From Lysobacter sp. M2-1 (GTDB taxonomy: Bacteria > Pseudomonadota > Gammaproteobacteria > Xanthomonadales > Xanthomonadaceae), in assembly GCF_022662495.1 (NCBI RefSeq), contig NZ_JAKPBU010000001.1, positions 558,001-622,000 of the forward strand: DNA of 64,000 bases, written 5' to 3'. Positions 1 through 64,000 of this stretch are shown one piece after another. Under the pieces are notes generated by a model. That model searched no databases. It saw only the letters and a program-made list of their open reading frames with translations, and was not told the DNA's origin. Made by a program: the position numbers and the translations under genes. Numbering within the stretch: the stretch's first letter is position 1; each line of letters starts with the position of its first letter.

Positions 1-422
1 GCCGGCAGGCTGTCAGCGACGTGCCAGCGCTGCAACGCCTGCCACAAGCCCAGCGCGATCCGCAGCGCCACCAGCACGGTCAGCAGCAGGACCAGCCAGG
101 CCCGCGGGGTGTAGAACAGCCCGTGCGGGGTGCGTTCGATGGGAGTGATCCAGATTCCCAGAATTCCGACCATCCCGCCCACGGCCAGCCCGAGCCCCGC
201 CTGCGGCAGCGCTGCCGGCACCCAGTGTTGGCTGATCCATGCGCCGGCCAGGAACGGCGGCACCGAGGCCAGCAGCATCCATGCGTTCAGACGCACTGCC
301 AGGGGCCGGGCGCGGCGCCGCGCCTTGCCGTGGCGATAACGTTGCAGGATCGATATCGGGAACAGCACGATCCACAGCGTCAGCACGCCCAGGATCAGCA
401 GCGGAATCAGCAGCAGCGGCAC
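1..422 (-). CDS. Membrane protein of unknown function, cut by the window edge
   Basis: This reading frame runs leftward and leaves the window at base 1, so its C terminus is missing. It starts at a GTG 7 nt after the stop of the upstream DMT transporter gene, so the two are probably cotranscribed. About 140 residues are visible. A hydrophobic N-terminal helix is followed by a very basic stretch (RYRHGKARRRARP), and then by at least three more hydrophobic segments separated by short loops. That layout suits a small polytopic inner-membrane protein. I recognise no family with confidence, and the GTG start is chosen only from its position. Confidence 0.5.
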   Translation of the reverse strand, partial: MPLLLIPLLILGVLTLWIVLFPISILQRYRHGKARRRARPLAVRLNAWMLLASVPPFLAGAWISQHWVPAALPQAGLGLAVGGMVGILGIWITPIERTPHGLFYTPRAWLVLLLTVLVALRIALGLWQALQRWHVADSLP

Positions 423-429
423 GCCGGCT

Positions 430-1344
430 TCAAGGGTGCAGGCTGTCGGCAGGCGCCGACGCGGCTTCGCCGGACTGCCCGCGTTCGCGCCGGAGCAGGT
501 ACAGCCCGCTGGCGACGATGATCGCAGCCCCGATCCAGGTCACGCGGTCCGGCAGGACGCCCCAGAGGGTCACATCCAGCAACGTGCCCCAGACCAGTGC
601 GGTGTATTCCAGCGGCGCCACCAGCGACGCCTCGCCGCGACGGAACGCTTCGGTCAGCGCCACCTGGGCCAGCGAACCGGCCACGCCCACGCCAGCAATG
701 ATCCACAGATGCGCGGGCTGGATCGGCCGCCAGTCGCGCCAGACCAGCAGCGCCGACCCCAGTGCCATCAGGGCCATGAGCCAGAACACCATCGCCTGGG
801 TGCTGTCGGTGCGTGCCAGCAGGCGCACGGTGATCGCGCTGGCGGCATAGCAGACCGCCGCCAGCAGCACCGCAAGGCCGCCGAGCGTGAGCATGCCCTC
901 GCCGGTAGGACGCAGGATCACCAGCACGCCGACCAGTCCGACGCCGATCGCGAACCAGCGCCGTGGCCCGACCTTTTCGCCCAGAAACGGCACCGCCATC
1001 GCAGTCACCAGCAGTGGCGCGACAAAGGTGATCGCATACGCGGTGGTCAGCGGCAGCGAGCGCAGGCCATAGACGAACCCGGCCATCATCGCGATGCCCA
1101 GCACGGCGCGCAGCAGGTGCAGGCTCCAGCGCACCCGCAGCAGGCTGCGCGGGCCGACCGTGGCCATGATCCAGACCAGGATGAGGGGCAGCGACGACAG
1201 TCCGCGCAGGGCGCCCACCTGCAGCGGCGGATAGTGCGGTGCCAGCAGCTTCAGCCCCGCGTCCATCAGCGCGAACAGGGCCACCGCCCCCGCCATCAGC
1301 AGCAGCGCGCGCCGGGTATCGCCGTGGACGACGCCGACGGTCAA
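430..1344 (-). CDS. DMT-family (EamA) transporter
   Basis: The 304-residue protein consists of two repeated halves of about five hydrophobic helices each, the layout of the EamA drug/metabolite transporter superfamily in the inner membrane. The family motif region after helix 3 is visible (GLRSLPLTTAYAITFVAPLL), and it recurs in the second half around residues 235-255 (RRGEASLVAPLEYTALVWG). Family members export metabolites or amino acids; the substrate cannot be read from the sequence. The start appears to be a TTG at 1344, because no ATG or GTG lies upstream in frame before a stop; the first ATG is at residue 17. It is followed by a second membrane-protein gene. Confidence 0.85.
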   Translation of the reverse strand: MTVGVVHGDTRRALLLMAGAVALFALMDAGLKLLAPHYPPLQVGALRGLSSLPLILVWIMATVGPRSLLRVRWSLHLLRAVLGIAMMAGFVYGLRSLPLTTAYAITFVAPLLVTAMAVPFLGEKVGPRRWFAIGVGLVGVLVILRPTGEGMLTLGGLAVLLAAVCYAASAITVRLLARTDSTQAMVFWLMALMALGSALLVWRDWRPIQPAHLWIIAGVGVAGSLAQVALTEAFRRGEASLVAPLEYTALVWGTLLDVTLWGVLPDRVTWIGAAIIVASGLYLLRRERGQSGEAASAPADSLHP

Positions 1345-1530
1345 ATCGCCCAGCCGCTCGTGGAACTGGCGATCACGAAGCCGTGTTCAAGGATGGCCAT
1401 GCCGTCGCTGCACGCGGCGCAGCGCTCGATCACGAACGCCGCAAACAGCGCGAACGCACTGCAGGCATCCGCAACCACATGGGTATGGGTCGGCATGGCC
1501 GCGTTCCGTCCGGGGAAGCGCGAGTGTAGC

Positions 1531-1550
1531 CCTGGCGCATGCGCGCCAGG
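1531..1550 (-). terminator. Hairpin after the outer-membrane protein gene
   Basis: An 8-bp perfect stem (CCTGGCGC / GCGCCAGG) closes an ATGC loop, 23 nt past the stop of the gene ending at 1574. No T-run follows on the minus strand, so it may be a weak or Rho-assisted terminator. Confidence 0.35.
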
Positions 1551-1573
1551 CCCGAACGATGCCGCGGCTGGCG

Positions 1574-2368
1574 TCAGAAGCCGAAGGTGTAGTTCACCCC
1601 GCCACCCAGGTCGGGACTGCCATCCGACAGACCGGTGGAGGCGTAGACCTGGAACTTCGAGCTTGGACCGCTGCTGAAAGCGTAGAAGCCGGTGAGTTCG
1701 CTGCGATCGTCGTAGTCGTCCGCGGCGGCCTGGCGCCAGTCGTACATCGCCCCGAGGCTGCCGCCACCGACTTTCCAGCTGGCGCCGAGGTTGGCGTTGG
1801 TGACGCTGTCCACGCTGATGTAATCCGAGTCGCCCAGCTCGGTATAACCCACACCGCCGAACAGCAGGGTGCCACCGAAGTCGCGATACAGGTCCAGGGC
1901 CAGGCCGTAGTCGTTGGCCCCGGTGCCCAGGCCCTTGTCCTCGTCGGCGGTGGCGATCTTGGCGTTGGCGGTGAGGTCCACGCCGAGCGGACCGCCGGTG
2001 TCGAAACTGTAGGTCGCGGCCAGGCGCAGATCGCCGATACCCGAGGCCGTGCCGCTCTCCTCGGGATCCGGCGTGCCGCCATTGCCGTTTCCGCGACCAC
2101 GACCACGCGGATTGGTGTTGTTCACCGTGCCCAGGCCGGGCAATACATTCGGGTCGCCCGAAACCCGCATCCACGGCAGGCTGGCCTTGTAGGTCCAGTT
2201 GCCGCTGACCAACTTGGCCGTCACCGGCACCGACAGGATCTCGGTGGTCTTATCGCTGCCATAGTCGCCGCTGCTGTAGTCCACGCCGACGCCGAGCGAA
2301 GCCCCGTCCTGCGCGTGCGCGGTGACGGTGGCGGCGAACAACGCGAAGAACAATGCCGTGCGCTTCAT
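1574..2368 (-). CDS. Transporter-like outer-membrane beta-barrel protein
   Basis: The 264-residue protein has a clean Sec signal peptide (about residues 1-19, ending AHAQ). The rest is alternating polar/hydrophobic strands rich in Gly, Asp and Tyr and ends in GGGVNYTFGF, with the terminal Phe typical of outer-membrane barrel proteins. The stretch after about residue 80 is Gly/Asn/Arg-rich (RGRGRGNGNGG) and probably an extracellular loop. It resembles the uncharacterised transporter-like barrels common in Lysobacter relatives. The start at 2368 is supported by AAAGGAG 5 nt upstream. It lies 95 nt downstream of the secreted NPDGTTT-repeat protein gene on the same strand, so the two may be cotranscribed. 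Confidence 0.75.
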   Translation of the reverse strand: MKRTALFFALFAATVTAHAQDGASLGVGVDYSSGDYGSDKTTEILSVPVTAKLVSGNWTYKASLPWMRVSGDPNVLPGLGTVNNTNPRGRGRGNGNGGTPDPEESGTASGIGDLRLAATYSFDTGGPLGVDLTANAKIATADEDKGLGTGANDYGLALDLYRDFGGTLLFGGVGYTELGDSDYISVDSVTNANLGASWKVGGGSLGAMYDWRQAAADDYDDRSELTGFYAFSSGPSSKFQVYASTGLSDGSPDLGGGVNYTFGF

Positions 2369-2463
2369 CGCTACTCCTTTATTGGAAAGAATGTGGATGC
2401 CAGACGACGCGACGGGCGCGCGTGGCACCCGTCGTGTCGTGACCACCGCGTTCGCGCCGGCGC

Positions 2464-3195
2464 TTACGGGCGTCCGCTGCGCTCGGGCTTCTGCGGCCGC
2501 TCCGGTCGTTCGGGGCGCTGCGGGCGGTCCAGCTTCTCGGGCTTCTCGGGACGGTCGACGCGCGCGATCCGATCGGGCTTGCCGGTAGTGCGCTCCGCCT
2601 TGTCCGCACGTGCCGATGCGGCGACCGACTTGTCGCTTCGGTTGGACGCGCTGACCAGCGAACCCAGGTTGAAGCCGAGTTCCTTGGAAATGGCGCCCCA
2701 GCCCATGCCTTCGGCGCGCATCGCCAGGACGCCGCCTTCGCTGGTGATCGTGGTGGTGCCGTCGGGATTGGTGACGGTGGTTTCGATTCCGGTCAGCGCG
2801 GACTGCAGGCTCGGATAGGCGCCGCTGTCGACCAGCGCCTGCGCCAGCGACAGGCTGATGTTGACCTCGCCCCAGCCCATCGGGCCGTTCGGGTTGACCA
2901 CGGTGCGCTCGACCAGCTCGGTCGTGTCGGTCGTGGTGCCGTCGGGATTGGTCGTGGTCGTGGTGACTTCCTCGACCACGGTGAAGTCGGCGCCGGTGCG
3001 CAGGTCGGAGACCAGATCGCCGGCGGCGGCTTCGGAACCGGCGAGGTCGGTGTAGCGCTCGACCAGTCGCGCCTCGGGCACGCTGGCCTGGGCGACGATC
3101 TCGGCGTCGGCGTCCTGGGCCAGAACCGGCGCGGAAGCGGCGAGCGCGGCAATCAGCGCAGTGGAAAGCAGCAGGCGACGCGGGGTCGTACGCAT
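2464..3195 (-). CDS. Secreted NPDGTTT-repeat protein with charged Pro-rich tail
   Basis: A Sec signal peptide (residues 1 to about 24, cleaving near VLAQ-DAD) precedes a protein I cannot assign to a named family. The middle holds two Thr-rich turns with TNPDGTTT, and two segments sharing the word GWG followed by an amphipathic helix (GPMGWGEVNISLSLAQALV and GMGWGAISKELGFNLGSLV). The last ~45 residues are a low-complexity tail of Arg/Pro/Glu/Lys triplets (RPEKPEK, RPERPERPQKPERSG). This suggests a periplasmic or surface structural protein. AAGGAC upstream supports the start at 3195. Same strand as, and 95 nt before, the beta-barrel gene. Confidence 0.7.
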   Translation of the reverse strand: MRTTPRRLLLSTALIAALAASAPVLAQDADAEIVAQASVPEARLVERYTDLAGSEAAAGDLVSDLRTGADFTVVEEVTTTTTNPDGTTTDTTELVERTVVNPNGPMGWGEVNISLSLAQALVDSGAYPSLQSALTGIETTVTNPDGTTTITSEGGVLAMRAEGMGWGAISKELGFNLGSLVSASNRSDKSVAASARADKAERTTGKPDRIARVDRPEKPEKLDRPQRPERPERPQKPERSGRP

Positions 3196-3382
3196 GGGAC
3201 AGTCCTTCTGATCGGGAACAGGGAGCCACGGGGGAATTGGCGGACGCATGCTGGACCGTGACGGTCACGCAGGCAATCGGCGTTCAGGCCCGGATTCAGG
3301 CCGGGTTCCGCCAGTTGCGTGACGCGCGACACACACGCCCATCCCTGCGCTACCCTTCCCGCCCCTCTCCGACGAGCGCGCC

Positions 3383-3865
3383 ATGCCCTCCTTCGACATC
3401 GTCTCGGAAGTCGACAAGCACGAACTCACCAATGCCGTCGACCAGGCCAACAAGGAGCTGGGCAACCGCTTCGACTTCAAGGGCGTGGACGCCAGGTTCG
3501 AACTGGACGATGGCAGCATCGCCCAGTCCGCACCCAGCGAGTTCCAGCTGCAGCAGATGACCGAGATCCTGCGCACGCGGCTGACCGCGCGCAAGATCGA
3601 TCCGCGCTGCCTGGAGTTCGGCGAAGTGCTGACCAACGTGTCGGGCGCGCGGCAGCAGGTCAAAGTGCAGCAGGGCATCGAACGTGACCTCGCCAAGAAG
3701 ATCCAGGGCCTGATCAAGGACGCCAAGCTCAAGGTCGAAAGCCAGATCAACGGCGACAAGCTGCGCATCAGCGCCAAGAAGCGCGACGACCTGCAGGCGG
3801 TCATGCAGCTGCTGCGCGGGCAGGAACTCGAACGTCCGCTGCAGTTCGACAACTTCCGCGACTGA
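3383..3865 (+). CDS. yajQ: YajQ-family nucleotide (cyclic di-GMP) binding protein
   Basis: At 160 residues this is full length for YajQ. It starts MPSFDIVSEVD and has the conserved NRFDFKGVDARFEL and KKIQGLIKDAKLKVESQING blocks of the two ferredoxin-like domains. The family binds nucleotides. In Xanthomonas a YajQ homologue binds cyclic di-GMP and works with a LysR-type regulator to control virulence genes; whether this copy does so is inference from family. It is a cytoplasmic, free-standing gene, followed by an inverted intergenic repeat. Confidence 0.95.
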   Translation: MPSFDIVSEVDKHELTNAVDQANKELGNRFDFKGVDARFELDDGSIAQSAPSEFQLQQMTEILRTRLTARKIDPRCLEFGEVLTNVSGARQQVKVQQGIERDLAKKIQGLIKDAKLKVESQINGDKLRISAKKRDDLQAVMQLLRGQELERPLQFDNFRD

Positions 3866-3875
3866 CGGCGTGAGC

Positions 3876-3990
3876 GTCCTTCGACTTCGGCGCTGCGCGC
3901 CTACGCTCAGGACCAACAGAGACGCCCGTTCGACCACCCCACACACCCGTTCGTCCTGAGCGTAGCACCGCAGGCGCGAAGTCGAAGGAC
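3876..3990. repeat. Inverted intergenic repeat (CCTTCGACTTCG family)
   Basis: Two 38-nt arms (3876-3913 and 3953-3990) are near-exact reverse complements: GTCCTTCGACTTCG...CTACGCTCAGGAC, then GTCCTGAGCGTAG...GAAGTCGAAGGAC. They flank a 39-nt spacer between yajQ and the DUF1415 gene. Another, longer copy of the same element lies at 43312-43558. Such palindromic repeats are dispersed in Xanthomonadales genomes. Confidence 0.85.
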
Positions 3991-4010
3991 ATCCCACCGC
4001 CAGGCCCCCG

Positions 4011-4550
4011 ATGAGCACCGACCCCGATCCCATCGCCGACACCCGACGCTGGCTGGAACGCGCGGTCATCGGGCTCAACCTGTGCCCGTTCGCGAAGGCG
4101 GTGCACGCCAGGGACCAGATCCGCTACGTGCTCAGCGACGCGGACGACCCGCGCGATCTGCTCGAGCAACTGGGCGAAGAACTGCTCCTGTTGTGCGACA
4201 CGCCGGCCGACGTGGTCGATACGACCCTGCTCATCCACCCGCAGGTGCTGCAGGACTTCCTCGATTACAACGATTTTCTCGACGACGCCGACGCGTTGCT
4301 CGCGCAGCTCGGGCTGGAAGGGGTGATCCAGATCGCCAGCTTCCACCCGCACTATCAGTTCGCCGGCACCGAACCGGACGACATCGGCAACTACACCAAT
4401 CGCTCGCCCTATCCGACCCTGCACCTGCTGCGCGAGGACAGCGTGGCGCGCGCGGTCGAAGCCTTCCCCGACCCGGACGCGATCGTCGAACGCAACCAGC
4501 GCACCCTGGCGGAACTGGGCCACGCCGGCTGGCGCGCGCTACTGGGCTGA
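4011..4550 (+). CDS. DUF1415 family protein
   Basis: The 179-residue cytoplasmic protein matches the DUF1415 family by its blocks WLERAVIGLNLCPFAKAVH near the N terminus, ASFHPHYQFAGTEPDDIGN in the middle and NRSPYPTLHLLREDSV after it. The conserved Cys and His residues in these blocks look like an active or metal site, but the family function is unknown. The 3' end overlaps the convergent HAD phosphatase gene by 12 nt (4539-4550). Confidence 0.93.
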   Translation: MSTDPDPIADTRRWLERAVIGLNLCPFAKAVHARDQIRYVLSDADDPRDLLEQLGEELLLLCDTPADVVDTTLLIHPQVLQDFLDYNDFLDDADALLAQLGLEGVIQIASFHPHYQFAGTEPDDIGNYTNRSPYPTLHLLREDSVARAVEAFPDPDAIVERNQRTLAELGHAGWRALLG

Positions 4551-5222
4551 CTGCAATGCGGGTTCGATCAATCGCCGCGCCTCATGGAGCGAGGCGACCA
4601 CGCGGTGCCCCGGCAGCTGCACGGCGTCGGCCGGCGCCAGGTCGGGAACCTGGATCGCATGCATGCCCGCGGCCAGCGCGGCCTGGACTCCGGCGTTGGA
4701 ATCCTCCAGCACCACGCAGTCTCGCGCCGGCACGCCCAGGCGTTCCGCCGCCAGCAGGTAGGGATCCGGCGCCGGCTTGGGCCGGGGCGCATCGCGCCCG
4801 CCGATCACATCGCCGAAATGACCCAGCAGTTCCGCCGCCGCCAGCTTCTGGCGCGCGCGTTCGCGCCAGGTCGAGGTCACGACCGCACGCGGCACGCGAT
4901 GGTGCTGCAGCAAAGCCAGCAGCTCGAACGCCCCGGGCTTGACCGGAATCCCTGCGATCACCCGCAGGTCGTACAGCGCATGGCATCGCTCGCGCAAGGC
5001 ATGTGCCAGCGAGATGCCGACGCGATCCTGCAGCAGCTGATCGCAGACCTTGTCCGACAAGCCGATCATCGACAGCCACACGCCATCGTCGACGCTCGCC
5101 TGCAATCCCCGCGCCGCCTCGCGCCAGCAGGCCAGCAGCGCGCGTTCGCTGTCCAGCAGCAGACCGTCCATGTCGAACAGCACCGCCGCGGGACGAAACC
5201 CCAATGTCGCCGAAGCGCTCAT
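4539..5222 (-). CDS. HAD-superfamily phosphatase
   Basis: The 227-residue protein has all HAD subfamily IA signatures: the nucleophile motif AVLFDMDGLLLDSE (about residues 13-26), a threonine motif VVTSTW, the lysine motif RPKPAPDPYLLA and the acidic motif VVLEDSNAGVQAALAAGM. The helical cap between motifs I and II resembles beta-phosphoglucomutase or YcjU/YniC-type phosphatases acting on small phosphorylated sugars, so either hydrolase or mutase activity is possible. The ATG overlaps the stop of the upstream pseudouridine synthase gene (ATGA), so the two genes are translationally coupled. Confidence 0.9.
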   Translation of the reverse strand: MSASATLGFRPAAVLFDMDGLLLDSERALLACWREAARGLQASVDDGVWLSMIGLSDKVCDQLLQDRVGISLAHALRERCHALYDLRVIAGIPVKPGAFELLALLQHHRVPRAVVTSTWRERARQKLAAAELLGHFGDVIGGRDAPRPKPAPDPYLLAAERLGVPARDCVVLEDSNAGVQAALAAGMHAIQVPDLAPADAVQLPGHRVVASLHEARRLIEPALQSAQ

Positions 5223-5926
5223 GCGTCGCCCCCGAACACACTCGCGATGTCCGGCAGATCGAGCCGGCGCCAGCGTCCTTCCTCCAGTCCGTCAAGCGCC
5301 AGGCCGCCGACACGGCTGCGATGCAGGGCGACGACGTGGTTGCCGACCGCGGCGAACATCCGCCGCACCTGGTGGTAACGGCCTTCGTGCAGGGTCAGGC
5401 GCGCCTGGGTCGGTGTCACGATCTCCAGCGAGGCCGGCAGCAGCGGCATCTGTTCCGATTCGAGCATCAACGCGCCGCTGGCGAAGCGCTCTGTCTCGTC
5501 GCCGCGCAGCGGCTGCGCCAGTGTGACCTCGTACACCTTGGGCAGCTTCGACCGGGGCGAGATGATCCGGTGCAGCAGCGCGCCATCGTCGGTCAGCAGC
5601 AGCAGGCCGCTGGTCTCGCGATCCAGGCGGCCGACCGTCGACAGCGCCGGCGAGCGCAGGCGATAACGCGGCGGAAGCAGGTCGTACACCAGGCGGCCGG
5701 GGTCCCGGGTCGAGCAGGTGACCCCGACCGGCTTGTGCAGCATCAGCACCAATCCCTGGGGTGGGTCGAGCGGATCGCCGTCGACGCGCACCTGGTCGTG
5801 TTCGACCTGGTCGTCGGCGTACAGGACCGCGCCATCCTCTGCAGTGATGCGGCCTTGCCGAAACATCGCCGCCACCTGCTTGCGGCTGCCATAGCCGAGG
5901 TTGGCGATCAGGCGGACGAGCTTCAT
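5219..5926 (-). CDS. rsuA: Pseudouridine synthase, RsuA type (16S rRNA)
   Basis: The 235-residue protein begins with an S4-like RNA-binding segment (LVRLIANLGYGSRKQVAAMF) and carries the family catalytic motif VGRLDRETSGLLLLTDDG, with the Asp that attacks the target uridine, plus EGRYHQVRRMFAAVG near the C terminus. RsuA modifies U516 of 16S rRNA in E. coli; related RluE/RluF enzymes act on 23S rRNA, so target assignment is by similarity only. The start at 5926 is the first ATG before the S4-like domain. It is coupled by an ATGA overlap to the downstream HAD gene and preceded by a methyltransferase gene on the same strand, forming an RNA-modification cluster. Confidence 0.88.
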   Translation of the reverse strand: MKLVRLIANLGYGSRKQVAAMFRQGRITAEDGAVLYADDQVEHDQVRVDGDPLDPPQGLVLMLHKPVGVTCSTRDPGRLVYDLLPPRYRLRSPALSTVGRLDRETSGLLLLTDDGALLHRIISPRSKLPKVYEVTLAQPLRGDETERFASGALMLESEQMPLLPASLEIVTPTQARLTLHEGRYHQVRRMFAAVGNHVVALHRSRVGGLALDGLEEGRWRRLDLPDIASVFGGDA

Positions 5927-5951
5927 CGGACGGACGTCCAAACGGCGAGCC

Positions 5952-7013
5952 TCATCGCATGGACCGCAGTGCTTCGATCGCCTTGAAGCCGCCCTGCTGC
6001 GCGAGCACACGGATCTGGGCGAAATGGGCGGAGAGCGCGTGCTCGTAGGGCAGGTGCCGGTTGGCGACCAGGAACAGGCGACCGCCCGGGCGCAGCGCCT
6101 GCGCCGCGACTTCGATGAAACGCTGGCCGAGTTCGGGCCGGTCGGCGCGATCGTGCGCATGGAAGGGCGGATTGGTGACGATGAAGTCGTAGCGGCGCGC
6201 CAGTCCGACGGTGACGTCGTGCCACAGGAATTCGAGCGTGGCCGACGTGCCGGTGTCGGCCAGGTTCGTCCGCACCAGTTCCAGCGCCCGCGCCTGCGCC
6301 TCGTACAGGTCGAGCGCCTGCACGCGCGGATTGCGGCGCAGCAGCTCGATCGCCAGGTAGCCCCAGCCCGCGCCGAGGTCGGCCCCGTGCCCGTCCAGGT
6401 CGGCGGGCAGCTGCGCGGCGAGCAGGGCCGACGCCGGATCGATCCGGTCCCAGGCGAAGACCCCCGGACGGCTCAGGAAGCCGCCCTGCGGCAGCTGCGG
6501 CGCGGCGATCCGGCGCGGCACATCCAGCGTGCGCCACTGCGCGAGCAGGTCGGCGTCGATGCGGCCGGTCTGCTTGCGCGTCCAGAACACCCGGCAATGG
6601 TGCTTGGACAGGCTGCCGTCGAGCCCGGCGAGCCTGCGCAGGTCGGCCTCAGCGGATTTCGCACCGGCATCGTTGGCAACGCTCGCCAACACGACGCCGC
6701 CTTCCTCGCATCGATCCAGCGCCTGCGCAAACAGCGCGCGCAGTTCTTCGCGCTGGCGCGGCGGCAGCAGCAGGACCAGCGGGTACAGCTTCGACGGATC
6801 GGTGGACGGCACGAACCCGGCGCGTTCCAGGGCATCGGCTTCGGGCTTTAAGCCCTGCTCGACCACCAGCCCCGGCGTCGCCCGGGCGTGCAGCGGCCAG
6901 CCATCGCGCGCGTGCAGGAACAACGCGCCCGAGCCCGGCCAGGCGAGCGCTTCCGTGACGAACGGAAGCATCAGCGCTTGCAGCGCAACGTCGGTGGTTG
7001 GCCGCAGCGACAT
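5952..7013 (-). CDS. rsmC: RsmC-like rRNA (guanine-N2) methyltransferase
   Basis: The 353-residue protein has the two-part layout of RsmC: a degenerate N-terminal methyltransferase-like half and a C-terminal catalytic Rossmann domain. The SAM-binding loop reads ADLGAGWGYLAIELL, the catalytic motif is FIVTNPPFHAH (NPPF, typical of amino-group methyltransferases), and FLVANRHLPYE is the conserved late motif. RsmC methylates G1207 of 16S rRNA; RlmG is a close relative, so the exact base is inferred. It lies 25 nt upstream of rsuA on the same strand. Confidence 0.85.
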   Translation of the reverse strand: MSLRPTTDVALQALMLPFVTEALAWPGSGALFLHARDGWPLHARATPGLVVEQGLKPEADALERAGFVPSTDPSKLYPLVLLLPPRQREELRALFAQALDRCEEGGVVLASVANDAGAKSAEADLRRLAGLDGSLSKHHCRVFWTRKQTGRIDADLLAQWRTLDVPRRIAAPQLPQGGFLSRPGVFAWDRIDPASALLAAQLPADLDGHGADLGAGWGYLAIELLRRNPRVQALDLYEAQARALELVRTNLADTGTSATLEFLWHDVTVGLARRYDFIVTNPPFHAHDRADRPELGQRFIEVAAQALRPGGRLFLVANRHLPYEHALSAHFAQIRVLAQQGGFKAIEALRSMR

Positions 7014-7145
7014 GGCGGAATTCTACGCAAGCGATCGCCGGCGTGATGCTGCCTGCGCTTCGCGGGACGCACCCCTCGGTATCCAGGGCGGGTCTTCCGC
7101 TCTACAAGAGACGGCGGTTCCAGAAACGGACCCTCCCGTGGCCGT

Positions 7146-7161
7146 CTCATCCGAAACCAGA
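7146..7161 (+). promoter_or_regulatory. 16-nt motif shared with 26504-26519
   Basis: CTCATCCGAAACCAGA ends 89 nt before the ATG at 7251. The identical word ends 85 nt before the ATG at 26605, and the bases after it remain similar (tctgcaacgtttgc against cgtgaaccgttcgc). Same strand and spacing before two unrelated genes suggest a promoter or operator. Confidence 0.45.
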
Positions 7162-7250
7162 TCTGCAACGTTTGCGACAACCTAACGCGCGATTGATGAT
7201 CTGCGAACGCGCGCCGGGCGACACTGGCGTTCCCACAGCGGAGATATCTG

Positions 7251-7508
7251 ATGCGTGCATTGTTCGTAGGCGGCCTGGTCGACAACAGCGAACTCGACCT
7301 GGACGCGGTCCGCCCCCCGGCCCATTACCCCGAAAACGGTGGTGCCGGCCGCCCGCGTTACCGCCTCAGCCGCATCGGCCGCACGTCCGATGCCATCGCC
7401 TACGCCGTCTATGCCGCACCCGACCTGGCGCAGGACGAGGTCGAACGGATTGCCGGTGAGCGCGACTATGCCCGCCGCTTCGAGGCGGAGGAAACCTCCG
7501 CCCAGTAG
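7251..7508 (+). CDS. Conserved hypothetical small protein
   Basis: This is an 85-residue acidic cytoplasmic protein beginning MRALFVGGLVDNSELDLD, with no signal peptide or membrane segment. CGGAG upstream of the ATG and normal codon use support it being real. I recognise no named family. It stands alone, with the CTCATCCGAAACCAGA motif upstream and a perfect palindrome between its stop and the convergent sugar dehydrogenase gene. Confidence 0.75.
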   Translation: MRALFVGGLVDNSELDLDAVRPPAHYPENGGAGRPRYRLSRIGRTSDAIAYAVYAAPDLAQDEVERIAGERDYARRFEAEETSAQ

Positions 7509-7552
7509 TCGCGCCACAGGCGGTCGACGCTTGCGCCTGGCGGTCGTGCAAC

Positions 7553-7574
7553 CTGACGGTCGCGCGACCGTCAG
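7553..7574. terminator. 22-nt perfect palindrome between convergent genes
   Basis: Arms of 11 nt (CTGACGGTCGC and its reverse complement) meet without a loop. The position between the stops at 7508 (+) and 7590 (-) suggests a bidirectional terminator, but there is no T-run, and a DNA-binding site is also possible. Confidence 0.45.
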
Positions 7575-7589
7575 AACACGCCTAATCGC

Positions 7590-8927
7590 CTAATCGGCAG
7601 TCGACGGCGCAGTGGTAATCCGCCACACGGCGTTGCCCACATCGTCGGCCACCAGCACTCCGCCCTTCGCATCCACGGCAATCCCGACCGGACGCCCACG
7701 TGCGTTGCCCTCGGCGTCGAGGAAGCCGGTCAGCACGTCCTCGATCGGTCCGGACGGCTGCCCTTGGGCGAAGGGGACGAAGACCACCTTGTATCCGTTC
7801 AGGGGCTTGCGGTTCCAGGACCCGTGCAATCCGATGAACGCCCCGCCGGCATGGAACGCAAGACCCAGTGGCGCGACGTGCGCGCCCAGCGCGTAGTCCG
7901 GCTTCACCGCCTTCCCCATCAGATCCGGTCGCGGCGGCGACACGCGCGTATCCACATGCGGGCCGTAATAGCCGTAAGGCCAGCCGTAGAACGCGCCTTC
8001 GCGCACCGAGGTCAGATAATCCGGCACCAGGTCGCTGCCGAGTTCGTCGCGCTCGTTGACCACCGCCCACAGCGCGCCGGTGTGCGGTTCCCATGCCAGC
8101 CCTACGGGATTGCGCAGGCCCGAGGCGAACACACGGTAGCTGCGCGCCTGGGGGTCGACTTCGAGGATCGCCGCGCGGTCGGTTTCCGCCGCCATGCCGT
8201 TCTCGCCGATGTTGCTGTTGGAACCCACGCCCACGTAGAGCCGGGTCCCATCGCGGCTGGCCAGCAGGCTCTTGGTCCAGTGATGGTTGAGCTCCGCGCC
8301 CTTGCCGGGAAGGTCGACCACTTTCTCAAGGGCGCCATCGATCCGGGTCGCGCCTGTCGTGTAGGGCATTCGCATCAATGCGTCGGCGTTGGCCACGTAG
8401 AGCGTGTTGCCGACCAGGGCCATGCCGAACGGCGAATGCAGACCGCCGAGCAAGGTGCTGCGCGTTTCGGCGACTCCGTCGCCGTCGCGATCGCGCAACA
8501 GGGTGATGCGCTCCGCGCTGGGCGCGGCGGCACCGGCCTTCTTCATCGCCGCGGCCATGATCTTGCCCTTCAGTCCCCCGATTCCGCTCTTGCCGGCGGG
8601 CGCATTGGTTTCGGCCACCAGCACGTCGCCGTTGGGCAGCACGTAGAGCCAGCGCGGGTGAGACAGGTCGCGCGCGAACGCCGTGACCCGTCGGCCGGCG
8701 ACGGGTGTGGGTGTCGCATCGGGCGCCCATCCTTTCGCAGGCGCGATGGATACGGTCGGGATGATTCGCTGCTCCGGCGCCGCGAGTACCGGATTGGGCC
8801 CGGTATCTTCGCGCGCCGCCAGCCGGGCGCTTTCCGTGCAGGAACACGACACGGTGGCGACGGCCAGCAGGGCGGTCAGCGGCGCAGCCCGCACCGGCAT
8901 CCCGCCCGCATGCAGGCGTGAATGCAT
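7590..8927 (-). CDS. PQQ-type (sorbosone/aldose) sugar dehydrogenase, exported
   Basis: The roughly 440-residue exported protein is a six-bladed beta-propeller of the soluble quinoprotein glucose/sorbosone dehydrogenase family. Recognisable blocks are FARDLSHPRWLYVLPNGDVLVAET, GNTLYVANADALMRMPY, LYVGVGSNSNIGENG, LRNPVGLAWEPHTGALWAV, AFYGWPYGYYG and GVLVADDVGNAVWRI. Family members oxidise sugars in the periplasm using PQQ. A hydrophobic segment ending in VSCSC suggests a lipoprotein or cleaved signal. Start candidates are 8954, 8927 and 8900; 8900 gives the shortest signal peptide, and none has a strong ribosome site. Confidence 0.85.
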   Translation of the reverse strand: MHSRLHAGGMPVRAAPLTALLAVATVSCSCTESARLAAREDTGPNPVLAAPEQRIIPTVSIAPAKGWAPDATPTPVAGRRVTAFARDLSHPRWLYVLPNGDVLVAETNAPAGKSGIGGLKGKIMAAAMKKAGAAAPSAERITLLRDRDGDGVAETRSTLLGGLHSPFGMALVGNTLYVANADALMRMPYTTGATRIDGALEKVVDLPGKGAELNHHWTKSLLASRDGTRLYVGVGSNSNIGENGMAAETDRAAILEVDPQARSYRVFASGLRNPVGLAWEPHTGALWAVVNERDELGSDLVPDYLTSVREGAFYGWPYGYYGPHVDTRVSPPRPDLMGKAVKPDYALGAHVAPLGLAFHAGGAFIGLHGSWNRKPLNGYKVVFVPFAQGQPSGPIEDVLTGFLDAEGNARGRPVGIAVDAKGGVLVADDVGNAVWRITTAPSTAD

Positions 8928-8950
8928 TCCAACGGCCGCCGTGCGCCGTT

Positions 8951-9139
8951 TCATGGCCGCGGTCGCCGCTCGCGTGTTTCGCCGTGGGTCAGGGACGGAT
9001 CGGTTCCTTCGGCCGGTGCACGGCTTGGTTCGGGCTCGCTCTTCTTGCGGGTCCCCGGATGCCTGCCCTTGTCCGGCCCGGCCTGCGGGTCGCCGACGCT
9101 GCCGTGCCTGGGCTGGCCGCTGTCCTGTGGCTTGACCAT
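8951..9139 (-). CDS. Small disordered Pro/Gly/Glu-rich protein
   Basis: The 62-residue ORF begins MVKPQDSGQPRHGSVGDP and stays hydrophilic throughout (GPDKGRHPGTRKKSEPEP), with no predicted structure. The strong Shine-Dalgarno GCGGAGG, 4 nt before the ATG, argues that it is translated. It overlaps or nearly abuts the 5' end of the sugar dehydrogenase gene and diverges from ku. Similar small proteins occur in Xanthomonadales as far as I recall; function unknown. Confidence 0.6.
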   Translation of the reverse strand: MVKPQDSGQPRHGSVGDPQAGPDKGRHPGTRKKSEPEPSRAPAEGTDPSLTHGETRERRPRP

Positions 9140-9291
9140 GTTGCCTCCGCGAGCGCTGGGAACATCGCATGACAGCACGCATGGGGTGAACGGGTTGCAT
9201 TGCCGCCGCCGCTCCGCCCACATGCGCAGCTAACGTCCTTGTCACGGGCGCTGCGCTGCAATTCTGGATTCGCATCCGCGTGGAGAACGCC

Positions 9292-10197
9292 ATGGCCCGT
9301 CCGATCTGGTCCGGCACCCTGTCCTTCGGCCTGCTCAACATCCCGGTACAGCTGATGTCCGGCGAAAAGCGCACCGACCTGAGCTTCCGCATGCTCGATG
9401 CGCGCGACAAATCGCCGATCCGTTACGAGCGCGTCAATGCCGAGACCGGCGAAGAGGTGCCGTGGAAGGAAATCGTCAAGGCCTATGAATACGACAAGGG
9501 CAGCTATGTGGTCCTGGAGCAGGAGGACATCAAGTCCGCGGCGCCCGAGAGCCATGATGCGGTCGAGGTCGAAGCCTTCGTCGACGCGACCGCGATCGGC
9601 CCGCAGTACTTCGAGAAGCCCTACGTACTGGTTCCGGCCAAGAAGGCCGAAAAGGGCTACGTCCTGCTCCGCGAAACCCTGAAGAAGACCGGCAAGATCG
9701 GCATCGCGCGCGTGGTCATCCGCACCCGCGAGCATCTATGCGCGGTATTGCCGCAGGGTGACGCGCTGATGCTGATGATGATGCGCTATCCGCAGGAGCT
9801 GGTGGACGTGGACGTCTACAACATTCCTTCGGGCGCGACCGGCGACTACCGGGTGACGGCCAAGGAGCTGCAGATGGCCGAAGCCCTGATCGGCTCGATG
9901 GAAAGCGAATGGTCTCCGGGCGACTTCAAGGACGAATTCAGGAGCAGGCTGCAGAAGGTGATCGAGAAACGGGTCAAGGCCAAGGGCGGCACCGTGCGCA
10001 AGCCCGAGGAGGAGGAATCGCTGCACGCGGATGCCACCACCAATGTGGTCGACTTCATGTCCCTGCTGCAGAAGAGCATCGACGCGAAGAAGCGCACGCC
10101 AGCGACGGCGACCAAGAAGGCGCCAGGCAAGAAGGCGGCGAAAAAGGCCGCCAAGAAGGCGCCGGCCAAGAAGGCCTCGAAGCGCAAGTCGGCCTGA
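9292..10197 (+). CDS. ku: Ku protein of bacterial NHEJ
   Basis: The 301-residue protein starts MARPIWSGTLSFGLLNIPVQL, the hallmark of bacterial Ku. The core DNA-ring domain runs to about residue 250, with conserved YEYDKGSYVVLEQEDI and LLRETLKKTGKIGIARVVIR. The last ~45 residues are a Lys/Ala tail (repeats of KKAAKKA and KKAPAKK), as in other Ku proteins with DNA-binding tails. Ku encircles broken DNA ends as a homodimer and recruits LigD. The ATG at 9292 is preferred over the GTG at 9280 because GGAG sits 6 nt before it. It is followed after 9 nt by ligD. Confidence 0.97.
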   Translation: MARPIWSGTLSFGLLNIPVQLMSGEKRTDLSFRMLDARDKSPIRYERVNAETGEEVPWKEIVKAYEYDKGSYVVLEQEDIKSAAPESHDAVEVEAFVDATAIGPQYFEKPYVLVPAKKAEKGYVLLRETLKKTGKIGIARVVIRTREHLCAVLPQGDALMLMMMRYPQELVDVDVYNIPSGATGDYRVTAKELQMAEALIGSMESEWSPGDFKDEFRSRLQKVIEKRVKAKGGTVRKPEEEESLHADATTNVVDFMSLLQKSIDAKKRTPATATKKAPGKKAAKKAAKKAPAKKASKRKSA

Positions 10198-10206
10198 GGC
10201 CGGGCT

Positions 10207-12900
10207 GTGAGCCTGCGCGACTACGCACGCAAGCGGCGCTTCGCCGACACGCCCGAGCCGGCAGACGATGCCGGGCGCGCAGGCGGCCGCGGCAGGCACC
10301 GCCCGATCTTCGTGGTGCAGCTGCACAATGCCCGTGCGCGGCACTACGACTTCCGGCTCGAGGCCGACGGTGCGCTCAAGAGCTGGGCGGTGCCGAAAGG
10401 ACCGTCGCTGCGCGCGGGAGAGAAGCGGCTCGCGGTGCAGGTCGAGGACCATCCCCTGTCCTACGCCGGCTTCGAAGGCGAGATCCCGGAAGGCAACTAC
10501 GGCGCCGGACACGTACTCGTGTTCGATCAGGGCGTGTGGGCCTGCGAAGGCGATCCGCTGGAAGGCATCGCCGCGGGCAAGCTCGACTTCAGCCTGCATG
10601 GGTCCAAGCTGCGCGGTCAGTGGAAGCTGGTGCGCACCGGCATGCGCGGCGGACGCGGCGATGGCAAGCCGCAGTGGCTGCTGATCAAGCGCAACGACGA
10701 ATACGCGGCGGATGTGGAGGCCGACGATCTGGTGGAGGTCGAGCCGGGTCCGGAATCCTCGGCCGCGACCCGGCGGGTATGGGACTCCATCGAAGGCGAG
10801 CTGGTGGTGCCGAAGACGGCTGCAAAGCCGCACGCCACAAGCAGCCGTGCGACCACCAAGGCCCCGCCGAAGAATGCGCGCCGCAAGCCCCGCCGCAGCG
10901 ACGCGACCTGGAAAAAACGCGCGCTCGCGCTGGAGGGCGCCAAGCCGCGTCCCTTCCCCCCCGGCTTCAAGCCCGAACTGGCCACGCTGCGCGAACACGC
11001 GCCCCGCGGCGACGACTGGCTGCACGAAGTCAAGTGGGACGGTTACCGCATGCTCGCCGATCTGGTCGACGGCAAGGTCAAGCTGCGCTCGCGCAACGAC
11101 CTAGACTGGACGCCGGATTTCCCCGAGATCGTCGAAGCCATCGAGGCGCTGCCGGTCTCGGATGCACGCCTGGATGGCGAACTGGTGGCACTGGGCCCGG
11201 AAGGCGTGAGCGACTTCGCCCTGCTGCAGCGCACGCTGCAGGGCCGGTCCAACGCCTCGCTGCGCTACATGCTGTTCGACATGCCGGGCATTGCCGGCGT
11301 GGACCTGTCGCACGCAGCGCTCGTGGACCGCAAGGCGCTGCTCGAATCGCTGCTCGAACAGGCGGGCGGCGAAGCGCTGGCCTATAGCAGCCACGTGCTG
11401 GGTCACGGCGAAGAGGTGTTCGCGGCCAGCGCCACCCAGGGGCTGGAAGGCATCATCGCCAAGCGCCTCGATGCGCCGTATTCGCAAACGCGCAATGCGC
11501 AGTGGGTGAAGGTCAAGCACGCACAGGGCGACGAGTTCGTGGTGGTGGGCTATACCGCGCCGCGCGGTGCGCGCACCGCCTTCGGTGCGTTGCTGATGGC
11601 GGTGCCGGATCAGGACGGGCTGCGCTATGTCGGCCGGGTCGGCACCGGCTACAACGACGAGACCCTGCGCGCGTTGCACGCGAAGCTGCAGCCGCTGCGG
11701 CGCAAGACCGCGACGGTGGAGCTTCCCGATCACCTGCCGCACGACAAGCGCGACCGCGGCAATATCCACTGGGTGCGACCGCAGCTGGTCGTCGAAGTCG
11801 CCTATCGCGGCTGGGGCAAGGACGGCCTGCTACGCCAGGCCAGCTTCCAGCGCATCCGCATCGACAAGACCGTGGAGGACCTGATGGCGACTGCGAAGGC
11901 AAGCAAGCCCACGAAGAAAGCAACGAAAAAAGCGGCCGTCGCCCGATCCAGGCAAGCTGCCGCTCCTGTGAAGGCCGCGAAGGCCGCGAAAGCCGCGAAA
12001 CCGGCGTCGAAACCCGCTGCGCGCCGTGCCGGAGCTTCGCCACAGGTCCAGATCAGCAGTCGCGACCGGGTCGTGTTCCCCGATGCCGGCATCACCAAGG
12101 GCGAAGTAGCCGACTATTACACCGCGATCGCCGGGCGCATCCTTCCGGATCTCGCGAACCGGCCGCTGTCGATCGTACGTTGCCCCGATGGCGCCACGGG
12201 TACCTGCTTTTTCCAGAAACACCATGCAGACACGCTGGGGCCGCATGTGCACGCGATCAGGCTCAAGGAGAAGAGCGGCGCCGACGATTACCTGTATATC
12301 GATGATGCCGACGGCCTGCTCGAACTGGTGCAGATGAACGTGCTGGAGTTCCATCCCTGGGGCGCGCACGTGGACAAACCCGAGCAGCCGGACACGATGG
12401 TGTTCGACCTGGACCCCGGGCCCGGAATCGAATGGAAGCAAGTCGTTGCGGCGGCGCGCGATGTACGCGCGCGATTGGAAGACGCAGGACTGCAAAGCTT
12501 CGTGCGGCTGACCGGCGGCAAGGGTTTGCACGTGGTCGTGCCGATCCGGCGCGGCCCGACGTGGGATGCGGTCAAGGATTTCACCGGCGCGTTCGCCGAG
12601 GCCATGGCCACGCACAAGCCGCTGCACTACGTCGCCACCATGAGCAAGGCCAAGCGCAACGACCGGATCTTCATCGACTGGCTGCGCAACGGCCGCGGGG
12701 CCACCAGCGTGTGCGGCTGGTCGCTGCGCGCGCGCGCCGGCGCCCCGGTCGCCGTGCCGATCCGCTGGGAGGAGCTCGGGCGTGTCGGCGCACCACCCGC
12801 CTTCGGCCTGCACAAAGCGCTCAGGCGCGCGAAGACGTTGAAGCAGGATCCATGGGAGGACTACTTCGCCTGCAAGCAGGCATTGCCCAAGCTGCGCTGA
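10207..12900 (+). CDS. ligD: ATP-dependent DNA ligase LigD (PE-ligase-polymerase)
   Basis: The 897-residue multidomain NHEJ enzyme has its domains in the Pseudomonas order. The 3'-phosphoesterase is at about 30-190 (FVVQLHNARARHYDFRLE, FEGEIPEGNYGAG). The adenylation/OB ligase is at about 255-560, with nucleotidyl-lysine motif KWDGYR starting at Lys276 and motif IIIa YMLFDM. A Lys/Ala linker lies near 565-605. The primase-type polymerase is at about 615-890, with catalytic FDLDPG (Asp734, Asp736) and RLTGGKGLHVVVPI. It processes, fills in and seals ends bound by Ku. The start is a GTG at 10207 with GAGG upstream, 9 nt after ku, so the two genes form an operon. Confidence 0.97.
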   Translation: MSLRDYARKRRFADTPEPADDAGRAGGRGRHRPIFVVQLHNARARHYDFRLEADGALKSWAVPKGPSLRAGEKRLAVQVEDHPLSYAGFEGEIPEGNYGAGHVLVFDQGVWACEGDPLEGIAAGKLDFSLHGSKLRGQWKLVRTGMRGGRGDGKPQWLLIKRNDEYAADVEADDLVEVEPGPESSAATRRVWDSIEGELVVPKTAAKPHATSSRATTKAPPKNARRKPRRSDATWKKRALALEGAKPRPFPPGFKPELATLREHAPRGDDWLHEVKWDGYRMLADLVDGKVKLRSRNDLDWTPDFPEIVEAIEALPVSDARLDGELVALGPEGVSDFALLQRTLQGRSNASLRYMLFDMPGIAGVDLSHAALVDRKALLESLLEQAGGEALAYSSHVLGHGEEVFAASATQGLEGIIAKRLDAPYSQTRNAQWVKVKHAQGDEFVVVGYTAPRGARTAFGALLMAVPDQDGLRYVGRVGTGYNDETLRALHAKLQPLRRKTATVELPDHLPHDKRDRGNIHWVRPQLVVEVAYRGWGKDGLLRQASFQRIRIDKTVEDLMATAKASKPTKKATKKAAVARSRQAAAPVKAAKAAKAAKPASKPAARRAGASPQVQISSRDRVVFPDAGITKGEVADYYTAIAGRILPDLANRPLSIVRCPDGATGTCFFQKHHADTLGPHVHAIRLKEKSGADDYLYIDDADGLLELVQMNVLEFHPWGAHVDKPEQPDTMVFDLDPGPGIEWKQVVAAARDVRARLEDAGLQSFVRLTGGKGLHVVVPIRRGPTWDAVKDFTGAFAEAMATHKPLHYVATMSKAKRNDRIFIDWLRNGRGATSVCGWSLRARAGAPVAVPIRWEELGRVGAPPAFGLHKALRRAKTLKQDPWEDYFACKQALPKLR

Positions 12901-13055
12901 AGCCCGCATCCGTCGCGCCCAAGACTGTTCGTGCGCCTCGCCCGTTGCGGACTGCGCGCGCTTCCTCCCGATCTCGCCCGCATTCCGACCGACGACGCGT
13001 GCATCTCGTGATCGCGACCGTTCGTCGGCATCGAGGCATTCTTCGCAGGAACAGG

Positions 13056-13084
13056 TTGCATAACGATTTGCGCGAGCGTATCGT
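13056..13084 (+). promoter_or_regulatory. Candidate sigma-70 promoter of the RNA-repair leader
   Basis: TTGCAT (13056-13061) and TATCGT (13079-13084) are separated by exactly 17 nt, predicting a transcription start near 13090, about 43 nt before the small ORF at 13133. The match to consensus is moderate. It lies in the otherwise featureless 232-nt gap after ligD. Confidence 0.4.
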
Positions 13085-13132
13085 GCGCGCCCTTCGTCCT
13101 TGCGACGACGTGTACAACACACACCTAGAGCC

Positions 13133-13261
13133 ATGACGCATTCCTTCCACATCGCAAACCTGCTCGATCTGCGGCGCGCACGCCGCGGCCTGGCAGCGCG
13201 CGTGCCCGCGTATCGCCCGACCGTCGGCGATCGCAAGGAACTGCGGCCCACCATCAGCTGA
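13133..13261 (+). CDS. Putative 42-residue Arg-rich leader peptide
   Basis: The ORF encodes 42 residues with eight arginines (positions 14, 15, 17, 18, 23, 28, 34, 38), four of them within LRRARRG. It begins MTHSFHIANLLDL and has no signal peptide or known domain. Its stop codon overlaps the first of a series of mutually exclusive RNA hairpins that end in an intrinsic terminator, which is the layout of a transcription-attenuation leader. The ribosome site is weak (TAGAG). The alternative is a free-standing small protein whose own terminator follows. No amino-acid biosynthesis gene lies downstream; the next genes are tRNA-like elements, slipin and rtcB. Confidence 0.5.
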   Translation: MTHSFHIANLLDLRRARRGLAARVPAYRPTVGDRKELRPTIS

Positions 13262-13340
13262 TCTTTCGCCTACGGAAGATCGGCACCCGATCTTCCGAGG
13301 ACACGCGAACGCCCTCGGATCCTGTCCGGGGGCTTTTTTT
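13260..13340 (+). promoter_or_regulatory. Candidate five-segment transcription attenuator with intrinsic terminator
   Basis: Four successive pairings are visible. Segment 0 (13260-13268) pairs with segment 1 (13273-13281): 9 bp including one G-U, loop CCTA. Segment 1 extended (13273-13283) pairs with segment 2 (13287-13297): 11 bp perfect, loop CAC. Segment 2 end (13294-13300, TCCGAGG) pairs with segment 3 (13313-13319, CCTCGGA): 7 bp perfect. Segment 3 (13311-13319) pairs with segment 4 (13325-13333): 9 bp with one G-U and then seven Ts (13334-13340), an intrinsic terminator. Neighbouring pairings exclude each other. A ribosome reaching the stop at 13259-13261 would cover segment 0 and favour 1:2 and the terminator; a ribosome stalled upstream would allow 0:1, then the 2:3 antiterminator. 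The regulation is inferred; the pairings are read from the sequence. Confidence 0.6.
13311..13340 (+). terminator. Intrinsic terminator of the leader
   Basis: A 9-bp stem (GCCCTCGGA / TCCGGGGGC, one G-U pair) with a 5-nt loop is followed by seven consecutive Ts. It ends transcripts about 50 nt after the small ORF unless the antiterminator forms. Confidence 0.8.
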
Positions 13341-13650
13341 GCGCGTTCGCGAATGGAGTTGGTTCAAGAAATCTGCCGACACGATCCGCATCCCAGGCAT
13401 CCGGGCATCGACTGCCCGCAGGAAGGGATTTCCGCTGTGAGGCGCTGCTGCTGCATGCAGCATGAGGCGCTGTGCCCCGATGCCGGGCACGGGCGGCGGG
13501 CGGGTTCGCGTCGGCGACGGAATTGACGCCGGTTTGGCGTCAATACGAAGCATCGTTCGAATGGCTTCCAGCGGCTCGGGCTCGCACGCCCGGCCGGTGC
13601 GCGCGGCGCTGCCGTGGCGTATGCCCGAAGCCGGGAGAGATGTTTCGAGC
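13341..13650 (+). ncRNA. Structured non-coding stretch before the tRNA-like elements
   Basis: No convincing gene lies here, but strong hairpins do. TGCTGCATGCAGCA is a perfect palindrome at 13449-13462, flanked by two direct copies of TGAGGCGCTG. A 9-bp perfect stem ATTGACGCC / GGCGTCAAT with loop GGTTT spans 13522-13544. GTGCCC/GGGCAC can pair at 13472-13490. A minus-strand frame crosses the region but has no support. I read it as part of a structured leader or sRNA. Confidence 0.4.
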
Positions 13651-13720
13651 GGACGAAAGCTCAGAGGTTGAGCAGCGGCGCGAGCCGTTGGCCGCCGGTT
13701 CGAATCCGGCTCGTCCACCA
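13651..13720 (+). ncRNA. tRNA-like element 1: acceptor, D and T arms with a shortened anticodon arm
   Basis: The 70 nt fold like a tRNA. The 6-bp acceptor is GGACGA / TCGTCC followed by ACCA; the D arm is GCTC-AGAGGTT-GAGC with the GG pair in the loop; the T arm is GCCGG-TTCGAAT-CCGGC with a canonical TTCGAAT loop. The anticodon arm is replaced by CGGC-GCGA-GCCG, a stem closed by a GNRA tetraloop, so there is no seven-base anticodon loop and it cannot decode. Position 8 is A rather than T, and the acceptor has lost one pair. The encoded CCA end and intact T arm suggest recognition by tRNA-processing or repair enzymes. It may be a tRNA pseudogene or a tRNA mimic like the tRNA-like module of bacterial Y RNAs. 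Confidence 0.6.
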
Positions 13721-13792
13721 CTGGATAGCTCAGAGGGTTAGAGCATCGGTCTCATAAACCGACTGTCGCGGGTTCGACTCCCGCTCCAACAA
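13719..13792 (+). tRNA. Degenerate tRNA-Met/Ile2-like element, anticodon CAT
   Basis: Directly after element 1, overlapping its CCA by two bases, is a second cloverleaf. It has T8, D arm GCTC-AGAGGGTTA-GAGC, anticodon arm TCGGT-CTCATAA-ACCGA with anticodon CAT, and T arm GCGGG-TTCGACT-CCCGC. The acceptor is defective: only the inner four pairs form (TGGA / TCCA), the outer three (CAC against ACA) do not pair, and no CCA is encoded. It looks like a tRNA whose 5' end was replaced by the 3' end of element 1. A scanner might call it tRNA-Met; normal charging is doubtful. Confidence 0.55.
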
Positions 13793-14158
13793 CGACCTGT
13801 CACGTCGTTAACCGGGCGCAAGCCCACACCAGGAAACGCCCCGTGCGGCGTTTCGCCAGGCGTCGCGCTTCGGTGTGGTGCGCAACGGAACGCCGCAGCG
13901 GTGATATCGCCGGGCCCGCGCCCTCGAGGCAAGCCGGCGGTCGCAGGACACGCGAAAGCGGCAGCAGCAATGCCGCGGATGCGTCGAACGCGATCGCCGC
14001 CCTGCGGACAGCACGCCGGCTCCGCGGTATCCACGTCAGGGGCGCTTCCACCCATTCCTTTGCCCGCTTCGACTTTGGAGCGTGCACCGCGAGACCCGAT
14101 CCATCGCGCGCATTACCAAGCGGATCGGACCACCAGAGCCAACCAAGGAGAACTTCCA
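13791..14158 (+). ncRNA. Structured 5' leader of the slipin gene
   Basis: The 368 nt between the tRNA-like elements and the slipin ATG carry no gene that I can support. Hairpins cluster in the first 90 nt: AACGAC/GTCGTT (13791-13809); GGGC-GCAA-GCCC with a GNRA loop (13814-13825); GAAACGCC/GGCGTTTC (13833-13854); the last can sit inside an outer CCACACC/GGTGTGG stem (13824-13830 with 13872-13878). From about 13880 to 14140 I see nothing definite. AAGGAG at 14145-14150 is the ribosome site of the slipin gene. Confidence 0.4.
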
Positions 14159-15283
14159 ATGTTCTGGACCAAGAGGGTCGTGATCGGTGACGGCGAGCGC
14201 GGCCTGGTGTATCGCAACCGTCAATTCGCAGGCGTGCTCGCGCCGGGCGTGTACCGCTGGTTCGACCCGTTCAAGCGGGTCGAGGTGACAATGCACGGCA
14301 TTGCCAAGGCGGAATACGCCGGCAGCGATGCCGATGCGCTGATCGCCGCACTGGGCGAGAGGCTCGGCGAGAGCTTCGTGCTGGCCAACCTCGGCATGGA
14401 TGAAGTCGGTCTGGTGCTGAAGAACGGCAAGCTCGAGGACGTGCTCGCTCCGGGGTCGCGCAAGCTGTACTGGAAGGGCCCGGTGGCCGTCGACGTGCAG
14501 ACCGCGTCGCTCGCGAACGGTCTCGAGGTCGAGGCCGCCGTGGTCAAGCGTCTGCGTCAGCTCGGCGTGCTCGAGCGCATCACCGTGTCGCTGGTCGTGC
14601 CCGAGGAGAATGCGGGCCTGCTGTTCATCGACGGAAAGCTGGTGCGCACTCTGGCACCGGGCGCCTATGCCTTCTGGAACTTCCAGAAGAACGTCGGCGT
14701 GGAGCTGGTCGAGCTGCGCGTGCAGTCGATGGAAGTCTCGGGCCAGGAGCTGTTGACCCGCGACAAGGTCAGCCTGCGCGTGAACCTCGCAGCGAGCATC
14801 CGGGTCGCCGATCCGGTGGCCGCGCGCACCAAGGTCGCCAAGTACGGCGACTACGTGTACCGCGAGCTGCAGTACGGCCTGCGTAAGGCGATTTCCGCCA
14901 AGACGCTGGACGAGCTGCTCGGCGACAAGGCTTCGCTCGACGCCGACATCTTCGGCTACGTGCGCGGCCGCGTGAACGACCTCGGTGTCGACGTGCTCGG
15001 CGTCGGCGTCAAGGACGTGATCCTGCCGGGTGAGATGAAGGACATCCTCAACAGCGTCGTGCAGGCGGAGAAGGCGGCCCAGGCCAACGTGATCCGTCGT
15101 CGCGAAGAGGCGAACGCCACGCGTTCGTTGCTGAACACGGCGAAGCTGATCGAGGAGAGCCCGGTGCTCATGCGTTTGAAGGAGCTGGAGGCTCTGGAGA
15201 AGGTCACCGAGAAGATCGACAAGTTGACCGTGTTCGGCGGCCTGGACGGCGTCATGAAGCAGCTGGTCAGCTTGAAGCAGTAA
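14159..15283 (+). CDS. Slipin/SPFH (band 7) protein linked to RtcB
   Basis: The 374-residue protein has an SPFH domain at about 175-330 (LRVQSMEVSGQELLTRDKVS, VREL-type YRELQYGLRKAI, VGVKDVILPGEMK) and a charged helical C-terminal tail (RRREEANATRSLLN). Unlike classical slipins it has no N-terminal membrane helix. Instead three copies of a beta-hairpin module occur at about 11-36, 81-106 and 150-175, each with a G-L-[VL]-x(5-6)-[FL]-x-x-[VT]-LAPG core. Slipins scaffold membranes or oligomeric rings. Linkage of this type to RtcB is a known association in RNA-repair gene clusters; the role of the slipin there is unknown. Start chosen from AAGGAG 8 nt upstream. rtcB follows after 57 nt. Confidence 0.85.
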   Translation: MFWTKRVVIGDGERGLVYRNRQFAGVLAPGVYRWFDPFKRVEVTMHGIAKAEYAGSDADALIAALGERLGESFVLANLGMDEVGLVLKNGKLEDVLAPGSRKLYWKGPVAVDVQTASLANGLEVEAAVVKRLRQLGVLERITVSLVVPEENAGLLFIDGKLVRTLAPGAYAFWNFQKNVGVELVELRVQSMEVSGQELLTRDKVSLRVNLAASIRVADPVAARTKVAKYGDYVYRELQYGLRKAISAKTLDELLGDKASLDADIFGYVRGRVNDLGVDVLGVGVKDVILPGEMKDILNSVVQAEKAAQANVIRRREEANATRSLLNTAKLIEESPVLMRLKELEALEKVTEKIDKLTVFGGLDGVMKQLVSLKQ

Positions 15284-15340
15284 TCTTCGCGTGGCGAACG
15301 GATTCGCCGCGCGGAGTCTTATCCTAAGAAGGGATTCCAC

Positions 15341-16564
<1,224 letters not shown>

Positions 16565-16588
16565 TTGCATCGACCACGCATGGCTTGG

Positions 16589-16614
16589 GCCGCCCGGAGA
16601 CGGGCGGCTTTTTT
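16589..16614 (+). terminator. Intrinsic terminator after rtcB
   Basis: The perfect 8-bp stem GCCGCCCG / CGGGCGGC with a GAGA loop is followed by six Ts, 25 nt after the rtcB stop. It closes the slipin-rtcB operon. Confidence 0.92.
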
Positions 16615-16701
16615 CGGCGCGCAACGAGCGATGGAATCGACCCGCCCGGCATGGTGTTGTCAGCGGCTGACCACTCTGCAACCCAGATCCACGATCTTGT
16701 G

Positions 16702-16730
16702 TTGACGGAACCATACAACCCCATTATCTT
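16702..16730 (+). promoter_or_regulatory. Sigma-70 promoter of the nrdAB riboswitch transcript
   Basis: TTGACG (16702-16707) and TATCTT (16725-16730) with 17-nt spacing predict a transcription start near 16737, at the 5' edge of the cobalamin riboswitch. Confidence 0.65.
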
Positions 16731-16945
16731 GGGTTCGTCGGTTTCGGTGGCCTGCAAGTCGCCGGATGAAAAGGGAAGCCGGTGACGCCGTCGTCAGCGA
16801 CGTTGGCCATTCCGGCACTGCCCCGCAGCGGTAACTGGGAACGAACCCGCCATGAGCACTGGGGCAACACGCCCCGGGAAGCGGCGGACTAGGAGGAAGC
16901 CCGAGGCTTCCGCGCCCATGAGTCCGAAGACCTGCCGACAGCCGC
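16731..16945 (+). promoter_or_regulatory. Cobalamin (B12) riboswitch upstream of nrdA
   Basis: The consensus elements of the B12 aptamer occur in order: GGTTCGTCGGTTTCGGTGGCC at the 5' end, GATGAAAAGGGAAGCCGGTG, the CACTGCCCCGCAGCGGTAA block, GCCATGAGCACTGG, CGGGAAGCGGCGGAC, AGCCCGAGGCTTCC, and the B12 box AGTCCGAAGACCTGCC (16921-16936). It lies about 190 nt upstream of the nrdA ATG. Adenosylcobalamin binding normally represses the downstream gene, consistent with shutting off the B12-independent class I reductase when B12 is available. I could not identify a terminator or sequestering stem with confidence in 16946-17133. Confidence 0.92.
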
Positions 16946-17133
16946 GCGATGCACGCCGCGCGGTGCCGGCCGCGGAATCTCCGGGGGGAGATGGCTGGTG
17001 GAGCACGCCGGCCGCAGCCCCCCTGCGCAGTCCCGGTTGTTGCGACGCCGCTGTCCGACCTTGTCGTTTCCGATGCCATCCGCGCCTGCGAGGGACAGGT
17101 CCGGACCCGTGCATCCCGCATGGAGACGACCCG

Positions 17134-19575
17134 ATGCCTCATACCGGCATGCCCCAGACCAACGCAGCCGTGGCCGATGCCGTGGTTGATTCCGAATTTC
17201 TGCTCACCCCTCCGCCCACCGCCACCACGATGCGCGTGACCAAGCGCAACGGCGCCAGCGAGGCCGTGGACCTCAACAAGATCGTGCGCGCGGTCACCCG
17301 CGCTGCCGACGGCCTGCACGCGGTCGAGCCGATGCGCGTGGCCACGCGCACGATTTCCGGCCTGTACGACGGCGCCACCACGCGCGAACTGGATGAACTG
17401 TCGATCCGCACCGCGGCGCTGTTGACCGGCGAGGAACCCGAATATGGCCGCCTGGCCGCGCGCCTGCTCGCCGCAGTGATCGCCAAGGAAGTCTCAGGCC
17501 AGGAAATCCACGCCTTCTCGCAGTCGATCGCGCGCGGCCACGAAGTAGGTCTGATCAACGACCGCCTGCTCGGCTTCGTCCAGGCCAACGCGCGCAAGCT
17601 CAACGATGCGATCGACGTATCGCTGGACCGGCACTTCGACTACTTCGGCCTGCGCACCCTGTACGACCGCTACCTGTTGCGCCATCCGCATACGCGCAAG
17701 GTGGTCGAGACCCCGCAGCAGTTCTTCCTGCGCATCGCCTGCGCGCTGAGCGAAGACGTACCCGAGGCGCTGGCGCTATACCAGCGCATGGGCAACCTGG
17801 ACTACCTGCCCAGCTCGCCCACGCTGTTCAACAGCGGGACCACGCACGAGCAGCTGTCCAGCTGCTTTCTGCTCGATTCGCCGCAGGATTCGCTGGAATC
17901 GATCTACCAGAAGTACGGCGACATCGCGCAACTGTCCAAGTTCAGCGGCGGCATCGGCGTCAGCTACACCCGCGTGCGTTCGCGTGGCTCGCTGATCAGG
18001 TCCACCAACGGCCACTCCAACGGCATCGTGCCGTGGCTGAAGACGCTCGACTCCTCGGTCGCGGCGGTCAACCAGGGCGGCAAGCGCAAGGGCGCGGCCT
18101 GCGTCTACCTGGAGCCCTGGCACGCCGACGTGGAGGAATTCCTGGAACTGCGCGACAACACCGGCGACGAGGCGCGGCGCACCCACAACCTCAACCTCGC
18201 AAACTGGGTGCCGGACCTGTTCATGCGGCGCGTGGAAGCCGACGCGGAATGGTCGCTGTTCGATCCGCGCGTGGTGCCGGAGTTGGTCGATCTGTTCGGA
18301 GCGGATTTCGAACGCGCCTACGAGCAGGCCGAAACGCAGGGCAAGGCGGTCAAATCGATCAGGGCGCGCGAACTCTACGCACGGATGATGCGCACCCTGG
18401 CCCAGACCGGCAACGGCTGGATGACCTTCAAGGACAAGTGCAACCGCGCCAGTAATCAGACCGCCAAACCCGGCAACGTGATCCATCTGTCGAACCTGTG
18501 CACCGAGATCCTGGAAGTCACCTCGGCAGAGGAAACCGCGGTCTGCAACCTGGGATCGATCAACCTCTCGCGGCATTTCGACGCGGACGGCCCCGCTGGG
18601 ACGAGCGTGTTCGATTTCGACAAGCTGGGCGAGACCGTGCAACTAGCGATCCGCCAGCTCGACCGCGTGATCGACCTGAACTTCTATCCGATCGAGTCGG
18701 CGCGCCGCGGCAACCTGCGCTGGCGTCCGGTCGGACTGGGCGTGATGGGCCTGCAGGACGTGTTCTTCAGGCTGCGCCTGCCCTTCGATAGCGAGGCCGC
18801 ACGCAGGCTGTCCGCACGCATCGCCGAAGAGATCTACTTCCATGCGCTGGATGCATCCAACGAGTTGGCGATCGAACGCGGCAGGCATCCGGGCTTCGCC
18901 GAGACCCGCGCCGCGACCGGCGAGCTGCAGTTCGACGCCTGGGGCGTGGTGCCGGAGAACGCCACCCGCTGGGACGGCCTGCGCGCGCGCATCCAGGAAC
19001 ACGGCCTGCGCAACTCGCTGCTGGTCGCCATCGCACCCACCGCGACCATCGCCTCGATCGCCGGTTGCTACGAATGCGTCGAGCCGCAGACCAGCAACCT
19101 GTTCAAGCGCGAGACGCTGTCGGGCGACTTCCTGCAGGTCAACCGCTACCTGGTGGCCGAACTCAAGCAGCTCGGACTGTGGACCGCGGAGATGCGCGAT
19201 GCCATCAAGCACGCCGAAGGCTCGATCCAGGCCATCACGCGAATCCCGCAGGCACTGCGCGAGGTGTACCGCACCACTTGGGAAATCCCGATGCGCGCGC
19301 TGATCGACATGGCCGCCGGCCGCGGTGCGTACATCGACCAGTCGGCCTCGCTCAACCTGTTCATGGAAAATCCGAGCATCGGCGCGCTGTCGTCGATGTA
19401 CATGTACGCGTGGAAGCAGGGAATCAAGACCACCTATTACCTGCGCTCGCGCCCGGCGACCAGGATCGCCAAGGCCACGGTGGCGGACGGCCCGCAGCCA
19501 AAGGTGGAACTTTCCCTCACTGACGCCGTTGCATGTTCGCTGGAAAACCCCGAGTCCTGCGAGGCCTGCCAGTAG
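17134..19575 (+). CDS. nrdA: Ribonucleoside-diphosphate reductase, alpha subunit
   Basis: The 813-residue class I reductase large subunit makes deoxyribonucleotides from NDPs with NrdB. An ATP-cone allosteric domain is at about 32-120 (TKRNGASEAVDLNKIVRAV). The catalytic barrel contains SSCFLLDSPQDSLESI, FSGGIGVSYTRVRSRGS, the active-site NLCTEI and CNLGSINLSRH cysteines, PVGLGVMGLQDVF and APTATIASIAGC. The C terminus CEACQ supplies the thioredoxin-reactive cysteine pair. The ATG at 17134 is supported by GGAG upstream; longer in-frame extensions run into the riboswitch. nrdB follows after a 189-nt gap containing a palindromic repeat. Confidence 0.97.
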   Translation: MPHTGMPQTNAAVADAVVDSEFLLTPPPTATTMRVTKRNGASEAVDLNKIVRAVTRAADGLHAVEPMRVATRTISGLYDGATTRELDELSIRTAALLTGEEPEYGRLAARLLAAVIAKEVSGQEIHAFSQSIARGHEVGLINDRLLGFVQANARKLNDAIDVSLDRHFDYFGLRTLYDRYLLRHPHTRKVVETPQQFFLRIACALSEDVPEALALYQRMGNLDYLPSSPTLFNSGTTHEQLSSCFLLDSPQDSLESIYQKYGDIAQLSKFSGGIGVSYTRVRSRGSLIRSTNGHSNGIVPWLKTLDSSVAAVNQGGKRKGAACVYLEPWHADVEEFLELRDNTGDEARRTHNLNLANWVPDLFMRRVEADAEWSLFDPRVVPELVDLFGADFERAYEQAETQGKAVKSIRARELYARMMRTLAQTGNGWMTFKDKCNRASNQTAKPGNVIHLSNLCTEILEVTSAEETAVCNLGSINLSRHFDADGPAGTSVFDFDKLGETVQLAIRQLDRVIDLNFYPIESARRGNLRWRPVGLGVMGLQDVFFRLRLPFDSEAARRLSARIAEEIYFHALDASNELAIERGRHPGFAETRAATGELQFDAWGVVPENATRWDGLRARIQEHGLRNSLLVAIAPTATIASIAGCYECVEPQTSNLFKRETLSGDFLQVNRYLVAELKQLGLWTAEMRDAIKHAEGSIQAITRIPQALREVYRTTWEIPMRALIDMAAGRGAYIDQSASLNLFMENPSIGALSSMYMYAWKQGIKTTYYLRSRPATRIAKATVADGPQPKVELSLTDAVACSLENPESCEACQ

Positions 19576-19584
19576 CGAAGAAAG

Positions 19585-19743
19585 AGCCCCGCTCCTCTCG
19601 GGAGAGGGGTTGGGGGTGCGGGTTCGGCGGAGCGAAATGCACTGCCACACCTCGAACCCTTCGACGAACAGGCGGCCGGAAGCTTCATCGCTCTGCCGAA
19701 CCCTCATCCGCCCTTCGGGCACCTTCTCCCGAAGGGAGAAGGG
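19585..19743. repeat. Palindromic intergenic repeat between nrdA and nrdB
   Basis: The first half (CTCTCGGGAGAGGGGTTGGG, then a GGGTGCGGGTTCGGCGGAGCGA region to about 19637) is an imperfect reverse complement of the second half (TCGCTCTGCCGAACCCTCATC, then GCACCTTCTCCCGAAGGGAG to about 19742). Inner mini-hairpins CTCCTCTCGGGAGAGG and CTTCTCCCGAAGGGAGAAGG are also present. This is a common dispersed element in Xanthomonadales; here it may attenuate or stabilise the nrdA-nrdB transcript. Confidence 0.75.
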
Positions 19744-19764
19744 ACATCACAAAGCGAGACGACA

Positions 19765-20781
19765 ATGTCCACGCACCATCAGTCCCTGCTCGATCCCGGC
19801 TTCGAACTCACCCTGCGCCCGATGCGCTATCCGCAGTTCTACGAGATGTACCGCAACGCCATCCGCAACACCTGGACGGTGGAGGAAGTGGATTTCTCGC
19901 TGGATACCAACGACCTCAAGCACAAGTTCGGGCCGGCCGAGCGCCATCTGGTCGAACGGCTGGTGGCGTTTTTCGCCACCGGCGACTCGATCGTGGCCAA
20001 CAATCTGGTGCTCAACCTGTACCAGCACATCAATGCGCCCGAGGCGCGCATGTACCTGTCGCGGCAGCTGTACGAGGAAGCGCTGCACGTGCAGTTCTAC
20101 CTGACCTTGCTCGATACCTACCTGCCCGACCCGAACGAACGCGCCAGGGCCTTCGCCGCGGTCGACAACATTCCTTCCATCCGCAGGAAGGCCGGGTTCT
20201 GCTTCAAGTGGATCGATTCGCTGCAGGGCCTGCAGCGGATCGAAACCCGTGAGCAGCGGCAGCAGTTCCTGCTCAACCTGATCTGCTTCGCCTGCTGCAT
20301 CGAAGGCCTGTTCTTCTTCGGCGCCTTCGCCTACGTCTACTACCTGCGCTCGCGAGGGCTGCTCCACGGCCTGGCCTCGGGCACCAATTGGGTGTTCCGC
20401 GACGAAAGCGCGCATATGGCCTTCGCCTTCGAGGTGATCCGCACCGTGCGCGAGGAGGAGCCGGACCTGTTCGACGACGAGCTGCGCACACGGGTGGTGC
20501 AGATGATGGGCGAGGCGGTCGAATGCGAGTATGCCTTCGCCGAGGACACCCTGTCCGGCGGCGTGGCGGGCCTGTCGCTCAAGGACATGCGCGAATACCT
20601 GCAGTACTGCGCCGATCAGCGGATGGCGCAGCTGGGTATGCCGAAGCATTTCGGCTCGCGCAACCCGTTCCCGTTCATGGATCTGCAGGATGTGCAGGAA
20701 CTGACCAACTTTTTCGAGCGGCGGGTGTCGGCCTACCAGGTCGGCGTGCAGGGCGAGGTCGGGTTCGACCACGCGTTCTGA
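19765..20781 (+). CDS. nrdB: Ribonucleoside-diphosphate reductase, beta subunit
   Basis: The 338-residue radical-generating subunit is entirely helical and carries the di-metal ligand pattern: ATGDSIVANN (Asp), YEEALHVQFY (Glu and His, with the candidate radical Tyr four residues after the His), the IEGLFFFGAF Glu, and RDESAHMAF (Glu and His). The C-terminal tail GEVGFDHAF is the short acidic/aromatic peptide that docks on NrdA. It shares control by the upstream B12 riboswitch if read through the intergenic palindrome. Confidence 0.96.
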   Translation: MSTHHQSLLDPGFELTLRPMRYPQFYEMYRNAIRNTWTVEEVDFSLDTNDLKHKFGPAERHLVERLVAFFATGDSIVANNLVLNLYQHINAPEARMYLSRQLYEEALHVQFYLTLLDTYLPDPNERARAFAAVDNIPSIRRKAGFCFKWIDSLQGLQRIETREQRQQFLLNLICFACCIEGLFFFGAFAYVYYLRSRGLLHGLASGTNWVFRDESAHMAFAFEVIRTVREEEPDLFDDELRTRVVQMMGEAVECEYAFAEDTLSGGVAGLSLKDMREYLQYCADQRMAQLGMPKHFGSRNPFPFMDLQDVQELTNFFERRVSAYQVGVQGEVGFDHAF

Positions 20782-20880
20782 TAGGCGCGGCCGACCGGGA
20801 CGCCGCTGCCCGAAGCCCGCGACCTCACGGCAGCGAGGGTCCCCCGCAAGTCGCAACCCGCATCGGGTCGCCAGATGCGG

Positions 20881-21324
20881 CTATGGCTGCTTGGAAAAGC
20901 GCCAGCGACGCAGGCCGTCCATAGCCCAGGTGAGCGCGACGCAGGCGACCGCCGTGGCGACCCAGCCGCTTGCGCCCGTGCCGAAGGCATCGAGTGCGGC
21001 CAGCCAGTCGCGCCCGAACAACACCACGACCACCAGCGCGCCCAGTGCCATCACCGCGATCAGCGCGCGCACCAGGGCCTGCTCCAGGCGCGTGTCGAGC
21101 CGGGCGGCGCGCAGGCCGCGTTCGGCCAGCGCGGCCACGGTGTAGGCGAAATTGCTGGGAAGGCGGTCGGGCTGCGGTTGGCGAAGGGCGCGCGCCACCC
21201 GGCGGTATGCGGCGACGTCCGGATCGCCCGCAAGCTCGCTCCGTTCATCGCGCAGCGCACGTTCCTGCAGCTGCCATTCGCGTTCGAAGGCGTCGGTGCC
21301 CGGTCGGGGATGCTTGGCGTTCAT
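20881..21324 (-). CDS. Membrane protein, probable partner of the adjacent sigma factor
   Basis: The 147-residue protein has a hydrophilic N-terminal half rich in Arg/Glu/Gln (about 1-85) and two C-terminal transmembrane segments (about 88-108 and 119-138), ending in the basic RRWRFSKQP. Its ATG overlaps the stop of the ECF sigma gene (ATGA), so it is translationally coupled. That position and layout fit an anti-sigma factor or membrane tether, but no zinc-binding ZAS motif (HxxxCxxC) is visible. I recognise no named family. Confidence 0.75.
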   Translation of the reverse strand: MNAKHPRPGTDAFEREWQLQERALRDERSELAGDPDVAAYRRVARALRQPQPDRLPSNFAYTVAALAERGLRAARLDTRLEQALVRALIAVMALGALVVVVLFGRDWLAALDAFGTGASGWVATAVACVALTWAMDGLRRWRFSKQP

Positions 21325-21914
21325 GCGGCGGCTCCTACTTCGGCCAGACCCATCCGCGGCGCGAGCAGATCGCGCAACAGCTTGCGGCTGCGGAACAGGT
21401 GGCTCTTGATGGTGTTCTCGGGCAGTTCGGTGATGCGTGAAATCTCGCCGATCGGCAGTTCTTCCAGGTGGTACAGCGTGAGCAGCGTGCGCTGCAGCGG
21501 CGGCAGGGTTTCGATCGCGGCATGCAGGTGCTGGTCGATCTCGGCGCCGGCGACGCTGGTCTCCAGATCGAAATCGTCGGCCACGCTCTCGGCCAGCGAC
21601 GGCCCATCGGCGGGCGATTCGGCGATCGGCACCCGCTTGCGTTCCAGGTGCCGCTTCGCCATCGAATAGGCCACCTGCCCGATCCAGCCGCTCAATGCCC
21701 GTTCGCCGCGGTACTGGTGCAGGCACTGGTGCACGCGCAGGAAGGTTTCCTGGCACAGGTCGCGGGCATCCTCCGGGTTGCGGACCATGCGCTGGACGAT
21801 ATGCCAGCACAGACCCTGATACTGGCGCACGAGGCGTTCGAACGCGCCCGGGGCGTTGCCCAGCACGGCCGCGACCAGGGCGCGGTCTTCCTCGATGGTG
21901 GTGGCTGCACTCAC
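21321..21914 (-). CDS. ECF-type RNA polymerase sigma factor
   Basis: The approximately 197-residue protein shows sigma region 2 (FERLVRQYQGLCWHIVQRMVRNPEDARDLCQETFLRVHQ in this order) and region 4 (LPPLQRTLLTLYHLEELPIGEISRITELPENTIKSHLFRSRKLLRDLL) joined by an acidic linker. ECF factors direct transcription of stress or envelope genes. The start is uncertain: a GTG at 21914 is chosen because homology begins just after it, although no clear ribosome site precedes it; a TTG at 22016 is possible. It is coupled to the downstream membrane protein and divergent from the DUF6249-like gene. Confidence 0.9.
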   Translation of the reverse strand: MSAATTIEEDRALVAAVLGNAPGAFERLVRQYQGLCWHIVQRMVRNPEDARDLCQETFLRVHQCLHQYRGERALSGWIGQVAYSMAKRHLERKRVPIAESPADGPSLAESVADDFDLETSVAGAEIDQHLHAAIETLPPLQRTLLTLYHLEELPIGEISRITELPENTIKSHLFRSRKLLRDLLAPRMGLAEVGAAA

Positions 21915-22030
21915 AGCGGCAGGGATACGCCTGTGGGGCGCCCGGTTGCAAGCCCGATGCGACGGAGGCCCTGCAACCGCCGACGAACCCGCCGTATCTC
22001 TGTCACCGAACCCCAACCACGGCCACCGCC

Positions 22031-22360
22031 ATGAACCTCGAATTCCTGATCCCCATCGTGCTGTTCGTCTGCATTACCTACGCCATCAAGGCGGTGGTCG
22101 ACGCCCGCGTCCGCCGCCAGATGGTCGAATCCAACGGCTCCCAGGAGCTGGTCCGTTCGATCGTCGAGAGCGAGGAAGCCCGCCGCCGCCACGGCTCGCT
22201 GCGCTGGGGCGTGGTGCTGGTGGCGCTGGGCATCGGCTTCACCGCGATCTCGGCCCAGGGTCTGGACCACATCACCCCGGCGACCTTGGCGATCCTGCTG
22301 ATCGCGACCGGCCTGGGCAACCTGGCCTACTTCCTGCTGGCGCGGAAGCTGGCGGCCTGA
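22031..22360 (+). CDS. Small membrane protein (DUF6249-like)
   Basis: The 109-residue protein has an N-terminal hydrophobic helix (NLEFLIPIVLFVCITYAI), a charged middle (DARVRRQMVESNGSQELVRS) and two C-terminal helices separated by a short loop. It resembles the DUF6249 family by layout only. It starts about 117 nt upstream of, and divergent from, the ECF sigma gene and may be one of its targets or partners; that is inference. Confidence 0.7.
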   Translation: MNLEFLIPIVLFVCITYAIKAVVDARVRRQMVESNGSQELVRSIVESEEARRRHGSLRWGVVLVALGIGFTAISAQGLDHITPATLAILLIATGLGNLAYFLLARKLAA

Positions 22361-22448
22361 AACGCACAACCTGGCGGGCGGATGGCACTTCGGTCCTGTC
22401 TGCCCAGTGCCGCAAAAGAACCATGACGTTCCGATCGCATCAGGCCAT

Positions 22449-25007
22449 TCAATCCAGCGTCCGCAGGGTCACCGCCGGCGGCGTGTCCAGCACGCGCCGG
22501 GTGACCCAGAGCCCGGCAACCAGCGCCGCGAGCATGCCCAGCCCGCCGCCGGCCAACGCCAGCTGCCAGTTCGGCTCCCACGGCAGGTCGAACACGCGAA
22601 TGGCGACCACACCCGACAGCACCGAGGCGGCGACCGCGGCGACCAGGCCCGACAGCAGGCCGATCGCCGCGAACTCCGAGGCCTGGGCCAGGCGCAGCTG
22701 CCGGCGGCTACCACCGAGCACGCGCATCACGCCGGCCTCGAGCAGGCGTTCGTCCTGGCTGGCGCTCACCGCGGCCAGCAGCACCAGCACCCCCGCGGCG
22801 AACGAGAACCAAAACACCACCTGCACCACCTTCGAGACCTGGTCTCCGGTGGCGCGCACCTGCTTGAGCACCGCGTCCACGTCGATCACCGACAGGTTCG
22901 GAAAACGCTGCACCAGCTCGGCGGTGAAGCGTGGCCTGGTGTCCGGCACGCTGACCGCGGTGATGTAGCTGGCCGGATAACCGGCCAGCGCGCCGGGCGA
23001 GGCCAGGACGAAGAAGTTCGGGCGGAAGCTCTCCCATTCCACGCTGCGCAGACTGGTGATCGTGCCGCTCAGTGTCTGCCCGGCGACATCGAAGCCGATG
23101 CGGTCCCCGAGCTTCCAGCCCAGCGATTCGGCGAAGCGCTCTTCCACCGAAAACTCGGTGCGCGCCGGCGTCCCGGACCAGAACCGGCCGGCGACAACCT
23201 TGTTGTCATCGCGCAGCGTAGGCGCCGAAGACAGATTGAACTCGCGCGCGGCGCGCCGGCGCGCCTGGCGCGCGGCATCGGCGTCCTCGCCCCTGTCCTC
23301 GCCCCGGTCATAGTCCGCACCCGAAGTGGGCCGGCCGTTGCGCGCCACCCGGCGCGCACGCACCATCGGAACCAGGGCGGGTTCGCCCACGTCTTGTTGC
23401 GCGATGAAGGCGCGGACCGCCTGCACCTGGTCCTGCTGCACGTTGATGATGAAGCGGTTGGGCGCGTTCTCCGCCAGCTGCAGCTGCCAGCGATCGAGCA
23501 GATCTGTGCGCACGAAGGTCAACAGCAGCAATGCCATCAGCCCGAGTCCGAACGCGGACACCTGCGCGATGCTGGTGCCGGCACGGCGGCTGACGTTGGC
23601 CAGGCCGTAGCGCAGGCTGCCGCGCAGGCGCGAGCGCACACGCCGCACGACCAGGATCAGTGCCCATGCCAGCAGCGCCAGCACGGCCAGCGTCGCAGCG
23701 ATGCCCAGCAGCATCGCGCCGCCCAGCACCGCCGAACCGGCCTTCCACCACAGCAGGGCGGCCAGTCCGGCGAAGCCGGCGATCGCCACGACCCACGCGC
23801 TGGGCTCGGTCGGGTCCAGGTCGCGCCGCAACACGCGTAGCGCGGGCACGCGTCGCAGCGCAAGCACGGGCGGCGCACCGAAGGCGAGCAGCACCACCAG
23901 GCCGACGCCGTATCCCTGCAACGCCGGCCAGATCGAGGCTGGTGGGATCGAGAGCTGCAATTCCTGCGCCAGCCACGCCCCGACCGCCCATTGCAGGCCG
24001 AAGGCGATGGCAACGCCAATCGTGCAGGCGATCAGGCCGAGCAACAGCAGTTCGCCGACGTGCAGGGCCACCAACGTGCTTTGCACGGCGCCAAGGCAGC
24101 GCATCACCGCGACGCCGGAAAGATGGCGCTCGCTGTGGCGGCGCGCCGCCATCGCCACCGCGACCGCCGCCAGGATCACCGATACCAGCGCCGCGAGTCC
24201 AAGGAAGCGTCCGGCACGATCGAGCGCCGAACGCAGCTCAGGCCGGCTTTCGCCGATGGTCTCGAGCCGCTGCCCGCGCCCGAGGTTGGCGCGTGCGGTC
24301 GCGACGAAGCGCTCGACCGCCGCTGCCTGTCCGGCGACGACCAGCCGGTAGTGCACGCGGCTGCCTTCCTGCACCAGGCCGGTGCTGGCGAGGTCGGCCA
24401 GGTTGAGGAAAACCTTGGGCGCGACATTGAAGTAATCGAAACCTGCGCCGGGTTCCTGCGTCACCAGCGCGACCAGCCGCAGCGAGGCATCGCCCAGCAG
24501 CACGGTATCGCCCGGCTTCGCGCCCAGCGTGTCGGCGCCGGTGCGGCTCATCCACACGGTGCCGGGCTGCGGGATCGCATCGGCGGCGCGCGTACCGCCG
24601 TCGACCTCGACAGTGAAACTGCCGCGCAGTGGATATCCAGCCCCGAGCGCCTGCAGCTCGCCCAGCCGCAGCGAGGCTCCATCGCTCGCGCGCGGCGACC
24701 CACTGCCTGCGACGCGCACCATGCTGTCGAGTTCAACCGTCTCGGCGCTGCGCAATCCCGGCACGTTCGCGGCCGCGCGCGCCGCACCGGCGATCGGCGC
24801 GTCCGCACGCAGCACCGCGTCGCCTCCCAGCAGTTTGTTCGCCTCGATCCCGAGCGCGCGTTCGGCACGATCGGTGACGAAGCCCACGGCCGTGACCGCA
24901 ACCACTGCCAGCACCAGGGCCGCGGCCAGGATCCGGATGTCGCCTGCGGCCAGGTCGCGGCGCAGCTGCCGCCAGGCCAGGGCCAAGGTGCCGATACGCC
25001 GGCTCAT
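22449..25007 (-). CDS. ybbP: ABC transporter permease, YbbP/FtsX type
   Basis: The 852-residue inner-membrane protein has the MacB/FtsX layout seen in YbbP: an N-terminal helix, a large periplasmic domain (about 45-260), three helices (about 265-400), a second helix group and periplasmic domain (about 415-720), and three C-terminal helices. Two FtsX domains are evident (LVSVILAAVAVAMAARRHSERHL near 275 and the mirrored VLVLLAAVSASQDERLLEAG near 735). With YbbA it forms an exporter-like machine, and its genes commonly sit next to tesA. The ATG overlaps the stop of ybbA (ATGA). Substrate unknown. Confidence 0.9.
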   Translation of the reverse strand: MSRRIGTLALAWRQLRRDLAAGDIRILAAALVLAVVAVTAVGFVTDRAERALGIEANKLLGGDAVLRADAPIAGAARAAANVPGLRSAETVELDSMVRVAGSGSPRASDGASLRLGELQALGAGYPLRGSFTVEVDGGTRAADAIPQPGTVWMSRTGADTLGAKPGDTVLLGDASLRLVALVTQEPGAGFDYFNVAPKVFLNLADLASTGLVQEGSRVHYRLVVAGQAAAVERFVATARANLGRGQRLETIGESRPELRSALDRAGRFLGLAALVSVILAAVAVAMAARRHSERHLSGVAVMRCLGAVQSTLVALHVGELLLLGLIACTIGVAIAFGLQWAVGAWLAQELQLSIPPASIWPALQGYGVGLVVLLAFGAPPVLALRRVPALRVLRRDLDPTEPSAWVVAIAGFAGLAALLWWKAGSAVLGGAMLLGIAATLAVLALLAWALILVVRRVRSRLRGSLRYGLANVSRRAGTSIAQVSAFGLGLMALLLLTFVRTDLLDRWQLQLAENAPNRFIINVQQDQVQAVRAFIAQQDVGEPALVPMVRARRVARNGRPTSGADYDRGEDRGEDADAARQARRRAAREFNLSSAPTLRDDNKVVAGRFWSGTPARTEFSVEERFAESLGWKLGDRIGFDVAGQTLSGTITSLRSVEWESFRPNFFVLASPGALAGYPASYITAVSVPDTRPRFTAELVQRFPNLSVIDVDAVLKQVRATGDQVSKVVQVVFWFSFAAGVLVLLAAVSASQDERLLEAGVMRVLGGSRRQLRLAQASEFAAIGLLSGLVAAVAASVLSGVVAIRVFDLPWEPNWQLALAGGGLGMLAALVAGLWVTRRVLDTPPAVTLRTLD

Positions 25008-25696
25008 GCGGCCTGTGCCGTGTCCGCCACCAGACGGCCGCCGTCCAGGCGCAGGGTGCGATGGCAGCGCTCGGCCAGGTGCTCGTCATGGGTAACCAGG
25101 ACCAGGGTCGTGCCCGCCTGGCGGTTCATGTCGAACAACAGTTCGATGATCCCTTGCCCGGTGCGGGTGTCGAGATTGCCGGTGGGTTCGTCGGCGAACA
25201 GCAGCGAAGGCCGGGTGACGAAGGCCCGCGCCAGGGCGACGCGCTGCTGCTCGCCGCCCGACAACTGCCGCGGATAATGACCCAGGCGCTCGCCCAGGCC
25301 GACCTGCTGCAGCATGCTCCGCGCCGGCGGTTCGGCATCGCCGTCGCCGCGCAGTTCCAGCGGCAGCATCACGTTCTCCAGCGCGGTCAGTGAGGGCAGC
25401 AGCTGGAAACTCTGGAACACGAAGCCCACCTTTTCGCCGCGCACGCGGGCACGGCCGTCTTCATCGAGCTGCGAAAGCGGCTCGCCCGCCAGCACCACCG
25501 AACCGCTGCTGGGCGTGTCCAACCCGGCAAGCAGCGAAAGCAACGTGCTCTTGCCCGAACCCGACGGACCGACGATGGCGATGCTGTCGCCCTGGTCGAT
25601 GCGGAACGACATGCCATCGAGGATCACGAGTTCGCCTGCAGGCATCGGCACACGCTTGCCCAGTCGGTCGGCCTGCAACGCTGTCGTTTCGGTCAT
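25004..25696 (-). CDS. ybbA: ABC transporter ATP-binding protein, YbbA type
   Basis: The 230-residue ATPase of the LolD/MacB group has Walker A GPSGSGKST, Q-loop FQSFQLLPSLTALENV, signature LSGGEQQRVALARA, Walker B LLFADEPTGNLD and the H-loop THD. It pairs with the YbbP permease to which it is translationally coupled. The ATG at 25696 is preferred, with AGGAT about 10 nt upstream; an ATG at 25708 would add four residues. It diverges from tesA. Confidence 0.93.
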   Translation of the reverse strand: MTETTALQADRLGKRVPMPAGELVILDGMSFRIDQGDSIAIVGPSGSGKSTLLSLLAGLDTPSSGSVVLAGEPLSQLDEDGRARVRGEKVGFVFQSFQLLPSLTALENVMLPLELRGDGDAEPPARSMLQQVGLGERLGHYPRQLSGGEQQRVALARAFVTRPSLLFADEPTGNLDTRTGQGIIELLFDMNRQAGTTLVLVTHDEHLAERCHRTLRLDGGRLVADTAQAA

Positions 25697-25774
25697 GGAA
25701 GCTGGCATCCTAGTTCTGGACCTGTCTGCTGGCGGAGCGGCACAACGCCGTATCCGCCGGTGGTGGAGTGACGC

Positions 25775-26449
25775 ATGAAAACACGATATGCGGCGACCGC
25801 CCGTCGCCTTCAATGGGCCATCGGTTGGGTTGCGCTGCTGCTGACGTGCGCGCTGCAGGCCCAGCCCGCTGCCCGGCCGGCATCGTTCGTCGCCACTGAT
25901 CCGCGCACGGTGCTGGTGATGGGCGATTCGCTCTCGGCCGCGTACGGCCTGTCGGCGGCGCAGGGTTGGGTGGCGCTGACCGCGGAACGGATCGCAAAGC
26001 AACGCCCGGGCTGGCGCGTGGTCAATGCAAGCATCAGCGGCGAAACCACCGCCGGCGGCGCGGCGCGGATCGTCGATGCGGTGGTGCGCCATCGCCCGTC
26101 GGTGGTGGTGATCGAGTTGGGGGCCAACGATGCGCTGCGCGGCCTGCCGTTGCGCGAGACCCGGCGCAATCTTGCGCGCATGATCGGCGCCGCCCAGGGC
26201 ATCGGGGCGAAGGTGCTGCTGGTGGGCATGCGCATTCCTCCCAACTACGGGCCCGCTTACACCATGGAATTCGAACGCGGATACCGGGAGCTGGCGCAGC
26301 GCTTCGGCACAACGCTGCTGCCCTTCCTGCTGCAGCCGATCGCTTCCGACCGCGGCAACTTCCAGGGCGACAACATGCACCCGGTCGCAGCCGCCCAGCC
26401 GCGCATCCGTGACCACGTGTGGCCGGTGCTGGAGCCGTTGCTGGACTGA
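25775..26449 (+). CDS. tesA: SGNH-hydrolase arylesterase/thioesterase I
   Basis: The 224-residue exported hydrolase has a signal peptide at about 1-30, ending in LQAQPAA. The four SGNH blocks are present: VLVMGDSLSAAYG (nucleophile Ser), NASISGETTAGG (Gly), VIELGANDALRG (Asn) and DNMHPVA (Asp/His). Its E. coli counterpart TesA is a periplasmic thioesterase, lysophospholipase and arylesterase. The divergent arrangement with ybbA-ybbP is the same as in E. coli. Confidence 0.94.
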   Translation: MKTRYAATARRLQWAIGWVALLLTCALQAQPAARPASFVATDPRTVLVMGDSLSAAYGLSAAQGWVALTAERIAKQRPGWRVVNASISGETTAGGAARIVDAVVRHRPSVVVIELGANDALRGLPLRETRRNLARMIGAAQGIGAKVLLVGMRIPPNYGPAYTMEFERGYRELAQRFGTTLLPFLLQPIASDRGNFQGDNMHPVAAAQPRIRDHVWPVLEPLLD

Positions 26450-26503
26450 CCGGCGATCCGGCAGGGAGGCGGCGTTGCCGGTCCGCGCGTCCCGGCAGCG
26501 GCG

Positions 26504-26519
26504 CTCATCCGAAACCAGA
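26504..26519 (+). promoter_or_regulatory. Second copy of the 16-nt CTCATCCGAAACCAGA motif
   Basis: Identical to 7146-7161 and on the same strand, it ends 85 nt before the ATG of the DUF3016 gene. See the entry at 7146. Probably a promoter or regulator site shared by the two genes. Confidence 0.45.
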
Positions 26520-26604
26520 CGTGAACCGTTCGCCGGACCGGCCTGCAAACGCCCATCCCGGGAGCGCACAATCCCACGCAGGTTCCCTGTCAGGAGGACG
26601 CGAC

Positions 26605-27168
26605 ATGCTGGCGAAAATTCTGCTTCCCTGCCTGCTGATGGCGGCCCTCGCGCCCGACGCCGCTGCTGCGCAGCGACGCGTCACCGATCCGGAGGCGCCA
26701 CGCAGCCTGCCGGTGGACGGCACGGTCGACGTGCGCTGGACCGATCCTGCGCAGTTCAGCGACATCCGCTACAGCACCAATCGCCATGAAGCCGAGCGCG
26801 GCGACTGGGTGGTGCAACTGGCCGAATACCTGCGGCAGCGCGCGCTGAAACGGCTGCCCGCCGGCGAACGACTCGAGGTGGAGATCACCGACATCCGCCG
26901 CGCCGGCTCCTACGAGCCCTGGCACGGCCTGGCGATGAATGACGTGCGCATCCTGCGTGATCACTACCCGCCGCGGATGGAGCTGCACTTCCAGCGCATC
27001 GGCGCGGACGGACGCGTCATCGACGAAGGCGACCGCAAGCTGATGGACCCGGGTTACCTGATGGGCAGTTCCAGCTTCGGCAGCGATCCGCTGCGGTACG
27101 AGAAGGCGATGCTCGACCGCTGGCTCGTCACGGAACTTGGCGCCTCCACCCGCATCGCCGACCGCTAA
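26605..27168 (+). CDS. DUF3016 family exported protein
   Basis: The 187-residue protein has a Sec signal peptide (about 1-22, LAPDAAAAQ). The mature part matches DUF3016 by VRWTDPAQFSDIRYSTN, WVVQLAEYLRQRALKRLPAGERLEVEITDI and DVRILRDHYPPRMEL. Proteins of this family are periplasmic and of unknown function. Strong ribosome site CAGGAGG precedes the ATG. The DUF4031 gene follows after 3 nt, so they are probably cotranscribed. Confidence 0.92.
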   Translation: MLAKILLPCLLMAALAPDAAAAQRRVTDPEAPRSLPVDGTVDVRWTDPAQFSDIRYSTNRHEAERGDWVVQLAEYLRQRALKRLPAGERLEVEITDIRRAGSYEPWHGLAMNDVRILRDHYPPRMELHFQRIGADGRVIDEGDRKLMDPGYLMGSSSFGSDPLRYEKAMLDRWLVTELGASTRIADR

Positions 27169-27171
27169 GCC

Positions 27172-27456
27172 TTGACGGTTTACGTGGACGATGCGGTGAC
27201 GCTCTGGCGGGGCCAGCGCTGGGCCCATCTGATGGCCGACACGCTGGACGAGCTGCACGCGTTCGCCGCCCGTCTGGGCATCCCGCGACGCGCCTTCCAG
27301 GACAAGCGCAGCGGCGCCCATTACGACGTCCATGCCGACCTGCGCAGCATCGCGCTGGCGCTGGGCGCCATGCCCATCTCGCGACACCGCGACCGCGCAC
27401 TGCTCAAGTCGGTGATCGCGCAGGCCAAAGCCCAGGGACGCGGCGAAGCACCTTAG
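27172..27456 (+). CDS. DUF4031 family protein
   Basis: The 94-residue cytoplasmic protein begins MTVYVDDAVTLWRGQRWAHL, the characteristic DUF4031 start, here read from a TTG codon at 27172. The family blocks DTLDELHAFAARLGIPRRAFQ and HYDVHADLRSIALALGA follow. Function unknown. The gap to the DUF3016 stop is only 3 nt, so translation may be coupled. Confidence 0.9.
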   Translation: MTVYVDDAVTLWRGQRWAHLMADTLDELHAFAARLGIPRRAFQDKRSGAHYDVHADLRSIALALGAMPISRHRDRALLKSVIAQAKAQGRGEAP

Positions 27457-27586
27457 CGCCCGCCCATCGGGGCATTCGCGTACCAGCAAGCGATCAGGCA
27501 TGCGCAGCACTGATGGCGCTCTCGCCAGGGCCTTCCACGCCTCCACGGCTACAATGCGACCTGCTCCAGCGCCTTGCATGCCTGCC

Positions 27587-27847
27587 ATGACCGACACCCT
27601 GCCCGACCGCCTGTCCAACGACCCCCGCAGCCCGTATTACGACGAAGCCCTGCTGGCACGCGGCATCGGCGTGCGCTTCAACGGCGTCGATCGCACCAAT
27701 GTCGAGGAGTATTGCGTCAGCGAAGGCTGGGTGCGGGTGGCGGCAGGACGCGCGCTCGACCGTCGCGGGCAGCCGATGACAATGAAGGTCAAGGGCACGG
27801 TCGAACCGTACTTCCGCGGCGAATCCGGCGAAGCACAGCCCGCGTAA
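27587..27847 (+). CDS. DUF3297 family protein
   Basis: The 86-residue protein matches DUF3297: TDTLPDRLSNDPRSPYYDE, RGIGVRFNGVDRTNVEEYC and GRALDRRGQPMTMKVKGTVEPYF. Small, soluble and of unknown function; common in proteobacteria. The ATG at 27587 fits family starts; an ATG at 27578 would add three residues. Confidence 0.92.
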   Translation: MTDTLPDRLSNDPRSPYYDEALLARGIGVRFNGVDRTNVEEYCVSEGWVRVAAGRALDRRGQPMTMKVKGTVEPYFRGESGEAQPA

Positions 27848-27910
27848 GTGTGGGCCCGCGGCGCAGTGCCCGCACCGCCTCGCGCGCGGTGCAACGTCGG
27901 GCGAGACGTC

Positions 27911-28117
27911 CTAGCGGAACTTGAACAGCGTGTCCTCGTGCCCGTCGGTGAAATGCAGCGCGCTGCCGTAGCCGCTGCTGTTGCCGTAGCCGATGCCGAA
28001 CTCGCGCACGTGATGCACATGACGTACGTTCGTCTGCGGTACGGTTTCCACACTTTCGGTCCGATCTGCGAAGTCGTGGCGCGATCCCTGCGTGGCCTGG
28101 ATCTCGATCGCGTTCAT
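27911..28117 (-). CDS. Hypothetical small protein
   Basis: The 68-residue hydrophilic protein is rich in His, Gly and Ser (VRHVHHVREFGIGYGNSSGY) and ends ALHFTDGHEDTLFKFR. GGAG 6 nt before the ATG at 28117 supports translation. No membrane segment or named domain recognised. It is convergent with the DUF3297 gene, and its start faces the convergent NRDE gene end. Confidence 0.6.
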   Translation of the reverse strand: MNAIEIQATQGSRHDFADRTESVETVPQTNVRHVHHVREFGIGYGNSSGYGSALHFTDGHEDTLFKFR

Positions 28118-28278
28118 GGCGTTCTCCGGGTGCCTGCGCAGGCTAGGCGTCCGCGACCGGCAACGCATGTGGCAACGGTCGGCCAACCGAAGTCATGGTT
28201 GTGGCCGCATGCGAACCGGATCCAAGCGTGCGCGCTGCGCGGCGATCACCCGCTGCGCAACCCGGCATGGTCGGCCGG

Positions 28279-29091
28279 TCATGGGACGCGAGGCCCCTGG
28301 ACGCCCGGCCAAGGTAGTTGCGCGATGGAGCTGCCCTCGAAACGGCCTTCCGGTCCGTAGCGCCGCTCGGCAAACACCAAGGTCCCGTCGACTCCGGCCA
28401 GGACCACGCTGCTGCAGCGCGTGCCATAGGCCGCTCCACGCACGAACGCCGGCGAAAGCGTGCGCTCCAGCTCCAGCCCCACGCCCGTGTCCGGCAGCAG
28501 TGCATCCGGCGCCTGGCTGGTATCGGCGAGTGCGTCGAACAGCGGCGCCATCGCCTGCTCGACTGGACGGTCCTGCGGGGACTCCGCCTCCAGCCACGAT
28601 TGCAGCGCGCGCGTGGCATGCATCGCCTTGGGCCAGGGCGCGTCGAAGGCGCCGTTGGACATCGCGTGCACGCCCGGTGGCACGGCCTGCATCGCGAAGC
28701 GCGGATGATTGCTGGCGAACAACAGCGACTCGCCGTCCCAGAGCAGCAGGTTGAAGCGACCGTATTCGCGGGCCGTCGCCTCCAGTCCGGCGACGAAGGC
28801 TTCGGCGCTGTCCGCTGCTTCGGCGAAGCCGCGCACCAGGGCACCCCGGGAACGCGGAGCGGCGTCGGGCACCATGCCGGCACGCACATTGGTGACTGCC
28901 GCCAGGCGCCCGCGGGTGGAGGCCAGCAGCCAGCTGCCCCCGGCTTGCAGGTCGCGGCCGCCATACAGATGCGGCTGGATCGGATCGGCGCCCGCGGGTG
29001 CGGCGGCGCGTTCGTGGAATTCGTCGCGGTTGGCGATCAGGGCGAGCCGGTAGCGCGGGTCGGCGCGCCAGGCGAAGGCGATCAGGCACAT
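28279..29091 (-). CDS. NRDE (TANGO2-like) family protein
   Basis: The 270-residue protein starts MCLIAFAWRADPRYRLALIANRDE, giving the N-terminal Cys and the NRDE motif of this family, followed by GGRDLQAGGSWLLASTRGRLAAVTN and YGTRCSSVVLAG. The Ntn-hydrolase-like fold with Cys2 suggests an amidase-type activity; the eukaryotic homologue TANGO2 is linked to membrane trafficking and metabolism. Bacterial function unknown. Stands alone between a small gene and the divergent MFS transporter. Confidence 0.93.
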   Translation of the reverse strand: MCLIAFAWRADPRYRLALIANRDEFHERAAAPAGADPIQPHLYGGRDLQAGGSWLLASTRGRLAAVTNVRAGMVPDAAPRSRGALVRGFAEAADSAEAFVAGLEATAREYGRFNLLLWDGESLLFASNHPRFAMQAVPPGVHAMSNGAFDAPWPKAMHATRALQSWLEAESPQDRPVEQAMAPLFDALADTSQAPDALLPDTGVGLELERTLSPAFVRGAAYGTRCSSVVLAGVDGTLVFAERRYGPEGRFEGSSIAQLPWPGVQGPRVP

Positions 29092-29258
29092 GCCGCCATG
29101 CTAGGGCCTGGCCGCCGCCATGGGGGGCCTGGCTGCCGCATGGCGATTCGGTGCCGGACCGCGCCCGGCCTGGGTCGCTTCGCAGCCGCGCAGACCAAGG
29201 GCAGCGAGCAACAGCGGCGGATCGGCGACAATGCCGGTCCTCTCACGCCGCCCATTCC

Positions 29259-30872
29259 ATGAAATCCAGCGGACTCGCCTTCCACCACCCCGTCGCGTTC
29301 TGGCTCGGCAGCGCGCTGATCGTCGCGGGCGTGTTCTCGCACATGCCGATGTTCATGATGGGCCAGCACACCCACTGGCAGATGGTCGGCATGCCGATGA
29401 CCACCGAGATGTGGGTCGGCATGGCGATCATCCCGCTCGGCCTGGCGCTGGCGGCCTACGGCCTGATGCCGCGCATGGCGCAGATGCGCGAGGCGATGCA
29501 GGGCGATGCCGGACATCTCCATTTTCACATCGCCGATGGCGTGCCGCTCAACATCGAACACTGGAAGCTGGTGACGGTGCTGGTGGTGGCGCTGGCGGTG
29601 GACGTGATGAAGCCAGCCACGTTGGGATTCGTGATGCCGGGCATGAGCGCCGAGTATCAGATCGGTAAGCCCACGGCGAGCCTGCTGGCGCTGGTGGCGC
29701 TGACCGGCACCACCATCGGATCGGTGGTCTGGGGGCGCGTGGCTGACCTGTTCGGACGCCGCGCGGCCATCCTGCTGGGCGCATTGATGTTCATCGGCAC
29801 CGCGATCTGCGGGGCGATGCCCACATTCGAATGGAACCTGGCGATGTGCTTCCTGATGGGCATGTCGGCCGGCGGACTGCTGCCGATCACCTTCACCCTG
29901 ATGGCCGAGACCGTGCCGGCCGCGCATCGCGGCTGGCTGCTGGTGGCGCTCGGTGGCATCGGCACCTCCGCCGGCTATCTGCTCGCAGCAGGGGCAGCGG
30001 CGACCCTGGGCGAGATGTTCAGCTGGCGCGTGCTGTGGCTGCTCGGCCTGCCCACCGGCGCGATCATCGTGTTCCTGTACCGCTACATCCCCGAATCCCC
30101 GCGCTTCCTGTCCAACGCCGGCCTGGTCGACCAGGCCCGCGCGGTGTTGCGCAAGTTTTCCGGCAATGCCTACGCCGCAGTGGAGCGCGACGATGCCGCC
30201 CACCCGGGTGCGCCGGTGATCGACGAACGGCCAGTGGTGGGTGTGCGTGAACTCCTGCGCGGTCGCCATGCCGGCATTACCTGGGGTCTGCTCACCGCGG
30301 GGGTGGCCTGGGGCCTGGCGAACTTCGGCTTCCTGCTGTGGCTGCCAGTGAACCTGACCGAGCTCGGCGTGGACCCGAAAGCCGCCAGCACCGTGCTGGC
30401 CAAGTCCGCGATCCTGGCCCTGCCCGGGATCGGCGTGGTGATCTGGCTCTATCACCGCTGGAGCAGCTTCAAGTCGCTGGTGCTGTTCATCGGCATGACC
30501 GCGCTCGCGCTGCTCGCCTTCGCCGCGATGGGCTGGCTGCAGGTGCGTTCCGAATCGCTGGTCATCGTGTGCACCGTGGCGCTGCTGGTCACGATCAGCG
30601 GCGTGATTGCGATGCTTATTCCCTACGCAGCCGAGATCTACCCCGTGCACCTGCGCGGGACCGGCTCGGGCAGCATCGCGGCCAGCTCCAAGTTCGGCGG
30701 GATCCTGGGTGCGGGCCTCGGGGTCGCAGGCTTCTTCGATCATTTCGCGCTGTCGGCGCTGTTGATCGCGCTGCCGATGCTGGCAGCCTGCATATTGCTG
30801 CTGCGCAGCGGGATCGAAACCCGCGGCCAGCGCCTGGAGGACATCGAGCGCGCGATGGCCGGAAGCGCCTGA
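29259..30872 (+). CDS. MFS transporter with two extra N-terminal helices
   Basis: The 537-residue protein has 12 MFS helices preceded by two additional hydrophobic segments (about 11-30 and 47-68) rich in Met and His (HMPMFMMGQHTHWQM). The MFS signature between helices 2 and 3 is GRVADLFGRRAAILLGALMF, and PESPRFLS after helix 6 is typical of the sugar-porter-like group. The mid-protein loop near 300-325 is soluble. The Met/His-rich N terminus could bind metals, which is unusual for the family. Substrate unknown. Confidence 0.85.
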   Translation: MKSSGLAFHHPVAFWLGSALIVAGVFSHMPMFMMGQHTHWQMVGMPMTTEMWVGMAIIPLGLALAAYGLMPRMAQMREAMQGDAGHLHFHIADGVPLNIEHWKLVTVLVVALAVDVMKPATLGFVMPGMSAEYQIGKPTASLLALVALTGTTIGSVVWGRVADLFGRRAAILLGALMFIGTAICGAMPTFEWNLAMCFLMGMSAGGLLPITFTLMAETVPAAHRGWLLVALGGIGTSAGYLLAAGAAATLGEMFSWRVLWLLGLPTGAIIVFLYRYIPESPRFLSNAGLVDQARAVLRKFSGNAYAAVERDDAAHPGAPVIDERPVVGVRELLRGRHAGITWGLLTAGVAWGLANFGFLLWLPVNLTELGVDPKAASTVLAKSAILALPGIGVVIWLYHRWSSFKSLVLFIGMTALALLAFAAMGWLQVRSESLVIVCTVALLVTISGVIAMLIPYAAEIYPVHLRGTGSGSIAASSKFGGILGAGLGVAGFFDHFALSALLIALPMLAACILLLRSGIETRGQRLEDIERAMAGSA

Positions 30873-30953
30873 GCCGTTTTCCCCGGCTCCTGTCTTCATC
30901 CGACGCCCGGCTCGGTTAGGATGCGGCCTCCTCCTCCGCCGCCGATCGACCCC

Positions 30954-31328
30954 ATGGAATATCTGCTGCTGGTCTATACCGACACCGAGCTGCAAGAGGC
31001 ATTGCCCGAAGCCGAATACGACGCGCGCATGCGCTATTGCCTGCAGCACGCGGACGAGCTCAAGCAGCAGGGCACGCTCAAGTCCTACCGACAGCTCGAA
31101 GCCCCGTCCACTGGCAGGTCAGTGCGGATCCGCGCCGGCAAGACCACCGTCGTCGACGGCCCGTTCGCCGAGACCAAGGAAGTCCTCGCCGGCTTCAACC
31201 TGATCGAGGCCGAGAGCCTGGAACAGGCGGTGGAAATGGCCAAGGACATCCCCTGGGCGCAGACCGGCTGCATCGAGGTGCGACCGGTACGCGACGCGGA
31301 CAAGGTACGCCAGAGCGTCGGCGCCTGA
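30954..31328 (+). CDS. YCII/DGPF-domain protein
   Basis: The 124-residue soluble protein starts MEYLLLVYTDTE and contains the family-naming DGPFAETKEVLAGFNLIEAESLEQA block. These dimeric alpha-beta proteins are often linked to ECF sigma genes; none is adjacent here. Role unknown. It ends 18 nt from the convergent MmcQ/YjbR gene. Confidence 0.88.
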   Translation: MEYLLLVYTDTELQEALPEAEYDARMRYCLQHADELKQQGTLKSYRQLEAPSTGRSVRIRAGKTTVVDGPFAETKEVLAGFNLIEAESLEQAVEMAKDIPWAQTGCIEVRPVRDADKVRQSVGA

Positions 31329-31346
31329 GCCGCATCCGCCGGGTCA

Positions 31347-31703
31347 CTACGGCAACAACTCCCGCTGCCGGCGCCTGCTGAGGCGGGCAACGGCATCGCG
31401 ATACGACCACTCGACCAGTTCGCGCAGATAGGTGTGCGGGAATGCGGCCACGTCGACGATCGTGACCCAGCGCCAGCGGCCCATCCAGCGCGCCGGCTTC
31501 ACCCCCGGCATGTCGGTCAGTTCGAGGAAACGCTCCGGCGTGACCTTGATGCTGAAGCGCCAGCGCTCGGGCTCGCTGGTCTTGAAGTAGGCGAACGTCT
31601 TGTCGAAGACCCGATAGGACAGCACGTTCATGGGCTCCGGCAATAGCACTGCGCTGGCTCCGGGAAGCCGGCCGCAGTACCGCTTCAGCGCAGCCACGTC
31701 CAT
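31347..31703 (-). CDS. MmcQ/YjbR family protein
   Basis: The 118-residue protein has the CyaY-like fold motifs of the YjbR group: KRYCGRLPGASAVLLPEPMNVLSYRVFDKTFAYF, FSIKVTPERFLELTDMPGVKPARWMGRWRWV and LVEWSYRDAVARL. Described as DNA-binding by fold similarity only. It sits 7 nt after the Lrp regulator gene on the same strand, so probably cotranscribed with it. Confidence 0.88.
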   Translation of the reverse strand: MDVAALKRYCGRLPGASAVLLPEPMNVLSYRVFDKTFAYFKTSEPERWRFSIKVTPERFLELTDMPGVKPARWMGRWRWVTIVDVAAFPHTYLRELVEWSYRDAVARLSRRRQRELLP

Positions 31704-31710
31704 GCCGCGG

Positions 31711-32148
31711 CTATGCGCTGCGGTCGAGCATGACCCGCAGCACGGTCAGCGTGGTCACGTCGTCCACGCCCTTGAGCAGGGCGATGCGCTCGCGCAGGTC
31801 GGCCAGATGGCTCGGCGCGTCCGCGCGCACCAGCACCATCAGGTCGATCTCTCCGGCCACGCTATGGCATTGCTGGACTTGCGGCAGCGCCGCCAGGGCC
31901 GGCATCACATCGTCGCAGGTGAAGCCGTCGACATAGCGCAGCAACAGCCAGGCCAACAGTGGTTCGTTGCCGCTGCCCAGACGCACCGTGTACTGGGCGA
32001 TGACGCCGGCATCCTCGAGTCGCTGCAAGCGCTCCTGCACCGTGCTGCGTCCCAGTCCGACCGCCTTGGCCAGGGCTACGGTGGACAGGCGCGCATTGTC
32101 CTGCAGCAGGGCGATCAGCTTGCGGTCGATGTCATCGAGCGGCTTCAT
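31711..32148 (-). CDS. Lrp/AsnC family transcriptional regulator
   Basis: The 145-residue protein has an N-terminal winged helix (DIDRKLIALLQDNARLSTVALAKAVGLGRSTVQERLQRLEDAGVI) and a C-terminal RAM ligand-binding domain (GEIDLMVLVRADAPSHLADL). The family senses amino acids and controls metabolism or transport. Start at 32148 chosen because homology begins there; an ATG at 32157 adds three residues. It diverges from the monooxygenase-isochorismatase pair, a likely target by position. Confidence 0.9.
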   Translation of the reverse strand: MKPLDDIDRKLIALLQDNARLSTVALAKAVGLGRSTVQERLQRLEDAGVIAQYTVRLGSGNEPLLAWLLLRYVDGFTCDDVMPALAALPQVQQCHSVAGEIDLMVLVRADAPSHLADLRERIALLKGVDDVTTLTVLRVMLDRSA

Positions 32149-32243
32149 CGGATCCATGCCCGTCGGGACCGGGCCGGCATTATGCCGGGTTGCGACCGGC
32201 GCCTCCCCGCGGCCAAAGTACGCGGCCGTCGGGAGGAACCAAC

Positions 32244-32597
32244 ATGCACCCTGGACCACGCTTCGCAGAGCTGCCGCCACCGCCTTATTACGCGGTGATC
32301 TTCTCCTCGCAACGCAGCCCGCGCGACGAAGCCGGCTACGCCGCCACGGCCGCGCGGATGGTGGAACTCGCGCGCGAGCAGCCCGGCTTTCTCGGCTACG
32401 AATCGGCCCGGGATGCGGCCGGCTTCGGCATCACCGTCGCCTACTTCGACTCCGAGGCCAACATCGCCGCCTGGCGCCAGCACACCGAACACGCCGCCGC
32501 GCGCCGTGAGGGGCACCGCACCTGGTACGAGCACATCGAACTGCGCATCGCCCGAGTCGAACGCGCCTACGGCGGCATCCGCCGGGAGCAGACATGA
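32244..32597 (+). CDS. Antibiotic biosynthesis monooxygenase-like (ABM) protein
   Basis: The 117-residue protein is a single dimeric alpha-beta barrel domain: YYAVIFSSQRSPRDEAGYAATAARMVELAREQPGFLGYES and FGITVAYFDSEANIAAWRQHTEHAAARREG. Despite the family name, most members are small stress or quinone-related enzymes. GGGAGGA upstream supports the start. Its stop overlaps the ATG of the next gene (ATGA). Confidence 0.88.
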   Translation: MHPGPRFAELPPPPYYAVIFSSQRSPRDEAGYAATAARMVELAREQPGFLGYESARDAAGFGITVAYFDSEANIAAWRQHTEHAAARREGHRTWYEHIELRIARVERAYGGIRREQT

Positions 32598-33199
32598 GCA
32601 CGTTCGCCTTCGATCGCCGCGCCGCATTGATTCCCATCGATGTCCAGCGTGGCTTCGACTACCCGCCCTGGGGCCGGCGCGACAACCCGCGGATGGAGCG
32701 CCACGGCCGCGCCCTGCTCGATGCCTGGCGTCGCGCCGGCTGGCCGCTGATCCATGTCCGCCACGATTCGGTCATGCCCAGGTCCTCGTTGCAGCCTGGG
32801 CATCCGGGCAATGCGTTCCGCGAGGGCTTCGAGCCCATGCCCGGCGAGCCCTTGGTGAGCAAGTCGGTGAATGCCGCCTTCATCGGCACCGACCTCGACC
32901 TGCGGCTGCGCCGCCTGGGCGTGGACTGCGTGGTGCTGTTCGGCATCAGCACCGACATGTGCGTGTCGACCACTGCGCGCGTGGCCGCGAATCTGGGTTA
33001 CCGGACGATCGTGGTCGGTGATGCCTGCCAGTGCTTCGACCTGGACGACGGCGCCGGCTCACTGATCCGCGCCGAAGAGATCGCACGTGCGCATCTGGCG
33101 ACCCTGCGCGCCGAATTCGCCGAGGTGGTCGACACCAGCGACGTTCTCGTCGCCCTGGACCAGGCGCTGGCCGAGGAACGGTGGTCTGCTACTGCTTGA
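32594..33199 (+). CDS. Isochorismatase-family cysteine hydrolase
   Basis: The 201-residue enzyme has the Asp-Lys-Cys triad pattern of the family: [17 protein letters not shown] (Asp), [18 protein letters not shown] (Lys) and [21 protein letters not shown] (nucleophile Cys). Nicotinamidases and ureidohydrolases belong here; substrate unknown. It is translationally coupled to the ABM gene, and its end overlaps the convergent ABC permease gene by 11 nt. Confidence 0.9.
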
Positions 33200-33946
33200 G
33201 CTTCCAGCCGGTGCGGAAGATCCACCAGATCGTCGCCAGGCATAGCAGCAAAAAACCCAGGATCGCGGCGAGGCTGACCGCCACGTCCACGTCCGACTGC
33301 CCGTAGAAGCTCCAGCGCATGCCGCTGATCAGGTAGACCACCGGGTTGAACAGGCTCGCCGTGCGCCAGGGTTCTGGCAGCATGTCGATCGAATAGAACG
33401 CGCCGCCGAGGAAGGTCAGCGGAGTCATGATCAGCAACGGGACGATCTGCAGACGCTGGAAGCTGTCCGCCCACAGGCCGATGATGAAGCCGAACAGGCT
33501 GAAGCTCAGCGCGGTCAGCAACAGGAAGCACAGCATCCAGACCGGGTGCGCGATCGAGTACGGCACGAAGAACCGCGCCGTGACCAGGATCAGCACGCCG
33601 AGCATCAACGACTTGGTCGCCGCCGCGCCCACGTAGCCGGTGACGGTCTCGATCCACGACACCGGCGCAGAGAGCAGTTCGTAAATGGTGCCCGCCCACT
33701 TGGGCATGTAGATCCCGAACGAGGCGTTGGAGATGCTCTCGTTGAGCAGCGAGAGCATGATCAGGCCGGGAATGATGAAGGCACCGTAGCTCACCCCTCC
33801 GACCTCGCCCATGCGCGAGCCAATCGCGGCGCCGAACACGACGAAATACAGGGAGGTCGACAGCACCGGCGACAACATCGATTCCATCAATGTGCGGAAG
33901 GTACGTGCCATCTCGAATCGGTAGATGGCCCGGATCGCATGCACGT

Positions 33947-33950
<4 letters not shown>
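33189..33950 (-). CDS. ABC-2 type transporter permease
   Basis: The 253-residue protein has six hydrophobic segments with the ABC-2 membrane layout (N-terminal [21 protein letters not shown], later [26 protein letters not shown]). The latter block is typical of YadH/NodJ-like exporters of polysaccharide or drug type. It is translationally coupled (ATGA) to its ATPase gene. Substrate unknown. Confidence 0.92.
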
Positions 33951-34891
<941 letters not shown>

Positions 34892-35075
34892 GCAGGGATG
34901 GGTAGTTGCGCAGGGGGAGGGAGCGCCGGGACATCCTACGCAAGGGCGACGGAGGGCACAGCCCCCATTTGGCGGGATAGTGCATGCCAGACGACGGGTA
35001 GGCGGGCCAATTCTCGACATCCCGCTCACCGACACCTGCTAGCGTGCGCTCCGGACGCCCTACTGGAGTGCCGCC

Positions 35076-35864
35076 ATGCGCCTGCTCGTGCTGCTGATGT
35101 CGCTCGCCATGCCCGTGGTCGCGTTCCTGTCCCAGCGCGCGGTCTTCGGGCCAGACAACGGAACCGTGTCGGATCAGTATCCGACCCTGCTGGTGGCATC
35201 GGGCTACGCGTTCGCGATCTGGGGTCTGATCTTTGTGCTGGATCTCATTTACGGCGTCTGGCAGGCAAGCGGGGAGCGCAGGACCGATCCGACCGTGGCA
35301 CATGTCGCGCCTTGGGCTGCGGCGGGATTCGCGCTGACCGCGCTGTGGATGCCGCTGTTCTCGATGGGCTCGCCCGCCAATGGCCTGTACTGGGCCTGCC
35401 TGCTGGTGATCTTCGGTGCCATGTTCTGCCTGGTGCGCTGCGCGTTCGTCCTGTCGCACGACAGCACCCCGCAGGAAGGCCAATGGCTATGGGCGTGGAC
35501 GCCGCTGTCGCTGCATGCCGGCTGGCTGTCGGTCGCTGCGTTTCTCAACCTGGCGCAGGTCATCGTGGCGCACGAACTGCTGCCGACCGCGCAGATGCTG
35601 TCCTGGAGCCTGGTCGTGTTCGCCGCGGCCGCCGCGCTGCTGCTGTTCGTCAACCACCACATGCACGGCAATATCGACTACGCCGGTGCTGCGGTGTGGG
35701 GCCTGGTTGCGGTCTACGTGAAGCAGTCCGGATGGGACGTGCCCGGCGCCAACGTGGCGGCGTGGGTCGCCATCGCGATCGCCGCGATCCTCGTGGTGCA
35801 GACGTTCTGGCTGCGCAGACGTCATCCGGGCGGCCTGTTGACCAACCCGGCGCGCGCCGATTGA
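35076..35864 (+). CDS. TspO/MBR-like membrane protein
   Basis: The 262-residue integral membrane protein has about seven hydrophobic helices. Blocks such as ASGYAFAIWGLIFVLDLIYGVWQ, WTPLSLHAGWLSVAAFLNLAQ and WGLVAVYVKQSG resemble the Trp-rich TspO-like proteins, which bind porphyrins or sterols. Full TspO identity is not certain; many similar proteins are annotated only as membrane proteins. The cytoplasmic C terminus is short and basic. Confidence 0.7.
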   Translation: MRLLVLLMSLAMPVVAFLSQRAVFGPDNGTVSDQYPTLLVASGYAFAIWGLIFVLDLIYGVWQASGERRTDPTVAHVAPWAAAGFALTALWMPLFSMGSPANGLYWACLLVIFGAMFCLVRCAFVLSHDSTPQEGQWLWAWTPLSLHAGWLSVAAFLNLAQVIVAHELLPTAQMLSWSLVVFAAAAALLLFVNHHMHGNIDYAGAAVWGLVAVYVKQSGWDVPGANVAAWVAIAIAAILVVQTFWLRRRHPGGLLTNPARAD

Positions 35865-36018
35865 GCGTGCCATTGCCGGCGTGCGGGAAAGCAAGCTCGC
35901 CGAGGTATTGAAAGTACATGCGCGGCCAGCAGGCCGCCGTGCCTCGTGATCGGGCAGTGCGCTGAGCACGCGGAAGGATGGTGTCAGGTCTGCGCGAGGA
36001 CTGCGCCGCCCGCACTCA

Positions 36019-36549
36019 TCAGTTGTCAGGAATCGGGGCTCCCGCAGGCGCCACCACCCGACGCATTTCTTCCAGGCTCAGGCCGCCGTCGCGGTCTGCA
36101 TCGCGCGCAAGAAACTCAGCCTCCGCCTGCGCGCGGGTTTCCTCCGGCGATATCTCGCCGTTGTCGTTGTCGTCGCTTGCATTCGCCGTTGTGGAAACCG
36201 TACCGGCCGCGAGCTGGCCCATCGCCGCAGCACCGGACGTAGTCGCCTGCTCCAGCTCCGCCGCGCTGAGGTGATAGTTGTGATCGGCGTCCAGCGCGTC
36301 GAATCGGGCCTTGGCGCCTTCGGCGTGTTCGACCGCCGAGACTTTGCCGTCGCCATCGCGATCGAGCGCAGCGAACGCCTCCGCGACAGGATCCGCTAGT
36401 GGGGCCGGCGGCGTGGCGGGCACCGAGGGAACCCCGGTTCCCACGGGGACGCCCGCTTCGGGCGCGGTCCACTGCGCTTGCGCCCAGGGGAACGTCAAGA
36501 CCAGGGCCGCGCACAGCACCACGGCCTTCGCGACTGCGGGATTGCGCAT
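36019..36549 (-). CDS. Exported EF-hand calcium-binding protein
   Basis: The 176-residue protein has a Sec signal peptide (about 1-26, cleaved after WAQAQ), a Pro-rich linker, and four EF-hand loops: DRDGDGKVSAVE, DADHNYHLSAAE, DDNDNGEISPEE and the shorter DRDGGLSLEE. Loop 2 has a non-standard HNYH centre. It is probably a periplasmic Ca2+ binder. GGAGGAG upstream fixes the start at 36549. A second, related EF-hand protein lies at 39541-40104. Confidence 0.88.
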   Translation of the reverse strand: MRNPAVAKAVVLCAALVLTFPWAQAQWTAPEAGVPVGTGVPSVPATPPAPLADPVAEAFAALDRDGDGKVSAVEHAEGAKARFDALDADHNYHLSAAELEQATTSGAAAMGQLAAGTVSTTANASDDNDNGEISPEETRAQAEAEFLARDADRDGGLSLEEMRRVVAPAGAPIPDN

Positions 36550-36606
36550 GTCGGGCTCCTCCGTCTTGCGGTGCACGAGCCTGCGATCCAGGCCGTGAGC
36601 GCCGGG

Positions 36607-38199
36607 TCAAGGCGTGGACGCGTGCATGGACTCGCCGAGGGCATCCAGCAACGGTCCGAGATGTTCGCGGTACGGCAGCCATGCGCAGTCGCCTGATTGC
36701 AGGCCGGTGCGCACCTGGGTGGCGCTGTAGGTGGACACCGGAACGTCCTGGCGATCCAGCCGCAGCATCGCCGCATCGAATTCCAGCCCGCAATGCGCGG
36801 CGATCCGTCGCAGCTCGGGTTCCGGCGCGGCAATCAGCGCAGCGTGGGACACCGCGAGCAGGCGCTCGCCCAGCAGGTCGTGCCAGTGCGCCATGAGCCG
36901 GGCGTAGTCGCGATGGTAGGCGGCCAGTTCGCGCTGGTCGTAGGAATACGGACACAGGCCGCCGTAAAGCACCCGCAGGTTGGAAAAACAGACATCGACC
37001 GGCGCCCGCTGCACGTGCACGAAACGCGCGCGCGGCAGGGCCCGCGCGATCAGGCCGAGATTGATGAAGTTGGACGGCAGTTTCTCGCTCCAGACACGGC
37101 GCCCGTGCGCGCGCCAGGACGATGCGGCCATGAACGCCGCGCCCAGCGCTTCATGGTCCAGCGCAAGCGCGCGCTGCAACAATCGCAGATCCATCAGCTC
37201 GCGCCCACCATCGTCCGCGGCAAGCCGCAGCGCGGTGGTGAACGCTAGCGTCTCGCCGCCGACGCTCACCTGTGGGTGACCGCCGAGCAGGCGTTCGAGC
37301 ACGGTGGTCCCAGAACGGAACAGACCAACAATAAACACCGGCACGGGCGCATCGTCCACCGGCGCATGCCCGCGACCAGCGAGGAATTCCGCATCGCAGC
37401 CAGCGCGTAGCGCGTCGAACAGCCGCGTCGTTGCCGCAGGGTCGTAGGTGAGCCTGGCGCGTTTCCCCACGCAGCCTTCGGCCAGTACTTGCCAGGCGCC
37501 GCGGTAATCGCCCAGGTCATGCAGTTCGGCGTGGAGCGCGAAATTCAGGTGAATCGCGTGTTCCGAGCCGGGTGCTGCGCGCGCCAGTTCGGTGCGCATC
37601 CTCGCCACACGTTGCTCTGCACCTTGCGGAAGATGCCGGCGCAGTTCGCTCAGGCGCCAGTGCGCATGCGCGAAGTGCGGCGCCAGCGCGATCGCGTGTT
37701 CGAACGCCTGCGCCGCTTCGGACATCCGCCCTTCGAACATGAGCGAGGTACCGCGCAGGTAATGCGCCGGTGCGTGATCGGCATCGCGTGCCAGCGCGGC
37801 TTCCAGCAGGCTGCGGCTGATGGCATGCAGATCCAGCTGGCTGCACAGGTCGGCCAGCTCCACCAGCTGATCCACGTCGGCGGCGCTGGAATGCAACGCC
37901 ATCGACCGCGCCAGCACGTCCAGCGCGCGCACCTCGTGATGGCGGCGCAGCAGGCGCGCCAGCGCCAGCGCATGCGGCCATTGCGCGGGTGAGCAGGCCG
38001 CCGCGCGCAGCGCGGCATCCCGGCTGGCGCGATGCGAGCCGCCGATGTCGTGGGCCTTCGCCAGCGCGATCCAGCCTGCCGCCTCGCCAGGCGCCTGGGC
38101 GGCGGCCGCGTCGAAACATTCGATCGCCGTCGCCCAGTCGCGGCGGGCTGCGGCGGCGTTCGCTTCCTGCCAGAGCGTGGTTGTCGGCTTCATGCGCAT
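36607..38199 (-). CDS. TPR-sulfotransferase fusion protein
   Basis: The 530-residue protein has tetratricopeptide repeats in its first ~250 residues ([64 protein letters not shown]). A PAPS-dependent sulfotransferase domain follows, with the 5'-phosphosulfate loop [20 protein letters not shown] and the 3'-phosphate motif [18 protein letters not shown]. The family sulfates proteins or small molecules; the target is unknown. The start is either 38199 or 38193. Confidence 0.9.
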
Positions 38200-38300
38200 C
38201 GCTGGGCGACCGGACCACAGGATACCGGCGGGCAGGCGCAGGGCGAACCGGCCGCGCGCGCCCGCTACCATGCACACTCCGACCGGCCTGCGGAGGCGCC

Positions 38301-38768
38301 ATGGACCGTTTCGATCTGACCCCGCCCGACGACGCGCAGCGCGCGCGCCTGGAGGCGGCGCTGTCGCCAGAAGAGCGTCACGTGCTCCTGCAGCACGGCA
38401 CCGAGGCGCCGTTCTGCGGCGTGTTCCTCGACAACAAGCGCGAAGGCACCTACACCTGCCGCCTGTGTGGATTGCCGCTGTTCCGCTCCAGCGCCAAGTT
38501 CGAATCGGGCACGGGCTGGCCGAGCTTTTTCGCGCCCTTCGATCCGGCCCACGTGCGCGAGATCCGCGACACCAGCTACGGCATGGTCCGCACCGAGATC
38601 GTGTGCGCGCGCTGCGGCAGCCATCTGGGCCATGTGTTCCCGGACGGGCCGCCGCCGACCGGCGAGCGGCATTGCCTCAATTCGGTGTCGCTGGCGTTCG
38701 TCGGCCAGGGCGAGGCGCCGCCCGACCCGCTCGGCCGCGGCGGCGCGGAATCACGGCCGCTCGACTGA
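38301..38768 (+). CDS. msrB: Peptide-methionine (R)-S-oxide reductase
   Basis: The 155-residue MsrB reduces R-methionine sulfoxide in proteins. Two zinc-binding pairs (CRLCG and CARCG) surround [14 protein letters not shown] and [16 protein letters not shown], and the catalytic Cys is in [18 protein letters not shown] precedes the ATG. Single-domain, cytoplasmic form. It is followed after 20 nt by a membrane-protein gene on the same strand. Confidence 0.96.
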
Positions 38769-38788
38769 GCACCGAGCCGCCAAGCCCG

Positions 38789-39472
38789 ATGCGTCGCTCG
38801 ATCGAACGCCGCAGCGCGCTGCGACGCTGGCTGTTTTGCCTGGCCGTGCCGCTCTGGGCCTGGTCGCGCTCGACGCTCACGCCATGGGCGGTCAGCCGCG
38901 CGCCGCGCCTGTGGCTGTACGACGCCCTCTACTACCTGGGGTTCGCGCTGCTGGCCTGGGCCCTCGCGGAAGTGGCCTTGGCGGTGTTCCAGCGCCGGCG
39001 CGAACGGGCCGTCACCCTGCTACCGCTCGCCGTGGCTGCGGGCCTGGCCTCCGCGATCCTGTGGTGGACGTACTCCGAAAGTGGGCTACGCATGCAGATC
39101 AGGGTCAGCGCAAACGACCTGCATCGCGTGGCGGGCGCCGGGCATGGCGACGTGCGGCAGCGCGCCGGCGTGTTCCTGGTCGACACGGTTCGCGCTCCGT
39201 GCGCTGCGGCCGAGCCTTGGCTCTGGCTTGGGCGGCCGCATGGCGCAGGGACCGGCATCAACCGCGCGCTGGTGTTCAGCGGCCTGGCCGTGCCGTACAC
39301 CCCACAGCGCGACGCCTATGCGTTCTGGCCGGTCGCCGATGGCTGGTGGATGGCGTACCAACATGCGCGCCGCGACCTGGCGGCAGCCGATACACCCAAC
39401 CGCTGCGCGCGGGGGCGCGTGTTGCATTCGCACCGCCAGGGCATGGCTTGGATCGCCCGCGGGCGTCGCTGA
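38789..39472 (+). CDS. Membrane protein of unknown function
   Basis: The 227-residue protein has a basic N terminus (MRRSIERRSALRRW) and three hydrophobic segments within the first ~105 residues, followed by a soluble, probably periplasmic C-terminal domain of about 120 residues rich in Arg and Trp (FWPVADGWWMAYQHAR). No named family recognised. It lies 20 nt downstream of msrB and may be cotranscribed. Confidence 0.65.
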   Translation: MRRSIERRSALRRWLFCLAVPLWAWSRSTLTPWAVSRAPRLWLYDALYYLGFALLAWALAEVALAVFQRRRERAVTLLPLAVAAGLASAILWWTYSESGLRMQIRVSANDLHRVAGAGHGDVRQRAGVFLVDTVRAPCAAAEPWLWLGRPHGAGTGINRALVFSGLAVPYTPQRDAYAFWPVADGWWMAYQHARRDLAAADTPNRCARGRVLHSHRQGMAWIARGRR

Positions 39473-39540
39473 AGCGCGCAAGCGTGCAGGTTGCAGCCGG
39501 CCGACCGCGGGGCGTCGCCGCGCGTCGGACGAAGCGCGGG

Positions 39541-40104
39541 TCAGCCATTTGCCGGCTGCGCGCCCATCCTGGCGTCGTGTCCGGCCTGCAGCTCGGACTG
39601 GGTCAGGCTGCCATCGTGGTTCGCATCCATCTGGTCGAACATCGTGCGTGCGCCCTGCTCGTGCTCCTCGCGGGTCAGCACGCCGTCGCTGTCGCTATCG
39701 ACGACCTTGATCTTGTCGGCGGACGTCATGCGCGTATCGCCGCCCATCGCGGCCTGGCTCGCGTCCATTTCCTCGACCGTCACCGATCCGTCGCCGTTCG
39801 CATCCATGGTGGCGAACATGGCCGCCGCCCCGGTCGCATGTTCGTCGGCGCTGACGCCACCATCGCCATTGGCATCCATCTTCGCGAACTGACCAGAGAC
39901 GTCGCCGGGCGCGGTTGGTGCCGAAGGCGCCGGTTCGGTGACGGGAGCCGCCGGTGCGGCAGGCGTTTGCACTTCGTCCGACTGCGATGCGGCCGAATCG
40001 CCACCGGCCTCTGCGCCGCGCGTGCAAGCGCCCGCGGCGAGCAGGCATGCGCCGACCAATGCTGCGCTGAGCGTACGTGGAATCGTGATCATGCAAGCGT
40101 TCAT
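39541..40104 (-). CDS. EF-hand lipoprotein
   Basis: The 187-residue protein has an N-terminal signal with lipobox-like Cys residues (LVGAC, LLAAGAC), an Ala/Pro/Thr-rich spacer (about 40-68), and EF-hand loops DANGDGGVSADE, DANGDGSVTVEE, DSDSDGVLTREE and DANHDGSLTQSE. Probably a membrane-anchored periplasmic Ca2+-binding protein, paralogous to 36019-36549. GGAGG upstream supports the start at 40104. Confidence 0.88.
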   Translation of the reverse strand: MNACMITIPRTLSAALVGACLLAAGACTRGAEAGGDSAASQSDEVQTPAAPAAPVTEPAPSAPTAPGDVSGQFAKMDANGDGGVSADEHATGAAAMFATMDANGDGSVTVEEMDASQAAMGGDTRMTSADKIKVVDSDSDGVLTREEHEQGARTMFDQMDANHDGSLTQSELQAGHDARMGAQPANG

Positions 40105-40257
40105 CGCTGGCCTCCGGTTCTCGGGGCCTGCAGGCTAGCCGGCGGCTGATCTTGGCGCGGTGTGGATTGCGTGAATTCCGTGTAATGCGACTGTTGCCCG
40201 CCGTGCGCGCGCGTGCGCTAACCTGCCCTGCGAACACATCGACCGGGGGAACGCACG

Positions 40258-41478
40258 ATGGCGCCACACATATTCGTTGCGATGACGGCCTCGCTGGCCT
40301 GCCTGCTGGGAACAGCTCAGGCATCCGGCCCGGTGGCGACCGTCCGGGTCGCGTTCGATCGCAACGCCATCACCTCGACTCAGGTGCACGGATACGCCGA
40401 TGTCGGCGCACAACGCAAGGTCACTGCCGGAGACCCGGTGCGAATCGCATCGATTTCCAAGCTGGTGGTCGCGATCGGCGCCATGCGCCTGGTCGAACAG
40501 GGCAAGCTGGATCTGGATGCCGATGTGTCCGCCGGGCTCGGTTGGCCATTGCGCCACCCTGCGTATCCCGCAACGCCGATCACCCTGCGCCTGCTGCTCT
40601 CGCATCGCTCGAGCCTGACCGATGCGGCGGGTTACTACGACGTGCCGCTGGACGGGTCGCTGCGCGACATCCTTGATGACCCGCGCGCCTGGGACGCGGA
40701 ACATGCGCCGGGCAACTACTTCCGCTACACCAACCTCAACTTCCCGTTGATCGCGACGCTGATGGAAAACGCCACCGGCGAGCGCTTCGACCGGCTCATG
40801 GACCGGCTGGTGCTGCGACCGCTCGAGATCGCCGGCTGCTACAACTGGGACAACTGCAACGAAGCCTCCGCGGCGCGTGCGGTGGTGCTGTACGACAAGG
40901 ACGGCGCAGCGGTGCGCGACGATCATCACGGCGCCAAGCCCGCCTGCAGCACCAACCGCTCGCGCGATGGCAGCTGCGATCTCTCGCGCTGGAAAGCCGG
41001 TGTCAACGGCGCGCTGTTTTCGCCGCAGGGAGGACTACGGATCTCGGCCAACGGCCTGGCGATCATCGGTCGCCTGCTGCTTGGCCAGGGCGAGTTGGAT
41101 GGTGTGCGCCTGCTGTCACCTGAATCGGTGCGCACGCTCGTAACGCCTGCGTGGACCTACGCGCCGGGCAACGGCCTGCGCTCGGAGGACGGCGATAGCG
41201 GCTTTTTCTGCCGCTACGGCCTGGCGGTGCAGACGCTGGCCACCAAGGCCGAAGGCTGCCGCGACGATCCTTTCGGCGACGGCGTGTCCCGCATCGGCCA
41301 TGCGGGCGAGGCCTACGGGCTGCTGTCGGGTCTGTGGGTGGACCCGGCCTCGGGCACCGGGGTGGCGTATTTCGCCACCGGTGTGGAGGACACGCCGCTG
41401 GGCCGACGCTCGGCCTTCAGCGCGATCGAGGAAGCGCTGGCGACGGGGCAGGCGGCGGCGGGCGATCCGGACCGGTGA
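40258..41478 (+). CDS. Serine hydrolase, class C beta-lactamase/DD-peptidase fold
   Basis: The 406-residue exported enzyme has a signal peptide at about 1-23, ending TAQAS. The catalytic SxxK motif is [12 protein letters not shown], the YxN motif is [20 protein letters not shown], and the third motif appears as [14 protein letters not shown]. The family includes esterases, D-aminopeptidases and beta-lactamases; the substrate is not predictable. Extra Cys-rich stretches ([10 protein letters not shown]) hint at disulfides. Confidence 0.88.
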
Positions 41479-41535
41479 TGTCGAACGGGGCTTCCCGGAT
41501 TCGTCGTCTGGGGAAACTACCCGCAAAGGACACGC

Positions 41536-42105
41536 ATGGGCAAGCTCATCGTCGAACAGATCGTCAGCGCCGACGGCTACGCCGCCGCACCCGACGGCGG
41601 CATCGACTATTTCTCCGCCGCGGGCGATTTCCGCGACTGCGAACCCGAGCAGCTGCGCATGCTCGCCAACACGCGCGCGATCCTGTTCGGGCGCACCACC
41701 TACGGCATGTTCGCCGACTACTGGCCCAAGGCCGATCCTGCCGAGTTCCAGGTCACCACGCTCATCAATACCCTTCCCAAGTACGTGGTTTCGAACACGC
41801 TCGAATCCGCGCCCTGGGGCGATGCCGGCGATCGCGCGGAAGTGCTGCGCGGCGACGGCGTGGAGGCCACGCGTGTACTGCGCAAGCGCATCGACGGCGA
41901 CATCATCGTCTGGGGTAGCCTGACGTTGGCCGACGCGTTGCTGCGCGCCGCCGAGGTCGATGTGCTGCGCCTGCGCATCGTGCCGGTCCTGATCGGCGCC
42001 GGTCGCTCGTTCTCGCCGCACGACCTGGGCCAGCGCGCACTCGCGTTCGAGCAGGCGCAGACGTTCCCCCGCGGCCATGTCGTGCTGCAGTACCGGATGA
42101 CATAG
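41536..42105 (+). CDS. Dihydrofolate reductase-like (RibD C-terminal) protein
   Basis: The 189-residue protein has the RibD_C/DHFR-like pattern: MGKLIVEQIVSADGYAAAPDGG, ANTRAILFGRTTYGMFADYW, KYVVSNTLES and GDIIVWGSLTLADALLR. These YyaP/YwjB-type proteins bind NADPH but are not true folate reductases. Function unknown. Stand-alone gene. Confidence 0.9.
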   Translation: MGKLIVEQIVSADGYAAAPDGGIDYFSAAGDFRDCEPEQLRMLANTRAILFGRTTYGMFADYWPKADPAEFQVTTLINTLPKYVVSNTLESAPWGDAGDRAEVLRGDGVEATRVLRKRIDGDIIVWGSLTLADALLRAAEVDVLRLRIVPVLIGAGRSFSPHDLGQRALAFEQAQTFPRGHVVLQYRMT

Positions 42106-42271
42106 CCCTCGCCCGCTGCGCGGCCTGAGCCGTAGCGGCGCCGGCTGGCTGGTGTGCTCCACAGCATGAATGCGCACCAAGTGTACGGGACGCACGTCTG
42201 AACGGTCAGGCTTCGCATCGCCTCGACCTGGGCATCGCGATACTCCGCCGCAATCCAGCCAGGAGTGAACC

Positions 42272-42475
42272 ATGGCGACCTCCAAAACAGACGGCAAGCG
42301 CACCCTGATCGAGCCCAACGGCGACAAGCGTTTCGTGCGCCGCGACCAGCAGGGTCGGTTCAAGGAAAGCGACGATGTCGGCCGCGCGCGCGCGGCCGAC
42401 CGGCGCACACCAGCCAAAACCAGGGTGACATCGGGACAGGGTGACCGGGGCGACCAGAAGCGCGGATCGAAGTAG
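42272..42475 (+). CDS. Conserved small basic protein
   Basis: The 67-residue hydrophilic protein has KRTLIEPNGDKRFVRRDQQ followed by GRFKESDDVGRARAADRRT. AGGAGTGAACC before the ATG supports translation. It resembles small proteins repeatedly seen in Xanthomonadales, whose function is unknown. It ends 6 nt before the exonuclease III gene, so the two are probably cotranscribed. Confidence 0.75.
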   Translation: MATSKTDGKRTLIEPNGDKRFVRRDQQGRFKESDDVGRARAADRRTPAKTRVTSGQGDRGDQKRGSK

Positions 42476-42481
42476 CCGCCC

Positions 42482-43270
42482 GTGGCGCGCAGGGCGCTGC
42501 GGCTGGCGACGTTCAACGTCAACGGCATCGGCTCGCGCCTGCCGCACCTGCTGCAATGGCTGGCGCGCGAGCGCCCCGACATCGTCTGCCTGCAGGAACT
42601 CAAGGCCGTGCACACTGCCTTTCCACGCGCGGCGCTGGAGGACGCGGGCTACGGCGCGCTGTGGCAAGGCCAGTCGTCATGGAACGGCGTGGCGATCCTG
42701 GCCCGCGACAGCGAACCGGTCGAGGCGCGCAATGCATTGCCCGGCGAGCGCAGCGATACCCAGGCGCGTTATCTCGAAGCGGCGGTGCACGGCATCATCG
42801 TGGCCTGCATTTACCTGCCCAACGGCAACCCGCAGCCGGGGCCGAAGTTCGACTACAAGCTGGCCTGGTTCGAGCGCCTGATCCGGCACGCGCGCAGCCT
42901 GCACGACTGCGGACATCCGGTGGCGCTGGCCGGCGACTTCAACGTGGTGCCGACCGACGAGGACATCTACGATCCCAAGCACTGGCGCCGCGACGCGCTG
43001 CTGCAGCCGGAGAGCCGTGCCGCGTGGTTCCGCCTGCTCGACCAGGGCTGGGTCGACGCCCTTCGGGCCAAGCATCCGAAGCAGCGCATCTACACGTTCT
43101 GGGACTACTTCCGCGACCACTGGAAGCGCAATGCCGGACTGCGCATCGACCACATCCTGCTCAATCCGGAGCTCGCGCCGCGCCTGCGCAAGGCCGGCGT
43201 CGACAGCTGGGTGCGCGACCTGCCCAAGGCCAGCGACCATGCGCCGACCTGGGTCGCGCTGGCGCGCTAG
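42482..43270 (+). CDS. xth: Exodeoxyribonuclease III
   Basis: The 262-residue AP endonuclease/3' exonuclease of the Xth family removes abasic sites and damaged 3' ends. The motifs are LATFNVNGIGSRLPHLLQWL, DIVCLQELKA (metal Glu), YLPNGNPQPGPKFDYKLAWF, LAGDFNVVPTDEDIYDP, RIDHILLNPEL and ASDHAPTWVAL. The start is a GTG at 42482. It follows the small basic protein gene closely. Confidence 0.95.
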   Translation: MARRALRLATFNVNGIGSRLPHLLQWLARERPDIVCLQELKAVHTAFPRAALEDAGYGALWQGQSSWNGVAILARDSEPVEARNALPGERSDTQARYLEAAVHGIIVACIYLPNGNPQPGPKFDYKLAWFERLIRHARSLHDCGHPVALAGDFNVVPTDEDIYDPKHWRRDALLQPESRAAWFRLLDQGWVDALRAKHPKQRIYTFWDYFRDHWKRNAGLRIDHILLNPELAPRLRKAGVDSWVRDLPKASDHAPTWVALAR

Positions 43271-43311
43271 CGCGATCCGTGCGACGAGGGGCGATTGTCG
43301 CGGCGAAGCGC

Positions 43312-43558
43312 ATCCTTCGACTTTGCGCCTTCGGCGCTACGCTCAGGACGAACGGCATCGGGGAAATCCGGGCACTCGATCGGCTACGCCGCGAGCCCCC
43401 GTTCGTCCCGAGCGTGGAAGTCGTGTGCACCAAACCTCCGTTGGTCCCGAGCGTAGGAACCATGCGCCTCGAACCCCGTTCCTGAGCGTAGGGCCCATGC
43501 ATCTCGAACCCCCCGTTCGTCCTGAGCGTAGGGGCCGAAGGCCCCGAAGTCGAAGGAC
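43312..43558. repeat. Intergenic repeat: inverted arms around a four-unit tandem array
   Basis: The outer arms (43312-43355, ATCCTTCGAC...GACGAACGG, and 43513-43558, CGTTCGTCCTGAGCG...GAAGTCGAAGGAC) belong to the same element as 3876-3990. Between and within them the word CGTTCGTCC[CT]GAGCGTAG recurs, degenerate, at 43400, 43439, 43477 and 43514, that is every 37-39 nt. The 310-nt gap between xth and the glycosylase gene holds nothing else. Confidence 0.75.
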
Positions 43559-43580
43559 GCGGCATTTCCGGACCGACGCT

Positions 43581-44318
43581 TCAACGATAGATCTTCTGGC
43601 ACGCCGCACACCAGAACGCCCGTCGCTGCGCCTTGCCCAGATGCTTGCGGTAGCACAGCCGCGCGCCATCGCGCGGACAGTGAGTCTTCGCATGCACCTG
43701 CCAGTGCTTGCGCAGCACGAAGGCCAGCTTCCAGCGCAGGAAATCGAAGCTGTACTCGCGCGCCTGCTCCACCAGCTGGGCCAGCTTGCGCGGTGGCAAC
43801 GCGCCGATCCGGCTTTCCGGATGCACCCGGATCCGGTGCAGGACTTCGTTCTTGATGATGTTGCCAACGCCGGCGAACAGCGACTGGTCGAGCAGCGCAT
43901 CGGCCACAAGCGCCGCCGGCTGACGTCGAAGCCTGGCGCGTGCGGCCTTCGCATCCCATTCGGGGGACATCACGTCCACGCTCCAGTCGTAGACCTCGTC
44001 GAGCGGATGATCGATAAAGCGCACCGAGCAGGCATAGAACGCGAGCGACCGGCCGCGGGTGAAGCCCAGCCGCAGCCGCGGCGGACGATGGCTCTCCTCA
44101 CCGATCCGCCAGCTTCCGAACAGGCCGAAATGGATGCGCACGGCGAATCCACCGAAGCCCAGCAAGAAATGTTTGCCCCAGCTGCGCACCTCGCGCAGCA
44201 CTTTGCCTTGCAGACGCGCGATGTCCTGGCTGCTGTTGCCCGACACCGACAGCACGCGGCGACAGGCGAAGACCTCCGCCGCATCGCGCAGCATCACGAT
44301 CGAAGGACCCTCTGGCAT
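43581..44318 (-). CDS. nei: Fpg/Nei-family DNA glycosylase (endonuclease VIII-like)
   Basis: The 245-residue enzyme starts MPEGPSIVMLRD, exposing the Pro2 nucleophile and Glu3 of the family. The helix-two-turn-helix DQSLFAGVGNIIKNEVLHRIRVHPES is present, and the C-terminal zinc finger is CPRDG...CAACQ. It excises oxidised bases and cleaves the strand. Nei-type rather than Fpg-type is inferred from the N terminus and length. Its neighbour xth acts in the same base-excision pathway. Confidence 0.9.
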   Translation of the reverse strand: MPEGPSIVMLRDAAEVFACRRVLSVSGNSSQDIARLQGKVLREVRSWGKHFLLGFGGFAVRIHFGLFGSWRIGEESHRPPRLRLGFTRGRSLAFYACSVRFIDHPLDEVYDWSVDVMSPEWDAKAARARLRRQPAALVADALLDQSLFAGVGNIIKNEVLHRIRVHPESRIGALPPRKLAQLVEQAREYSFDFLRWKLAFVLRKHWQVHAKTHCPRDGARLCYRKHLGKAQRRAFWCAACQKIYR

Positions 44319-44434
44319 ATGGGCAGTATCGCGACGCACGATGAGCAGTGCGTCAAGCCTGACGTCATGGCGCCTGTGCACCGCCACGCGTGGCGTTGTC
44401 CTGATGCACACGCACGACCTGCTATCCCGGTGTC

Positions 44435-45193
44435 ATGACCTCGCCACGCAAGGCTTCCACGACCGTACGCATCGGCTGCGCCGGCTGGTCGATCCCCGCA
44501 GCGCATCGCGCCTTGTTCGGCGCGGGCGACAGCATGCTGGCGCGCTATGCCACGCGTTTTGACTGCGTGGAAATCAACTCTTCGTTCTACCGCCCGCACC
44601 GTCGCCAGACCTATGCGCGCTGGGCGTCGAGCGTGCCGCGCGGCTTCCGCTTCAGCGTGAAACTGCCGCGTACGATCAGCCACGAGCAGCGCCTGCGCGC
44701 CAGCGGCCCCCTGCTCGACCGGTTTCTGGAGGAATGCAGCGGCCTGGGCGGAAAGTTGGGCTGCCTGCTGCTGCAGCTGCCGCCGAGCCTGGCGCTGGAA
44801 CCGCGCGTCGCGGCCACGTTCCTGGCGATGTTGCGCCGCCGCTTTGCCGGAGCCGTGGCCTGCGAGCCGCGTCACGCCAGCTGGTTCGCACCGCGCGCCG
44901 CGGAGCTCCTGCGCCGCCATCGCATTGCACGCGTGGCCGCCGATCCTGTCCCGCATCCGGGCGCGGACCTGCCTGCGGGTGATGGGGCCTTCGCCTACTG
45001 GCGCTGGCATGGGAGTCCGCGGATGTACTACAGCGCCTATGGCGAAGCCGACCTGCGCGCACGCGCCGCGCTGGTGCGCAGCCAGCGCGTGCGCAGGCAA
45101 TGGGTGATCCTGGACAACACCGCGCATGGGCACGCCATCGCCGATGCGGCCTGCCTGCAGGCGATCCTGCGCAGGGGCGGCACCAGGAGCTGA
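44435..45193 (+). CDS. DUF72 family protein
   Basis: The 252-residue protein matches DUF72 (YecE-like TIM barrel): VRIGCAGWSIPAAHRALF, FDCVEINSSFYRPHRRQTYARW, FRFSVKLPRTISHEQRL, KLGCLLLQLPPSLALE and VACEPRHASWF. Family function unknown. Divergent from the glycosylase gene, separated by 116 nt. Confidence 0.93.
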   Translation: MTSPRKASTTVRIGCAGWSIPAAHRALFGAGDSMLARYATRFDCVEINSSFYRPHRRQTYARWASSVPRGFRFSVKLPRTISHEQRLRASGPLLDRFLEECSGLGGKLGCLLLQLPPSLALEPRVAATFLAMLRRRFAGAVACEPRHASWFAPRAAELLRRHRIARVAADPVPHPGADLPAGDGAFAYWRWHGSPRMYYSAYGEADLRARAALVRSQRVRRQWVILDNTAHGHAIADAACLQAILRRGGTRS

Positions 45194-45332
45194 ATCGCGT
45201 TCATCACGGCGGCAACCTGAATCTCCAGCGGATGTACGGCGATCACGCCACCCATGTGCCGGGTACCTAGGGCAAACCCCAATACAGCGCCGTACGCACG
45301 CCCATTAGCATCGGGCCATTCTTCCGTGAGCC

Positions 45333-47456
45333 ATGGCCATGAGCGGCACCACCTACGGCGTCAATACGCAGACCTATCAACACCTGCCGCCCGAAGACCA
45401 GGCGTCCATCCGCGATGCCTACCTGGCACGACAGGACACGCCGGAACCGGCGAACGAAACGCCTCCGGCAACTGCCACCACCGAGCCTGCAGCCACCGCA
45501 CCGGCGCCCGATCCGGCGACTACGCAGACACCGCAGGAAGCGGTTGCCGCAATCCAGGCCATGACGGTGCCCACCACGTCCGACCTGCCGCCGGGCATGC
45601 CCTCTTATGCGCAGCAGGCCGTCTACGAAGAGCGTGCCAGCGTGTTCAACCAGTCGCGCGCGGATGCCGCGCAGTCGGCACTCGACCGCTTCGCGCCCCA
45701 GCGCAGCGATTACGACGGGCTCAACGGCGCCACGGCCAGCTACGAGTACCAGCAGGCGCAGCAGGCCTACAACAGCGATCCCTACGTGGCCGAGCTGCGT
45801 CGCATCGTCGACGAAGCGCAGACCCAGCCCAACGACATTCCGGCCTACCTCACCGGCGCCGACAGCAGCACCGACGTCCAGCAGTTCGCTCCCGAGCAGA
45901 TGCGCAGCGCGCTCTCGCTGCTGGGCGTGGACCTGCCCGAAAACCCGTCGCCCGAACAGATGGCGGCCGGCTACGAGATCCTTGGCACCGTGCCCGATGA
46001 CATCCTGGCAACGCTGATCAACCCGGGCTCGCAGGTCTCCTACACCGGTGCCGGCGGCGTGGGCACGCCCAACCTGTTCGGCCCCAGCGTGCAGTACGGC
46101 GTGCAGGTCCAGGGCGAGGTGGAACTGGGCGACGTACAGACCGGCGTCAACTTCGAACAGACCCAGCAGTTCGAGATGTCGGTGCAGGTGCAGGGCGGCC
46201 CCGTGTTCGACCTGAGCAAAACCCCGTTGCAACGCATGTACAAATGGGCCGACCGGCTTGGCCAGCTGCCCGATGCCGCGCGGGACATGGTCAACGGCTC
46301 ACCGATCCTGCGCCAGGTGGTCAAGGGGCTGCCGGTGTCGGGCTCGTACACCGAGTTCGAGGGCGCACGCCTGAGCTACGAGGCGGTCGTCACGCCCGGC
46401 CAGGGCACGCAGATCGCCAACGGCGACCTCAACGGTGTGCCGAACCCGCTCGATCCGCTGAACATGCCACAGGGCACCTCGCTGCTGATGCGCGGCCAGT
46501 CGCTCACCGGCAGCACCTTCGAAGCCAACTGGAAGGCATTCACCGTCGGCGGCACGCATGCCGAACTGTCGGGTCTGGGCTTCGGCGTGACCCGCGGCGA
46601 GGGGTCGATCGTCGAGGTGTATTCGGGCCCGGTCGAAACCGTGGAAAACAGCGCCTTCTTCGGCCTCGGCCGCCAGGGTACGCTGGCGCTCGGCGTTGGC
46701 AGCGACCTGAGCATGGAGACGCGCGAGATGCAGATCGCGCGCATCGACCTGTCCACTACCGAAGGCCAGGCCGCGTACCAGACCTTCATCAGCACCGGTC
46801 GGGTGCCCGACTGGTCGCCGCCCGGGGTGCAGCAATCCGGCACCACCGAGGTCTTCAGCCATGAGTACGCCAGCTTCATCGGCCTGCAGGTCGGTGGCCT
46901 CACCCTCGGCGGCTCGAACGATGCGAACGGCACCATTACTCGCACCACCTGGGCCGACGGCACGGTCGAGTACAGCAACATCTATACGTCCACCGGCGGC
47001 ACGACGACGGAAGTGCGCGGCACGCTGCGCGAGGACGGCAGCTTCGATGAATCCAACACCCGCTGGACAGTGGTGCGCACCAACCTGGACTCAACGTCGG
47101 CCTCCTACCTGCGCTCCGCCTACGATGCCTCGCAGGTCAACCAGTACCCCGAAGGTGACCAGCACACCCAGCAGGTCTTCACTACCGCCGACCTGATGGA
47201 GATCCAGGACCGCGCACGCGCCTACGTGGTCGACACCCAGGGCCAGGAGCAGCTGGACAACCTCGACAGCGGCGTGGTCTCGCCCTGGTGGGCGAACCAG
47301 GAAGAAGCGCTGGCCATCGCCGACACGCCCGAGGAGGTCTTCGCGGTTCTGAACCAGGATTTCCACGGCACGACCATGATCGCCAACCTCAGCACCATGA
47401 GCCTGCTCGGCGAACAGCCGCTGCCGGGCCAGTTCCGCATGATCGACGCGGGCTGA
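45333..47456 (+). CDS. Large protein of unknown function, possible secreted factor
   Basis: The 707-residue protein has no Sec/Tat signal and no membrane helix. Residues about 35-70 form an Ala/Pro/Thr linker, 75-215 look helical and Gln-rich (YEYQQAQQAYNSDPYVAELRR), and 230-600 are beta-rich with many Gly, Ser and Thr and alternating Val/Phe, reading as a series of beta-strands (for example VQYGVQVQGEVELGDVQTGV and GGLTLGGSNDANGTITRTTW). A helical tail ends near 707. No catalytic motif is recognised. The A/P/T linker followed by a beta domain is compatible with an effector or adhesin secreted without a classical signal, but that is inference. ATG at 45333 or 45339. Confidence 0.8.
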   Translation: MAMSGTTYGVNTQTYQHLPPEDQASIRDAYLARQDTPEPANETPPATATTEPAATAPAPDPATTQTPQEAVAAIQAMTVPTTSDLPPGMPSYAQQAVYEERASVFNQSRADAAQSALDRFAPQRSDYDGLNGATASYEYQQAQQAYNSDPYVAELRRIVDEAQTQPNDIPAYLTGADSSTDVQQFAPEQMRSALSLLGVDLPENPSPEQMAAGYEILGTVPDDILATLINPGSQVSYTGAGGVGTPNLFGPSVQYGVQVQGEVELGDVQTGVNFEQTQQFEMSVQVQGGPVFDLSKTPLQRMYKWADRLGQLPDAARDMVNGSPILRQVVKGLPVSGSYTEFEGARLSYEAVVTPGQGTQIANGDLNGVPNPLDPLNMPQGTSLLMRGQSLTGSTFEANWKAFTVGGTHAELSGLGFGVTRGEGSIVEVYSGPVETVENSAFFGLGRQGTLALGVGSDLSMETREMQIARIDLSTTEGQAAYQTFISTGRVPDWSPPGVQQSGTTEVFSHEYASFIGLQVGGLTLGGSNDANGTITRTTWADGTVEYSNIYTSTGGTTTEVRGTLREDGSFDESNTRWTVVRTNLDSTSASYLRSAYDASQVNQYPEGDQHTQQVFTTADLMEIQDRARAYVVDTQGQEQLDNLDSGVVSPWWANQEEALAIADTPEEVFAVLNQDFHGTTMIANLSTMSLLGEQPLPGQFRMIDAG

Positions 47457-47471
47457 CGCGCAGGGAAGCAG

Positions 47472-47660
47472 TCAGCGCAGCGAAGCCTGCAGCGCTGCCG
47501 CCAGCGCTGCATCGCCACTGGCCAGGTCGCGCCAGGACAGTTCCACGCCCTTGCGCTTGCCCTTCTCGGTGAACTTCAGACCGTCCGGGTCGATGACCAC
47601 GGTGTAGGCCTTGTCTCCCACCTGCACCTCACGGCGCAGCGGCTTGTCGAGCGGCGTCAT
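47472..47660 (-). CDS. Conserved small protein
   Basis: The 62-residue protein has the pattern YTVVIDPDGLKFTEKGKRKG followed by VELSWRDLASGDAALAAALQ, which looks like a small beta-hairpin and helix with a conserved ELSW. No named family recalled. It is convergent with the 707-residue gene, separated by 15 nt. Confidence 0.75.
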   Translation of the reverse strand: MTPLDKPLRREVQVGDKAYTVVIDPDGLKFTEKGKRKGVELSWRDLASGDAALAAALQASLR

Positions 47661-47730
47661 GTCGGTTTCGCCCTTCTCATTAGGTGCGGCCTAGCCTGCG
47701 CGGGCACAGGCAAACGGTTCGTGACGACGC

Positions 47731-48609
47731 TCAGCCGATGGTCCAGAACGGCTCGCGCGTCGGCATGAACCGTACCGGTAGCGGTTCGAATACGGTTCGC
47801 AGCCAGTCCGCGCACGCCTGCATGCCCGCCTGCTCCGAGGCGACGTGGCCCAGCACGATCAGGCCACGGCGCGCGCCGTTGTCGCCCCGGTCCTGCATGT
47901 ATTCGACCAGTTCCCATTCGCGCGCCTCGCCGACGACAAGCAGGTCGATGTCATCGCGCGCAGCCAAGGCCCGCAGTTCCGGTCCCCAACCCGCATAGCC
48001 CCAGCGCGCGGCCACCCGGCGCACCGGCAACCCCGGGTCGCCGAGCACGCGCATGGAGTCCGCACCCAGTCGCGTGGCCAGCGTCCTCGCGAAGTCGCGC
48101 AGCGGCGTGGCAGGGAACGCGAATTCGCCCGGCTTGCCCTCAACGGTGTTGCGGGCCCAGCCCAGCGCCAGTTGCATGCCGGCATCGATGCCGTCCGGCG
48201 TACGCAGATGCCAGTGATCGTGCAGGCGGAACACCACCTGCCGGTGCTGCTCGATGAACGCGCGCTTGGCGTGGACCAGGTCGTCGTTGGCCAGCGCCTC
48301 GGCCTTTTCGAAGTGGTCGTAGAAGGTCGGCTCGTGGGTCACGACCAGGTTGCAGTCCGCCGCCGACGCGCGCCGTAGCACGTCCAGCGTGGCCATCATC
48401 GTCACCGCGATGCCGCGCACCGCCGTATCCGGATCGCCGGCCACGATCCTGTCCACCGTGTCCGCACGCCATGGAACGCCGATCGAAGCCTTGATCCGCT
48501 CGATGGCATCGACCGCACGCATCGGCGCCGCCGCATGCGCACGCACACAAAGAACCGGGGCCAACATGCCGCCCAGCCCGGCCTGTAGCAGCGTGCGACG
48601 GGAGATCAT
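47731..48609 (-). CDS. Nif3-like dinuclear metal protein with Tat signal
   Basis: The 292-residue protein begins with a twin-arginine signal (SRRTLLQAGLGGMLAPVL, cleaved near AHA) and continues as a NIF3/DUF34 protein. Family blocks are VRGIAVTMMATLDVLRRASAADCNLVVTHEPTFYDH, RLHDHWH, AARWGYAGWGPEL, VVGEAREWE and VLGHVASEQAGMQACADWL, which hold the His/Glu/Asp metal ligands. Most Nif3 proteins are cytoplasmic and unsigned; export is unusual. The metal-dependent reaction of the family is unsettled. Confidence 0.88.
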   Translation of the reverse strand: MISRRTLLQAGLGGMLAPVLCVRAHAAAPMRAVDAIERIKASIGVPWRADTVDRIVAGDPDTAVRGIAVTMMATLDVLRRASAADCNLVVTHEPTFYDHFEKAEALANDDLVHAKRAFIEQHRQVVFRLHDHWHLRTPDGIDAGMQLALGWARNTVEGKPGEFAFPATPLRDFARTLATRLGADSMRVLGDPGLPVRRVAARWGYAGWGPELRALAARDDIDLLVVGEAREWELVEYMQDRGDNGARRGLIVLGHVASEQAGMQACADWLRTVFEPLPVRFMPTREPFWTIG

Positions 48610-48667
48610 GCGGCGATTGTGGCAGGCGCCGGGCGGTCGTGTGAAGGCCAGACCCGCGGTGGCCGGC

Positions 48668-49225
48668 TCACCTCCCATCAACGACGAAGCGCGCATAACC
48701 CTCGACGAACGCGCGCAGCTGTTCGCGGGTCTTCTCGTCGATCAGAGCGCCCTGCGCATCGAACACGCTGCCCGCACGCGACACCATCAGCCGGCCGCCG
48801 AACCACGGCCGTGTGCGCAGCGTCCGCAGCACCGACCACCATGCGTCCTGGGCCAGGATGGTGCCAAAGCCGCCAGGCGAGGCGCCGATCACCGCCACCG
48901 GCTTGCCGCCGAACACCTCCGGAATCTCCGAAGCCGGTCGCGTTAGCCAATCGATCCCGTTCTTGAACACGCCCGGGATGCCGTTGTTGTATTCGGGCGT
49001 GACCAGCAACAGGCCGTCGCAAGCCTTCACCTTGGCCTTCAGTGCCCGCACCGGCTCGGGCAGTCCATGCGCCACCTCGACATCTCCGTCGTAGAGCGGG
49101 ATGCCGTGCAATGTGGCGACTTCGATGCGCACGCCTTCGCCCGCGACCGCCTGCGCCTCGCGCAGCAGCGCGGTGTTGAACGAACCTGCACGCAGGCTGC
49201 CGGAAATGCCCAGGATCGAGACCAT
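48668..49225 (-). CDS. NADPH-dependent FMN reductase
   Basis: The 185-residue flavodoxin-like protein has the FMN-phosphate loop GISGSLRAGSFNTALLR, LLLVTPEYNNGIPGVFKNGIDWLTRP and GASPGGFGTILAQDAWW. It reduces flavins, quinones or chromate using NADPH. The ATG at 49225 is chosen because the fold starts with MVSILGISGS; an upstream in-frame ATG would add an unneeded leader. The gap to the Tat-exported gene is 58 nt. Confidence 0.93.
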   Translation of the reverse strand: MVSILGISGSLRAGSFNTALLREAQAVAGEGVRIEVATLHGIPLYDGDVEVAHGLPEPVRALKAKVKACDGLLLVTPEYNNGIPGVFKNGIDWLTRPASEIPEVFGGKPVAVIGASPGGFGTILAQDAWWSVLRTLRTRPWFGGRLMVSRAGSVFDAQGALIDEKTREQLRAFVEGYARFVVDGR

Positions 49226-49475
49226 GGATTTGTCCACAGGAAATGGATCGAGCGAAGACACGGGCAGGTCGCGCGCCTGGCGACCTGCAGCCCGAGCATG
49301 CGCAGGATCCGGTACCGGCGCAAGCGATGCCCTGTCTGACGCGCGGAATCCTCACGCATTCGTGATGCAGCTGACCCGGGCCCCAAGAGCGGAAGCGATC
49401 GGACCGCAAACTCCGGGGCCATTCATTCTCGCCCCGGTAATGTCGCGGCTCGTTGCAGACCCCACGGAGTCACCC

Positions 49476-49838
49476 ATGAAGCGCCTGCTCACCACCGCCC
49501 TGCTCGCCACGCTGGCCCTGTCGGGTCAGGCTCTCGCCGACAACGGCAAAGGCAAAGGCAAGCACAAGGCCAAGCACGACGGCCACCCCGCCCAGTACGA
49601 CGGCAAGCGCAACGGCCACGACAACGGCCTGCACCTGGGACATTACAAGCGCTGGAATCGCGGCGACCGGATCCCGTCCGAATACCTGGTTTCCCGATAC
49701 TACATCGACGACTACCGGGCCTACGATCTGGGCGCACCGCCGCGCGGCTACCGCTGGGTGCGACCGTACGAGGACGACGGGACCTATTATCTGGTCCAGG
49801 TCGCCACCGGTCTGATCTCGCAGATCTTCGGCGGCTGA
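49476..49838 (+). CDS. RcnB-family periplasmic protein
   Basis: The 120-residue protein has a signal peptide at about 1-22 (ending QALADNG), a His/Lys/Gly-rich spacer (GKGKGKHKAKHDGH) that could bind metal, and the RcnB domain IPSEYLVSRYYIDDYRAYDLGAPPRGYRWVR to the end. RcnB helps nickel/cobalt homeostasis in E. coli; most homologues are uncharacterised. An intrinsic terminator follows 25 nt after the stop. Confidence 0.88.
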   Translation: MKRLLTTALLATLALSGQALADNGKGKGKHKAKHDGHPAQYDGKRNGHDNGLHLGHYKRWNRGDRIPSEYLVSRYYIDDYRAYDLGAPPRGYRWVRPYEDDGTYYLVQVATGLISQIFGG

Positions 49839-49863
49839 GTTTTCCGCTCGCGGTCAACGAAGA

Positions 49864-49887
49864 AGCCCCGCTTGTGCGGGGCTTTTT
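49864..49887 (+). terminator. Intrinsic terminator after the rcnB-like gene
   Basis: An 8-bp perfect stem (AGCCCCGC / GCGGGGCT) with a TTGT loop is followed by a short T-run. It lies between the rcnB-like gene and the convergent pullulanase gene. Confidence 0.9.
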
Positions 49888-49956
49888 CGTATGGCGCCCT
49901 GAAGCGCATTGCTTCCACTTCTAACCTGATCCAAGCCGAGGCGTCCGCAATCGCGA

Positions 49957-52900
49957 TCACGGCACCACGAACACCACCGCCGTGCGCGCCGGGATCTCGA
50001 AACTGCCATCCGCACCGATGTAGCGCGACTGCGCCGCGCGGCGGTCGGCCGCACCCGCCGCGGCATGCACCGGGTGCAGGCGCCAGGCCTTGCCGGCTTC
50101 CTGCGCGAACGCCAGCGTGTGCGCTTGCCTGTCCACGTTGACCAGGTACAGCACTTCGCGAAAGCCCGCACCGGCATAACCACGGCCTTCGAGATGTCCG
50201 GCCAGCACCGTGGGCTCCTGCGCGCTGCCGGTATTACGGAACACGAGGCGCTGCCCGATGTCGGTGGCGGTGCGCATCCGGAACAGCGTGGAGCTGCTGC
50301 GGATGCGCAGCAGGTCGCGGAATGCATCGCGGGTCCAGCGGATGTCGGCGGGCAGCGGTTGCAGATCCGGGTTGGCCAGCAACGGCCCCATCAGCGACCA
50401 GTTGCCGCCGTTGTCCCCGGCCAGCGGCAGGCCCACGCCGAAGTTGTTGTGCACATAGCTCCAGTCCAGCGCGTTGAACCAGTCGCCGCTGTCGTAGCTG
50501 TTGCGGTCCAGCGACTTGCTGCGCAGGGTATCCATGCCCGCGTGGAAATAGGCGACGCCCTGGCTGAAGGCATTGATCGCCGCGCCCAGGATCTGCACCC
50601 GCGCGCGGTCCTCACGCGTGGTCGCCAGCGGCAGCTTGTAGACAGTGGTGTCGAACAGGGTCGGGTTGTCGTGGTTCTCGACGTAGTTGACCACTTCCTG
50701 CGGGTCGGCCACGTAGCCGGCGGGTTGGCCGTTGTAGTCGATCTGCTCCAGCGGCAGGGTCGCGTCCCAGTGCGTGGTCAGGCGGTAGCCGCGGATCGAG
50801 CCTGCCAGGCCGACCTTGATGATGTCGCCCGACCACATCAGGTCGTTGCGCGACTTGTTCGCGCCGCTGCCGTTGTCGTCGTAGTACAGGCCACTGATGT
50901 AGCCCTGGTTGCGGATCGCCGCGGACGCGTCGTCGAAACCCGAGCCGCCGCGCACATGGTCGCGGGCGCGATCGCTGAAGGTGCCGATGCCGCTGCCGTT
51001 CAACGACAGCTGCGAGGCCTGCACGAATCGCGCGCCGTTGGCGACCTCGCCGAAATTCCAGCCTTCGCCGATCAGCTGAATCGGCCGGCCCGCAGCGACC
51101 GACACCTCGTCGCGCAGCCGTTCCATCACCGCGCGCGGCTGGTGGCCCATCAGATCGAAGCGGAACGAATCGACATGGTGGTCGACCGCCCAGGTCTTCA
51201 CCGAATCGATCATGAGCTTGCCCATCATCATGTTCTCGGTCGCGGTGTTTTCGCAGCAGGTCGAGCGCTCGATGTCGCCGGCGTCGTTCAGGCGGTGGTA
51301 GTAGCCGGGCACGATCCGGTCGAGCACAGAACGCGGGTTCTGCCCGGATGCGCTGGTGTGGTTGTAGACCACATCCATGCCAACCCGCAGCCCGGCCGCG
51401 TGCAGCGCCTGCACCATGCTGCGGAACTCGCGCACGCGCGCCGCGCCGTCGGCGGCATTGCTGGCATAGCTGCCTTCCGGCGCGGTGTAGTGCCACGGGT
51501 CGTAGCCCCAGTTGAAGCAGTCGCTGGCGCGGTGCGCATCGACCACCGCCTGCTGCACATCCGACGCGGGGCCTGCATCGGGCACCTGCGGCGTGGTGCA
51601 GCCGGTTTCCGGCACGCTGGCGAAGTCGAAGGCCGGCAGCAGGTGCACATCGGTCAGGCCGGCCTGGGCCAGCGCGCGCAGATGACGCATGCCGTCCGAG
51701 CCGCCCTGGGCGAAGGCGAGGTACTTGCCGCGCAGCGCCGGCGCGACGCTGGCATCGCTCGCGGAGAAATCGCGTACATGCAGCTCGTAGATCGACATGT
51801 CCTCCTGCGCACGCACCCGTTGCGGACTGCGATCGGAGGCCCAGTTCATCGGCGCCAGCGCCGGCGAGTCCAGGTTGCCGACGTAGCTGCGCTGCGAATC
51901 GGCATCCAGGCTGATCGAATACGGATCGGTCACCAGGTTGCGCACCAGGCCGACGCCGCGCACGAACACCTGGACCGCATAGCGGTAGTAATCGCCCGCG
52001 CGCAGGCCGCTGCCGGATCCGGACCAGGTCCCGGTGGCGGCATCGAACTGCAGCGCGGCCAGCGTCGAGGCGCCGCCGCGCGCCGGATAGCCGCACAGCC
52101 ACACCTGCTGTGCGGTCGGCGCCCACAGCCGGAAACGCGTGCTGCCGCCCTGGATGCGCACGCCCAGGTCGTGCACGCCATCGGCCGCGGCATGGCGGTC
52201 GTCGAGCTGGCCGGCGAGCTGCGCCGTGGTCGCGGCCAGCACACGGCCCTGCGCGTCTTCCTTCACCAGCACCAGTTGTTCGCGCAGCGCCTGCGCCAGC
52301 TGTGCGTCTTGTGCTGTATCCACCGCCAGCACCACGCCTGCGCCGACCCATCTGAAGCGTTCGGCGGCCTCGGCAGGCACATCCTGGGTTGGCTGCAGCG
52401 CGATCGCGCCGTCGGCACCGGCTACGGCCGCGCCCTTGCGCGCCACGATCTGTCCGTTGGCCGAGTGGTACAGCCGGAACACGCCGGCCGCATCGGTCTG
52501 CGGCCACTGCACCAACCCGCGGGTGAGCCAGACCGCGCGGGCGTCGGTCGTGGAGACGCGCCCCAACGTAGGCGGCGCCGTGAACACGGTCGGTTCGCCC
52601 TGCACCAGCCACGCGTGACCACTGCGGTCCGCGATCGACAGCGCCGCGTAGGCGATGTGGATGTCGCTGTTCCAGCCATCCTTGTTGTTCACGCCGCCGT
52701 TCGGATTGGAAGGCATGCCGTGGAGCACGAAGGTCACGCCGGTGCGGCCGGCGTCGGCCTGCGGATTGAGCACCGGCAGGTCGAACGCCACTTCGGCACC
52801 GTCCGCCGACTGCGTGTAGTTGGGCATCGCCGACAGCGGCACCGGGTTGTTCCAGTCGCCGATCGTCAGTCCCGGCAGGCGCGCGGTGTCGATGCCGCTG

Positions 52901-53571
52901 CCGCCCCAAAGATGCAAGCCCCACTGCGCGTAATCCTGATCGTAGCGGCGGTAGTGCACGCGCACGGTGTCGATGTCGGGCGTGCCCGCCAGCGGATTGC
53001 TCCGGTACACGGTGGCATCGCCCGAGCGCAGCCAGAACTCGGCGCCGTCGGCGAACATCCAGATCCGGTCCACGCCCGGATCGCCGCCCTGGCCCGGCGG
53101 ATGCACGATGAAGCCGAAGCCCGCGGCATCGGGATGGGTGAACGCCGCCGCGGAAATCTCGAACCAGGCGCCTGCCTCGTCGATCCCCGAACGCGCCAGC
53201 GGCGCATCCCAGTTCACGCCCGGATAGTCGGCGACATATTGGCCGGCTTCGTTCACCTGCCACACGTGCAGGCCGTAATCGCCGTAATTGCCGTCGGCGC
53301 GGTGATAGTGCACGCGCACGTCGATCGTGGCGCCGCCGCCGGTCGCTGGCAGTCCGACCAGCAACGTGTTGGGTTGCGGCGCATCGCAGATCTCCGATGC
53401 GCTGGCAGCCGAGGCCACCGGCGAGGATGTCGCGGACAACTCCACTCCCCGCGCGCCGACCTGCGCCGACTGCACCCGCCAGGGCAATTCGCAGCCGGTC
53501 GCGACCAGAACCCATGCGAGCAGTGCTGCGACGCGCACGGCGCGCAGGCATGCGGTGAATGGAATGCGCAT
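49957..53571 (-). CDS. pulA: Pullulanase-type alpha-1,6-glucosidase, lipoprotein
   Basis: The 1204-residue secreted GH13 enzyme hydrolyses alpha-1,6 links in pullulan or limit dextrins. A lipoprotein signal ends at Cys27 (LVATGC). Two CBM41-type starch-binding modules follow (about 70-175 and 195-310; VRVHYHRADGNYGDYGLHVW and VRVHYRRYDQDYAQWGLHLW), then a CBM48-like domain near 490-590 and the catalytic barrel. YNWGYDP-like FNWGYDPWHY is the pullulanase signature. Catalytic residues are Asp806 (DSFRFDLMGH), Glu836 (LIGEGWNFGE) and Asp968 (VENHDN). GGGAGGGG precedes the ATG. Confidence 0.93.
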   Translation of the reverse strand: MRIPFTACLRAVRVAALLAWVLVATGCELPWRVQSAQVGARGVELSATSSPVASAASASEICDAPQPNTLLVGLPATGGGATIDVRVHYHRADGNYGDYGLHVWQVNEAGQYVADYPGVNWDAPLARSGIDEAGAWFEISAAAFTHPDAAGFGFIVHPPGQGGDPGVDRIWMFADGAEFWLRSGDATVYRSNPLAGTPDIDTVRVHYRRYDQDYAQWGLHLWGGSGIDTARLPGLTIGDWNNPVPLSAMPNYTQSADGAEVAFDLPVLNPQADAGRTGVTFVLHGMPSNPNGGVNNKDGWNSDIHIAYAALSIADRSGHAWLVQGEPTVFTAPPTLGRVSTTDARAVWLTRGLVQWPQTDAAGVFRLYHSANGQIVARKGAAVAGADGAIALQPTQDVPAEAAERFRWVGAGVVLAVDTAQDAQLAQALREQLVLVKEDAQGRVLAATTAQLAGQLDDRHAAADGVHDLGVRIQGGSTRFRLWAPTAQQVWLCGYPARGGASTLAALQFDAATGTWSGSGSGLRAGDYYRYAVQVFVRGVGLVRNLVTDPYSISLDADSQRSYVGNLDSPALAPMNWASDRSPQRVRAQEDMSIYELHVRDFSASDASVAPALRGKYLAFAQGGSDGMRHLRALAQAGLTDVHLLPAFDFASVPETGCTTPQVPDAGPASDVQQAVVDAHRASDCFNWGYDPWHYTAPEGSYASNAADGAARVREFRSMVQALHAAGLRVGMDVVYNHTSASGQNPRSVLDRIVPGYYHRLNDAGDIERSTCCENTATENMMMGKLMIDSVKTWAVDHHVDSFRFDLMGHQPRAVMERLRDEVSVAAGRPIQLIGEGWNFGEVANGARFVQASQLSLNGSGIGTFSDRARDHVRGGSGFDDASAAIRNQGYISGLYYDDNGSGANKSRNDLMWSGDIIKVGLAGSIRGYRLTTHWDATLPLEQIDYNGQPAGYVADPQEVVNYVENHDNPTLFDTTVYKLPLATTREDRARVQILGAAINAFSQGVAYFHAGMDTLRSKSLDRNSYDSGDWFNALDWSYVHNNFGVGLPLAGDNGGNWSLMGPLLANPDLQPLPADIRWTRDAFRDLLRIRSSSTLFRMRTATDIGQRLVFRNTGSAQEPTVLAGHLEGRGYAGAGFREVLYLVNVDRQAHTLAFAQEAGKAWRLHPVHAAAGAADRRAAQSRYIGADGSFEIPARTAVVFVVP

Positions 53572-53920
53572 CGGAAACCCCTCCCAGGGTATGGATGGCC
53601 GGCGCGGATCCACGGCGACGGCAGCCCATGGACTCTGCGCCCCCGGTCGGGGTGCGGCAAGGCGCAGCGGGCCAGCTGCAAACGTATTCAACGCAGGTGC
53701 AGCATGGCGGCCAGGCCAGTGACGCGCGTGGGCACTGATCGCGATCCGCGGGAGGACAGCAATTCGACGGTTCAGGCCACGAGCTTCGGGGTGGTCGACA
53801 CGAAGCGCGCAATCGCATGCATCCTGCCCGCGAGCGTTGAATTCGGGATCGCGATCCGCGCACCACGGGCGCGGCTTGTGTTAGAAAACACATCCGGTTG
53901 GTGGAAGGAGCCACGCCCGC
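53572..53920. other. Intergenic region before the effector/immunity pair
   Basis: The 349 nt between the divergent pulA and lipoprotein genes hold no gene. The 14-nt word GATCGCGATCCGCG occurs twice in direct orientation (53737-53750 and 53847-53860). A dyad TGTGTT-AGAA-AACACA lies at 53877-53892, about 30 nt before the lipoprotein ATG, in a suitable place for an operator. The lipoprotein ribosome site GGAAGGAG follows it. Confidence 0.5.
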
Positions 53921-54361
53921 ATGCCCGAACCGAGCCCGGCTTCAACGTCCCATCTCTTCGCTGCCGTGGCGCAGCGCGTGCTGTTCACCGCCGCTCTCTT
54001 CACCTCGATCGCAGGATGCACGATGGCCAAGGCCTCTCTCTCCAAGGACGATTTTTCCCGGCAAGTCACATCCCTGTTAGCGGGCAAGGACGCCGTGGTG
54101 GTGCCGGCTTCCGCGCTGACGGAGTTCGCCTGGGATGCGCTCTGTTTCGAGCGCGATGACACGTTGCAGCTGCGCTTCCGGAGCGGCGACTCCGAGCAGG
54201 TGCTCTCGCTGCCGTACGAGGAGTTCTTCGTCGACGAAGGACACGTGGAGAATTCGCTCGAGGATGCCTGCGTCGCACCGGGCGACCGGATCCGGGTCAG
54301 GAAGAAATATCCGGGCTATCAGGGGCCGATCGAATTCCAGAAGGCAGACAAGGACGACTAG
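53921..54361 (+). CDS. Lipoprotein, candidate immunity protein (X-Tfi type)
   Basis: The 146-residue protein has a lipoprotein signal with lipobox SIAGC (Cys33) and a soluble acidic domain with many Asp/Glu and one Cys pair candidate. I recognise no enzymatic family. Its stop lies 2 nt before the ATG of a protein resembling a Xanthomonadales T4SS effector; such effectors are normally encoded right after a periplasmic lipoprotein that protects the producer. That genetic layout, not sequence similarity, is the basis for the immunity assignment. Confidence 0.65.
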   Translation: MPEPSPASTSHLFAAVAQRVLFTAALFTSIAGCTMAKASLSKDDFSRQVTSLLAGKDAVVVPASALTEFAWDALCFERDDTLQLRFRSGDSEQVLSLPYEEFFVDEGHVENSLEDACVAPGDRIRVRKKYPGYQGPIEFQKADKDD

Positions 54362-54363
54362 CC

Positions 54364-55230
54364 ATGGTCGACATCACCGATCCCAAGGGCGCCAAGCGGG
54401 AAATCGAGCAGGAAGCTTATCGGTACTACGAACAGCTCAGCGGCGTGACGCTGGCACGGCGGGCGGACGGCAGCTTCCAGCCGCAGGGCCACAACGACGC
54501 GCTCGACGCGTTCCGCCACGCCTACACCAGTGGTCGCGTCACCCAGATCGCGCTGGGCCAGCAGTGGCTGGCACGGCGTTTCGGCGACGACGCCGAGATC
54601 GGACCGGCGCATCCGAACGATCCCTACGAGCACCGCATGGACCTGTGGAACAACGAGGCCGGGCGCCGCATCGGCGATGGCACATCGGGCAGCGATGCGC
54701 TGGCCCGGGAAGCCTATGCAGCACTGCAGCGCGGTGAACTGGTCACTGGCCTGCACGACCCGCGCTTGCGGCAGTTGTTCCCCGACGACCCGAGACTGCG
54801 CCTGCCGCAGGGCCATCCGCAGCGCGAACTGGTGACGTCCGACGACGTCGACCGGATCAACCAGGATGTGTCGCGTGTGCAGGACCAGGCGCGCGAGCGC
54901 TACCCCGACCAGCACCCCGACCGCGCCTACTTCGATGCGCTGCGCCGGCAGCTGCCGGCCGAGGTGTCGGATACCAAGGTCGCCGAAGTGCTGCTTGCGG
55001 CCAAAAGCGCCGGCATCGAACGCGTCGACCAGCTCGGCGCGGTGGCGCTGCGAGGCGACCAGATCTTCATCGCCGGCACCACGCCCGGTTTCCGCGCCCA
55101 GGTCGATGCCAGCGCGCCTGCGCCGGACATGCGCGACACCGTGTACCAGACCGACCAGCACAACCTGGTGCGCGCGTACGAAGAACAGGCCCGGCCGCAG
55201 CAGCTCCTGCAGCAGACGCCGGGTCGCTAG
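54364..55230 (+). CDS. Candidate X-T4SS antibacterial effector (DUF6973-like plus XVIPCD-like tail)
   Basis: The 288-residue protein has no signal peptide. Residues about 40-105 hold a motif set resembling DUF6973 effector domains: HNDALDAFRHAYTSG, then WNNEAGRRIGDG, whose His/Asp/Glu/Asn residues look like an active site. Residues about 175-288 resemble the XVIPCD secretion signal of Xanthomonadales T4SS effectors: HPDRAYFDALRRQLP, then AKSAGIERVDQLGAVALRGDQIFIA, and a Gln-rich end (YEEQARPQQLLQQTPG). The adjacent lipoprotein would be the cognate immunity protein. The secretion machinery is not in this window. Confidence 0.7.
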   Translation: MVDITDPKGAKREIEQEAYRYYEQLSGVTLARRADGSFQPQGHNDALDAFRHAYTSGRVTQIALGQQWLARRFGDDAEIGPAHPNDPYEHRMDLWNNEAGRRIGDGTSGSDALAREAYAALQRGELVTGLHDPRLRQLFPDDPRLRLPQGHPQRELVTSDDVDRINQDVSRVQDQARERYPDQHPDRAYFDALRRQLPAEVSDTKVAEVLLAAKSAGIERVDQLGAVALRGDQIFIAGTTPGFRAQVDASAPAPDMRDTVYQTDQHNLVRAYEEQARPQQLLQQTPGR

Positions 55231-55295
55231 GCGGTTCCTGGCGTCCGGCAACGGCTTCACCGACCGCACGCATGCGGCCGGTGGCCGGCCAGGAT

Positions 55296-56243
55296 CTACT
55301 GCCGGATGAACTCCAGCAGATCGTTGTTGATACGATCCCGGTGGGTATCGGCGATGCCGTGCGGCGCGCCCGAATACTCGATCAGCCGCGCACCCTCGAC
55401 CAGCTTGGCCGCAGCGCGGGCGGACGCATCGATCGGCACGACCTGGTCGTCGTCGCCGTGGATGATCAGCGTCGGCACGTCGAAGCGCCTGAGATCCTGG
55501 GTGAAGTCGGTGGCCGAGAACGCCGCGATCGAATCGTAGGTGTTCTTGTGGCCGCCGAGCATGCCCTGCATCCAGAACGCGTCGATCAGCCCCTGCGACG
55601 GCTTGGCGCCCGGGCGGTTGAAGCCGAAGAACGGACCCGACGCCAGGTCGCGATACAGCTGCGAGCGGTTCTGCAGCGAGGCCTTGCGCAGGCCGTCGAA
55701 GACCTCGATCGGCAGGCCGCCCGGATTGGCGGGCGTCTTCAGCATCAGCGGCGTCACCGCGCTGACCAGCACCACCTTGCGCACGCGTGCGGTGCCGTGA
55801 CGTCCGATATAGCGCGCCACTTCGCCGCCGCCGGTGGAAAAGCCGACCAGCACCGCGTCCTTGAGATCGAGCGTATCGATGACGGTCGCCAGATCGTCCG
55901 CGTAATGGTCCATGTCGTTGCCGTCCCAGGGCTGGCTCGACCGGCCGTGGCCGCGACGGTCATGGGCGATGACGCGATAGCCGTGGTCGGCCAGGAACAG
56001 CATCTGCGCCTCCCAGCTGTCCGAGTCCAGCGGCCAACCGTGGCTGAAGACGACGGGTTGGCCGCGGCCCCAGTCCTTGTAGTAAAGGCGGATGCCGTCC
56101 GGCGTGGTCAGGTAGTCCGAGGTGCGCGCGACTGCGGAAGCGGGTGTCGCCGGCGCAGCATTGCCGTTGCCGTCGGCAGCCAGGGTGGTGGCGCTCGCCA
56201 TCCCGAGGATGGCGGTGCCGAGCAGGCGGGTGAAAGTATTCAT
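55296..56243 (-). CDS. Alpha/beta hydrolase, cofactor-free haloperoxidase-like
   Basis: The 315-residue protein has an N-terminal signal peptide (about 1-24) and an Asn/Ala spacer, then a hydrolase domain of the non-heme chloroperoxidase group: [25 protein letters not shown] (oxyanion region), [18 protein letters not shown] (nucleophile Ser) and [11 protein letters not shown]...GAPHG (Asp, His). Such enzymes hydrolyse esters and can form peracids. Export is unusual for the subgroup. It lies 53 nt downstream of ohr on the same strand, so possibly part of the same peroxide-linked operon. Confidence 0.85.
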
Positions 56244-56296
56244 GGAGGTCTCCGAAACAGGGGTCGTAGGAAATGGGGTTACGCGCGCAGCGCCGT

Positions 56297-56725
56297 TCAA
56301 TCGGCGAGCAACAGCGAGACATCGATGTTTCCGCGCGTGGCGTTCGAGTACGGGCACACGACATGGGCCTTGTCGACCAGCGCCTGCAGCCGCTCGCGCG
56401 ACATGCCGGGCACGCTGATGGTCAGTTCGGCCTGGATGCCGAAGCCGGTGGGGATCGGGCCGATCCCGACCCGTCCGGTGACCTGGCTCTCGGCCGGCAG
56501 CGCGGTCTTTTCCTGGCCGGCCACGTACTTCAGCGCGCTCAGGAAGCAGGCCGAATAGCCCGCAGCAAACAGCTGCTCCGGATTGGTGCCGGGGCCGCCG
56601 GCGCCGCCGAGTTCGCGGGGCGTGGACAGGGCGACATCGAGGACGCCGTCGGAGCTGACGGCGCGGCCTTCGCGCCCGCCGACGGCCGTGGCCTGTGCGG
56701 TGTAGAGAATGTTCTGGATGCTCAT
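56297..56725 (-). CDS. ohr: Organic hydroperoxide resistance protein
   Basis: The 142-residue OsmC-family peroxidase has the reactive Cys motif [16 protein letters not shown], the resolving Cys motif [14 protein letters not shown], and LSTPRELGG near the active-site Arg. It reduces organic peroxides using lipoylated proteins. It diverges from the AraC regulator gene (115-nt gap), which may control it; an OhrR repressor is not nearby. Confidence 0.95.
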
Positions 56726-56840
56726 GGATCGGTTTCCTTTCCGGCGGGTGGGTGGACGTTACGTGCCGGTAGGGCTACTTTGGGCGGAATTCGGGACGAT
56801 TTGCGTCGTAAAATCCATAAAACTTGACTTGGAGTATTCG

Positions 56841-57668
56841 ATGGCCGATCGGCTGGAAGCCCTGCTGGACCGGTTCCCGGTCAGCGCCCGGATGTTCCAC
56901 ACCGGCACGCTGTGCGGGATCAACGACCTCGCCGCAGAAGCAGGCACCGGGCAGCTGCACTTCGTCCGCCGTGGGGTGGTCGAGGTGGTCCACGACGGCA
57001 CCACGGCGCTGCGCATCGACACGCCCAGCCTGCTGCTCTACCCGCGGCCGATGGCGCATCGCTTCATCACCGATCCCGACACCGGCGCGGACCTGACTTG
57101 CGCCAATCTCCGGTTCGAGGGCGGCGCCGCCAACCCGATCGCCGCCACCCTGCCCGCTTTCGTGTACCTGCCACTGGCGGACATCGAAGGCCTCGACGGC
57201 GTGCTGGGCCTGCTCTTCGAGGAAGCGTTCGAACAGCGATGCGGGCGCCAGGCACTGGTCGACCGGCTGTTCGAAGTCGCCGTTATCCAGATCCTGCGCC
57301 AGCTGATGGAAACCGGTCAGGCACAAGTCGGGCTGCTGGGCGGTCTCGCCCATCCGCGCCTGCGGCTGGCGCTGGTGGCGATGCACGAACGCCCGGCGCA
57401 GGCCTGGTCGCTGGACACGCTTGCCGCGGAAGCGGGCATGTCGCGCAGCGTGTTCGCCAACGCCTTCCGCGACACGCTGGGATGCACGCCCGGTGCGTAC
57501 CTGCAGCAATGGCGGGTGGCGCTGGCGCAGCGCGCACTGCGCCAGGGACGCCCGCTCAAGCGCATCGCCGACGAGGTCGGCTACGGCAGCGAGGCGGCGT
57601 TGTCGCGTGCCTTCAAGGCGCAGAGCGGAGCATCGCCGCGGCAATGGAGGCAGGCAGACGCCGGCTGA
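56841..57668 (+). CDS. AraC-family transcriptional regulator (cupin type)
   Basis: The 275-residue protein has an N-terminal cupin-6-like sensor (LHFVRRGVVEVVHDG; TPSLLLYPRPMAHRF) and a C-terminal double helix-turn-helix (WSLDTLAAEAGMSRSVFANAFRDTLGCTPGAYLQQWRVALA and LKRIADEVGYGSEAALSRAFKAQSGASPRQWR). GGAG 6 nt before the ATG supports the start. Divergent to ohr. Its last ~65 codons have a diverged partial copy at 58549-58743. Confidence 0.92.
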   Translation: MADRLEALLDRFPVSARMFHTGTLCGINDLAAEAGTGQLHFVRRGVVEVVHDGTTALRIDTPSLLLYPRPMAHRFITDPDTGADLTCANLRFEGGAANPIAATLPAFVYLPLADIEGLDGVLGLLFEEAFEQRCGRQALVDRLFEVAVIQILRQLMETGQAQVGLLGGLAHPRLRLALVAMHERPAQAWSLDTLAAEAGMSRSVFANAFRDTLGCTPGAYLQQWRVALAQRALRQGRPLKRIADEVGYGSEAALSRAFKAQSGASPRQWRQADAG

Positions 57669-57847
57669 CGGGCAGTGCGCGACACGGGGATGCAACTAGG
57701 CTCGCATCGTCGCTGGCGCGCGTCACATCACGTCACGCGCCGAATAGACTGGGACATCGATGGGAGTGCACGGCCACGCCTGCTCCAGGCGCGACAGGGC
57801 CGGAGCTTCACGGCCCACGTCGCTATCCTGGCACCCGGAGGCTAACC

Positions 57848-58546
57848 ATGGCGCTGCATCTCGGAATCGTGGGCGGTTCGGCCGAGGGCGCCGCGCTGTG
57901 CTATCGCACGATCTGCCAGGAAGGGGCCGGGTTCTTCGGAGCGCACGGCCACCCCGAGGTGTCCATGCATACCCCGTCGCTGGCAGGCTACGTCGCGTGC
58001 CTCGAGCGGGGTGACCTGGTCGGCGTCGGTGAACTGATGCTCGATTCCGCCCGCAAGCTGACCCGCATCGGCGCGCAGCTGCTGATCTGCCCCGACAACA
58101 CCTTCCACCAGGCCTACGACTGGGTCACGGAACGCATCGATACGCCCTGGTTGCACATCGCCGATTGCGTCGTCGAACAGGCCAGGGCGGGCGGCCATCG
58201 CCGACTGGGGCTGCTCGGGACGACCTGGCTCGTCGAGAGCGATGTCTACCCGACCAAACTCGCCGGCCAGGGCCTTGACCTGGTCAGGCCGAACGCCGAC
58301 GACCGGCGCGAAGTGGGGCGGATCATCATGGAAGAGCTGGTTCCCGGACATGTGCGCGAACCCTCGATCCGGTTCCTGCTGGAGACGATCGAACGCCTCG
58401 ACCAGGCAGGCTGCGATGCGGTCATCCTCGGATGCACCGAGCTTCCCCTGGTGATCGATGACGGCAACGCCTGCCTGCCCACACTCGATTCGACGCGGCT
58501 GCTGGCGCGGGCCGCCCTGCGACGCGCCGCGCGCGACGCTGCCTGA
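57848..58546 (+). CDS. Aspartate/glutamate racemase family protein
   Basis: The 232-residue protein of the Asp/Glu racemase superfamily starts ALHLGIVGGSAEGAALCYRTI, with LLICPDNTFHQ holding the first catalytic Cys and VILGCTELPLVI the second. Cofactor-independent amino-acid racemization is the usual reaction; the substrate is not determined. Its stop lies directly at the start of the AraC-like pseudogene fragment, indicating a rearrangement junction. Confidence 0.9.
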   Translation: MALHLGIVGGSAEGAALCYRTICQEGAGFFGAHGHPEVSMHTPSLAGYVACLERGDLVGVGELMLDSARKLTRIGAQLLICPDNTFHQAYDWVTERIDTPWLHIADCVVEQARAGGHRRLGLLGTTWLVESDVYPTKLAGQGLDLVRPNADDRREVGRIIMEELVPGHVREPSIRFLLETIERLDQAGCDAVILGCTELPLVIDDGNACLPTLDSTRLLARAALRRAARDAA

Positions 58547-58548
58547 CA

Positions 58549-58743
58549 CCTTCCGCGAGACGCCGGGCTGCACGCCCGGTGCGTATCTGCAGCACTGGCC
58601 GGTGGTGCTGGCTCAGCGCGCATTGCCCCAGGGACGCTCGCTCAAGCGCATTGCCGATGGAGTCGGCTACGGCAGCGAAGTAGCGTTGTCGCTCGCCTTC
58701 AAGTCGCAGAGCGGATCATCGCCGCGGCAATGGAAGCCGGCAC
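58549..58743 (+). pseudogene. Diverged partial copy of the 3' end of the AraC gene
   Basis: The 195 nt align without gaps to 57463-57657 with about 24 mismatches counted by eye, some 87-88 % identity. In frame it encodes an HTH piece (PGAYLQHWPVVLAQRALPQG, LKRIADGVGYGSEVALS), but it lacks the sensor domain and first HTH helix, and the good-start context is missing. It begins 2 nt after the racemase stop. It is a remnant, not a working gene. Confidence 0.75.
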
Positions 58744-58875
58744 GAGGACGATCGCTTGTTCTTTCGCAACCGCCTGCGCCTCACCACGCGGGTGGGCGCA
58801 GCGCTGGACGGCAAGGTGTGGTTCGATCCCAAACCAACCACGTACTGGACCTACGCCTGGACGTACGAGTGGTGA
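58744..58875 (+). pseudogene. C-terminal remnant of an unidentified protein
   Basis: From 58744 the reading frame changes to a Trp/Tyr-rich sequence ending VWFDPKPTTYWTYAWTYEW and a stop at 58873. It has no start and no upstream domain, so it reads as the 3' tail of a lost gene fused to the AraC fragment. The family is not recognised. Confidence 0.45.
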
Positions 58876-58959
58876 GCCGGGTCATTGCGCGGCGAGCCAG
58901 CATTCGCGAGCGGCAGCGGCGGTTCCGGCAACATGCCGGTTGCGAGTCCAGGCTCAGCT

Positions 58960-58981
58960 GGGGTGGGCATGGGCCCACCCC
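58960..58981. terminator. 9-bp hairpin GGGGTGGGC/GCCCACCCC
   Basis: A perfect 9-bp stem with a 4-nt loop lies 31 nt past the stop of the M29-like gene (minus strand). No T-run follows. A similar hairpin (GGTGGGCC/GGCCCACC) lies at 63864-63883, so these are probably copies of a small palindromic repeat that may also act as a terminator. Confidence 0.4.
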
Positions 58982-59012
58982 ATGTCTCTGACACATCGCC
59001 GGTTGCGCACGC

Positions 59013-60287
59013 TCACAACTTGAGCACGCCCTGCTCCACCACCGGTTTTCCGTCCAGGGTCACGGTGCTGCCGGGCAGATGCACGACCAGGCTGTATGGC
59101 ACAGAGTTGTCGCCGCCGGCCCAGACATTCGCACCGGTACCCAGGGTGACGCTGCCGGCAGGCACCCAGGTACCGACGCTGGCATTGGCCGGCAGGCTGA
59201 TGTTCGGGTTGATGCCGAAGTCCAGGAACGCCAGCGCCGCCTTGCGCTTGTCGTCCATCGCATCGTATTCGGCCTTGAAGGCCGCAAAGCCGGGGCCCGA
59301 TCCGGTCATGGCGGTCAACTGCCCGGCGGAGAAGGTCAGGGTCAGGTCGTCGATCTGCTTGCCACGGAAATAGCCGCGTGTCTGCACCAACTTGCCCTCG
59401 CCGCTGCCCGGCACCGGTGTGGTGTAGACCTCGCCGGCCGGGAGGTACTGCGACAGCGCGCCGCCGCCCCGCTTGAGATCGGCTTCGGACGCCACGCCGT
59501 CGCTTGCCAGCACCGGCCGTCCCTGCACGCTGAACTTCAGGTCGGTGCCGTTCGGATGGGTCACGTGCACGTCCTTGGCGGCGGCGACCGCCTTGCCGAC
59601 TTCCTCGCCGCGCGCCTGCAGTTGCGCGTAGTCGACGTTGACGCCCTTCCAGAACAGGTCGGCCAGCGCCGCTTCCGACAGCCCCAGGCGCTCGGCGCGC
59701 CATGACGCCGGATACAGGCCATTGCCCAATTCGACGCTGCGCACTTTGTTGCGCGCGAACGCCTGCTGGACCGGTTCGAATGCCTTGGTCCGTGCAGCCA
59801 CGCGCGCCGGCTCCGCGCCTTCGAACAGGTTCTCGGTGGTGGCGTTGGAAACTTCGATCGTGACGTCGGCGATCTCCGCCAGTTTCAGCGCCAGCGCATC
59901 GCTCTGGCTGTCGTACTTGGCCGGCACGTCGAAGAACAGGCGCTTGGACAGGCGGTCGCTGCTGTAGGTGATCAGCGGGAAGGCACCGGCCTTGCGCGCT
60001 GCGACCGCCAGGTCTTCCATTAATTCGGAATCGGCCATGCGCCCGCCGATCAGCACGACGTCGCCTTCCTTCACCGCCGCGCTCTGGGTCATGACCCGCG
60101 TCGCCAACTGTTCGAGGTCGGTCGCGGCGGTAGTGCGGGCTGGCGCGGCGGCGGGTGCCTGCTCTTCGGCCGCCGCCGCGTCCGTGCCGGGCGCGGCGGC
60201 AGGTGGTGCGGCGGATTCGCGTTGGCAGGCGCCCAGGACAGCGACGATGGCGATCGTCAACCCGGCGATTTGAGTGATGCGGCGCAT
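59013..60287 (-). CDS. M29-like aminopeptidase-family lipoprotein
   Basis: The 424-residue protein has a lipoprotein signal (VLGAC, Cys21), an Ala/Pro-rich spacer (about 28-55), and a domain similar to thermophilic (M29) aminopeptidases: GGGALSQYLPAGEVYTTPVPGSGEGKLV, and AFLDFGINPNISLPANASVG near the end. M29 enzymes bind two metal ions; I can see candidate Glu and His residues, but not a fully convincing ligand set. Periplasmic anchoring would suit peptide recycling. GGGAG precedes the ATG. Confidence 0.78.
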   Translation of the reverse strand: MRRITQIAGLTIAIVAVLGACQRESAAPPAAAPGTDAAAAEEQAPAAAPARTTAATDLEQLATRVMTQSAAVKEGDVVLIGGRMADSELMEDLAVAARKAGAFPLITYSSDRLSKRLFFDVPAKYDSQSDALALKLAEIADVTIEVSNATTENLFEGAEPARVAARTKAFEPVQQAFARNKVRSVELGNGLYPASWRAERLGLSEAALADLFWKGVNVDYAQLQARGEEVGKAVAAAKDVHVTHPNGTDLKFSVQGRPVLASDGVASEADLKRGGGALSQYLPAGEVYTTPVPGSGEGKLVQTRGYFRGKQIDDLTLTFSAGQLTAMTGSGPGFAAFKAEYDAMDDKRKAALAFLDFGINPNISLPANASVGTWVPAGSVTLGTGANVWAGGDNSVPYSLVVHLPGSTVTLDGKPVVEQGVLKL

Positions 60288-60585
60288 GATGGTCTCCCAT
60301 GGATCGGCTCGGGGGAGCCGGCGTGACCACAACGCCGAGCCATCCGGAGATCGGCCAGTGCCGGGCTGGGCATGCCCACGCCGGGTTTGCGCGGACCGTT
60401 GGGGTCATCACGCCCGGGTGCACACCGTCGCCTTCGAGGCCGCACGCCGCCGCCGCGCGAAAACGGCGGCAGCGATCACGGGTGGCGCGAGACCGCGCTC
60501 GCGTCCTGGTGGAACGACGCATCACGGGCACGCGCCCGGCATCGCACGGCAGGCATGATGTCGCGCCGCCATCGCACCTGCCTTC
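60288..60585. other. Divergent intergenic region without genes
   Basis: The 298 nt separating the M29-like and pilU genes are GC-rich and hold no ORF or hairpin that I can support. Both genes presumably have their promoters here. Confidence 0.6.
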
Positions 60586-61854
60586 ATGACCGTTCCCGAT
60601 CTCGACGACGCCCGCGCCACCATGCACGACCTGTTGGCCCGGATGGCGGCGGCGGGCGGCTCGGACCTGTTCATCGCCCACGACTTTCCGCCGAGCATGA
60701 AGGCGCACGGCGCGATGACGCCCATGGCCGACGCGCCGCTCAACGGCGCGCAGACCGCGCGCCTGGCCGCGTCCCTGATGAACGACAAGCAGCGCGACGA
60801 ATTCGCGCGCGAGATGGAGTGCAATTTCGCCATCGCAGTGCCGGGCGTGTCGCGGTTCAGGGTGAACGTGTTCGTGCAGCAGGGCCAGGTCGGCATGGTG
60901 CTGCGCACGATCGCCGCCGAGATCCCCAACTTCGAGAAGCTGCGCCTGCCGGAAGTGCTCAAGGGCGTGGTCATGGAAAAGCGCGGCCTGGTGCTGGTGG
61001 TCGGCGGCACGGGTTCGGGCAAGTCGACCTCGCTGGCGGCGATGATCGACCATCGTAATCGCACCTCGGCCGGCCACATCATCACCGTCGAGGACCCTGT
61101 GGAGTACGCGCATGTCTCGCGCAAGTCGCTGGTGACCCATCGCGAGGTCGGCGTCGACACGCATTCCTGGCACCACGCGCTGAAGAACACCCTGCGCCAG
61201 GCGCCGGACGTGATCCTGGTGGGCGAGATCCGCGATGCCGAGACCATGGAACATGCGATCGCGTTCGCCGAGACCGGGCACCTGTGCCTGAGCACCCTGC
61301 ACGCCAACAGTGCGTCGCAGACGATGGAACGCATCATCAACTTCTTTCCCGAGGAGCGCCGCACCCAGCTGCTCATGGATCTTTCGGCGAACCTGCGCGC
61401 GATCATCTCGCAGCGGCTGGTGCGCACCGAAGACGGGGTCGGGCGGGTGGCGGCGATCGAGATCCTGCTCAACACGCCGACCATCGCCGAGAAAATCTTC
61501 AAGGGCGAGTTCAACGAGCTCAAGGGCATCATGACCCGCTCGCGCGAGCTGGGTATGCGCACCTTCGACTGGGCGCTGTTCGAGCTCTACAACGAGGGTC
61601 TGATCGGCTACGAGGAGGCGATCCGCAACGCCGATTCGGCCAACGAGCTGCGTCTGAACATCAAGCTCAAGAGCCGCCGCGGCGAGCCGAGCAACGCTCC
61701 GGGCATGGCCCTGTCGCTGCACGAGGACCCCACGCCCGAAGAGGTCGAGGCGATCCGCCGCGAGGAACTGCGCAAGCAGGAAGAGCGCGCCCAGGAGCTC
61801 GAACTCGAGCGCCTGCAGGCGGCCAAGCGCGACGCGGGATCGCAGGTGTCATAG
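60586..61854 (+). CDS. pilU: Type IV pilus retraction ATPase, PilU type
   Basis: The 422-residue GspE/PilT-family ATPase has Walker A GGTGSGKST (residues 140-148), an Asp box ITVEDPVEYAH, Walker B RQAPDVILVGEIRDAETME and His box GHLCLSTLHANSASQTM. The long charged C-terminal tail (about 375-422, rich in Glu/Arg) is typical of PilU rather than PilT. PilU assists PilT in pilus retraction for twitching. No pilT is in this window. Confidence 0.9.
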   Translation: MTVPDLDDARATMHDLLARMAAAGGSDLFIAHDFPPSMKAHGAMTPMADAPLNGAQTARLAASLMNDKQRDEFAREMECNFAIAVPGVSRFRVNVFVQQGQVGMVLRTIAAEIPNFEKLRLPEVLKGVVMEKRGLVLVVGGTGSGKSTSLAAMIDHRNRTSAGHIITVEDPVEYAHVSRKSLVTHREVGVDTHSWHHALKNTLRQAPDVILVGEIRDAETMEHAIAFAETGHLCLSTLHANSASQTMERIINFFPEERRTQLLMDLSANLRAIISQRLVRTEDGVGRVAAIEILLNTPTIAEKIFKGEFNELKGIMTRSRELGMRTFDWALFELYNEGLIGYEEAIRNADSANELRLNIKLKSRRGEPSNAPGMALSLHEDPTPEEVEAIRREELRKQEERAQELELERLQAAKRDAGSQVS

Positions 61855-61972
61855 CGATACGCATCGGCTGCTGACGCGGGTGTCCCGCGCAGCCGCGCGC
61901 AAGCCCCATTGCGTCTCTTGCGGCTTTCCCGTCCGGCTGCGCGCCGACGCCCGACGCGGCACGACGATTCTT

Positions 61973-62401
61973 CTAGAACGTCACCTTCACCGACGGCGCG
62001 CTGCGTTGCGCCTCGCCGTGGTACACGGCTTCGATGTTGTTGCCGTCCGGATCCAGCACGAAGGCGGCGTAGTAGCCGGGATGGTAGGGCCGTTCGCCCG
62101 GAGCGCCGTTGTCGCTGCCGCCATTGGCCAGTGCGGCCTTGTGGAAAGCGTCGACCATTGCGCGGTCGCTGGCCTGGAACGCGAGATGGTGGCGCCCGGT
62201 GAGCTTGCCCTGCGCGGCCTCGCTGTCGGCGGTGGACACGAACAGCTCGTCCGCCCAGAAATAGTCGTCGCCCTCGCCACCGATGGGCACGCCGAGCACG
62301 TCGAATACGGCAGCGTAAAAGCGCCGGCTGGCGGTGAGGTCGCGCACCACCAGTTGCAGGTGGTCGATCAGGCGGCCGCGATGCAGTTCATTGGTTTCCA
62401 T
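61973..62401 (-). CDS. VOC (glyoxalase-like) family protein
   Basis: The 142-residue protein is a single vicinal-oxygen-chelate domain: RLIDHLQLVVRDLTASRRFYAAVFDVLGV, GKLTGRHHLAFQASDRAMVDAFHKAAL and YYAAFVLDPDGNNIEAVYHG, which contain the typical His/Glu metal ligands. Substrate unknown. AGGAGG precedes the ATG. Confidence 0.93.
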   Translation of the reverse strand: METNELHRGRLIDHLQLVVRDLTASRRFYAAVFDVLGVPIGGEGDDYFWADELFVSTADSEAAQGKLTGRHHLAFQASDRAMVDAFHKAALANGGSDNGAPGERPYHPGYYAAFVLDPDGNNIEAVYHGEAQRSAPSVKVTF

Positions 62402-62545
62402 GGATCCTCCTCGTGCGGGGGCGGGCAGGTTACCTGCGCGTATCGCAAGCGGAGAGTGAAATGCACGCACCGCCAACGCGCCGGCGAACTCCCGCATTCC
62501 TGGCCTGCGTAAACCGGATGCGCGGACGCAGCGTGCGTCGCGACG

Positions 62546-63763
62546 CTAGACCGCCGGCACCGGCCGGCGCGCGCGCAGGTCGGCGCGCGCCCAGGCATAG
62601 ATCAACAGGCCACCCAGTGCGGTGATCGCGCCCACGTAACCGGTACTGGTCCAGCCGTAGCCAGCGGTGATGGCCATGCCACCCAGCCACGGGCCGAGCG
62701 CGTTGGCCATATTGAACGCGGAATGATTGGACGCGGCAGCCAGTGTCTGTGCATCACCGGCTACGTCCATCAGATGCGATTGCAGCGCGGGCGCCAACGC
62801 GCCCATGGTGCCTACCGCCGCGACCGCCGGCAGCACCGTCCACGGCGACAGCGCCGCGAGCGGGAACGCCAGCAACACCGCGATCGACCACACCAGCACG
62901 ATCGCCGCCGCGCGGAAACCGAAACGGTCGAACAGCCAACCACCGGCGAGCGAGCCGGCGATGCCACCCGCGCCGAACGCCACCAGCGCGAACGGCACGA
63001 ACGATTCGCGCACGCCGGTCACCTGCACCAAGGCCGGCGGCAGATAGCTGAAGACCGCGAACATGCCGGCGAAACCGATCGCACCGGTGCCCAGCGCCAG
63101 CCACACCGGGGCGCGATTGAAGTCACGCAGTTCGCGCAAGGCATCGGTGCGCGGTGCGCCCAGGCCGCTCGGCAGCACGCGCGCGGTCATCGCCACCGTG
63201 GCCAGCGCGATCAGGGTCACCACGCCGAAGGCGTAGCGCCAGCTCAACGCCTGCCCCATCCAGGTGGCGAGCGGATTGCCGACCAGCAGCGCCACCGACA
63301 GCCCGAGCATCACCCGGCCCACGGCCTTGCCGCGCTGCTCGGGCGGACTGGCGTGGGCGGCCACCAGCGCGGCGACGCCGAAATAGGCGCCATGCGGCAG
63401 ACCGGCGATGAAGCGGAACACGATCATCAGCGGATAGCTCGGCGCCAGCGCGCTGGCCAGGTTGCCCAGCGCATAGAAGCCCATCAGCCACAGCAGCAGA
63501 CTGCGCCGCGGCAGGCGCGCGCCGAGGATCGCCAGCAGCGGTGCGCCGACCACCACGCCCAGGGCGTAGGCACTGATCACATGGCCGACCTGGGGTTCGG
63601 TCACGCCGAAACCGCGCGCGATTTCGGTGATCAGCCCCATCACCACGAATTCGCTGGTGCCGATGGCGAACCCGCCCATCGCCAGCGCCAGCAGGATCAA
63701 TGCGAGCTGGCGCGGCGGCAGGGGCGAGCGGACGGCGACGGCGGATGGGGTCGGAATTTCCAT
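62546..63763 (-). CDS. MFS efflux transporter (DHA1/arabinose-efflux type)
   Basis: The 405-residue protein has twelve hydrophobic helices. The first contains LALAMGGFAIGTSEFVVMGL, the signature of the YdhP/AraJ-like DHA1 group, and the motif after helix 2 is GARLPRRSLLLWLMGFYALGNL. These export sugars, purines or drugs. The start at 63763 follows family length; an ATG at 63772 adds three residues. Confidence 0.92.
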   Translation of the reverse strand: MEIPTPSAVAVRSPLPPRQLALILLALAMGGFAIGTSEFVVMGLITEIARGFGVTEPQVGHVISAYALGVVVGAPLLAILGARLPRRSLLLWLMGFYALGNLASALAPSYPLMIVFRFIAGLPHGAYFGVAALVAAHASPPEQRGKAVGRVMLGLSVALLVGNPLATWMGQALSWRYAFGVVTLIALATVAMTARVLPSGLGAPRTDALRELRDFNRAPVWLALGTGAIGFAGMFAVFSYLPPALVQVTGVRESFVPFALVAFGAGGIAGSLAGGWLFDRFGFRAAAIVLVWSIAVLLAFPLAALSPWTVLPAVAAVGTMGALAPALQSHLMDVAGDAQTLAAASNHSAFNMANALGPWLGGMAITAGYGWTSTGYVGAITALGGLLIYAWARADLRARRPVPAV

Positions 63764-63863
63764 CCACCGCATTATTGTGCATTGCAGCATGCGCTGCACG
63801 CGATGCTGCGGACCACAGTGTTGCGGGTAGCGCCGGGATCCGCGTCAGCGCGATGACGCATCG

Positions 63864-63883
63864 GGTGGGCCTATCGGCCCACC
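63864..63883. repeat. Small palindrome similar to 58960-58981
   Basis: The 8-bp stem GGTGGGCC/GGCCCACC with loop TATC lies about 100 nt upstream of the MFS gene start. It shares the GGTGGGC/GCCCACC core with the hairpin after the M29-like gene. Confidence 0.45.
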
Positions 63884-64000
63884 GAGCCCGCGGATCGCGC
63901 TTGCGAAAGGCTCAACCGATTGCGCCGCGCGAGCCGATGGGCCCGGGCGATCGCACCCATCGCCGCGTCGGCGACTGCGCTCAGGCGCCGTCCGGAATAT

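Follow-up and report, generated by a model that had tools for sequence, protein, structure and literature searches.

A likely peptide-independent, ribosome-mediated transcription attenuator of the slipin-rtcB RNA-repair operon in Xanthomonadales

Attenuators of the trp and his biosynthesis operons are built from a leader ORF, alternating stems, and an intrinsic terminator. In Actinobacteria, passages of two reports (PMC11550727, PMC12121999) describe a uORF upstream of wblC/whiB7 whose full translation leads to a Rho-independent terminator and whose disturbed translation leads to an antiterminator, with several classes of ribosome inhibitor as well as amino-acid starvation acting as inducers. 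VmlR of B. subtilis is described in an excerpt of PMC9226507 as another translation-inhibitor attenuator. As for RNA repair, RtcR (sigma-54), usually the activator of rtcB, controls rtcBA, and damaged tRNAs induce the operon through RtcR in Salmonella, according to an extract of PMC7790460. In Anabaena, rtcB, slipin genes, and a tRNA (trn) operon are targets of TrcR and rise under chloramphenicol (sections of PMC10272220). A further study suggests a possible increase of rtcB and slipin under erythromycin (portion of PMC9938897), and the rtc locus of P. aeruginosa includes an SPFH gene (portion of PMC13086221). In the open-access full-text literature, a scope that leaves subscription papers outside, no description of an attenuator for rtcB was found, and the main text of a genome-wide attenuator survey (PMC2965389) makes no mention of rtcB.

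The window analyzed here is a 64,000-nt stretch of Lysobacter sp. M2-1 (GCF_022662495.1, NZ_JAKPBU010000001.1, positions 558,001–622,000 of the forward strand), and the parts of the leader and operon described below lie on its forward strand. Its leader region sits between ligD, which ends at 12900 (Pfam), and slipin. The putative promoter consists of TTGCAT (−35, 13056–13061), a 17-nt spacer, and TATCGT (−10, 13079–13084), directly followed by the G+C-rich stretch GCGCGCCC (13085–13092). G+C-rich discriminators of this kind are typical of growth-rate-controlled promoters. The consensus of the leaders collected from relatives is TTGC-17-TAnnGT followed by GCGCGnCC, with the −10 plus nCGC motif present in 49/50 family leaders and a TTGC or TTGA −35 in 44/50; a strict promoter scan of 12900–14200 is uninformative here, since it returned zero promoters and missed even this one. 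The leader ORF runs from the ATG at 13133 to the TGA at 13259–13261 and has 42 codons, eight of them for Arg. Its stop codon lies inside segment 0 (13257–13268), whose partner is segment 1 (13273–13284). Segment 1 can alternatively pair with segment 2 (13287–13300), and segment 2, through TCCGAGG, with segment 3 (13305–13319), which is made up of 3a (GCGAACGC, 13305–13312) and 3b (CCTCGGA, 13313–13319). Segment 4 together with the T7 run (13325–13340) forms an intrinsic terminator with segment 3. In detail, 0:1 joins 13260–13268 to 13273–13281 (9 bp, one G-U), 1:2 joins 13273–13283 to 13287–13297 (11 bp), 2:3 joins 13294–13300 to 13313–13319 (7 bp), and 3:4 joins 13311–13319 to 13325–13333 (9 bp, one U-G) ahead of the T7 at 13334–13340. 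The first-pass annotation of this region had listed the promoter pair with its spacing, the 42-codon ORF with eight Arg codons, the five segments with helices of 9, 11, 7, and 9 bp followed by T7, and the overlap of the ORF stop with segment 0, all of which proved correct to the base.

Downstream of the terminator lies segment 5 (GCGTTCGC, 13343–13350), which can pair with 3a in readthrough RNA. Two tRNA-like elements (13650–13793; Rfam tRNA, 44 and 55 bits) stand between the leader and slipin (14159–15283; SPFH/Band 7, Pfam PF01145, 105 bits), and the operon continues with the RNA ligase gene rtcB (15341–16564; Pfam PF01139, 421 bits). The second tRNA-like element has, by eye, a shortened acceptor pairing, and because the anticodons of these elements are variable or unreadable in relatives, they may be decoys or repair substrates and not working tRNAs. 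The G+C-rich stretch at ~13380–13650, between the leader and the tRNA-likes, contains blocks that recur, by eye, in many relatives, making it a possible structured noncoding RNA; Rfam gave no match over this stretch apart from the tRNA-likes. Further along, a cobalamin riboswitch (16722–16953, 105.7 bits) lies shortly upstream of an ORF that, from its sequence, we take to resemble a ribonucleotide reductase large chain. A search of the window's own genome for a Ro60/TROVE gene gave none.

Like the trp and his attenuators, the rtcB leader has an ORF, alternating stems, and an intrinsic terminator, but it is without a control-codon run, its peptide is unconstrained, and its first helix holds the stop codon, such that a terminating ribosome is predicted to set the switch to OFF. 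Going by the excerpts cited above, the closer likeness in logic is with wblC/whiB7, where completed uORF translation favors the terminator and disturbed translation the antiterminator, as predicted here. In contrast to that system, however, the rtcB leader belongs to another lineage, precedes tRNA-likes, slipin, and rtcB and not a WhiB-type transcription factor, has its stop codon inside the first switching helix, and carries the extra segment 5. The TrcR system, as excerpted, likewise ties rtcB and slipin genes to translational stress, as is predicted for this locus, but TrcR is a protein repressor acting on separate loci, whereas the rtcB leader is a cis RNA.

To follow the leader beyond the window, a DNA search was run on 198 genomes of the same family. 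A match was found in 77, many of them being weak, GC-rich matches inside the ORF. Around hits overlapping segments 0–4, 51 stretches were taken, and L086 and L087 were dropped for want of the anchor motif, leaving 49 that together with the window make up the 50 leaders. Downstream of these 50, slipin was found in 47, rtcB in 47, and both in 45; two of the loci break off early, L061 after 1.8 kb and L088 after 0.7 kb of downstream sequence. A covariance model of the 50 leaders gave 145 matches of at least 58 bits, counted by hand, which fall in 144 of 395 family genomes and are followed by a gap down to 38.6 bits; the pattern is therefore not a product of chance. Among 369 genomes of the class, a set that includes few genomes of the same order, nothing outside the family exceeded 38.8 bits. 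The weak hits outside the family that were read (L156, L165–L167) were rejected as terminators after other genes, by eye, as was the weak in-family hit L168 (38.6 bits); neither slipin nor rtcB was found in the sequence covered for these five loci, which for L156 and L167 extends only ~2.4 and 1.4 kb downstream. A plasmid collection contained no match to the leader.

The exact pattern occurs at 91 places in a genome collection of 84,980 species. Among the titles listed, 77/80 are Xanthomonadales, and the remaining three belong to MAGs, of which one bears the name Planctomycetota; the genera include Lysobacter, Luteimonas, Pseudoxanthomonas, Xanthomonas, Dyella, Rhodanobacter, and Arenimonas. 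At 67 of the 91 places rtcB lies downstream, at 15 slipin is followed by the end of the locus, and 9 end within 1.0 kb, so that among places with at least 3.5 kb downstream none is without rtcB. The leader element is thus best read, on these genome comparisons, as real and specific to the Xanthomonadales lineage. In some relatives it stands directly before rtcB, with 23 nt (L151), 111 nt (L152), or 229 nt (L154) between the end of the leader match and the gene, and the long distance to slipin, which had been named as a weak point of the attenuator idea, consequently does not count against it. Several variations of the locus were also noted. In L047, L048, L050, L055, L057–L060, L066, L069, L070, L081, and L083, ~0.87–1.04 kb of extra sequence separates slipin from rtcB, which is room for one more gene. 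L149 (G096:C24) has a second rtcB copy with a projected start 1 nt after a degenerate leader match that has lost its T-run; since this leader is placed after the end of the preceding gene, that gene's own stop would act as the leader ORF stop. Genome G021 (L053, L264) has the leader, tRNA-likes, and slipin but no rtcB nearby (none within 5 kb of L053), and G049 (L157, L265) has an orphan leader with neither slipin nor rtcB.

The leader ORF was present in 50/50 leaders, with 32–44 codons, 49 ATG starts and one GTG, and 47 TGA and three TAA stops, and its stop was positioned 11–22 nt upstream of segment 1. Mononucleotide-shuffled leaders contained such an ORF in 1.5% of cases each. At the pattern places of the species collection, an ATG-started ORF with a correctly placed end was found in 89/91, the exceptions being L201, on the contig of the GTG-started L060, and L254, with 113 nt of upstream sequence only. 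For L150 and L164, the scan shows no ATG-started ORF, and a TTG start is possible. Codon choice in the leader ORFs is gene-like. Using weights taken from the gene-like ORFs of the window only, codon adaptation was 0.646 in frame versus 0.402 and 0.320 in the other frames, the in-frame value being the highest in 48/50 ORFs; the controls gave 0.375 when these peptides were recoded with codons picked according to base composition, and 0.697 for the genes of the window. The peptide, on the other hand, is free to change. In 29 independent pairs from 107 unique ORFs, substitutions by codon position 1/2/3 numbered 114/128/125, and the synonymous fraction was 0.245 versus 0.265 expected (dN/dS near 1). 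The even spread over codon positions and the near-expected synonymous fraction argue that the leader peptide is not under purifying selection, and an arrest-peptide leader of the ermC, tnaC, or secM type was rejected on the same figures, no nascent peptide being conserved. Translation of the ORF, judged from these comparisons, therefore seems to have been kept while the peptide has not. A Shine-Dalgarno consensus match of at least 5 nt was found in none of the 50 leaders, the window's included, and the poor ribosome site that the first-pass annotation had conceded is thus confirmed and common to the relatives.

In composition, the leader ORFs of the 50 genomes differ from the genes of the window in being enriched for Cys (3.1x) and His (2.4x) and depleted of Trp, Val, and Met. 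Each leader peptide has on average 17.0 different residues, compared with 15.1 (sd 1.7) for pieces of window genes cut to the same length and 15.4 for residues sampled from the composition of all leaders pooled (z 4.9 across 18 genera), and diversity is ~2 above the prediction from each leader's own base composition, being higher in 48/50. This excess is suggestive only, the test being weakened by the common ancestry of the leader peptides. A tentative reading, which we regard as possible but rather doubtful, is that the ORF serves as a tRNA panel, in which an unconserved peptide is kept diverse so that the ribosome would stall before the stop, turning RtcB on, whenever one of many different tRNAs is lost or cleaved.

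Pairing was assessed on alignment A1, comprising the 50 closer leaders, and on A2, a wider set of relatives; the shuffle counts that follow are not probabilities because the compared sequences are related and hence not independent. Stems 1:2 and 3:4 were 98.9% paired on A1 (1:2 being 100% paired) and had 34 double-change cells versus 10.2 in shuffles (0/500). Stem 2:3 was nearly invariant on A1. Its seventh pair is U-A in 22 leaders, C-G in 22, and a mismatch in 6, a match in 44/50 compared with a permuted mean of 22.9 and a maximum of 34 in 10,000 permutations, and on A2 the stem had 4 double-change cells versus 0.8 (0/500). For 0:1, covariation over 7 pairs was weak (8 double-change cells versus 5.2, 45/500). 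In many leaders this stem is longer, with 11 pairs in the alignment that include the final sense codon as well as the stop, and the window's stem is itself extendable to 13257–13268 with 13273–13284; as an 11-pair helix it had 20 double-change cells versus 9.1 in shuffles (0/500). Swapping segment 1 between genera also weakened 0:1 from −17.3 to −15.4 kcal/mol (sd 0.5, best −16.7 of 150). As judged from the alignments, then, the alternating terminator and antiterminator pairings are mutually exclusive and conserved. Conservation of the ORF and of alternating stems in relatives had been set beforehand as a test of the attenuator idea, and both were found, with all four stems covarying. The terminator scan, which hits 13311–13333, is not significant alone because it finds 1 site versus 1.2 expected in shuffles, and the 272-nt leader has a folding z of −3.1. 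Pairing of segment 5 with 3a had 13 double-change cells versus 1.5 (0/500) in 44 sequences of A2 and only one such cell on A1. In readthrough RNA this pairing could combine with 2:3 into a pseudoknot, and since segment 5 is transcribed after the decision, it should not set the switch.

The link to rtcB, the ORF and its position, and the alternating pairings were established by comparison, while the folding switch was computed. For the 50 leaders, RNA up to segment 3 was folded with 26 nt upstream free. With the stop region free, the antiterminator 2:3 beat 1:2 in 37/50 leaders, the local switch being absent in 13/50, whereas with the same upstream stretch shuffled 2:3 won in only 4.7/50 (sd 2.4, maximum 11, 40 sets). 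When a ribosome was placed on the stop codon in silico, 2:3 won in 0/50 and 1:2 in 50/50; in this state 1:2 can be accompanied, and often is, by a shortened 2:3 that has at most ~5.7 expected pairs. When the leading edge of the ribosome was moved along the RNA, 2:3 won in 41 of 50 leaders at stop−6, 23 at −3, 12 at 0, 11 at +3, 0 at +6 and +9, 2 at +11, 14 at +13, and 32 at +15. A terminating ribosome, whose A site holds the stop codon, is expected to have its leading edge at ~+6 to +11, near which the off window of the model would roughly fall. With the whole leader free, 2:3 was favored in only 21/50 leaders, and with a ribosome stalled mid-ORF in 27/50, indicating that RNA upstream can mask segment 0. 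There was no sign of an ORF element that hides segment 0 without translation, as codon-order-shuffled ORFs without a ribosome favored 2:3 in 17.5/50 (sd 1.9, range 13–20, 15 sets) versus the 21/50 of natural ORFs. At equilibrium, full-length RNA without a ribosome formed the terminator and not 2:3 in all 48 leaders computed (of 50), and the model consequently requires a co-transcriptional order of events. For 14 further leaders, with folds assigned by reading printed structures, ten (L150, L153–L155, L159–L164) form 2:3 with all or part of 0:1 when free, and L149, L151, L152, and L158 fold into 1:2 even then; with a ribosome at the ORF stop, 1:2 formed in 14/14, a shortened 2:3 persisting in a few (L160, L163).

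We consider it likely that the leader is a peptide-independent, ribosome-mediated transcription attenuator of the slipin-rtcB RNA-repair operon and that it responds to translation as such and to no particular amino acid. A ribosome reaching the stop codon would cover segment 0, 1:2 would then pair, and segment 3 would be left free for segment 4, ending transcription at ~13340. If elongation stalled before about the last five codons, segment 0 would stay free to pair with segment 1, and 2:3 would form; the terminator would be precluded and the tRNA-likes, slipin, and rtcB would be transcribed. Finished translation would thus mean termination, and stalled elongation would mean slipin-rtcB expression, turning repair on when protein synthesis fails. 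We infer from this scheme that the ORF is translated and that readthrough is regulated, and the natural signal would presumably be tRNA or ribosome damage. The proposal of the first-pass annotation that a transcription attenuator with a leader ORF precedes an RNA-repair operon is in this respect supported by comparison. Several observations count against the main reading. A dN/dS near 1 fits an untranslated region too, the Shine-Dalgarno sequence is missing, 13/50 leaders are without the local switch, and L149, L150, L164, G019, G126, G021, and G049 are exceptions. In addition, the initiation inhibitor kasugamycin did not derepress the TrcR targets of Anabaena, according to the sections of PMC10272220 used here.

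One signal first suggested was the loss or cleavage of tRNA-Arg, and the window, with 8 Arg in 42 codons, does look like a classical arginine or tRNA-Arg attenuator, in which stalling at Arg codons turns the operon on. The Arg share is also higher in the leaders than in the genes of the window (12.2% versus 8.1%). However, this 1.5x enrichment is exceeded by those of His and Cys, the number of Arg codons ranges from 2 to 8 per ORF (median 4, the window's 8 tying the maximum), consecutive Arg codons never exceed two in any of the 50 ORFs and thus make no control-codon run, the peptide is unconserved, and the genes downstream are slipin and rtcB and not biosynthesis genes. Arginine sensing is accordingly very improbable. 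The Arg codons failed the conservation check proposed for them, and of the two signals first suggested it is general translation failure that best fits the comparative data. A sensor of slow termination, in which a ribosome held at the stop would extend further ahead, cover segment 1 and so switch the operon on, would draw on the wins of 2:3 in 14 and 32 of 50 leaders with the edge 13 or 15 nt past the stop. At the expected edge of +6 to +11, though, the switch is off in 48–50 of 50, and helix 0:1 would be left purposeless, which gives this reading only a slim chance of being right.

We also think it unlikely that the element is a terminator acting constitutively at the end of a small gene or a small autonomous RNA, with slipin-rtcB having its own promoter. 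The terminator is indeed strong and is the fold adopted by the full-length RNA, but such a terminator would not account for the conservation of 2:3 and 0:1 with covariation or for the tie of the leader to rtcB across the order. A separate promoter is unlikely in L151 as well, because the 23 nt before the projected rtcB start leave hardly any room for one, an argument that holds for L151 only. The very high primary-sequence conservation of segments 1–3 would suit an RNA switch that binds a ligand or a protein, as in autoregulation by RtcB, with the ORF being incidental. This conservation is explained by the interlocking of the segments, however, and an incidental ORF would not be expected in 50/50 leaders with gene-like codons. 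Moreover, none of the riboswitch, T-box, and leader families of Rfam 15 matched the leader at gathering score, the best Rfam hits being 18.2 bits (E 3.5) and 15.3 bits (E 0.37). There is little probability in our estimate that a switch of this type is at work.

The attenuator reading can be set beside the distribution of RtcR. Among the 198 genomes, rtcB is of an A type 76–100% identical to the window's in 64 genomes and of a B type (58–68%) in 32, with both present in 15. The leader accompanies A-type rtcB in 59/64 genomes and occurs without it in two (G021, G049). Of the five A-type genomes without a leader hit, G091, G118, and G188 are cut by contig edges, while G019 and G126 are real exceptions and have no slipin. 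RtcR (PF06956) was found in 24 genomes, all with B-type rtcB, and 8 B genomes are without it; it was found in 0/49 A-only genomes, and PF06956 had no match in the window's own genome (G000). Like RtcR, which acts on damaged tRNA in the excerpted Salmonella work, the rtcB leader would switch RNA repair on, but RtcR goes with the B type and is absent from the genomes just named. Because the leader goes with the A type and RtcR with the B type, the attenuator seems to take the place that RtcR has elsewhere. A conserved cis element of this kind would tie RNA repair directly to the failure caused by damaged tRNA or rRNA with no protein regulator, which bears on the timing of RtcB production in bacteria that lack RtcR, and it would add RNA repair to the processes under ribosome-mediated attenuation, beside amino-acid supply and drug resistance.
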